Source of the DNA: Chloroflexota bacterium
Lineage (GTDB): Bacteria; Chloroflexota; Anaerolineae; Anaerolineales; UBA11858
Assembly (NCBI GenBank): GCA_016865865.1
Contig: VGOC01000025.1
Coordinates: 1-36,605, forward strand
Direction: 5' to 3'
DNA: 36,605 nucleotides
Numbering within the stretch: the first letter of the stretch is position 1; each line of letters begins with the position of its first letter. Made by a program: the position numbers and the translations under genes. Shown here one piece after another: positions 1 to 36,605 of this stretch. The notes under the pieces were generated by a model that was not told the DNA's origin, did not search any database, and saw only the letters and a list, made by a program, of their open reading frames with translations.

Positions 1-23
1 TCGGTTTCACGGTTTTCGCCCCG

Positions 24-593
24 ATGATCCTGGCACGCACTGGCCAGGACAGCCTGATCTTCGGCTCGATCCAGACCGCGGGCGCGGTGGGGGGCGTTGC
101 AGGCGGGATCATCATGAGCGCCTGGGGCGGCTTCAAGCGCCGGGTTCACGGTGTGCTGATCGGCTGGATGTTCAGCGGTTTGTCTTTTGCCCTGTTCGGC
201 GCGGTCACAGGCCTGCCGTTGTGGATCACCTTCAGTGCCATGTCTGCGCTGACGGCGCCTCTCATCAACACCTCTAACCAGGCATTGTGGCAGGCCAAGG
301 TGGCACCCGATCTGCAGGGGCGCGTCTTTTCGGCACGCCGATTGATCGCCTGGTTCACGCAGCCGATTTCCCCCATCATCGGCGGTACGCTGGCAGATTT
401 CGTCATGGAGCCAGCGATGCAATCTTCTGGCGGGCTGGCCGCTATTTTCAGCCCCATCTTTGGCAGCGGCCATGGCGCGGGGATGTCCCTGCTGATTTCC
501 TTCGCCGGTTTGGGTTCTGCCCTGGTGGGGTTAATGGGCTATTTCCTGCCCTATATCCGCAACGCCGAGGACATCCTGCCCGATCATGACTAG
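24..593 (+). CDS. MFS transporter, C-terminal part (gene starts before the window or upstream of this ATG)
   Basis: Hydrophobic TM segments (GGVAGGIIMSAWGGFKRRVHGVLIG..., LQGRVFSARRLIAWFTQPISPIIGGTLADFV) typical of MFS permeases; upstream sequence is open to the window edge. Confidence 0.7.
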   Translation: MILARTGQDSLIFGSIQTAGAVGGVAGGIIMSAWGGFKRRVHGVLIGWMFSGLSFALFGAVTGLPLWITFSAMSALTAPLINTSNQALWQAKVAPDLQGRVFSARRLIAWFTQPISPIIGGTLADFVMEPAMQSSGGLAAIFSPIFGSGHGAGMSLLISFAGLGSALVGLMGYFLPYIRNAEDILPDHD

Positions 594-602
594 ACAGAGA
601 AA

Positions 603-655
603 ACCGAAAAATACGTGTGCGGGTTGCGTAACAACCCGCACACGTATTCTTCGGT
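603..655. terminator. Strong hairpin (17-bp perfect stem, extended by ACCGAA/TTCGGT) after the MFS gene
   Basis: AATACGTGTGCGGGTTG (610-626), loop CGTAA, CAACCCGCACACGTATT (632-648). Confidence 0.6.
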
Positions 656-679
656 ATAGACAAAATAAAGGAGACTCTT

Positions 680-1099
680 ATGTGGTACAACCCCCTCATG
701 CGCCAGTTGCTCAACTCGCCTTTGCACTCCCTCGTCAGCAAGAATATGATGTTGATCACTTACACCGGGCGTAAAAGCGGCAAAACCTACACCACGCCGG
801 TCAGCTGCCTCGAAATCGAGGGCGCGCTTTATACACTCAGTTCACGGGAGCGAGTCTGGTGGCGCAATCTGCGCGGGGGTGCAGAGGTCAGCCTCAGGTT
901 ACAGGGAAAGAACATCCCCGCCCGGGCGCAGGTTATCGAAGAGCCGGAAGAAATCCACAAAATCCTGGGGAAATTTCTCGAAACCGCCCCGCAGTTTGCC
1001 CGCTATTTGAACATCGCCCTCGACGCCCAGGGCATCCCGGATGCTGACGATATGGGTCGTCAGAGCCGCGCCCGGGTGTTCGTGCGCACGAAGTTGTAG
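680..1099 (+). CDS. Deazaflavin (F420)-dependent nitroreductase family protein
   Basis: MMLITYTGRKSGKTYTTPVSCLEIEGALYTLSSRERVWWRNLRGGAEVSLRLQGK resembles the DUF385/F420H2-dependent reductase family. Confidence 0.7.
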   Translation: MWYNPLMRQLLNSPLHSLVSKNMMLITYTGRKSGKTYTTPVSCLEIEGALYTLSSRERVWWRNLRGGAEVSLRLQGKNIPARAQVIEEPEEIHKILGKFLETAPQFARYLNIALDAQGIPDADDMGRQSRARVFVRTKL

Positions 1100-1122
1100 G
1101 ACAGGTTGGCAACCTGTCCTAC
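1096..1122. terminator. Perfect palindrome between convergent genes; likely bidirectional terminator
   Basis: GTAGGACAGGTT-GGC-AACCTGTCCTAC, 12-bp stem and 3-nt loop. Confidence 0.6.
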
Positions 1123-1436
1123 TCGAAAATCGTAAATGCCACGTTGACCCCGCGGGTGGGCTTGCCCTCCGCACCGCCGGTGATCTCGGTGATCTGTGCT
1201 TCGATGGGGATGCCCTCGTCAATCAAGGGGGCTAACTCGTCGGCTAATTCAGGGCTGACATAGCCGATTTGAAAAGCCAGGTACACGCCGATATTGTTCT
1301 CACTGAACTGGTTGGGTTCGCGCAGCAAGAGCAGCGGCTGGCCGTTATAGCACAGCGCTTCGATGATCTCCTGGCGGTCGGAGCCATCAGGGTTCTGGCG
1401 CGTCACGCCGGAAAGTTTGGAGTAGAGGGTTTGCAT
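1119..1436 (-). CDS. Small HIRAN-domain-like protein
   Basis: SKLSGVTRQNPDGSDRQ...LREPNQFSENNIGVYL...QIGYVSPELADELAPLIDEG resembles HIRAN domains. Confidence 0.5.
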   Translation of the reverse strand: MQTLYSKLSGVTRQNPDGSDRQEIIEALCYNGQPLLLLREPNQFSENNIGVYLAFQIGYVSPELADELAPLIDEGIPIEAQITEITGGAEGKPTRGVNVAFTIFE

Positions 1437-1457
1437 GCTCCGTCCACTGACTACTGC

Positions 1458-1919
1458 TTACGACTCACCAACAACATAAACCCCACTCTTCACCAATTTC
1501 CCGCCCTGCTCATAGATAAAGTACTTCAACGCGATCGGGAAAACCTTGCTCAACATAGCCTGCGCCGGGCAGTAGCGTAGGGCCGAAAGCTCCATGGCGC
1601 GCAGGACAGCATTTTTATCTACACTTTTACCGGTGATGTGATATTCGATCGTCGCCTCGGTGAAGACCTTCGGGTGCTCCTCGGCTCTCCTGGCGTGTAC
1701 TATGACCTCGAATCCTGTCACTTCCTGGCGTTTCTTCTGCAAGATGGAGATCACGTCCATAGCTGTACAACCAGCCAGGCTGATCGCCATCAACTCTATG
1801 GGGCGGAAGCCGTCGTTGTCGCCGCCGACTTCGGGGTCCACGCCGAGGGGGATTTCGAAACCGGTATCGGCGGCGCCGGTGAAAGACATGCGTCTACGCC
1901 AGGTTACTTTTGCATCCAT
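1458..1919 (-). CDS. OsmC/Ohr family peroxiredoxin-like protein (start adjusted to MDAKVTW)
   Basis: DGFRPIELMAISLAGCTAMDVISILQKKRQ...SALRYCPAQAMLSKVFPI: OsmC-type two-Cys arrangement. Confidence 0.85.
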   Translation of the reverse strand: MDAKVTWRRRMSFTGAADTGFEIPLGVDPEVGGDNDGFRPIELMAISLAGCTAMDVISILQKKRQEVTGFEVIVHARRAEEHPKVFTEATIEYHITGKSVDKNAVLRAMELSALRYCPAQAMLSKVFPIALKYFIYEQGGKLVKSGVYVVGES

Positions 1920-1923
1920 TTTT

Positions 1924-2184
1924 CTATTTCTCCAAATAATCATCCAACTTCAGGCGGCGGAATAAGCGAACGCGCACATCGGAAGGGATGGAGGGCTGCG
2001 CTGCGGTTTCGTGGTAGAGATAAACCGTTTTCTTGAGCGTATCAACGACGATCTTGCAGTTGGCGCAATCGGCCATGTGGCGATCGAGTTCTCGACAGAG
2101 TTCAGCCGACAGGCTGCCATCCACATAGTCAGACAGCGAATCGAGGAAGCGGCGGCAATTCTGGTGGTGTTCCATTCTCTTCAC
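1924..2184 (-). CDS. Anti-sigma factor with zinc-finger domain
   Basis: LSAELCRELDRHMADCANCKIVVDTLKKTV: HxxxCxxC ZAS-type motif; directly downstream of an ECF sigma gene. Confidence 0.8.
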   Translation of the reverse strand: MKRMEHHQNCRRFLDSLSDYVDGSLSAELCRELDRHMADCANCKIVVDTLKKTVYLYHETAAQPSIPSDVRVRLFRRLKLDDYLEK

Positions 2185-2793
2185 TCATATTGTTCCGGGT
2201 AAGCGCTCTCGGAAATAGGCAGTCAGAAGCTCACGAAGCTGCAATCGCGCCCGATGCAAGCGGGTTTTGACGGCCATTTCGCTGATTTCCAGCGCTTCGG
2301 CGGTCTCTTGGGTGGAAAGACCTTCGATATCTCGCAAGATGAAGACTATCTTCGAACTCTCGGGTAGCTGTTCGATGCTTTCATCCAGATGGCGGCGAAC
2401 CTCGTCGGATATCAATTCCTCTTCGGGCAGACAACACCAATCTATGATCTGTAGAGGTTCTGGATCATCCTCGCTCTCGTCCTGGTACCGCGTTTCCATC
2501 GAAACCGTATCGGGGCGCTTCTTTCGCAAGAACATCAGGGCTTCGTTGGCGGCGATCCGATACAGCCAGGTAGAGACCTTCGACCTGCCATCGAAACGGG
2601 GGAAGGCATGAAACGCTTTGATGAATGTCTCTTGAAGAATATCCTCGGCATCCTGCGGGTTTTGGAGCATCTTCATCCCCAGGCGGTAGATATAGCCTGA
2701 GTAGGCCTCCACGACCCGTGCGAATTCAGCCTGATCTCCGTTTTGGAGCGCTTCCAGCGAAAAACCTTCTTCCAGTTCTACCAATTTACTCAT
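2185..2793 (-). CDS. ECF-subfamily RNA polymerase sigma factor
   Basis: Region 2 (DAEDILQETFIKAFHAFPRFDGRSKVSTWLYRIAANEALMFLRKKR) and region 4 (LPESSKIVFILRDIEGLSTQETAEALEISEMAVKTRLHRARLQLRELL). Confidence 0.92.
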   Translation of the reverse strand: MSKLVELEEGFSLEALQNGDQAEFARVVEAYSGYIYRLGMKMLQNPQDAEDILQETFIKAFHAFPRFDGRSKVSTWLYRIAANEALMFLRKKRPDTVSMETRYQDESEDDPEPLQIIDWCCLPEEELISDEVRRHLDESIEQLPESSKIVFILRDIEGLSTQETAEALEISEMAVKTRLHRARLQLRELLTAYFRERLPGTI

Positions 2794-2897
2794 TTAGATG
2801 ATACTTCATGTAAAAGGTTACCGTACTTTAGCCCAGGGCGCGAAGACCTGATTTCCAGCATGGATGAACAGGAAACGAATTTTCCAAAATCGCTCGT

Positions 2898-2940
2898 TAG
2901 CCCGGTCCCCGGTGTGCCCGGGGACGGGCTTTTGATCGAA
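2898..2940. repeat. GC-rich palindromic element, copy 1 of a dispersed family (diverged)
   Basis: AGCCCGGTCCCCGGTGTGCCCGGGGACGGGCTTTTGATC; similar core to the elements at about 15558 and 25545. Confidence 0.5.
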
Positions 2941-3260
2941 AACAGGGGGAGGCGCCCCAATTTCTAGCCTGGCTGAATGGGAGACGTATCAACTCCGGGT
3001 TGATTTTATCATGGCACGCGCGCGTGATGGCGGAAAAGAGAGTGAGCCGACGGCGCATACACTGCCCCTTCAGGGTGATTTTCCTATCCAACCATTTATG
3101 ACAAATATCCTCTTGATTTGTGATAGTACATACTGACGATCTGCTCACTATTTTCTTATACTAGCATCGGAGTTTGTAGAGCGAATTCTTTACAAACAGA
3201 GCAAGATTTTAACGCCCAAGACTCGAAGGCGGGCGAAAACCTCTCTCACCCCCCTTTCAT

Positions 3261-3331
3261 CCCCCCATTTTCACCATGTGCTGTCTCGATAATCGGCATT
3301 TCGGCAGCACGATGGGAGGACAGAGGGGGGG
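3261..3331 (+). promoter_or_regulatory. Structured 5' leader candidate upstream of the Wood-Ljungdahl operon
   Basis: CCATGTGCTG (3274-3283) pairs with CAGCACGATGG (3305-3315, one bulge); flanking CCCCCC (3261-3266) can pair with GGGGGG (3325-3330). Confidence 0.35.
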
Positions 3332-3375
3332 TTGTCTGAATTATTATCCTTACCCAATCATAAGGAGGATTTCTC

Positions 3376-3768
3376 ATGACTGTTACCACGATTGATCTAC
3401 CGGCTATGTACGGTGATCATCACGTCAATGAGGTCAGGCGCATCTTGCTCGACCTGGATGGCGTGGAAGAGGTGTATGCCAGCAGCGCATTCTCCGCTGC
3501 TGAGATCACCTACAATTCCAAGAAGATCAAGAAAGAGGCAATCACAGCCAGGCTCGAAGAGGCCGGGTATTTGGGCGATCTGCCCATTCCCAAAGAGACA
3601 GGTAGACCCGCGAACGAGGCCAGTGGTAAGGGCCCCTTCTTCCGCCACACACAAGCGTATGCCCAAACCAGCCATATTGTCAGTTTCAGCCAGGAAATTG
3701 GGCATGGCGGTCGCGGCCTATGGCCTTGCCCTGGCATGGAACCGATTAGAGGTATGGACGAGGAGTAA
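3376..3768 (+). CDS. HMA-like (ferredoxin-fold) small protein upstream of CO dehydrogenase
   Basis: VTTIDLPAMYGDHHVNEVRRILLDLDGVEEVYASSAFSAAEITYNSKKIKKEAITARLEEAGY has HMA-domain spacing without the usual CxxC; RBS aaggagg; 3 nt from cooS. Confidence 0.6.
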   Translation: MTVTTIDLPAMYGDHHVNEVRRILLDLDGVEEVYASSAFSAAEITYNSKKIKKEAITARLEEAGYLGDLPIPKETGRPANEASGKGPFFRHTQAYAQTSHIVSFSQEIGHGGRGLWPCPGMEPIRGMDEE

Positions 3769-3771
3769 CCC

Positions 3772-5775
3772 ATGGCAAAGCAAAGACGAACCCCCCAGGA
3801 ACAAAGCGCGGACCCCGCCGCGCAACAGATGTTGATCCGGGCTGAGGAGCTGGGCATTGGCACAGCCTTCACCCGCGCTGACGATATGGCGCCCTGCAAT
3901 ATCGGCGCGGCTGGATTGTGCTGCAAGCAATGCGGCATGGGGCCCTGCCGCCTGACCAGAGAGGGTGATGTAGGAGTCTGCGGCGCGACCATTGATACTG
4001 TGCAGGCTCGCAACCTGGTAAGGGCGATTTCAGCTGGCAGCGCAGCCCACTCCGACCACGGGCGCGATATGGCCTTCACGCTCAAAGCGACCGCCAATGG
4101 CGAAACGGAAGGCTACTACATTCGTGATGTAGCCAAGCTGCGCAACGTGGCTTCCTATTACGATATCGAAATCGAAGGCCGTTCCCCGGATGAGATTGCC
4201 AACGATCTGGCTGATCTCTACATCGCCCAGTTTGGGCAGCAGACTGGGGAAGTCGTCCCAGTGCGTCGTGCGCCTGAGAAACGGCAGAAAATCTGGCGAG
4301 AGCAGGGTGTGATTCCCCGGGGCATTGATCGCGAAGTCGTCGAGGCCTTGCACCGCACCCATATCGGCGACGATCAGGATTACGAACATATCCTCAATCA
4401 CGCCATCCGCACCGGGTTAGCCGACGGTTGGGCGGGCAGCATGATCGCCACTGACGTCTCCGATATCCTCTTCGGCACGCCGGCCCCAATCTTGGGTCAG
4501 GCCAACCTGGGGGTCCTGAAAGAGGACATGGTCAATGTGGTCGTCCACGGGCACGAACCCACCCTCAGCCAGATGATCGTGGCAGCCTCCCAGGATCCCG
4601 AGATCATCGCCTACGCCAAGAAAGCCGGCGCAAAGGGCGTGCAGCTCTCCGGTATCTGCTGCACCGCCAATGAAATCCTCATGCGTCAGGGCATCCCCGC
4701 GGCGGGCAATTTCCTGCACCAGGAGCTATCTATCCTGACCGGCGCGGTCGAGGCCATGGTCGTTGATGTGCAGTGCATCATGCAAGCCCTGGTTTCCCTG
4801 GCGGAGAAATTCCACACCAAGATCATCACCACCTCCCCCAAGGTGAGAATCAAAGGCGCCACCCATATCCAGTTCGACGAACACAAGGCGCTTACCATCG
4901 CCAAGACCATCCTCAAAGAAGCCATAGATAACTACAAGAACCGCGGCAAGACTCACATTCCACAGGATCGCGAAGACTTGATCCCCGGTTTCTCTCACGA
5001 ATACATCAACTACATGCTGGGCGGCTCCTACCGGGCATCCTTCCGCCCGCTCAACGATGCCATCATGTCCGGTCGCATCCGCGGCGTGGCCGCCATCGTC
5101 GGATGCAACAACCCTCGCACCAGGCAAGACTGGATTCACAACTACGTGGCCGAAGAATTGCTCAAACAGGATGTTCTCATCGTCGAGACCGGCTGCGGCG
5201 CAATCGCTGCCGCCAAGTCAGGACTTTTACTGGGCGAGGCCGGATTGGAAAAAGTTGGCCCTGGCTTACAGGAAATCTGCGAGGCGATTGGTATCCCGCC
5301 TGTCCTGCACATGGGTTCTTGTGTAGACAACACCCGCATCCTGACCGTGCTGACGCAGATGGTCGAGGAGGGCGGCCTGGGCGACGATATAGACCAGATC
5401 CCCGCCGTCGGCCTGGCCCCTGAATGGATGAGCGAGAAAGCCCTGGCGATCGCCACATACTGCGTTGCCTCGGGGGCATACGTCATCTTCGGCGGCTCAT
5501 CCCCAGTCAGCGGCTGGCCCGACAAACTCTCCAATAGCGATTTGGTGCTCAAGCACATCAGTTCAGGTTGGGAGGAAATCTACGGCGGCAAGCTGGAATT
5601 CATCCCTGACCCCGACGAGATGATCAAGGCCACCCTGGCGCACATAGATAAGAAACGAGCTGCTCTCGGCTTACCCGAATACGACCCCGATCGTTTCGGC
5701 CAAAGCGGAGACGCCCACATGCTCGAACTGGAAGCGCTGCCATGGTTAGAGCGCAAGGCTGCTATCTACGGATAA
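3772..5775 (+). CDS. cooS: Anaerobic Ni-containing CO dehydrogenase catalytic subunit
   Basis: CNIGAAGLCCKQCGMGPCRLTREGDVGVCGA (Fe-S cluster region), VVHGHEPTLSQMI, GICCTANE, VGCNNPRTRQD, ETGCGAIAAAKSGLL, HMGSCVDNTR: CooS/AcsA signatures. Confidence 0.96.
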   Translation: MAKQRRTPQEQSADPAAQQMLIRAEELGIGTAFTRADDMAPCNIGAAGLCCKQCGMGPCRLTREGDVGVCGATIDTVQARNLVRAISAGSAAHSDHGRDMAFTLKATANGETEGYYIRDVAKLRNVASYYDIEIEGRSPDEIANDLADLYIAQFGQQTGEVVPVRRAPEKRQKIWREQGVIPRGIDREVVEALHRTHIGDDQDYEHILNHAIRTGLADGWAGSMIATDVSDILFGTPAPILGQANLGVLKEDMVNVVVHGHEPTLSQMIVAASQDPEIIAYAKKAGAKGVQLSGICCTANEILMRQGIPAAGNFLHQELSILTGAVEAMVVDVQCIMQALVSLAEKFHTKIITTSPKVRIKGATHIQFDEHKALTIAKTILKEAIDNYKNRGKTHIPQDREDLIPGFSHEYINYMLGGSYRASFRPLNDAIMSGRIRGVAAIVGCNNPRTRQDWIHNYVAEELLKQDVLIVETGCGAIAAAKSGLLLGEAGLEKVGPGLQEICEAIGIPPVLHMGSCVDNTRILTVLTQMVEEGGLGDDIDQIPAVGLAPEWMSEKALAIATYCVASGAYVIFGGSSPVSGWPDKLSNSDLVLKHISSGWEEIYGGKLEFIPDPDEMIKATLAHIDKKRAALGLPEYDPDRFGQSGDAHMLELEALPWLERKAAIYG

Positions 5776-5793
5776 CCTATTGCTGGAGATTAA

Positions 5794-5876
5794 TAGTGAC
5801 TGGGTACAAGGAATCAGGTATCAGGGAATATTACAATGTCATGAACCTAATCCTAAGCACCAGTACCTAGTCACTA
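5794..5876. repeat. Intergenic inverted repeat between cooS and acsB-acsD
   Basis: TAGTGACTGGGTAC (5794-5807) versus GTACCTAGTCACTA (5863-5876), 13/14 complementary. Confidence 0.65.
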
Positions 5877-5892
5877 ACACCTGGAGGTACAC

Positions 5893-8800
5893 ATGTCAAG
5901 ATACATCGCAAAACGCGCGATCCGCGGCTCCAACGCCCTGGTGATGGAAGCAGAACTCATGCTCCAAAGAGCGCTGAAAGAAAAAGGAGCGGATACTAAG
6001 GTCGAGTTTCCCAATACGGCCTACTACTTGCCGACCATCTACGGTATGACTGGCTTGAAAGTGACCACATTGGGGCAACTCGAGGAAGTGCTGGATCATG
6101 CCCGTTCCCTGTTACACCCCATCCCCGCTGAAAACAAATGGACGCCCTACCTGGGTGAAACCCTGGATAGCGGCATGGCCACCCTGCTGGCTGCCGAAAC
6201 CATCGAGGCGGTGCGATTCGTGTACGGATTGCAGCCAGAGCCTTTCCCCGGCATCGAATTGGCCGGCGGCACAGCCTACCCTCAGCTCGATAACGGCGGA
6301 GGTCCGGCCAACCACCTCAACGGACCGATTGATGACATCCAGCTTCGCTCCTGGGGTATTCAATTGGTGGATGGTCGTATGCCCGGCTTCGCCGCTATCG
6401 TTGGCGCAGCCAAATCCAACGAAGTCGCCGTCAAGATCGTGCGCGAACTCCAACAACGCAACATCCTGGTCTTCCTATCTGGCAATGTCAATGGACGCAG
6501 CATCATCCACCAGCTTCAGGAAGAGGGCGTCGAACTTGGTTACGATACCTACACGATCCCCTTCGGCACCGACACGCTCAGCGCCATCTACGCCCTGGGT
6601 TTCGCCACCCGTTCGGCGCTGACCTTCGGCGGCATAGACGCTGGCCAGGCGCGCGACATCCTGCTCTACAACAAGAAACGCGTCTTTGCTTTCGTCATCG
6701 CCCTGGGCGAGGTGGATGACCTCAAATACGCCGCCGCAGCCGGAGCGATCAACTACGGCTTCCCGGTCATCGCCGACACGGTCATCCCCGAAATCCTGCC
6801 CACCGGCGTGACCGATTACGAGCACGTCATCTCGATGCCCTTCGATCAGATCCCCGGCAAGGACGATCTCGAACGCGCCGAACGCCTGGTGCAAAAGTGC
6901 ATCGAGGTGCGCGGCGTGAAGATCAAGATGACCGAAGTGCCTGTGCCCATCCCCTACGGTTCGGCCTTCGAAGGCGAAGTCGTGCGCAAGGCCGATATGC
7001 GCGTCGAATTCGGCGGCAAGTATTCCCGCTGTTTCGAATTCTTGCGCATGATGCCCATGGATGAAGTCACCGATGGGGTGATTCAAGTGGTCGGGCCAAC
7101 CTTCGACCAGGTCGAGGACCAGGGCGCCATGGATTTGGGCATAGTCGTGGATGTGGCCGGGCGCAAAATGCAAGAGGACTTCGAGCCTGTGCTCGAACGT
7201 CAGATCCACTACTTCGTCAACGGCGGCTCGGGCCTGCAGCACATCGGCCAGCGCGATATCGCCTGGATCCGCATCTCGAAAGAGGCCACCGAAAAGGGTT
7301 TTACCCTCGAGCATTTCGGCAGCATCCTTCACGCCCGCCTGCATGCTGAATTTGGCGCGATAGTGGACAAGGTACGCGTTACACTTTACACCGACCCTGC
7401 CGAAGTCGAAAAACAACTGGCGGAAGCCCGCCAGGCCTATGATTACCGCAACAAACGCCTGGCCGACCTGACCGACGACGCCGTAGACGAATTCTACTCT
7501 TGCACCCTATGCCAATCCTTTGCCCCAAACCACGTTTGCATCGTCAGCCCCGAGCGCCTGGGCCTGTGCGGCGCATATAACTGGCTGGATTGCAAGGCTT
7601 CCTTCAATATCAACCCCACTGGCCCCAACCAGCCCATTTCCCTGGGCAAAATGCTCGATCCAGAGATCGGTTACTGGTCCGGCACGCTGGATTACGCAAA
7701 AGTAGGCTCTCACGGCGTGGTGAAAGATGTCGCCATGTACTCCATTATGGAGAACCCCATGACCGCCTGCGGCTGCTTCGAGTGCATCGTCATGTATATC
7801 CCCGAGGTCGAGGGCGTTTTCATCGTCAGCCGCGAAGATACCGGCATGACTCCCATGGGGATGACCTTCAGCACCCTGGCTGGCATGGCTGGCGGCGGCG
7901 TGCAGACCCCCGGTGTGATGGGCGTGGGCAAATACTACCTGGTCAGCCCCAAATTCATCTCCGCCGATGGCGGCTTCAAGCGCGTGGTCTGGATGAGCGC
8001 CAACCTCAAAGAGCGCATGGCCGACGAATTTCGGGCTGTAGCCGAGCGAGAGGGCGTCCCCGACTTGATTGACCGCATTGCCGACAGCAAGAATGTCACC
8101 ACTGTCGAAGAACTGGTCGCCTGGGTCAAAGAGAAGAGTCACCCCGTGCTGGATATGGGACCCATGGTCGCCAAGTCCGCCCGTGTGGAAGGGGCTGAGG
8201 ACGTCATCGCCCAGGCCGAAGCCGTGGTCGAAAAAGCGATGGCAAAGCCCGACGCGCCAGCGGCTCCTGCTCCCGTAGCGGAGAAACCTGCTCCCCCCGC
8301 GGCTGTTCCTGCTCCTCAGGCTCCCTCTGCTCCCGTTGCTTCCATGCCCCCCCGCCCCCTGGCTCCTTCTGCTCCCGCCGCCCCCGCCGGCTCCGTCGAA
8401 CAGCGCGTCGAACGCCTGGAACGCGCTGTCACCACCCTGATTGGCTCACTGGTCGGCGCCCTGGCCGAAATCGGCGAAGTGGATATCTCTAAAGTGCAGG
8501 TTTCCACAGCCCCCGTTGCTCCCGCGCCCCCCAGCTCCCTGGCGCCAACCGCCCCCCCTGCTCCCCTTGCTCCGCCAGCCCCCGTCCTCGAAGACAAACC
8601 CTGGTTGCCTGAAGGCGCGAAGACAGCCATTGCCAAAGAAAGCTGGTCTGGCGCAGTGCGTCAGGTCACCATCGGCGCGACCGCGGCTCAGGGAGGCAGC
8701 CGCACAAAGACTGTCACTGTTGGCGGCGAAACCGCCATGCCCTTTATGGACTTCGAAGGCCAGATACCCAATGCCCCTATCGTGGCTGTCGAAATCAAAG

Positions 8801-9579
8801 ACCGCCGACCCGACGACTGGTCAGACCTGCTCATCCAGGAATGGGGCGATGTGGTTGATGACCCTGGCAGGTGGGCAAAAGCCGCCGAAGAGGCCGGCGC
8901 CGACCTGATCCTGCTGCATCTCTCGTCAACCGATGCGGAGGGCAAGCCCAACACACCCGAGGCCGCTGTCGCTGCCGCGAAGAAGGTCCTGGCAGCCACC
9001 GGTCTACCCCTGGCCGTCTTCGGCCCCGGACAGGCTGAGATAGACAATCAACTCCTGGTGCCTGTCGCTGACGCCTGCAAGGGTGAACGGCTGTTGCTCG
9101 GCGTTTGCGAAGACAAGAACTACCGCACTATCGCTGCGGCTGCCATGGCCAACGGCCATCTGGTCAACGCCCGCACAGCCATGGATGTCAACCTGGCCAA
9201 ACAGCTCAATATCCTCATCAACGATATGGGCCTCCCCCTGGATCGTGTGATCATGGACCCGACCACCGGCGCCCTGGGCTACGGTTTCGAGTACGGTTAC
9301 TCTGTCATGGAACGCCTGCGCCTGGCCGCCCTCCAGGGAGACAGCATGACCCAAATGCCGATGCTGGTCACCCCCGGGGAAGAATGCTGGAAGACCAAAG
9401 AGGCCAAGGTTGGCGTAGATGTACCTCAGGAATGGGGCGACTGGCGTGAACGGGCCATCACCTGGGAATCGCTGACCTCTCTCATGCTGATCGAGTCCGG
9501 CGCGGACATCGTGGTGGTACGCCATCCCGAGAGCCTGCGCTGCACGAATGAGGCGATCAAGGATTTGATGGGAGAATAA
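5893..9579 (+). CDS. acsB-acsD: Fused acetyl-CoA synthase (AcsB/CdhC) and corrinoid iron-sulfur protein small subunit (AcsD/CdhD)
   Basis: N-terminal ~750 aa is ACS with A-cluster ligands CTLCQSFAPNHVCIVSPERLGLCGAYNWLDCKASF and CGCFECI; then Pro/Ala-rich linkers; C-terminal ~300 aa AcsD-like TIM barrel (MPFMDFEGQIPNAPIVAVEIKDRRPDDWSDLL...VIMDPTTGALGYGFEYGYSVMERLRLAAL). Uninterrupted single ORF. Confidence 0.94.
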   Translation: MSRYIAKRAIRGSNALVMEAELMLQRALKEKGADTKVEFPNTAYYLPTIYGMTGLKVTTLGQLEEVLDHARSLLHPIPAENKWTPYLGETLDSGMATLLAAETIEAVRFVYGLQPEPFPGIELAGGTAYPQLDNGGGPANHLNGPIDDIQLRSWGIQLVDGRMPGFAAIVGAAKSNEVAVKIVRELQQRNILVFLSGNVNGRSIIHQLQEEGVELGYDTYTIPFGTDTLSAIYALGFATRSALTFGGIDAGQARDILLYNKKRVFAFVIALGEVDDLKYAAAAGAINYGFPVIADTVIPEILPTGVTDYEHVISMPFDQIPGKDDLERAERLVQKCIEVRGVKIKMTEVPVPIPYGSAFEGEVVRKADMRVEFGGKYSRCFEFLRMMPMDEVTDGVIQVVGPTFDQVEDQGAMDLGIVVDVAGRKMQEDFEPVLERQIHYFVNGGSGLQHIGQRDIAWIRISKEATEKGFTLEHFGSILHARLHAEFGAIVDKVRVTLYTDPAEVEKQLAEARQAYDYRNKRLADLTDDAVDEFYSCTLCQSFAPNHVCIVSPERLGLCGAYNWLDCKASFNINPTGPNQPISLGKMLDPEIGYWSGTLDYAKVGSHGVVKDVAMYSIMENPMTACGCFECIVMYIPEVEGVFIVSREDTGMTPMGMTFSTLAGMAGGGVQTPGVMGVGKYYLVSPKFISADGGFKRVVWMSANLKERMADEFRAVAEREGVPDLIDRIADSKNVTTVEELVAWVKEKSHPVLDMGPMVAKSARVEGAEDVIAQAEAVVEKAMAKPDAPAAPAPVAEKPAPPAAVPAPQAPSAPVASMPPRPLAPSAPAAPAGSVEQRVERLERAVTTLIGSLVGALAEIGEVDISKVQVSTAPVAPAPPSSLAPTAPPAPLAPPAPVLEDKPWLPEGAKTAIAKESWSGAVRQVTIGATAAQGGSRTKTVTVGGETAMPFMDFEGQIPNAPIVAVEIKDRRPDDWSDLLIQEWGDVVDDPGRWAKAAEEAGADLILLHLSSTDAEGKPNTPEAAVAAAKKVLAATGLPLAVFGPGQAEIDNQLLVPVADACKGERLLLGVCEDKNYRTIAAAAMANGHLVNARTAMDVNLAKQLNILINDMGLPLDRVIMDPTTGALGYGFEYGYSVMERLRLAALQGDSMTQMPMLVTPGEECWKTKEAKVGVDVPQEWGDWRERAITWESLTSLMLIESGADIVVVRHPESLRCTNEAIKDLMGE

Positions 9580-9584
9580 GTTCA

Positions 9585-9621
9585 GAAGACCTGACAGGTT
9601 TCTAGAACCTGTCAGGTCTTC
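9585..9621. repeat. Perfect intergenic palindrome between acsB-acsD and acsC
   Basis: GAAGACCTGACAGGTT-TCTAG-AACCTGTCAGGTCTTC, 16-bp perfect stem. Confidence 0.8.
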
Positions 9622-9634
9622 ATGGAGACAAACT

Positions 9635-10966
9635 ATGGCACTATCAGGCATTCAAATCTACAAACTGCTGCCGCAGACCAATTGTAAAGACTGTGACTTC
9701 CCCACCTGTCTGGCGTTTGCGATGAAACTGGCGGCCAAACAGGTTGAATTATCACTCTGCCCCCACGTCAGCGACGAGGCTATGGCGCAGCTTTCCGAAG
9801 CCGCTGCGCCACCTGTGCGGCCTTTCGCGCTAAGCTCCAACGGCCACGAGGTCAAAGCCGGCAACGAGGTGGTGCTTTATCGTCATGAAAAGACCTTCTA
9901 CAGTCGCCCAGGCTTGTTCCTGCGGGTGTACGACTCTGAAAGCCCTGCCGAGATCAAAGCCAAAGTAACCCCTGCGGATGCCTACAAAGTGGATTACGTG
10001 GGGATGAACCTCGAAATAAGCGGCTTCGTCATTCAATCCAATGGAGGCAGCTTCGTTGGCGCGGTTAAAGCCGTGCGTGAAGTCAGCAGTCGCCCGCTGA
10101 TCTTGATCGGAAGGCCGGAGGCGCTCGAAGCAGGTCTGGCTGTACTCGCTGAGGGCGAGAAACCCATGATTGGCCATGCCAACCAGGAAAACTGGCAGGC
10201 GATGGCTGAACTGGCGAAAAAGCGCAATGCTGCCCTGGCTGTCTCTGCTGATACCATAGACGAAATGGTTGATCTGACGGGGAAGATCACCGAGGCTGGC
10301 GCAAAAGACCTGGTATTGGCGCCCACGCAGCGCGGTTTCCACGGCGCACTGACCGCCAACACAGTCGCCCGGCGCATGGCCCTCAAGTCGAATTTCCGCC
10401 CCCTGGGTTTCCCGATCATCAGTTTTCCCGGCGATGTCAGCGATCCAGCCACGGAGATCATGCTGGCTGCTCAGGCCATCGGCAAATACAGCGGCTTCAT
10501 CGTCCTGGATCACTTCAGCCCCGAAACCATCTACCCGCTGCTGGTGTTGCGCGAGAATATCTACACCGACCCGCAGAAACCCATCCAGGTACAGCCGGGC
10601 GTGTACGAGATCAACAACCCCAGCCCAGAGTCTCCTGTGCTGGTGACCACCAACTTCAGCATCACCTACTTCAGCGTGGCTAACGAGGTCGAGAGCGCTG
10701 GCCTTCCGGCATGGCTGCTGGTCACCGAGGCCGAGGGCATGAGCGTGCTGACGGCCTGGGCGGCGGGCAAATTCGACGCTGAACGCATCGCCAAAGACGT
10801 CAAACGCTTCGAGGTCGGCGATAAGGTCAGCGCCAAGAGGATCGTCCTGCCTGGACATACAGCCGTACTCTCGGGCGAACTCGAAGAAGAACTCCCCGAC
10901 TGGAACGTTCTCGTCGGCCCGCGCGAAGCTGTAGATATCCCGGCGTATATGAAGCAGGCGCTATAA
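9635..10966 (+). CDS. acsC: Corrinoid iron-sulfur protein large (gamma) subunit
   Basis: IYKLLPQTNCKDCDFPTCLAFAMKLAAKQVELSLCP 4Fe-4S motif; methyltransferase-like and C-terminal corrinoid-binding domain (WAAGKFDAERIAKDVKRFEV...RIVLPGHTAVLSGELEEELPDWNVLVGPREA). Confidence 0.94.
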   Translation: MALSGIQIYKLLPQTNCKDCDFPTCLAFAMKLAAKQVELSLCPHVSDEAMAQLSEAAAPPVRPFALSSNGHEVKAGNEVVLYRHEKTFYSRPGLFLRVYDSESPAEIKAKVTPADAYKVDYVGMNLEISGFVIQSNGGSFVGAVKAVREVSSRPLILIGRPEALEAGLAVLAEGEKPMIGHANQENWQAMAELAKKRNAALAVSADTIDEMVDLTGKITEAGAKDLVLAPTQRGFHGALTANTVARRMALKSNFRPLGFPIISFPGDVSDPATEIMLAAQAIGKYSGFIVLDHFSPETIYPLLVLRENIYTDPQKPIQVQPGVYEINNPSPESPVLVTTNFSITYFSVANEVESAGLPAWLLVTEAEGMSVLTAWAAGKFDAERIAKDVKRFEVGDKVSAKRIVLPGHTAVLSGELEEELPDWNVLVGPREAVDIPAYMKQAL

Positions 10967-10989
10967 CGTGTCACGTGTTCCCGTGTCAT

Positions 10990-11024
10990 GTGTCAAGTAA
11001 ATATACTTTTCCCATACTTGACAC
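10990..11024. repeat. Intergenic inverted repeat between acsC and acsV-like gene
   Basis: GTGTCAAGTA (10990-10999) / TACTTGACAC (11015-11024), perfect 10 bp. Confidence 0.6.
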
Positions 11025-11065
11025 TGGACACCTGATACTTGGCGCCTGGCACTTGACACTTACTC

Positions 11066-12985
11066 ATGGCCCAACACACTGTAAAGTTCGACATCGCTGA
11101 AAAGCCTATCCACGTTCCCACGGGGATGCTGGTCAGTGAGGCCGCGGCAGAGGCTGGCGTCGAAATCAACCAGCCCTGTGGCGGTCAGGGGCGTTGCGGT
11201 CGTTGCGCAGTACGGATCAGCGAGGGAGAAATCCGCCGCCGAAGCACCTTGCGGCTCACCGTGGAAGATGTAGCCAATGGCTACGCGTTAGCATGCCAAT
11301 CGGTTGTCGAGGGGAACGCCGTCATCGAAGTGCCGCCGCAGGAAAAGATCGAACGCCGGCTGACTACTGACCGCACTGCCGCCGAGGTCATCGTACCGGA
11401 GGGATATGATCCCGCCCGATCACAGACCATCCGCCGCCTGTACCTGACGTTGACCCCGCCCAGCATGGACGACCAGACCGACGACTGGAGCCGCCTGCAA
11501 ACCGCTGCCCGCAAACAGGCTGGGGTGACGGATCTGAAAACCAGTCTGACGATGCTCCGAAGGATGGGAGAGGTTGCCAGAGAAGGCGACTGGAAAGTCA
11601 CGGCGGTGCTCAACGCCAAAACCTGGGATTGCCCGGATTGTCCCGCCGATCTATTGGAAATCTATCCCGGCCACATCCCGGAGGATACCCCCCTGTGGGG
11701 AATTGCGGTTGACATTGGCACCACCACCGTCTCCCTCTGGTTGACTGATTTGCTCACCGGCCAGGTGCGCGCCCAGGTCGCCGAATACAATCAGCAAATC
11801 GCCCGCGGAGAAGATGTGATCTCGCGCATCATCTTCGCCAGTAAAAACGGCGGGGATGAAAAAATGCGCGGCCTGGTTCTCGACACCATCAACGAACTCA
11901 TCGAGCGCGCTTGTGATCGCTCCAAAGCCGAACCCACAGAAATCATCAAGGCCACCATCGCCGGAAACAGCACGATGATGCACCTGTTGCTGGGAATCCC
12001 GGCTGCCAGCATCCGGCTGACACCCTTCGTTACAGTCGTGAACCACATCCCCTCGATGTCCGCAGGCGATGTGGGGCTGGGCATCCATCCCATGGCCATC
12101 GTTGACTGCCTGCCAGGCGTGGCCAGTTACGTTGGCGCAGATATCAGCGCCGGAGTGTTAGCCACGGGAATGGATACTGCCAATAAGGTCACTCTTTTCA
12201 TGGATGTCGGCACGAACGGCGAAACTGTGCTTGGCACAAGCGATTGGCTGGTGACCTGCGCCTGTTCGGCTGGGCCAGCCTTCGAGGGCGCCGGTGTGCT
12301 GCATGGGATGCGCGCTACCAAAGGCGCTATCGAAGAAGTGTGGATCAACAGCAAAACCTACGAACCATCCTTCAGGGTGATTGGCAATGTCAAGCCCGGC
12401 GGCCTGTGCGGCAGCGGCCTGATTTCGCTCCTGGCTGAGATGTTCCTCACCGGCGTGGTTGACAAAGGGGGCAGTATCAACACCAAACTGGCCTCACCAC
12501 GCGTAAGGGAGGGCGATCACGGCAGCGAGTATGTGATTGGCTGGGGACATGAAACCCAAAACGGAAAAGATATCGTCATCACCAATGTTGATATAGATAA
12601 TCTGTTGCGCGCCAAAGCAGCCATCTATGCTGGTTTCACCGTTTTAGCCAATAGCGTTGGCCTCTCCCTGGAAACGGTGGATCAAGTTCTCATCGGCGGT
12701 TCCTTTGGCAAATACATCAACGTCGAGAAAGCTGTTCAAATTGGCTTGCTGCCGGATATGCCCTGGGAGCGATTCCAATTTCTGGGCAACACCTCGGTGC
12801 GAGGGGCCTATATGGCGCTCATTGATCACAACCTTCGCCGCCGCATCACCGAGATCGCTGCCCGAATGACGTATATCGAGCTTTCGGCTAACAATACTTT
12901 CTACGACGCCTTCATGTCGGCGTTATTCTTGCCGCACACGGATATGAAACGGTTTCCGTCGGTCGCGGCAGCAATGGAAAAGTAA
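11066..12985 (+). CDS. acsV: ASKHA-type reductive activator of corrinoid protein (RACo/AcsV) with N-terminal 2Fe-2S ferredoxin domain
   Basis: EINQPCGGQGRCGRCAVRISEG...ALACQ 2Fe-2S; GIAVDIGTTTVSLWLTDL and FMDVGTNGETVLG phosphate-binding motifs of DUF4445/RACo. Confidence 0.9.
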   Translation: MAQHTVKFDIAEKPIHVPTGMLVSEAAAEAGVEINQPCGGQGRCGRCAVRISEGEIRRRSTLRLTVEDVANGYALACQSVVEGNAVIEVPPQEKIERRLTTDRTAAEVIVPEGYDPARSQTIRRLYLTLTPPSMDDQTDDWSRLQTAARKQAGVTDLKTSLTMLRRMGEVAREGDWKVTAVLNAKTWDCPDCPADLLEIYPGHIPEDTPLWGIAVDIGTTTVSLWLTDLLTGQVRAQVAEYNQQIARGEDVISRIIFASKNGGDEKMRGLVLDTINELIERACDRSKAEPTEIIKATIAGNSTMMHLLLGIPAASIRLTPFVTVVNHIPSMSAGDVGLGIHPMAIVDCLPGVASYVGADISAGVLATGMDTANKVTLFMDVGTNGETVLGTSDWLVTCACSAGPAFEGAGVLHGMRATKGAIEEVWINSKTYEPSFRVIGNVKPGGLCGSGLISLLAEMFLTGVVDKGGSINTKLASPRVREGDHGSEYVIGWGHETQNGKDIVITNVDIDNLLRAKAAIYAGFTVLANSVGLSLETVDQVLIGGSFGKYINVEKAVQIGLLPDMPWERFQFLGNTSVRGAYMALIDHNLRRRITEIAARMTYIELSANNTFYDAFMSALFLPHTDMKRFPSVAAAMEK

Positions 12986-12986
12986 A

Positions 12987-13032
12987 CAAATGAGCAAATG
13001 GCAAATTCGCAGGGTTGCCATTTGCTCATTTG
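12987..13032. repeat. Perfect 18-bp intergenic inverted repeat between acsV-like gene and acsE
   Basis: CAAATGAGCAAATGGCAA (12987-13004) / TTGCCATTTGCTCATTTG (13015-13032), 10-nt loop. Confidence 0.8.
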
Positions 13033-13067
13033 CCATTTTGCACATTTGATTCGAAAGGAAGGCCACT

Positions 13068-13991
13068 ATGTACATCATTGGCGAAAATATTCATATCATA
13101 TCCCCTGCAGTCAAAGAGGCGCTCGCGAACCGGGATAGGGAATTCTTCATGGAACTTGCGCTCAAGCAGGTCGAGGCTGGCGCCAAGGCAGTTGATCTCA
13201 ACCTCGGCCCGCGCAAGAAGGACTGGGAAGAAGTTTTCCCGTGGATGGTGGAGACGGTCGAGGCGGTCGTTGATGTGCCCCTGTGTATTGACACCACTAA
13301 CGTGGATGGCATGGAGGCCGCCGTCAAAAAGATCACCAAAGCGCAGCCGATTCTCAATTCAACCTCTGCCGAACCAGAACGCCTGGAAAGGGTGCCTGAG
13401 TTGGCGAAGAAGTACAACACGAAGTTGATCGCCCTGACTATGGAGAAGAGCGGCATCCCCGTCGCCTCCGATGAGCGCGTCAACATCGCGCTGGAGAAGT
13501 TGATCCCACGCTGCCTGGAATTGGATTTCCCCATCAATGATCTGATCATTGATCCGCTGGTGCTGACCGTCTCCGGCTGCCAGCCATACTGCCCTGAACT
13601 GATCGAAGCCATCCGCACCATCCAATTCGCCTGGGATCCGCCCCCCATGATTTCGGTGGGCTTGTCGAATGTCTCCAACGCTGTTCCGACGAAGAATCGC
13701 CCCCTCATCGACAGCGTTTACTGCGCCATGGTCATGGGCGCCGGCCTGAAAATGATGATCGCCAATCCACTCGAAAAAGAGTTGATGGAAGTCATTCGCA
13801 TCATCGAAGAGCGCGATGAGAGCACCCCCCTCAGCCGCCTGTATCTCAAGATTCACGATCGCATCGAGGCTATGGAATACCCCACTGCCGGCGATGTGGA
13901 CATGAGCGACCCCGAACAGGTCAAAGTCTGGAAGACCGTGCAGATCCTGCTCAACCAGGTCATCTATGCGGATTCATATTTGGAACAGTGA
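13068..13991 (+). CDS. acsE: Methyltetrahydrofolate:corrinoid iron-sulfur protein methyltransferase
   Basis: MYIIGENIHIISPAVKEAL...AGAKAVDLNLGPRKKDWEEVFPWMVETVEAVVDVPLCIDTTN...PILNSTSAE: pterin-binding MeTr family; operon position. Confidence 0.92.
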   Translation: MYIIGENIHIISPAVKEALANRDREFFMELALKQVEAGAKAVDLNLGPRKKDWEEVFPWMVETVEAVVDVPLCIDTTNVDGMEAAVKKITKAQPILNSTSAEPERLERVPELAKKYNTKLIALTMEKSGIPVASDERVNIALEKLIPRCLELDFPINDLIIDPLVLTVSGCQPYCPELIEAIRTIQFAWDPPPMISVGLSNVSNAVPTKNRPLIDSVYCAMVMGAGLKMMIANPLEKELMEVIRIIEERDESTPLSRLYLKIHDRIEAMEYPTAGDVDMSDPEQVKVWKTVQILLNQVIYADSYLEQ

Positions 13992-14014
13992 ACAATAATT
14001 TGGAGGATCACCTT

Positions 14015-15373
14015 ATGTCACCGAAACCCAAAGTCAATGTTGATGAGCTTCTGGCAAAAGCGAAAAAGCCTTCCGCCGATGCCATGGCGTTACATCCCTT
14101 CTACCGCGGTAAAGTCGAGACCAATCTCAAATGTGCCGTACGAGATTTCAACGACTTCGCTATCTGGTATACCCCTGGCGTGGCTGCGCCCTGCCGGGCT
14201 ATCCAAGAAAATCCAGAATTGGTGTACGAGCATACCAATAAATGGAACACCGTGGCGGTAGTCAGCGATGGCACCCGCGTGTTGGGGCTGGGTGATATCG
14301 GCCCGAAGGCCGGCTTACCAGTGATGGAAGGCAAAGCTCTGCTGTATAAATACCTGGGGGGCGTAGATGGCGTGCCTATCATGCTGGATACCAAGGACGC
14401 CGATGACATCATCAAAACCGTGCTGATGTTGCAACCTGGATTCGGCGGCGTCAACCTGGAAGATATCTCGCAACCCAAGTGCTTCCGGATCCTCGACACC
14501 CTGCGCGAAGAGGCGGAGATCCCCGTCTGGCATGATGATCAGCAAGGCACAGCCACAGTCACGCTGGCCGGGCTGATCAATGCCCTTAAGATTGTTGGAA
14601 AATCCATCAACGAAGTCAAAATCGCCTTCATCGGCAGCGGCGCCTCCAACGTGGCTTGCTCGAGGCTGATCTTCGGCTGGGGCGGAGACCCGGCTAAATG
14701 CACCATGGTTGATAGTAAGGGCATCCTGGGGATGCACCGTACAGACCTCGAGAAGGGCAAAGAAGAATACGTGGACAAATGGAGACTGTGTCAGATCACT
14801 AACAAGGAGCGGCGCGAAGGCGGCATCCCCGAGGCGATGAAAGGCGTGGATGTGGTCATCGCCCTCTCTAAACCTGGCCCCGACGTGCTCAAAAAGGAAT
14901 GGATCTCATCCATGGGTGATGACGCCATCGTGTTCGTCTGCGCCAACCCCGTGCCCGAAATCTGGCCCTGGGAGGCTTTGGATGCTGGCGCTCGCATCGT
15001 CGCCACCGGTCGCTCCGACTTCCCCAATCAGGTCAACAACTCGCTGGGCTTCCCCGGCATCTTCCGCGGCACACTCGATGTGCGCGCCCATACCATTACC
15101 GATGAGATGTGCTTCGCGGCCGCTGAGGCCCTGGCAAATCACGTCGGCGACCAACTCGATGAAGAACATATCCTTCCCAACATGGATGACTGGGAGGTCT
15201 TCCCTCGCGAGGCGGCTGCCGTAGCGATGAAAGCCCAGGAGCAAGGACTGGCCCGCATAAAGGTCACTTACGAAGAAGAGCTAGAGAACGCCAAGCGGAT
15301 CATCAAGCGATCACGCGACCAAACTCAATTGCTGATGGAAGAAGGCTTCATCGCCGAAGCGCCGGAAACGTAA
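14015..15373 (+). CDS. NAD(P)-dependent malic enzyme (start adjusted to MSPKPK)
   Basis: YTPGVAAPCRAIQENPELVYEHTNKWNTVAVVSDGTRVLGLGDIGPKAGLPVMEGKALLYK; WHDDQQGTATVTLAGLINAL; IGSGASNVACSRL. Confidence 0.94.
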   Translation: MSPKPKVNVDELLAKAKKPSADAMALHPFYRGKVETNLKCAVRDFNDFAIWYTPGVAAPCRAIQENPELVYEHTNKWNTVAVVSDGTRVLGLGDIGPKAGLPVMEGKALLYKYLGGVDGVPIMLDTKDADDIIKTVLMLQPGFGGVNLEDISQPKCFRILDTLREEAEIPVWHDDQQGTATVTLAGLINALKIVGKSINEVKIAFIGSGASNVACSRLIFGWGGDPAKCTMVDSKGILGMHRTDLEKGKEEYVDKWRLCQITNKERREGGIPEAMKGVDVVIALSKPGPDVLKKEWISSMGDDAIVFVCANPVPEIWPWEALDAGARIVATGRSDFPNQVNNSLGFPGIFRGTLDVRAHTITDEMCFAAAEALANHVGDQLDEEHILPNMDDWEVFPREAAAVAMKAQEQGLARIKVTYEEELENAKRIIKRSRDQTQLLMEEGFIAEAPET

Positions 15374-15500
15374 ACGCGGTGTAACTGCTCAGCCATCGAA
15401 CGGATTTACCCGAAAAAAGGGTGTGCGCAGGGGGCGTAGCCCCCTGCGCACACCCTTTTTTCGGGAATTTCTCCGTTTGGCTGAGTAGTTACAACGCGGT
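15373..15500. mobile_element. 112-bp hairpin MITE-like element with 8-bp flanking direct repeat (IS66-like end signature)
   Basis: 8-bp direct repeats AACGCGGT at 15373-15380 and 15493-15500 flank an inverted repeat GTAACTGCTCAGCC...GGCTGAGTAGTTAC enclosing a perfect core CCCGAAAAAAGGGTGTGCGCAGGGGGC-GTA-GCCCCCTGCGCACACCCTTTTTTCGGG. Confidence 0.75.
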
Positions 15501-15533
15501 GATCAATGTATGACCGCTGTAATAAGGTTGATT

Positions 15534-15685
15534 AACCGCAGAGAACGCGGAGAGATATTCATTATCAGTACTTCACGAAAAAGGATCCAAGACCCGTCCG
15601 CGGGTCGCCCGGGGACGGGCTCCTGAACGTTTTCGTGAACTACTGATTATGAAAAAACTTTGCGCTCTTGGCGTGCTCTGCGGTT
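15534..15685. repeat. Outer palindrome (AACCGCAGAGAACGC ... GCGTGCTCTGCGGTT) enclosing another palindromic element
   Basis: 15534-15548 versus 15671-15685, 14/15 complementary; encloses the 15558-15653 element. Confidence 0.6.
15558..15653. repeat. GC-rich palindromic element, copy 2 of the dispersed family
   Basis: Ends TTCATTATCAGTACTTCACGAAA / TTTCGTGAACTACTGATTATGAA (21/23 complementary); core GGAGCCCGTCCCCGGGCGACCCGCGGACGGGTCTTGGATCC on the minus strand, shared with 25545-25618. Confidence 0.75.
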
Positions 15686-15723
15686 GGTTTCTAGTCGGTG
15701 CGTAGCGGAGCTGTTTCGAAAGG

Positions 15724-17934
15724 ATGAACCTGTCCTCACGCTTTTCCTTGTTGGGGAAAGGCATATATTTGCGGCCGCGCCAGACCAGTATTCGCAGCCG
15801 CGTCACCTATGGGGTCATTGTGCTGGTCATCGTGACGGTGATTCTTGGGGGACTACCTGCCATTGGAATCGCCTGGTTTCAATTGGATCGCCAACTGCGA
15901 TTTCATGTCCAAGATACCCAGTTAGCGACGCAGGCGCTCTACGTGGCCGAGCAGGAACAGTTGCTTAAATTGGCCGCCCTGGTAGCGGAGCGTCCCACCC
16001 TATGTACCCTCCTTCGGAGCGACGATGTGGAACAGTTGACCGGCTATTTGGAAACGCTGCGACAGGAAACAGCCGCCGATGCGCTCGTCGTCGTGAGCGG
16101 CGGCCAACAAATCATTGTGTCGAGCCGGGCTGACGTGCCGACGCCGGATACGTTATTGGATGACCGCCAATTGCCCTTTACCGATTTCATCCTTCTGGAG
16201 AACCCGCCCCAACTGGGCATCTTTTCCATCAGTGAGTTGGGAGCGGCAACTTCATGTGGGCAGGATACGACAGGGCAGGTGATCGTCTTGCAGGTGCTGG
16301 ATAGTGATTTCATGCGCCAATTAGCCGAGCACACCGGCCTGGAACAAAGCCTGATTATCGGCGAGAATCGCGTTGCCACCAGCCTGGATAATGCTCCAGA
16401 TTGGCCGCTCAATCCAGAGGCTGCTGAACTGGTGATTCGCACGCAAACCTCCTGTTGCACAACGGGCGCCAGCGAGGAAAAGACCTACTATGTCGGCCTG
16501 GTGCCATTGGTAGATCATCAGGGTTCCGTGATCGCACTCAGTGAGACGGCGCTGCCGAGGGACGCAATCCATCGCAATATGATCTACGCCATCACTCTGA
16601 TGTTTGGGACCAGCGTATTGGTTGCCGCGGGCAGCGCCATCCTGGCAACGGTGCTGGCGCGCCGCGTCACTCAACCTCTGAGCGCCTTGAGCGAGGCTGC
16701 CCGGCAAATGAGCGTCGGCGCTCTGGAAACCCCAATTCCCATCCAAAGCGGATATATCGAGATCGATGAGCTAGCCAGCCAGTTGGATCGTTCACGACGT
16801 CATTTAGCGCAGATAATTCAGGTCACCCGGCGTGAATTGAAGCGCATCACTCTGCTATTGGGCGCGACTCGGGAGGGCATGATTACCCTGGATGAGAATG
16901 GCCTGGTGACCTGGTTCAATCTCGAAGCCAGGCAGATTTTAGGATATTCGGCCGCCGATCTCTGGCGCAAGCACTGCGACCAGGTTTTCCGCCCTGCGCC
17001 CGGCGAGGCTGCTTCCCTGAACCAGATTTTCCAACCACCGGAGAGGCAATTGCCGCCCGCGCGGTTGACCATCCTCGACGCTTACGACCACCCTATCACT
17101 CTGGCAGTTTCCACCTCCTGGCTGGAATATGATCTCCCGAGGGAGCCACGGCGTGAGCGGATTCTGTTGATCCGTGAGGTCAGTGAAGAGGAAGCTATCA
17201 ATCGGCTGCGCACCGAATTCCTGGCCAATGTAGCCCATGAATTCCGCACTCCTCTGACCGGCATCTCCGCCGCCACCGAATTGCTCGAAGATGAGAGTTC
17301 CAGCCTGACGCCGGAAGAAGTGACCTCCCTGGCGAATACAGTTCGCCTGAGCGCTACACACTTGCAGACTCTGGTGGATAACCTGTTAGAAAGCGTTCTG
17401 ATCGATGCAGATTGTTTTCGATTGCGCCGTCGTCCCTTCACGCTCGCGGATGAATTACGCATCGCCACCGAGATGATGTCCCCCCTGCTCAGACGCCGCC
17501 AACAACAGCTCAGCGTGGAGGTGCCCGACAACCTGCCCACCCTATGGGCCGATCCTGACCGACTAAGACAGGCGTTGGTCAACCTGCTGCAAAATGCCAG
17601 CAAGTTCAGCCCGAAAGGAACTCAGATCACGCTTGCAGTCGAGGTGGAGAATAGTTGGATCACCCTTGCTGTCCTCGATGCCGGGCCTGGCCTGCCGGCT
17701 GAGCGCTTTTCCAATCTGTTCGATCGCTTTTGGGTGGGGGATCAACCGCGTGGGGCGCAATACGGGATCGGCTTTGGTTTGCCCATCGTCAAAGCAATCG
17801 TGGATGCGCACGGAGGACGAGTCGGCGCAGAAAATCGCGCTGAGGGCGGCGCCAGGGTTTGGTTTTCCCTGCCGATTCGGCTGGACGAAGATTCCCATAA
17901 CGGTCGTTTCAGGGTTGAAGGAAATCTCTCGTGA
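15724..17934 (+). CDS. Membrane sensor histidine kinase (extracytoplasmic sensor, HAMP, PAS, HisKA, HATPase_c)
   Basis: N-terminal and ~aa 290 TM segments; HAMP (ARRVTQPLSALSEAARQMSVGALE); PAS-like (MITLDENGLVTWFNLEARQILGY); H-box FLANVAHEFRTPLTGI; N box NLLQNASKFSP; G boxes LDAGPGLP, YGIGFGLPIVKAIVDAHGG. Confidence 0.92.
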   Translation: MNLSSRFSLLGKGIYLRPRQTSIRSRVTYGVIVLVIVTVILGGLPAIGIAWFQLDRQLRFHVQDTQLATQALYVAEQEQLLKLAALVAERPTLCTLLRSDDVEQLTGYLETLRQETAADALVVVSGGQQIIVSSRADVPTPDTLLDDRQLPFTDFILLENPPQLGIFSISELGAATSCGQDTTGQVIVLQVLDSDFMRQLAEHTGLEQSLIIGENRVATSLDNAPDWPLNPEAAELVIRTQTSCCTTGASEEKTYYVGLVPLVDHQGSVIALSETALPRDAIHRNMIYAITLMFGTSVLVAAGSAILATVLARRVTQPLSALSEAARQMSVGALETPIPIQSGYIEIDELASQLDRSRRHLAQIIQVTRRELKRITLLLGATREGMITLDENGLVTWFNLEARQILGYSAADLWRKHCDQVFRPAPGEAASLNQIFQPPERQLPPARLTILDAYDHPITLAVSTSWLEYDLPREPRRERILLIREVSEEEAINRLRTEFLANVAHEFRTPLTGISAATELLEDESSSLTPEEVTSLANTVRLSATHLQTLVDNLLESVLIDADCFRLRRRPFTLADELRIATEMMSPLLRRRQQQLSVEVPDNLPTLWADPDRLRQALVNLLQNASKFSPKGTQITLAVEVENSWITLAVLDAGPGLPAERFSNLFDRFWVGDQPRGAQYGIGFGLPIVKAIVDAHGGRVGAENRAEGGARVWFSLPIRLDEDSHNGRFRVEGNLS

Positions 17935-18617
17935 CCAAAATCCTCATCGTGGACGATGATTTGGCGTTGGCGGATGTGTTGGCCTTCACATTGCGGCGGT
18001 CCGGCTTCGAAGTCGTTCTGGCCCATGATGGCCGTGAAGCCCTGGAGCAGTATGACCGGGAGCATCCCGATTTGATCGTGCTCGATTGGACGCTGCCTCA
18101 CATGGACGGGCTGAGCGTCTGCTCGAAGGTGCGCGCGGAGTCGAATGTCCCTATCGTCATGCTGACCGTGCGTTACTCCGATGACGATGTGGTCGCCGCT
18201 CTGGAAGCCGGCGCCGACGAATACATCACCAAACCCTTCAGCCCGCGCCAGTTGGTTGCGCGCCTGCAGGCGGTTCTGCGAAGAGCCATCGGGGAGCCGC
18301 AAGAGATTTTAAGCGCTGGAGCGCTCACCCTGGATGTGGAACGCCGCCAGGCCAATTGGAAGGGCGGCTCTCCGATACACCTTACGCCCCTGGAAACGCG
18401 CCTGTTGCAGGCGCTGTTGCAGAACGTCGGGCATGTCCTGAGCGTCGAAAGCCTGATTGTGTGCGTCTGGGGACCGGAGGGTGCAACCTCCGATATGCTC
18501 AAACAATTGATCTACCGCCTGCGCAGAAAGATCGAACCTGATCCTGCTGCTCCCACATTGATCAATACGATCCCTTTCGCAGGATATGTGTTGAATCTAC
18601 CTGCAGACTCTCCATGA
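17931..18617 (+). CDS. OmpR/PhoB-family response regulator
   Basis: Receiver domain ILIVDDDLALADVL...DLIVLDWTLPHMDGL...YITKPFSPRQLVARLQAVLRR plus winged-helix C-terminus; overlaps the kinase gene by 4 nt. Confidence 0.93.
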   Translation: MTKILIVDDDLALADVLAFTLRRSGFEVVLAHDGREALEQYDREHPDLIVLDWTLPHMDGLSVCSKVRAESNVPIVMLTVRYSDDDVVAALEAGADEYITKPFSPRQLVARLQAVLRRAIGEPQEILSAGALTLDVERRQANWKGGSPIHLTPLETRLLQALLQNVGHVLSVESLIVCVWGPEGATSDMLKQLIYRLRRKIEPDPAAPTLINTIPFAGYVLNLPADSP

Positions 18618-18719
18618 CTAACTTTTCGCTTTTTGTTACTCCTTTGTGACGGTCAGACAATAGCTTTCGTTACCCGCAGCCGCTATACTGGAAAATAGTT
18701 AGCACTTTTACCCAGACAA

Positions 18720-18866
18720 GTCACCCTGAGGAAGCGTCTTTTGCGACCGAAGGGTCTCATGGTTACCAAGCGAGGAGATTCTTCGCCGCTGAAAGCCTAC
18801 CCTTAGCGTTTGCCTGAGTGCTCACGCCGAAGGCTTGCGAAGGGAATGTCAGCGGCTCAGAATGAC
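18720..18866. repeat. Dispersed repeat with terminal inverted repeats GTCACCCTGAG ... CTCAGAATGAC
   Basis: GTCACCCTGAG...GACCGAAGGGTCTC...GAGATTCTTCGCCGCTGAAAG...GGCTCAGAATGAC; ends 9/11 complementary. It overlaps the 5' extension of the ORF called at 18810. Confidence 0.55.
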
Positions 18867-18899
18867 ACCTTGACTAAGAAGGTAGTGGAGGTGGCTGCC

Positions 18900-19496
18900 A
18901 TGACTACGACGATTTCCGAAGGACGCGTGAAGCGGTTATGCAATTACTCGATTGCCAGCGCTGACATGTACTATTCTGCCTTGGAGCAGCGTGACGTTTA
19001 TGTGCGGGAAAGCCCTCAAGAGGGGCTTCGCTTATGGGGTGAAACCCCCAGCGGAGGTCCCGCCACATCTGTAGATTTGTGCCAGGTGCTTCTGGAGTAT
19101 GCTATGTACTGCCGATCGTGGTGCGGTATGCCCGAAGCATCCTATCGAATGAAGAATTTCGGGGAACGGTTGGGCCACGACCTGGCAATATTCCTGGAAG
19201 AGAGCACCCCTGTCAGGTTGGCAGACAATCCTGGCGTCTGCGCTTTAGAAGCCGTGGTGGAGGCGATGAATGCCTATCTCGTTATCGAGCGGGTTGGCCC
19301 CGAACTACACTTCATCATCGCCGATTGCGCGTTATACGAAGCCGCCGAGCGCACCGGCCTGCGAAATGTGGAATTAGCGCAGTTGGGCCTCAATGCCCTG
19401 TGCCAGAGTCTCATCCATACGATAGACCCGCACCTGGTTTTGACCGCTCCTACCGAGATTCACCCAAGACCCTTTTTTTCGGTACTGGCACCATAG
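18900..19496 (+). CDS. Hypothetical protein (start adjusted to MTTTISEG)
   Basis: ORF with no recognised family: CNYSIASADMYYSALEQRDVYVRESPQEG...; upstream part of the called ORF is repeat-derived. Confidence 0.6.
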   Translation: MTTTISEGRVKRLCNYSIASADMYYSALEQRDVYVRESPQEGLRLWGETPSGGPATSVDLCQVLLEYAMYCRSWCGMPEASYRMKNFGERLGHDLAIFLEESTPVRLADNPGVCALEAVVEAMNAYLVIERVGPELHFIIADCALYEAAERTGLRNVELAQLGLNALCQSLIHTIDPHLVLTAPTEIHPRPFFSVLAP

Positions 19497-19544
19497 TATG
19501 CCGTCTAATCCCACCCCAACCCGAATAAGGAGAATCTCAACGTT

Positions 19545-20387
19545 ATGAATGAACTACGAATTGACGCCTTGTTGCCTGCCGAAATGGCCCGGCGCGCAGA
19601 ATACATTGGCGTTCGTAAAACGGAAACGCCGATGTTGCGCATGTTTGCCCTGGCGTTGCTGGCAGGCGCGTTCATCGCGATGGGGGCGATCTTTGCCACC
19701 ATCCTTGCCACTGGCGCGAGCGGGGCATTGACATTTGGAGTCACCAAGCTTCTGGTGGGGTTGGTGTTTTGCCTCGGCCTGATCCTGGTGATCGTGGGCG
19801 GCGCAGAACTCTTTACCGGCAACAACCTGATCGTGATGGCCTGGGCCAGCGGCAAAGTCACCACCCGCGCCCTGCTGCGCAATTGGGTGATCGTCTACCT
19901 GGGCAACTTTATCGGCTCCGTGGGAACCGCGATCCTGGTCTTCCTGAGCAAACAATACACGTTTGGAGGCGGGAGCGTGGGAACGACCATGCTCGGTATC
20001 GCTCATAGCAAGGTCGGCCTTGGCTTTGTACAGGCAATTGTCCTGGGCATCCTGTGCAACGCCCTGGTCTGCCTGGCCGTGTGGCTGACCTTCAGCGCCC
20101 GCAGCACGGTGGACAAAATTGCCGCTATCATCTTTCCGATCAGTGCTTTCGTGGCAGCGGGCTTCGAACACTGCATCGCCAACATGTACTTCGTGCCGGT
20201 CGCTCTCTTCGTCAAACATTTCGACCCCGTCTTTACTGCCAGCACGGGCATGGATCTTACCAACCTCACCTGGGGCACATTTCTCATCAATAATCTGTTG
20301 CCGGTAACCATTGGAAATGTCATTGGCGGTTCGTTGTTTGTCGCCGGCATCTATTGGGTGATTTTCCTGCGTGGCGCAGAAGAATAA
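19545..20387 (+). CDS. focA: Formate/nitrite transporter family (FocA/NirC) channel
   Basis: GGAELFTGNNLIVMAWASGKVTTRALLRNWVIVYLGNFIGSVG, GILCNALVCLAVWLTFSARSTVDKIAAIIFPISAFVAAGFEHCIANMYFVPVAL, NLLPVTIGNVIGGSLFVAGIYW. Confidence 0.94.
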   Translation: MNELRIDALLPAEMARRAEYIGVRKTETPMLRMFALALLAGAFIAMGAIFATILATGASGALTFGVTKLLVGLVFCLGLILVIVGGAELFTGNNLIVMAWASGKVTTRALLRNWVIVYLGNFIGSVGTAILVFLSKQYTFGGGSVGTTMLGIAHSKVGLGFVQAIVLGILCNALVCLAVWLTFSARSTVDKIAAIIFPISAFVAAGFEHCIANMYFVPVALFVKHFDPVFTASTGMDLTNLTWGTFLINNLLPVTIGNVIGGSLFVAGIYWVIFLRGAEE

Positions 20388-20411
20388 GTATCGTTGAGAA
20401 AGGAAAAAATA

Positions 20412-20645
20412 ATGAAAGCCTATGTCTTGATCAATGTTCGTACAGGAGAGATGGGGCAAGTCGTCCGCCAACTAAAGCGTGTCACTGGCGTCCTGGAAGC
20501 CAGCATGACTTTTGGCCCGTATGACGCTGTTGCCATCATCGAAGCTGAAGATGTGAAAGCCCTCGGCAAGATCATCTACAGCCAGATTCAACCTATCCCT
20601 GGCATCGTGGATACTCTCACCTGCCTGGCTGTCGAAATGGAATAA
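20412..20645 (+). CDS. Lrp/AsnC ligand-binding (RAM/ACT-like) stand-alone domain
   Basis: MKAYVLINVRTGEMGQVVRQLKRVTGVLEASMTFGPYDAVAIIEAEDVKALGKIIYSQIQPIPGIVDTLTCLAV; no HTH. Confidence 0.85.
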   Translation: MKAYVLINVRTGEMGQVVRQLKRVTGVLEASMTFGPYDAVAIIEAEDVKALGKIIYSQIQPIPGIVDTLTCLAVEME

Positions 20646-20747
20646 CCATCGAAGCCATCGAATAATAAAGAAAGGCTGATATAATTCGGAGGGTCGTTGC
20701 GCTGTTCGGTATGCAACGATCCTCTGATTTTTAAGCGTGAACAAGGC

Positions 20748-21401
20748 ATGATGGCAGAAGAAACCCGCTGGCTTTTAGGCGACACACCGAATCCCTTGGG
20801 AGATCGTGCGGATGAGATCCGCGCCGAACTGCGCGGCCGCGAGCCTTATGATCTGGCCAACCGAACGGGGGCGATCTACACCCCAACAGGAGATTCGGGA
20901 GGGGAGTTCAAGTTGGCTCTGTGGGGCCGCGAGGTGATTTTCAGCTTTCCGGATTGCACGGCGAAAGACGCCCTCACCGGGGAAGTACTGAATACTTTCG
21001 ACCAGACCCTGGTGCTCTACTATTTCCATCTCTCCGATGGCGCTCCTCAGGATGGGAGATGGATCGCCTTCTCCGAACTGCCTGACGGCAAGTTCTACGC
21101 CCAGGCCTACGAAGGATATACCGGGCAGGAGTTGACGAAGACCTTTGGCAGTGACTTGCAAGCCTTCATCGAAGCGGCTGAGAAGCTGGGCGGACGGAGA
21201 GAATTCTTCGGCAATATCGCTTATTCCTACCAGGTCTTGCCGCGCCTGGCGATTATGGTGGTCTGCTGGTTGGGCGACGAGGATTTCCCTGCCTCGTATC
21301 GCATCCTCTTCGACGCCGCCGCCAGTCATCACCTGACCACCGACGGCTGCGCCATCCTGGGTAGCACACTGGCGAGGAAGTTGATAAAAGCAAAAAGATG
21401 A
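20748..21401 (+). CDS. DUF3786-like protein
   Basis: Pattern REPYDLANRTGAIYT...GGEFKLALWGREVIFSFPDC...LVLYYFHLSDGAPQDGRWIAFSELPDGKFYAQAYEGYTGQEL. Confidence 0.7.
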   Translation: MMAEETRWLLGDTPNPLGDRADEIRAELRGREPYDLANRTGAIYTPTGDSGGEFKLALWGREVIFSFPDCTAKDALTGEVLNTFDQTLVLYYFHLSDGAPQDGRWIAFSELPDGKFYAQAYEGYTGQELTKTFGSDLQAFIEAAEKLGGRREFFGNIAYSYQVLPRLAIMVVCWLGDEDFPASYRILFDAAASHHLTTDGCAILGSTLARKLIKAKR

Positions 21402-21838
21402 CAAAGCTTCAAAACGAGATTAAGCAAAAAAAGAAAAAACTCGAAACGATATTATCCGAACATCACGTTGTATTGGCTTATCTTTATGGTTCACAGGCTC
21501 GTGGTGAAGCCGGTTCCCTCTCAGATGTAGATATTGCCGTATTGTTTGCAGAAGAACTTACTGAAAAGGAACGTTTTCAGCACGTGCTGCAATTGATTGG
21601 CGAACTTGGACAAACTTTTCGTCGCGATGACGTTTCCGTTGTAGATTTAGCCGAAGCCTCGCCCTTATTGCGTCATCGGGTATATTACGAAGGCCGTTTG
21701 TTATACTGCGCCAGCGAAACGCAGCGTATTCATTTCGAGGTTACCGCGCTGCGAGATTATGTTGATACACAACCACTACGCAGGCTCAAAAAGAAGTATG
21801 TCACGAAACGATTCGCAGAACCGGAGCGTAAAAAATGA
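21398..21838 (+). CDS. MNT-type minimal nucleotidyltransferase (antitoxin of MNT/HEPN pair)
   Basis: AYLYGSQARGEAGSLSDVDIAVLF: GSxxRGxxxxxSDxDxxV nucleotidyltransferase motif. Confidence 0.9.
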   Translation: MTKLQNEIKQKKKKLETILSEHHVVLAYLYGSQARGEAGSLSDVDIAVLFAEELTEKERFQHVLQLIGELGQTFRRDDVSVVDLAEASPLLRHRVYYEGRLLYCASETQRIHFEVTALRDYVDTQPLRRLKKKYVTKRFAEPERKK

Positions 21839-22269
21839 TGGTAGATGTCGAAGCAGTGATCGAACGTCTCGAAGCTTTGGATGCCTACATCGCTGAATTA
21901 GAACATTTCGCCGGGTATTCTTTGAAAAGCCTGAGCGATGACTTCGTGAAATACCGGGCTGTTCAACGCAGTTTACAATTAGCGGCTCAGGCAGTGATTG
22001 ATATTGCGACGCATGTCATTGCCGCGGATTTCGATCACCGTGTGCAGGATTATCGCCAGGCTCTCATAGCCCTCGGCAGTGTTGGGGTGCTGACACCGGA
22101 ATTTGCGGAACGCCTGGCTCCCCTGGCAGGTTTTCGCAATATTTTGGTGCATGAATATCTGGCGGTTGATCCTGAGAAACTTTACTCAGCGTTGACCGAT
22201 AGCTTGGATGATCTTCGTGTGTTCGGGCAGCAAATTGCTCTTTACATACAACAAAGCGGTTCGCAGTGA
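21835..22269 (+). CDS. HEPN-domain (HepT/DUF86) RNase toxin
   Basis: YRAVQRSLQLAAQAVIDIATHVIAAD and GFRNILVHEYLAVD (Rx4-6H motif, RNILVHEY); 4-nt overlap with the MNT gene. Confidence 0.9.
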   Translation: MMVDVEAVIERLEALDAYIAELEHFAGYSLKSLSDDFVKYRAVQRSLQLAAQAVIDIATHVIAADFDHRVQDYRQALIALGSVGVLTPEFAERLAPLAGFRNILVHEYLAVDPEKLYSALTDSLDDLRVFGQQIALYIQQSGSQ

Positions 22270-22284
22270 CACACGGGAGAAGGA

Positions 22285-22400
22285 GTCTACTGAAAAAACT
22301 ACGAGTAGAGGATTCGGGGCGGCATATATGGGGGTGCGTGCGCAGCACGCACCCCCATATATGCCGCCCCGCCCCCTCGTTCAGGAGTTTTTTCAGTGAA
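22285..22400. repeat. Long hairpin element (>50-bp imperfect stem, 3-nt loop) upstream of cooC1
   Basis: ACTGAAAAAACTAC...CGGGGCGGCATATATGGGGGTGCGTGC-GCA-GCACGCACCCCCATATATGCCGCCCCG...GGAGTTTTTTCAGT. Confidence 0.75.
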
Positions 22401-22417
22401 CTCATCAAGGAGAGTCA

Positions 22418-23197
22418 ATGAAATTAGCCATTAGTGGTAAAGGCGGTGTGGGAAAGACGACCCTGGCGGCGCTCTTGGCGCAAGCCTACGCCGACATAGG
22501 CCGCGAGGTATTAGCGGTAGACGCCGATCCTTCGCCGTGCCTGGCGGGGGCATTGGGCTTCCCCGATGAACTGCGGGCGCGGCTCAAGCCCATCGCCGAA
22601 ATGGACGCCTTGATCGAGGAGCGCACCGGCGCCAAACCGGGCACGGTAGGCGGTTTCTTCACCCTCAACCCGCGTGTTGACGATATCCCCGAACGCTTCA
22701 GCGTGGTGCATCGCGGGGTGCGCCTGCTGGAAAGCGGCTCTGTGGATTTGGGTGGGTCGGGTTGCATCTGCCCAGAGGCGGCCATGCTCAAGACGCTCTT
22801 CACGCACCTGCTCTTCCGAAAGGACGATGTGCTCATCCTGGACATGTACGCCGGGGTCGAGCACCTGGGCCGCGCCACGGTGGATTTCGTGGACGCGATG
22901 ATCATCGTCGTCGAGCCGACCCGCCGCAGCCTGGGCACCGCACGACAAATCAAGAAGCTGGCAAACGACATCGGGCTGGATCGCCTCTGGCTGGTCGGGA
23001 ACAAGGTGCGCAATCGGGACGAGTCAGATTTTCTCGAATCAGAATCACCTGGAATTCCAGTCCTGGGCTTCCTGCCTGCGGATTTGGGAGTCCAAGAGGC
23101 CGATCGTTTGGGCATCCCCGTTTACGATCACGTGTCATCTTTAAAGGGTTCAGCGGAAAAAATGGCGGAGAGGTTGAGTGAGGAGTCAGGGTGTTAG
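22418..23197 (+). CDS. cooC: CooC-type nickel-insertion ATPase (paralog 1)
   Basis: MKLAISGKGGVGKTTLAALLAQAYADIGREVLAVDADPSPCLAGALG; ESGSVDLGGSGCICPEAAMLKTLF; DMYAGVEHLGRATVDFVDAMIIVVEPTRRSLGTARQI. Confidence 0.93.
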   Translation: MKLAISGKGGVGKTTLAALLAQAYADIGREVLAVDADPSPCLAGALGFPDELRARLKPIAEMDALIEERTGAKPGTVGGFFTLNPRVDDIPERFSVVHRGVRLLESGSVDLGGSGCICPEAAMLKTLFTHLLFRKDDVLILDMYAGVEHLGRATVDFVDAMIIVVEPTRRSLGTARQIKKLANDIGLDRLWLVGNKVRNRDESDFLESESPGIPVLGFLPADLGVQEADRLGIPVYDHVSSLKGSAEKMAERLSEESGC

Positions 23198-23224
23198 GAG
23201 GGTAGGAGTTAGGCATCCTAACAC
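23191..23224. repeat. Intergenic inverted repeat between the two cooC genes, overlapping the first stop codon
   Basis: GTGTTAGGA (23191-23199) / TCCTAACAC (23216-23224), perfect 9 bp. Confidence 0.55.
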
Positions 23225-23263
23225 CTAACCCGCAACTCCAAACTTACATACACGGAGTGTTCT

Positions 23264-24052
23264 ATGACAACAACCATCGCATTAGCCGGCAAAGGCGGTG
23301 TGGGTAAAACCACCGTGGCCGGTATGGTTATCAAATACCTGGCTCAGACGCAAACGGGCGCCATCCTGGGCATTGATGCCGACCCCAGCAGCAACCTGAA
23401 TATGGTATTAGGCCTGGATTTGGAATGGACGGTGGGCGACATCCGCGAGGACATGTTGACCCAGGTGCGAAATTCCCTGATGCAATCTGGCGCGGCGATG
23501 GGGTCGCTGCCCGGCGGCGTAACAAAAGCCGAACACCTGGATTTCGAAATCCGCTCATCGCTGGCGGAAGGCGACCATTTCGACTTGATCGCCATGGGCC
23601 GTGGCGAGGGGCCGGGTTGCTACTGCGCTGTCAATCATAATCTTCGGGAAGTGATTGACGCCATCGGCGGCGGCTACCATTATGTGGTGATTGACAACGA
23701 AGCCGGCATGGAGCACCTCAGCCGCCGCACGACGCGCAATGTGGATCATTTGCTGGTGGTCAGCGATCCTACGCAGCGCGGCATCATTACCGCCGAGCGC
23801 ATCGCCGCCATACGGGATGAGCTGGACATTGATATCGAGAACACCTACTTGATCTTGAACCGGCTTTCTGGAGAAATGCCAGCCCCCTTGCAGGAGCGCA
23901 TCGCCAAAATGGATATTCCGCTTCTGGGCGTGATCCCAGCCAGCGCTGAATTGGCCGAGTTCGAGTTCGATGGCCGCCCTCTGGTGGAATTGGGCGATGA
24001 ATCGCCGGTTTATCTGGCAGTCGTGAGGATGATGGAGAAAGTTTTGGGGTGA
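23264..24052 (+). CDS. cooC: CooC-type nickel-insertion ATPase (paralog 2)
   Basis: MTTTIALAGKGGVGKTTVAGMVIKYLAQ...LGIDADPSSNLNMVLG; GRGEGPGCYCAVNHNLREVID; DNEAGMEHLSRRTTRNVDHLLVVSDPTQRGI. Confidence 0.93.
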   Translation: MTTTIALAGKGGVGKTTVAGMVIKYLAQTQTGAILGIDADPSSNLNMVLGLDLEWTVGDIREDMLTQVRNSLMQSGAAMGSLPGGVTKAEHLDFEIRSSLAEGDHFDLIAMGRGEGPGCYCAVNHNLREVIDAIGGGYHYVVIDNEAGMEHLSRRTTRNVDHLLVVSDPTQRGIITAERIAAIRDELDIDIENTYLILNRLSGEMPAPLQERIAKMDIPLLGVIPASAELAEFEFDGRPLVELGDESPVYLAVVRMMEKVLG

Positions 24053-24127
24053 ACCTCTTCGGCGTTCGGAAATTTTCGAGGTTTTCTTCCTCGCCTGAAT
24101 TTCTCACTCTCGAAGGAGAATCATCTT

Positions 24128-24682
24128 ATGAAAGCCACTGAAATCCTTATGGAAGAGCATCGCGTGATCGAGCGGGTGTTGAACTCGATCGAGCTTGCCG
24201 CGCAGAGACTCTCGTCAGGACGGACGATTCCGGTTGAGTTCTTTTTGATTGCGGCTGATTTCATCAAGGGCTTTGCCGATGGCTGTCATCACAAAAAGGA
24301 AGAAGGTGTTCTATTCGTCGCGCTGGTCGCACATGGCATGTCGAGAGAGGCAGGACCAGTGGCTGTGATGCTGGCAGAACACGAGGAAGGGCGACGTTTG
24401 ACGCGCGCAATGCGAGAAGGCGCCGAGCGAATGCAAACAGGCGACCAGACCGCTATCTCCCAGGTTACTCAAAACGCACTGGGCTATGTGAGATTGTTAC
24501 GCCAGCACATACAGAAGGAAAATCAGATACTCTTTCCGATGGCTGACCAGATGATCCCGGTCGAAGAACATCAACAGATCGCAATGGCGTTCGACCACGT
24601 CGAGCATGAGGAAACCGGCGCGGGGATTCACGAAAAGTATCTTGGTCTTGCGGCTGTGTTGGAGAAGGCGGTGATGACCTGA
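24128..24682 (+). CDS. Hemerythrin-like HHE domain protein
   Basis: LMEEHRVIERVLNSIE...FIKGFADGCHHKKEEGVLFVAL...MLAEHEEGRRL...LRQHIQKENQILFPMAD. Confidence 0.9.
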   Translation: MKATEILMEEHRVIERVLNSIELAAQRLSSGRTIPVEFFLIAADFIKGFADGCHHKKEEGVLFVALVAHGMSREAGPVAVMLAEHEEGRRLTRAMREGAERMQTGDQTAISQVTQNALGYVRLLRQHIQKENQILFPMADQMIPVEEHQQIAMAFDHVEHEETGAGIHEKYLGLAAVLEKAVMT

Positions 24683-24701
24683 GAAGCTGTGTAAGGGGTA
24701 A

Positions 24702-25514
24702 TCAATCAGGGCGTCTGTATATCCCCTCGATCTGGTTGGCAAAAAAACTATCCGCTCGAATGACCTGCCGCACGAAACGGGTGTAATCCTCGGCGCCATT
24801 GCTGCGCGGGTCGTACTCGAAGATGGTCTGTTGATGGGCGGGGGCTTCCGCCAACTTCACATTTTCGCGAATTGGTTCGGCGAGCTTGTCGCCGAACATA
24901 TGCCGCATCTGTTCGAGTATCTCACGATCCTTGCGCAAGCGCCCGGAGTAGAGGGTTGGTAAGACGAACAAAAGTCGAACCTGATGATCGGGGATATGAC
25001 CAATGGCCTTCAATGTCCCCAACACCTGGCGAGTGCCAACCACAGAGAGGTGGCTCATGTGCATGGGGATGATCAACTCGCTGATATATAACAACCCGTT
25101 CTGACTGATCAAGGTGACCGAGGGGGGAAAATCTACGATCACGAATCCATAGCCATCATCGGCGGGGCGCAGTTTATCGGCCAGCACGCGACGGGCGACG
25201 CGCATATCATCCATGTTCCAGAGTTCCTTTTCGGCTTTGAGCATACCCCGGTCGCTTGGCAGGATGTCTATATTTTCGCGCGCCCGATAGGTGCAGGCCT
25301 GCGGCTCGGCATCCCCCAGCAGTAGATCCGTCAGCGAATCGTGATATCGAACCCCGAAATGAGCGGCCAAACTCCCCTGGGGATCAAGATCAACACAGAG
25401 CACGCGCACCCCGCGCATCGCCAGTCCCGCTGCCAGGTTGACGACGGTGGTGGTTTTTCCCGTTCCACCCTTGTAATTCAAAACGCCGATGACCCTGTTG
25501 ATCCTGTCTTGCAT
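24702..25514 (-). CDS. ParA/Soj-family ATPase (orphan)
   Basis: IGVLNYKGGTGKTTTVVNLAAGLAMRGVRVLCVDLDPQGSLAAHFG deviant Walker A; no ParB neighbour in the window. Confidence 0.9.
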   Translation of the reverse strand: MQDRINRVIGVLNYKGGTGKTTTVVNLAAGLAMRGVRVLCVDLDPQGSLAAHFGVRYHDSLTDLLLGDAEPQACTYRARENIDILPSDRGMLKAEKELWNMDDMRVARRVLADKLRPADDGYGFVIVDFPPSVTLISQNGLLYISELIIPMHMSHLSVVGTRQVLGTLKAIGHIPDHQVRLLFVLPTLYSGRLRKDREILEQMRHMFGDKLAEPIRENVKLAEAPAHQQTIFEYDPRSNGAEDYTRFVRQVIRADSFFANQIEGIYRRPD

Positions 25515-25544
25515 TTCAGCCTCTTCAGTGGTTGGCAGTTACTG

Positions 25545-25618
25545 GTTATGATTATCAGTAGATCACGAAAAAGATCGGAAGCCCGACCCCAGGCGACCCG
25601 AGGACGGGTCTTGGATCT
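25545..25618. repeat. GC-rich palindromic element, copy 3 of the dispersed family
   Basis: ATTATCAGTAGATCACGAAAAAGATCGGAAGCCCGACCCCAGGCGACCCGAGGACGGGTCTTGGATC, closely matching the reverse complement of 15558-15653. Confidence 0.75.
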
Positions 25619-25730
25619 AATTGTTACTGTTATGATTATAATCTATCCACCAAGAGGGGGACCACGCATAAATGCTTTCTGGTAAAATCGAAAGCATGAA
25701 TGCAATACTGAACAATGAGGATAACGAAGC

Positions 25731-26303
25731 ATGAGTTCGAAAGCCCGTCATGAAGCAATCCAGGCAGCCCAGGGGTATCTGGCCCAAAAACCAGTCTACC
25801 TGGATACAGAAACCACCGGCATTGATCCCAATGCTGAGATCATCGAGATCAGCATCGTGGATCATGAAGGGGAAATTCTGTTCGAGACATTGGTCAAACC
25901 GCGAGGGAGAATCGACCCTGGCGCTCAACGCCTGCATGGAATCACCGAAGGGATGCTCACCGATGCGCCGGGATGGGACGTGGTATGGCCCCAGGTGGAG
26001 GCTGCTCTCACGGGACGCTGCATCGGCGTTTTCAATCTCGATTTCGACCTGCGCATGATGCAGCAATCCCACCAACGCTGCTGGATGCCATGGCGGCCAC
26101 CACAGGCGGATTTCTTCTGTATCATGAAGCTGTACGCCACATACTACGGCCAATGGAATCCTAAATATGGAAACTACCGCTGGCAAAGCCTCGATAGCGC
26201 GCGCGAGCAATGTGGCATAGCCCTGCCCAACAGCCACCGCGCTAGAGATGACGCCTTGTTGGCGCGGGCGGTGCTGCACCATATGGCCGGTGCGAGCGTA
26301 TAG
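25731..26303 (+). CDS. 3'-5' exonuclease (DnaQ-like DEDD family)
   Basis: VYLDTETTGIDPNAEIIEISIVDHEGEILFETLVKPRGRIDPGAQRLHGIT; HRARDDALLARAVLHHM. Confidence 0.9.
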   Translation: MSSKARHEAIQAAQGYLAQKPVYLDTETTGIDPNAEIIEISIVDHEGEILFETLVKPRGRIDPGAQRLHGITEGMLTDAPGWDVVWPQVEAALTGRCIGVFNLDFDLRMMQQSHQRCWMPWRPPQADFFCIMKLYATYYGQWNPKYGNYRWQSLDSAREQCGIALPNSHRARDDALLARAVLHHMAGASV

Positions 26304-26352
26304 CTCCAAATGATATAATCCCTATCACACTCCCCAATCGAAAGGACACATC

Positions 26353-26682
26353 ATGAAACAATGGAAGCAACCCCCCGGAATGCAGATCGATGTCGAAAAA
26401 ACCTATCAGGTCAGCATGGAAACCAACCGGGGCGTAATTGAACTCGAACTTTACCCTCAGCATGCGCCCAAGACGGTCAACAACTTCGTCTTCCTTTGCC
26501 AGGAGGGTTACTATGATGGCGTCGAATTCCATCGTGTGATCAATAATTTCATGATCCAGGGCGGCGATCCCACTGGCACGGGGCGAGGCGGCCCCGGTTA
26601 CAAGTTCGAAGATGAAACTAAGGGCAATCCGCTCATCCATGAGACCGGCGTGTTATCAATGGCCAACGCCGAGGCGACTTGA
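26353..26682 (+). pseudogene. Truncated cyclophilin-type peptidyl-prolyl isomerase
   Basis: VIELELYPQHAPKTVNNFVFLCQEGYYDGVEFHRVINNFMIQGGDPTGTGRGGPGYKFEDE...GVLSMANAEAT* stops in place of the expected GPNTNGSQFFI segment. Confidence 0.75.
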
Positions 26683-26732
26683 TGACCAGAGTAGTCGCGA
26701 GAGATATCTAATCGAAAGAAAAGGGAAAACCC

Positions 26733-27659
26733 ATGCCTCGCTATAAAATCATCCTCAATCCAGAATCCGGGAGGGGCGCAGGGGGACGAACCATTCCCCA
26801 GATCGAAGCCTGTATGAAAGCCCACAACCTGGATTTCGACGTCGTTCTCACCGAGAGGCCCTGGCATGCCGCGGAGCTTGCTCGACAAGCTGTCAACGAT
26901 GGTTTCGATGTCGTCGTCGCGGCTGGGGGAGATGGCACGGCCAACGAAGTCCTCAACGGTTTGATGCAGGCCAGGAAGACAGGCGCCGCTGCTGCGATGG
27001 GAGTCTTACCCGTCGGGCAGGGTAACGACTTTGCCTTCAGCATGGACATTCCCATAGAATTCGAGGCGGCCTGCCAGACCCTGGCAGGGGATCATCGCTA
27101 CAGGATAGATGTTGGCTGCGTTACTGGAGGTCTGAACCCGGAGGGTCGTTATTTCGGCAATGGCGTCGGCATTGGTTTCGATGCTGTGGTCGGTTTCGAG
27201 GCGCTGAAATTGAAACGCCTGCACGGTTTTCCTGCCTATTTAGTCGCTGCCCTCAAGACGATCTTCCTATATTTCGAGGCGCCCAATCTGCGCATTGATC
27301 TCGACGACGAGACGCTCACGCTGCCCGCGCTGATGGTGTCCATCATGAATGGGCGGCGCATGGGCGGCGGTTTTATGATGGCCCCCCATGGAGATCCGGA
27401 AGACGGCTTCCTCGATCTCTGCATTGCCGGGCAGGTCAGCAAACCGAAAATCTTCGCTTTGATCTTCCGTTTCATGAAAGGGGATCAGGGCAACCACCCT
27501 GCCGTGCAATTCAAGCGCGCCAGGCGCGTCAAAGTGACCGCCCTCGAGGGAGTCTTGCCCTCCCATGCTGATGGCGAAACTGTCAGCACCGATAAGATCG
27601 AACTGGAGATCGAATTATTCCCAGCCCAAATAGAATTGATCACGCGGCCGAAGAGATGA
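26733..27659 (+). CDS. Diacylglycerol/sphingosine kinase family lipid kinase
   Basis: IILNPESGRGAGGRTIPQIE; VVVAAGGDGTANEVLNGL; GVLPVGQGNDFAFSMDIP. Confidence 0.93.
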   Translation: MPRYKIILNPESGRGAGGRTIPQIEACMKAHNLDFDVVLTERPWHAAELARQAVNDGFDVVVAAGGDGTANEVLNGLMQARKTGAAAAMGVLPVGQGNDFAFSMDIPIEFEAACQTLAGDHRYRIDVGCVTGGLNPEGRYFGNGVGIGFDAVVGFEALKLKRLHGFPAYLVAALKTIFLYFEAPNLRIDLDDETLTLPALMVSIMNGRRMGGGFMMAPHGDPEDGFLDLCIAGQVSKPKIFALIFRFMKGDQGNHPAVQFKRARRVKVTALEGVLPSHADGETVSTDKIELEIELFPAQIELITRPKR

Positions 27660-28351
27660 CAGACTATTCTCTGACACTCACCGAGAGAGCGGTTAATGCG
27701 GCCGTCAAGGGATTGACGAACCTGATCTGTCGCGTGGATGCTGAACAATTAAGGCGCATCCCGTCCCGGGGGCCTTTGATCGTCGTCACCAACCACATCA
27801 ACTTCCTCGACACCCCCGTGATCTATACTCACTCTCAACCCAGGTCGTTGACAGGCTTCGCCAAGATCGAAACCTGGGACAGTCCAATCCTCGGCCCTTT
27901 ATTCACCCTCTGGGGAGCGATTCCCATTCAGCGCGGGGAGGCTGATGTCGCCGCCTTTCGCCGCGGGGTGGCCGCCCTGAAAGAAGGGCGTATATTGGGC
28001 ATCGCTCCGGAGGGGACTCGCAGCGGGCACGGCCGGTTGCAAAAGGGACACGCCGGGGTGGTCACGATGGCGTTGCTCAGCGGCGCGCCCCTGCTGCCGA
28101 TAGCCCATTTCGGCTGCGAGGCCTATCGCCAAAATTTGTCCCGCCTGCGGCGCACGGATTTCAATATCCGAGTTGGGAAGCCCTTCCTGTTAGATCCCGG
28201 CGGCGCCAGGGTGACCCGCGCCGTGCGCGAAGAGATGCGCGACGAGATCATGTATCAACTGGCCGAACTTCTGCCGCCCGCCTACCGCGGCGAGTACGCT
28301 GACGTGAGCAAAGCGACACAGAAATATCTGCGCTTCGTCACGTTGGGGTAG
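27656..28351 (+). CDS. plsC: 1-acyl-sn-glycerol-3-phosphate acyltransferase (PlsC family)
   Basis: VVTNHINFLDTPV (NHxxxxD), GILGIAPEGTRSGHGRLQKGHAGVV; 4-nt overlap with the lipid kinase. Confidence 0.92.
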   Translation: MTDYSLTLTERAVNAAVKGLTNLICRVDAEQLRRIPSRGPLIVVTNHINFLDTPVIYTHSQPRSLTGFAKIETWDSPILGPLFTLWGAIPIQRGEADVAAFRRGVAALKEGRILGIAPEGTRSGHGRLQKGHAGVVTMALLSGAPLLPIAHFGCEAYRQNLSRLRRTDFNIRVGKPFLLDPGGARVTRAVREEMRDEIMYQLAELLPPAYRGEYADVSKATQKYLRFVTLG

Positions 28352-28369
28352 TTTTCCAGGAGGCGTGCA

Positions 28370-28714
28370 GTGACCGACAACGAAAAACTGAAACAACGAT
28401 TCCTGCGCGACCCGCTCGAAAGAAGACTTGGCGGACTTGCGGCAACACTCGCGCGGATATCTTCCAATGCGCGCAACTCGGAGTCGACCATCATCGTCGA
28501 AAACCTGCTAGACGAAGCCAAACACTTCATCGAATGGACTGCCGCGGACACGGACGCTGAAACAGTTGCTGAACTAGTGCAAATTCAACAGCTGATCACC
28601 CTCTGGAAAAAATCTTGGAAAACCGCAGTTCACGACAAGACACAGCGCATCCTTCTATCCACTCTCGCCAAAGAATGGTCGGACAAGGCGTTGCAGAGTT
28701 CGAGATTGGGGTGA
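28370..28714 (+). CDS. Hypothetical protein
   Basis: GTG-start ORF; helical, no recognised motif. Confidence 0.45.
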   Translation: MTDNEKLKQRFLRDPLERRLGGLAATLARISSNARNSESTIIVENLLDEAKHFIEWTAADTDAETVAELVQIQQLITLWKKSWKTAVHDKTQRILLSTLAKEWSDKALQSSRLG

Positions 28715-28746
28715 TATAATCGTCATACGCGACGAAGAGGTTTGAT

Positions 28747-29004
28747 ATGAACCTTTCCGAAATCCAACAAGCCATTACAGAGTTGTCCTAACAGGATTTT
28801 GACCGTTTTCGCGAGTGGTTCGAAGAATACGACGCGCAAATGTGGGACAGGCAAATCGAAGATGACGCGAAATCAGGTCGCCTCGATAGATTGCTAGCCG
28901 AAGTTGATAAAGAAAGCGCGGATTTATCGGTGATCGAAAAACGTCGCAACGAACCTGGTCGCCCGTTACGCGAGTATTCGAAGGAGGCAGGTGCAAAATG
29001 GTAG
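28747..29004 (+). pseudogene. Small antitoxin-like gene interrupted by an in-frame TAA
   Basis: MNLSEIQQAITELS*QDFDRFREWFEEYDAQMWDRQIEDDAKSGRLDRLLAEVDKES...; TAA at 28789-28791; conserved-looking frame continues to 29004. Confidence 0.65.
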
Positions 29005-29222
29005 TTAGTGTCAGTTACAACGACAAGAAAATAAAAATCGCGGACTTAATCGAAGCCGCCATGAGCGGGGACAAAGTGGTCATCACAAAGGATGGCGAGC
29101 AGATCATACAACTCGTACCGATGAAGCCTGCGCGTAAGCCCAAGTTCGGAAGCGCAAAGGGAAAGATCAAAATCGCGCCTGATTTCGATGAGCCGTTGGA
29201 AGACTTCGAAGAATACATGTGA
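28998..29222 (+). CDS. Phd/YefM-type antitoxin
   Basis: KIADLIEAAMSGDKVVITKDGEQIIQLVPMKPARKPKFGSAKGKI; immediately upstream of a PIN toxin, overlap of 4 nt. Confidence 0.88.
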   Translation: MVVSVSYNDKKIKIADLIEAAMSGDKVVITKDGEQIIQLVPMKPARKPKFGSAKGKIKIAPDFDEPLEDFEEYM

Positions 29223-29608
29223 TGAATTTACTGCTCGACACGCACGCGTTCCTTTGGTTCATCGCAGGCGATACGAGCCTGAGCCAATCGGCGCGCGCCG
29301 CTATTGAAGACCTGGGCAACAATCGCTACCTGAGCATGGCAAGTATGTGGGAAATTGCCATCAAAATCAGTTTTGGCAAACTCGAATTAAGCGAACCGTT
29401 CGAAGCCCTGATCCCAAAACAACTTGCCGACAACTCGATTGAACTGTTGGGCATTTCGTTCGAACACACAGTTCTAGTCTCCTCCATGCCCTTTCATCAC
29501 CGCGACCCATTTGACCGTCTTCTCATCGCACAATCGAAAGTGGAACGAATGACCCTGGTCAGCATAGACCCTGCCTTTGACTCATACAGTGTCAATCGCT
29601 TTTGGTGA
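29219..29608 (+). CDS. PIN-domain toxin (VapC family)
   Basis: LLLDTHAFLWFIAGDTSLSQSARAAIEDLGNNRYLSMASMWEIAIKISFGKLEL...HHRDPFDRLLIAQS. Confidence 0.93.
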   Translation: MMNLLLDTHAFLWFIAGDTSLSQSARAAIEDLGNNRYLSMASMWEIAIKISFGKLELSEPFEALIPKQLADNSIELLGISFEHTVLVSSMPFHHRDPFDRLLIAQSKVERMTLVSIDPAFDSYSVNRFW

Positions 29609-29688
29609 TTTCATCCCAACATCTTCGCCCCTTTGCCTGTCATCGGGGCGATTTTCTTTCCACAAAGAATCCAATGACCCACGACAAC

Positions 29689-29755
29689 CATCCACGAATA
29701 AGACCAACCACGAATAAACAAACGCGCGCCAGCGTTATTCGCGCATTCGTGGATG
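29689..29755. repeat. Inverted repeat CATCCACGAAT ... ATTCGTGGATG
   Basis: 29689-29699 and 29745-29755, perfect 11 bp; also contains tandem CCACGAATAA units. Confidence 0.55.
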
Positions 29756-29773
29756 ACCCCCTCTTCACCAAAG

Positions 29774-29899
29774 GCGGCAACCATTGCGCGTGACCAAGAC
29801 TATTACGAAGCAGAAAAGGCCAAAGCCAAAGACCCCGGCTTCGGCGGCCTCGTCTGGGTGATGAACAAGCGCAATGAATTCCTCTGGGGGCATCCGTAG
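29774..29899 (+). pseudogene. Short C-terminal coding remnant of unknown protein
   Basis: Frame reads AATIARDQDYYEAEKAKAKDPGFGGLVWVMNKRNEFLWGHP*, protein-like composition but no start or upstream continuation. Confidence 0.35.
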
Positions 29900-29944
29900 T
29901 TCGAGAAGGAATATTAACCGCAATCGTATTGACCACTACAAACT

Positions 29945-30973
29945 ATGACGTTGACACACCCATCCCCAGGCTGGTACGACCGTATCCCCAAAGTTGAACT
30001 ACACCTGCACCTGGAGGGCGCTATCCCCTACGCCGCTCTTTGGGAGCTGATCCAAAAGTATGGCGGCGATCCTGAAACGCCCACGCTCGAAACGATGCTG
30101 GGGCGTTTTGACTACAAAGATTTTCCCCACTTCATCGAAACCTGGATCTGGAAGAACCAGTTCCTGCGGGAATACGAGGATTTCACCTTCATTGCTGAGG
30201 CAGTGGCAAACGATCTAATAGAGCAGAATATTCGCTACGTTGAAACCTTCTACTCTCCACCGGACTTCACCGACCGTCACGGTCTGATCACCCAAAAGCT
30301 GACCGAAGCCATCCACATAGGCTTCTCCCGCGTTCCTGAAGTCGAGATCAACCTGGTGGCTGATCTGGTGCGGGATTTCGGCCCAGAAAAAGCGGCGGTC
30401 ACGCTAGCCGAGGTCAACGAGGTCAAAGAGTTGGGCGTGATCGGAATCGGCATCGGCGGTTCGGAACAGGATTTTCCGCCAGAACCTTTTCGAGAAGTCT
30501 ACGAGCAGGCCCGCCAGTTTGGTTTTCATACTAGCGCCCATGCTGGGGAAGTCGCTGGGGCAGAATCTGTTTGGGGGGCGCTGCGCAGCCTCGAGGTAGA
30601 ACGCGTCGGCCACGGCGCCAGGGCAGAAGAAGATCCCGCGTTGCTTGATTATCTTACCGAACATCGCATCCCCCTCGAAATGTGCCCCCTCTCCAATCTG
30701 CGCACAGGGGTGGTAAAATCTCTCGACGAACATCCTGTCCGACGCTACTTCGACCGTGGCTTGATGGTCACCATCAACAGCGATGACCCCAAGATGTTTG
30801 GCAACTCCCTGGCTGAGGAATACTGGCTTCTCGAGAGGCAACTGGGCTTCACCCGCGACGAAATTCGCACGTTAATCCTGCAGGGCATCCAGGCCTCCTG
30901 GATGACTGAAGAGGCAAAAGCGCGAATGGCGGCGTCCTTCCGCAGCAATCCGTCCTGGGAAGGAGAATCGTAG
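29945..30973 (+). CDS. add: Adenosine deaminase family protein
   Basis: IPKVELHLHLEGAIPYAALWEL; FHTSAHAGEVAGAESVWGAL; ERVGHGARAEEDPALLDYL; PLEMCPLSNLRTGVV; VTINSDDPKMFG. Confidence 0.93.
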   Translation: MTLTHPSPGWYDRIPKVELHLHLEGAIPYAALWELIQKYGGDPETPTLETMLGRFDYKDFPHFIETWIWKNQFLREYEDFTFIAEAVANDLIEQNIRYVETFYSPPDFTDRHGLITQKLTEAIHIGFSRVPEVEINLVADLVRDFGPEKAAVTLAEVNEVKELGVIGIGIGGSEQDFPPEPFREVYEQARQFGFHTSAHAGEVAGAESVWGALRSLEVERVGHGARAEEDPALLDYLTEHRIPLEMCPLSNLRTGVVKSLDEHPVRRYFDRGLMVTINSDDPKMFGNSLAEEYWLLERQLGFTRDEIRTLILQGIQASWMTEEAKARMAASFRSNPSWEGES

Positions 30974-31018
30974 TTATTTCAGGGGACTCATATTTTCATA
31001 GAGTGATTAAGGAAAGCA

Positions 31019-31996
31019 ATGACAGCAAAAACCCTCGACCCCTCGGAAGTGCGCATCTTCAGCGGCAGTTCCCACCCGCAATTGGCCGCCAATATCGCCG
31101 AACATCTCGGCGTGCCTCTGGAAAAAACCAAAGTCAGCCGCTTCAGCAATGATAATCTGTTCATCCAGCTTGGCGCCAGCGTTCGCTCGCGTATTGTCTA
31201 TATCGTGCAGACGCTGTCGCCGCCGGTTAACGATCATCTGGTCGAGCTGTTGATGATGCTGGATATCGCCAAGGCAGCCTCGGCGCGCGAAATCCATGCC
31301 ATCATCCCTTACTACTCTTTCGCCCGCTCAGATAAAAAGGATGCCCCGCGCATATCCATCACGGCGCGGCTGGTAGCCGATCTACTGCACACCGCAGGGG
31401 CTACCCACATTATGACCATGATGCTGCACTCCCCTCAGGTGCACGGCTTCTTCCCGATGCCCGCCGACCCGCTCAGCAGTCGTCCGGTTTTCATGCGTCA
31501 TTACAAAGAGCGCGATCTATCCCAAACCATCGTAGTTGCGGGGGATATGGGACAGGCTAAATCGGCTGCCCGCTTTGCCAAAGATTTGGGATTACCGATA
31601 GCCGCGGGGAATAAAGAACGCATCTCGGATACTGAGGTGCGCTTTAGTGGGATGGTCGGCGCGCAAGTCGCCGGGATGAAGAAAGCTCTACTCTATGATG
31701 ATGAGATCGCTACCGGAGGCACCATCCTGGAATTAAGTAAACACCTGGTCGAGTTGGGCATCGAAGAGATCTGGGTGGCTTGTACGCATGGCGTCTTTGT
31801 CCGAGGCGGTTTGGAGAAACTGCTTGCTTTCCCTGAGATCACCGAGGTGGTCACCACCAATACTGTGCCTATCCCCGCCGAGGTACATCATCCCAAATTG
31901 AAGATTCTCTCCGTGGGGCATATCTTCGGAGAAGCTATTCGTTACAATTACACCCGTCAATCCATTGGCGATCTATTCGTGTTTGGCGATGTTTGA
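31019..31996 (+). CDS. prs: Ribose-phosphate pyrophosphokinase
   Basis: IFSGSSHPQLAANIAEHLGVPLEKTKVSRFSNDNLFIQLGASVRSRIVYIVQTLSPPVNDHLVELLMMLDIAKAASA; YDDEIATGGTILE PRPP loop. Confidence 0.94.
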   Translation: MTAKTLDPSEVRIFSGSSHPQLAANIAEHLGVPLEKTKVSRFSNDNLFIQLGASVRSRIVYIVQTLSPPVNDHLVELLMMLDIAKAASAREIHAIIPYYSFARSDKKDAPRISITARLVADLLHTAGATHIMTMMLHSPQVHGFFPMPADPLSSRPVFMRHYKERDLSQTIVVAGDMGQAKSAARFAKDLGLPIAAGNKERISDTEVRFSGMVGAQVAGMKKALLYDDEIATGGTILELSKHLVELGIEEIWVACTHGVFVRGGLEKLLAFPEITEVVTTNTVPIPAEVHHPKLKILSVGHIFGEAIRYNYTRQSIGDLFVFGDV

Positions 31997-32063
31997 GTCT
32001 GGGCGTGATTCCCGATGCCAATGGATGCGGCAAATCGGATATCATCATGGCCAAGCGGGTAGG

Positions 32064-33518
32064 CTAATTGGATTGCTTTTCGGTCTTTTCGATCACAGAA
32101 TCTAACTTTTTCGATATCCTTTTATCCAACGGCGCGGGATGGTAGGTGTCGAAAATCTCTCGCACTTTGGTGTTCGTGCGGTCTTCCATCGTAAGCGAAC
32201 CAGCCAACTTCCAACTTTCATACGAAGAGCGGTCGAACAACTTTGGCGCCCAATTCTTACGGAAGTGCCGGTAGGTGTGGTCTTCCCCGACGAAGTGACC
32301 GCCGGGGCCGACCCGATTGATCACATCGAGGGCGATGGTTTCCTCATTGATCTCGATCCCCTCCATGAAGCGTTTGACTAATCCGGCTACCTCGTCCATC
32401 GCAACGATCATATCGTAGGATGTCGTTATGCCCGCTTCGAGGTAGCCCACATCGTGAATCAGGTTACCGCCGCCGAGCGCTGTAATCATCATCCATATGG
32501 CCCCCTCCGCAGCAGCCTGCTGGTCGAAAACCTTGGAATCGCTGCATCCCGTGAAACTGAATATGGGGATTTGATAATAATGGCACATCTCGCTGAACGC
32601 GGTCATCTCCAACATGAACTCCGGCGCGGCGTAAGAGATCAGGCTCTGGCTCATATCCATGAACAGGATGCCGCCTGCCCCGATCATCGGCGCGCCCTCG
32701 CGGATCAACTGAACGATCAGCAAGCCGCTGAGCTGTTCGGCGTTGGCCTGCACCAGCGCCCCGGCCAGCGTCACCGGCGCCGTCGCCCCGACCATCGTCG
32801 CAGGGGTATAGACCACCGGCAAACCCTTACCGGCCAGAAAGAGCAGTTTCTCACAGCTCTCTTTGGCGTGGGTTAGAGGGGAAATCGGTTCGCTATACAG
32901 CGCGCAGAAGGGGTTACGTTGCAGAGCCTCGGCGCCTCCGGCGACGGCTTCAGCCATCTCGATGATCGCCTCCAGGTTGACCCGATTCCAGGCGGTGTAA
33001 ATAATCGGCTTGGTGGTGTTCGATACCATCTCCCGGAAGTGGTATATATCGGAGAGAGTCTCGGTCACATCCGAGGCGATGCCCATGCACATCAGGAAGG
33101 AAATATTAGGCAGGGCATCCACTAATTTAGCCACGTTGGCTACATCCGCCAGGACAGCCCGGCGGCGCTCGCCAGTGTAGGCATCCACTACGAAGGGCGT
33201 GTCCGAGCCGGTGCCGTAATATCCTTTGCGGCCTTCCAGTTCCATTGCGGGGTTGCCATCTCGATCACATAACACCACCCGCGTCGGCGCGCTGCGGATA
33301 GCCCACTCGATCAGGTGCGGGGGGATGCGCACCCGCTCGCCATCCAGCCAGCAGCCCGCCTTCTTCAATAACTGGCGCACCTCTGGGACGAGGACATTAA
33401 CCCCGGTTCGCCTCAGCAGCTCCAGGGTCGCGCTGTGTATGGCTTGCTTTTGGTCATCGCTGAGCAGCTTTATTCCGGGGGATACCTGGGCAACGAAATC
33501 GCTGTTGATCATTTGCAT
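32064..33518 (-). CDS. Trimethylamine methyltransferase (MttB) family protein, non-pyrrolysine type
   Basis: Full-length uninterrupted ORF: SPTR..KGYYGTGSDTPFVVDAYTGERRRAVLADVANVAKLVDALPNISFLMCMG; GAGGILFMDMSQSLISYAAPEFMLEMTAFSEMCHYYQIPIFSFTGCSDSKVFDQQAAAEG. Confidence 0.88.
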   Translation of the reverse strand: MQMINSDFVAQVSPGIKLLSDDQKQAIHSATLELLRRTGVNVLVPEVRQLLKKAGCWLDGERVRIPPHLIEWAIRSAPTRVVLCDRDGNPAMELEGRKGYYGTGSDTPFVVDAYTGERRRAVLADVANVAKLVDALPNISFLMCMGIASDVTETLSDIYHFREMVSNTTKPIIYTAWNRVNLEAIIEMAEAVAGGAEALQRNPFCALYSEPISPLTHAKESCEKLLFLAGKGLPVVYTPATMVGATAPVTLAGALVQANAEQLSGLLIVQLIREGAPMIGAGGILFMDMSQSLISYAAPEFMLEMTAFSEMCHYYQIPIFSFTGCSDSKVFDQQAAAEGAIWMMITALGGGNLIHDVGYLEAGITTSYDMIVAMDEVAGLVKRFMEGIEINEETIALDVINRVGPGGHFVGEDHTYRHFRKNWAPKLFDRSSYESWKLAGSLTMEDRTNTKVREIFDTYHPAPLDKRISKKLDSVIEKTEKQSN

Positions 33519-33536
33519 TCTCCTTCGAAGTTTTTC

Positions 33537-35660
33537 CTAAACAGAAACCGCTTCCTCTACGATCTCGACTTTCACCGCCGAGACTTTATACTCAGGGATT
33601 TTGGCTACCGGGTCAACATAATTGGGCGTGAGGAGATTGGCGGCTGCCTCAGCATAGTGGAAGGTCATAAAAACCGTGCCTGTTGGGGAACGCGGGGTGA
33701 TCAATACATTCGCAACCACATCCCCCCGGCGAGAACTGACCCGGACTGGTTGACCGTCCTGTGCGCCCAATTTTTGGGCGTCCTGAGGGTGAATCTCGAT
33801 TTCGGCCTGGGGGGCCAGGCTCTCCAGCCCCGGCGAGCGGCGCGACATGGTGCCGCCATGCCAGTGGAACAGGACACGCCCCGTCGAGAGAATAAAAGGA
33901 TACTCCGAGTCCGGGAGTTCTTCGGCCTCTTCGAACTCCACGGGGGTGAATAGACCCCGGCCGCGCGAGAATTTGCTTTCATGTAAATACTGCGTCCCCG
34001 GGTGATCTGGCGTGGGGCAGGGCCACTGGATGCCGCCCAAGCGCTCCAGCCGGGCATGAGATATCCCTCCATAGATCGGAGTAACGGCAGCAATCTCGTC
34101 CATGATCTCCGCCGCGCTCTCGTAAGACCAGTCCGCGCCCATGCGGTTCGCCAAATCGGTGATGATCTGCCAATCTGGGCGGGCTTCACCGGGAGGCTCC
34201 AGGGCCGGGCGGACCATCTGCACGCGCCGCTCGGTGTTGGTGAATGTGCCCCACTTCTCTGCAAAGCTGGCTGCGGGAAGCACCACATCGGCAAACTGAC
34301 CGGTTTCGTTCAGGAAGATGTCTTGGTGTACCAGGAAATCAACTCGTTCCAATGCCTGGCGCACATGGTTGAGGTTGGGGTCGGAGAGCATGGGGTTTTC
34401 GCCCATAATATAGAGAGCATGCACTTCGCCTGCCAGAATGGCGTCTACGATCTCGGTGATGGTCAGGCCGATTTGGGTATCCAGACGGCGGACGGCGGGC
34501 GATGGACTGCCATTTGGCCGCGGTCTGTCGTCTGCGGTCGTTATTCCCCATGCTTTCTCGAATTTCTCGCGAACCGCTACATCTGTCACATTTTGATAGC
34601 CTGGGTAGACGTTCGGCAGGCCGCCCATATCGCAGGCGCCCTGGACATTATTTTGCCCCCGGAGCGGATTCAACCCGGCACCTAGCCGTCCGATGTGGCC
34701 GGTCAGCAAGGCCAGGTTGACCAGCGCTTTGACATTGTCGGTGCCGGTGGTGTGCTGGGTGATGCCCATCGCCCAGAAGATGGATGCGTTCCCGGCTTTA
34801 GCGTACAGCCGGGCTGCTTCGATGATTTCCTGGGCGGGCACACCGGTCACCTCCTTGCCGCGTTCGGGAGTCCACTCGCCAACCAGGGCGGCGAATTCTT
34901 CATAGCCCTCGGTTCTTTCTTCGATAAAGGCCAGATCGTGCAATCCCTCCTTGATAATCACATGGGCGATGGTGTTGATCAAGGCAATATCTGTGCCGGG
35001 GCGCTGGCGCAGGTGCAGGTGGGCAAACCCTGCCAGCTCGATGCGGCGCGGATCGGCCAGGATCAACTTGGCCCCTCGTCCGCACACTGCCTTCTTCATT
35101 TGCAGGGCTAATACCGGGTGCGCTTCAGTGGTATTCGACCCGATTACGAAAATGACCTCCGCCTCGGGGATCTCCCGAATCGAGTTCGTCATCGCTCCAG
35201 AACCCAGGGTTGCGGCCAGACCGGCCACAGTGCTGGAGTGTCAGAGGCGAGCGCAGTGATCTACTGTGTTGGTGCCGATCACGGTGCGGGCGAATTTTTG
35301 CAGCAGGTAGTTTTCTTCGTTAGTGCACTTGGCCGAGGTGAGAAACGCTACACTGCGAGGCCCATACTGATCGCGAATTCCCTTCAGACGGTTGGCTACA
35401 CGATCGAGCGCCTCATCCCAACTCGCCGGGCTGAACTCAGCTCTTCGGCTGGCGCGCGCCAGGGGCCGGCGCAGACGATCCGAAGCGTGGACAAAATCGT
35501 AACCGAAGCGGCCTTTGACGCAGAGCTGGCCGAAATTGACTTCGTTATCGAAGCGGCCTTCCACACGAAAGATGATCTCCTCGCGGATGTGCAGATCGAG
35601 CTGGCACCCAACGCCGCAGTAGGAGCACGTGGTTTGAACAATACGATCAGCTTTTAGCAT
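33537..35660 (-). CDS. fdhA: Selenocysteine-containing molybdopterin formate dehydrogenase alpha subunit (TGA at 35241-35243 read as Sec)
   Basis: The two ORFs (35241-35660 and 33537-35228) are in the same frame, separated by one TGA: ...[31 protein letters not shown]. N-terminal 4Fe-4S CSYCGVGC...CVKGRFGYDFV; SECIS-like hairpin directly downstream. Confidence 0.93.
35195..35238 (-). promoter_or_regulatory. Bacterial SECIS-like hairpin within fdhA
   Basis: Minus strand after TGA: CA-CTCCAG-CACT-GTGGCC-GGTCT-GGCCGC-AACCCTGGGTT-CTGGAG; apical 6-bp stem with GGUCU loop (35222-35218) and a closing CTCCAG/CTGGAG stem. Confidence 0.85.
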
Positions 35661-35690
35661 AGCAGCACTCCAGTTGCTTCAAAAACCGTG

Positions 35691-36443
35691 TCATCCGTGT
35701 TTCACAGTAGTTTGGTATTGACGGTCGAGGTGCGGGCCGCCCCGGGAGCGTTTGCCCTTCCCTTGCAAGCGCGTCAGCTCAAATATCTTCTCCGGGGCGA
35801 CGCCTTGCTCCAGGAGATGTTCGCGCTTGGCTTTCAGCGCCCCGGTCGGGCAGACGCCAACGCAATTGCCGCAGAAAACGCAAGTGGTCCCTGGCAAAGG
35901 ATGATCGAAAAATGTGGCGATCTGGGTATTGAACCCACGACCATCGAAACCCAGGGCGAATGTATACTGAACATCATCAGCGCAGACCTGCACACAGCGC
36001 CAGCACATGACGCAATGCGAATAATCGCGGATATAGACGGGGTTGTCATCTATGATTTCAGGCCGGCGTTTCTTCCCGCCCTCGAAACGCTCTGGGCGAC
36101 TCTCGTATTCCACCACCATATCCTGCAATTCGGGGCTTTCCGAGATGTCTACGGTGGAGGCCAGCATCTCGAGAATGGTGCGGCGTGCCCGTTCTACCTT
36201 GGGAGAACGCGTGTGAACTACCGCGCCATCCTGAGCTTGCGTCACACAAGAGGCTTGCAAAAGGCGTGAGCCTTCGACCTCGACGACGCACAGGCGGCAC
36301 AGGCCGTTGGCGGTGGTGTGGGCAAAATAGCACAAAACAGGGATGTCAATCCCGGCATCTTTGGCGGCGTCGAGCAGCGTGGTGCCCTTGGGAACGCTGA
36401 CCGGCGTGCCGTCTATGGTGAGTTGGATGTATTCTTCGGTCAC
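35691..36443 (-). CDS. 2Fe-2S / 4Fe-4S electron-transfer subunit (NuoG/HoxU-like N-terminal module of formate dehydrogenase)
   Basis: [23 protein letters not shown] (2Fe-2S), [17 protein letters not shown] and [19 protein letters not shown] (4Fe-4S); directly upstream of fdhA. Confidence 0.88.
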
Positions 36444-36605
36444 GTTAGCCTCATCATCTATCTCTATAGTTGATTATCACTTTACTTTCCGCTAAAAATT
36501 GATAGTTTTATACGCCGTGAACTGTTTCCGGCGGGGTAGCACCTTACAAAACGTCTATAATATGTGTCCAACAGCCTAAATTGTCGCTGTTTCAACCACT
36601 TTTGG

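Follow-up and report, generated by a model that had tools for sequence, protein, structure and literature searches.

Does a single polypeptide of an uncultured Chloroflexota bacterium carry both acetyl-CoA synthase (AcsB) and the small subunit (AcsD) of the corrinoid iron-sulfur protein (CFeSP), and what would such a covalent link do? Loci of the Moorella/Carboxydothermus type encode the same A1-A2-A3 synthase with the same A-cluster ligands and the same AcsD family, accompanied by the same neighbours cooS, acsC, acsV and acsE. In those systems, AcsB and AcsD are two distinct proteins; in the window analysed here (the whole stretch of 36,605 nucleotides of contig VGOC01000025.1, assembly GCA_016865865.1) they form one chain.

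One open reading frame encodes a complete synthase and a complete AcsD

The acsB-acsD fusion gene (5893–9579, plus strand) is a single open reading frame with an ATG start and no internal stops, encoding 1228 amino acids. Its AcsB part (5893–8169, plus strand; residues 1–759) comprises the A1, A2 and A3 domains and matched NCBIfam model NF040764 at residues 10–759 with 968 bits (cut-off 800), covering the full profile (1–705 of 705). The AcsD part (8623–9576, plus strand; residues 911–1228) matched NF003376 at residues 911–1226 with 382 bits (cut-off 280), again at full length (3–312 of 313), and did not reach the cut-offs of two other AcsD/CdhD models, NF040759 and TIGR00381. The Pfam domains followed each other in the order CODH_A_N, CdhC, ACS_CODH_B_C and CdhD, and the CODH-binding A1 domain of the bacterial type was present (PF18537, residues 23–110, 102.5 bits). 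In a PDB sequence search, solved ACS chains aligned to residues 7–759 and the CFeSP small subunits 4djd_D and 2h9a_B to residues 913–1226 (4djd_D: E=2.6e-93, residues 915–1226); no chain spanning both parts was found.

All six cysteine ligands of the A-cluster (7501–7776, plus strand; C537, C540, C549, C559, C626 and C628), including the C-G-C motif, were present with the Moorella spacing; we take them to match Moorella Cys 506/509/518/528/595/597. The A-cluster motif columns were invariant across 19 aligned fusions, and the AcsB part is predicted to be a CO-methylating acetyl-CoA synthase. The fusion protein is a complete bacterial acetyl-CoA synthase followed by a linker and a complete AcsD, and the initial, sequence-only reading of the frame as a complete A-cluster enzyme plus a complete AcsD holds with both families above their NCBIfam cut-offs. 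Its observation that the window contains no separate acsD could be extended to the whole genome (3.25 Mb, 94% complete). A CdhD-family search revealed no second acsD; matches besides the AcsD domain of the fusion were AcsC, AcsE and one weak hit below the cut-off.

The locus has the order cooS - acsBD - acsC - acsV - acsE, all on the plus strand. The cooS/acsA gene (3772–5775) encodes the catalytic subunit of Ni-CO dehydrogenase (TIGR01702, 603 bits). The start of acsC (9635–10966), encoding the CFeSP large subunit and partner of AcsD, lies 56 nt downstream of the fusion stop codon (NF003195, 512 bits; FeS and CdhD Pfam domains). The corrinoid reductive activator (RACo) gene acsV (11066–12985) scored 647 bits with NF040756, below the cut-off of 800, with RACo Pfam domains above cut-off. 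The acsE gene for the methyl-H4folate:CFeSP methyltransferase (13068–13991) reached 217 bits with NF005719, below the cut-off of 259, and contains a Pterin_bind domain.

Further downstream, the window contains two adjacent CbiA/ParA-type ATPase genes (22418–23197 and 23264–24052, plus strand), possibly CooC-like nickel-maturation ATPases of CODH/ACS. On the minus strand, an MttB-family (trimethylamine methyltransferase-like) gene and a molybdopterin oxidoreductase adjoin each other (together 32064–35660). The latter occupies two frames, an Fe4S4 part (35241–35660) and a main part (33537–35228), for which a frameshift, a gene split in two or a recoded (selenocysteine) formate dehydrogenase are possible explanations.

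Distribution of the fusion among relatives

Relatives were scanned with one genome per species, and the best 80 of 196 confirmed loci, nearly all from Chloroflexota, were read; calls of fused and split genes are based on draft assemblies, almost all of them metagenome-derived. A search for proteins with both ACS and CdhD domains and their placement on trees, which had been proposed as a check, yielded 35 fused proteins, no two of them identical, in independent assemblies. Because the best 80 of the 196 loci were read, fusions in other phyla could be missed.

Five of the six genomes of the window's genus, assembled independently, carry an intact single-ORF fusion; in the sixth, the fusion gene is broken over contig ends. 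Genus g4 of the same family was mostly fused, and every unbroken copy found there was fused. One genome of the family (G010) has split acsB and acsD with a CBS gene between them, and directly checked members of other families of the order are split. Additional fusions suggested by an automated open-frame call (G039, G083 and others) were rejected, as the DNA shows separate acsB and acsD frames. The labels Thermoguttaceae (L033) and Desulfobacterales (L017) may result from misbinned contigs. The fusion is a clade-wide inherited trait of uncultured Chloroflexota; the sequence-only reading, which presented it as the case of one protein, was right about the fusion and too narrow in scope.

Two other features were observed in AcsB of relatives. 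In-frame inteins occur in L067, L068, L073, L077, L078 and L081, and in L083, where the intein is cut by a contig end. They are inserted just before A-cluster residue C626 (MTA|C...VKN|CGCFEC) and measure about 520–535 aa, with a 219-aa mini-intein in L073. Three scanned inteins (L068, L077 and L081) gave Pfam Intein_splicing and LAGLIDADG_3 matches, with splicing scores just below cut-off; a search of open-access papers gave no report of an intein in AcsB. Furthermore, a second, distant ACS homologue with 34–40% identity was found in L115 (G019:C21), G017:C144 and G090:C136, alongside the main acsB of the same genomes. The L115 homologue has about 620 aa and aligns from about AcsB residue 150.

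The linker contains a conserved helix between variable segments

About 150 Ala/Pro-rich residues (760–910) separate the AcsB and AcsD parts of the window protein. After the A3 domain, a conserved tail motif (EDVIAQAEAVVE; 8197–8232, plus strand; residues 769–780) lies inside a predicted helix (residues 768–783), and residues 759–783 displayed 75% identity among the window's genus and its nearest relatives. It is followed by a variable Ala/Pro-rich segment (8242–8391, plus strand; residues 784–833; 36% identity, pN/pS 0.56), a conserved helix (SVEQRVERLERAVTTLIGSLVGALAEIG...; 8392–8490, plus strand; residues 834–866; 81% identity, pN/pS 0.185) and a second variable Ala/Pro-rich segment (8491–8580, plus strand; residues 867–896; 34% identity, pN/pS 0.58). 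In the same set of genomes, the Ala/Pro segments had 34–36% identity, 18% gaps and a pN/pS of ~0.57, AcsD 81% identity and a pN/pS of 0.174, and ACS 89% and 0.10. The linker helix is conserved to a similar degree as AcsD, identity being the safer measure of the two because synonymous sites are near saturation.

Linkers of the fused proteins vary between about 125 and 280 aa and are nearly devoid of aromatic residues. Ala and Pro together account for 25–54% of the linkers, as opposed to 10–16% of ACS and 14–21% of AcsD. In both fused clades, a short helix with the pattern L(R)xALxAALxELGG is seen repeatedly in linkers of unequal length. Comparable, possibly homologous helices occur in other fused groups, e.g. 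AVNMLRRALVAALAELGG and SIRRALEAALRELGG. An AF2 model (19 sequences, mean pLDDT 57.8) displayed helices at residues 768–783 and 835–859, the latter with low pLDDT; the linker had a pLDDT of about 30–46 and was flanked by better folded parts, AcsD being mostly of high pLDDT. A PDB search with residues 741–866 gave no significant match to a solved structure, and no second copy of the linker helix that could act as a homotypic dock was found elsewhere in the genome, in which the helix is unique. Owing to its length, its Ala/Pro content and its fast evolution outside one helix, we read the linker as a long flexible arm and not as a rigid clamp; it is predicted to be a flexible-type arm holding a helix under selection.

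Origin of the fusion and relation to a CBS-pair gene

Among the best 80 of 196 loci, a small CBS-pair gene was detected at 20 of 40 split loci versus 1 of 29 fused loci, counts that are lower bounds since detection started from one query. At split loci the gene sits between acsB and acsD, and at the sole fused locus possessing it (L068) it is located 3′ of acsD. The intervening position was seen in L027, L029, L030, L031, L039, L043, L050, L055 and L080 as well as in L106, L118–L120 and L124–L127; L050 has up to three copies. The CBS-pair protein is a possible sensor of adenylate or another ligand for CODH/ACS. That the linker itself is a fused CBS protein was rejected, as linkers do not resemble CBS domains and 28 of 29 fused loci lack the CBS gene.

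Split acsB-CBS-acsD loci of Chloroflexota (e.g. L027, L029, L030, L106, L118 and L124) are the closest relatives of both parts of the fusion and share the gene order of the window. In contrast to the fusion, their acsB stops right after the A3 domain, and the CBS-pair gene is often found at the place of the fused linker. Since the acsB-CBS-acsD order is found in the split relatives closest to the window's clade, the fusion in this clade probably took the place of the CBS gene.

The ACS tree contains a large fused clade including the window, a fused clade B, which falls together with split genes, and the pair L067/L068. In the AU test, one clade of all fused genes was rejected on this tree (p=0.003), whereas L067/L068 joined to the first fused clade was not (p=0.785). 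The AcsD tree, calculated from a shorter alignment, rejected neither a single fused clade (p=0.237) nor the union of clade B with its neighbours on the ACS tree (p=0.488). A single origin of all fusions is thus rejected by one tree and not by the other. The outcome on the synthase tree calls for two or more fusions, or for one fusion with later recombination of the 3′ part, and either would fit the trees. At locus L008, ACS groups with the window's genus and AcsD with genus g4, so recombination inside the fused gene may occur. Very few changes between the fused and the split state are required on both trees, and the trait is therefore stable.

Discussion

We favour, with moderate confidence, a natural inherited AcsB-AcsD fusion, the tether of which would keep CFeSP close and in a 1:1 ratio, yet free to swing. 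The AcsD part would pair non-covalently with AcsC encoded by the neighbouring gene to form CFeSP, so that the synthase would bring its own methyl donor at 1:1. The arm would hold CFeSP near the A-cluster at a raised local concentration, which might favour methyl transfer. CFeSP has to meet AcsE and AcsV as well, and the arm appears long enough for its release and for visits to this methyltransferase and this reactivator. Halfway along the arm, the conserved helix would probably serve as a docking or self-association site. A generic disordered chain of 150 residues is estimated to have an rms span near 100 Å, and a polymer estimate for such a chain gives a local CFeSP concentration of ~0.1–0.6 mM. 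A swinging tether is plausible on physical grounds, given this span and a few tenths mM of effective concentration. One point against the need for a tether is that split relatives evidently manage without it.

The sequence-only reading had assumed that the tether sets the AcsC-AcsD heterodimer beside the A-cluster and that this could stabilise a methyl-transfer supercomplex. The first part follows from the anatomy because AcsC is encoded directly downstream. The second probably needs changing, as the length, composition and fast evolution of the arm suggest a tether that increases local concentration and sets a 1:1 stoichiometry, not a rigid supercomplex clamp. In an AlphaFold3 model of ACS-CoFeSP, the C-terminal (A-cluster) domain of ACS binds the corrinoid-bearing domain of the CoFeSP large subunit, and the N-terminal domain contacts the beta subunit, the AcsD homologue (PMC12289521).

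CFeSP of acetogens is a standalone 83-kDa heterodimer, and in methanogens ACS and CFeSP form a complex of 8:8 stoichiometry that is stable (PMC11474084). The methanogen ACDS complex (CdhA-E) thus holds both partners together at 1:1, as proposed for the fusion. Its ACS also shares with the fusion a flexible C-terminal extension past the A-cluster domain, ~75 aa long in methanogens (PMC11474084). Unlike the fusion, the complex depends on non-covalent contacts, its ACS has no A1 domain and AcsD is not covalently joined. A continuation of the methanogen extension into the linker was rejected; a match to 9c0s_E reached residue 793 and vanished once most of the A3 domain was left out of the query.

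A bolder version is offered tentatively, as we hold it to be somewhat less probable than its opposite. It describes a B12 swinging-arm ACS, in which the tether evolved at least twice in Chloroflexota and a docking helix would direct CFeSP between A-cluster, AcsE and AcsV in an E2-like channelling. In the swinging arms of pyruvate dehydrogenase E2, Ala/Pro-rich flexible segments flank a short conserved helical element. The linker has a similar layout, with variable Ala/Pro-rich segments around a conserved helix and a carrier joined to a catalytic domain. The E2 carrier is a lipoyl-lysine, whereas that of the fusion would be a separate B12 protein held via AcsD. Pfam gave no match to E2 or a peripheral-subunit-binding domain (PSBD) in the fusion, nor did the PDB search with residues 741–866 give a significant one, and the likeness is an analogy only.

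The strongest alternative, which we nevertheless regard as unlikely, is that the fusion chiefly secures co-synthesis and 1:1 stoichiometry for assembly, with no kinetic gain and the linker as a mere spacer. It is in line with the stability of the fused and split states on both trees and with the variation in linker length. The fusion also goes with a missing CBS gene, and since fused loci have no intervening CBS gene, it may stem from a deletion joining neighbour genes. A helix conserved like AcsD between two freely evolving segments is, however, unexpected for a pure spacer, and similar helices are found in both fused clades. Far less probable is a polyprotein that is processed into separate AcsB and AcsD by a protease or an internal translation start, the fusion being genetic only. 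Disordered Ala/Pro linkers are protease-prone, and in a few relatives an ATG accompanied by an SD-like motif lies near AcsD by chance (e.g. L036, L075 and L098). Against this, the linker contains a conserved helix, the window lacks an ATG close to AcsD, and no conserved internal start with a Shine-Dalgarno sequence before AcsD was found among the fused genes compared; an internal start yielding free AcsD was rejected on this ground. An assembly or frameshift artefact, conceivable because almost all genomes are metagenome assemblies, is of negligible probability, as the same architecture occurs in dozens of assemblies from varied sites and groups, the codon pattern of ACS, helix and AcsD is that of purifying selection, and neither chance nor a frameshift can account for the same full-length ORF in five independent same-genus assemblies.

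Neither 5.4 million open-access papers nor papers on the Wood-Ljungdahl pathway, CODH and Chloroflexi yielded an account of AcsB fused to AcsD. Fused proteins are probably already in public databases without comment. A C. autoethanogenum complex, cited in PMC12289521, has been reported since (PDB 9fzy and other entries).

The tethered, swinging CFeSP that we favour would belong to a real, clade-wide and apparently undescribed variant of a known enzyme. A natural 1:1 tether provides a ready construct for structural studies and a template for engineered synthetic Wood-Ljungdahl modules. Furthermore, fused and split relatives within one order represent a natural experiment on the benefit of tethering.
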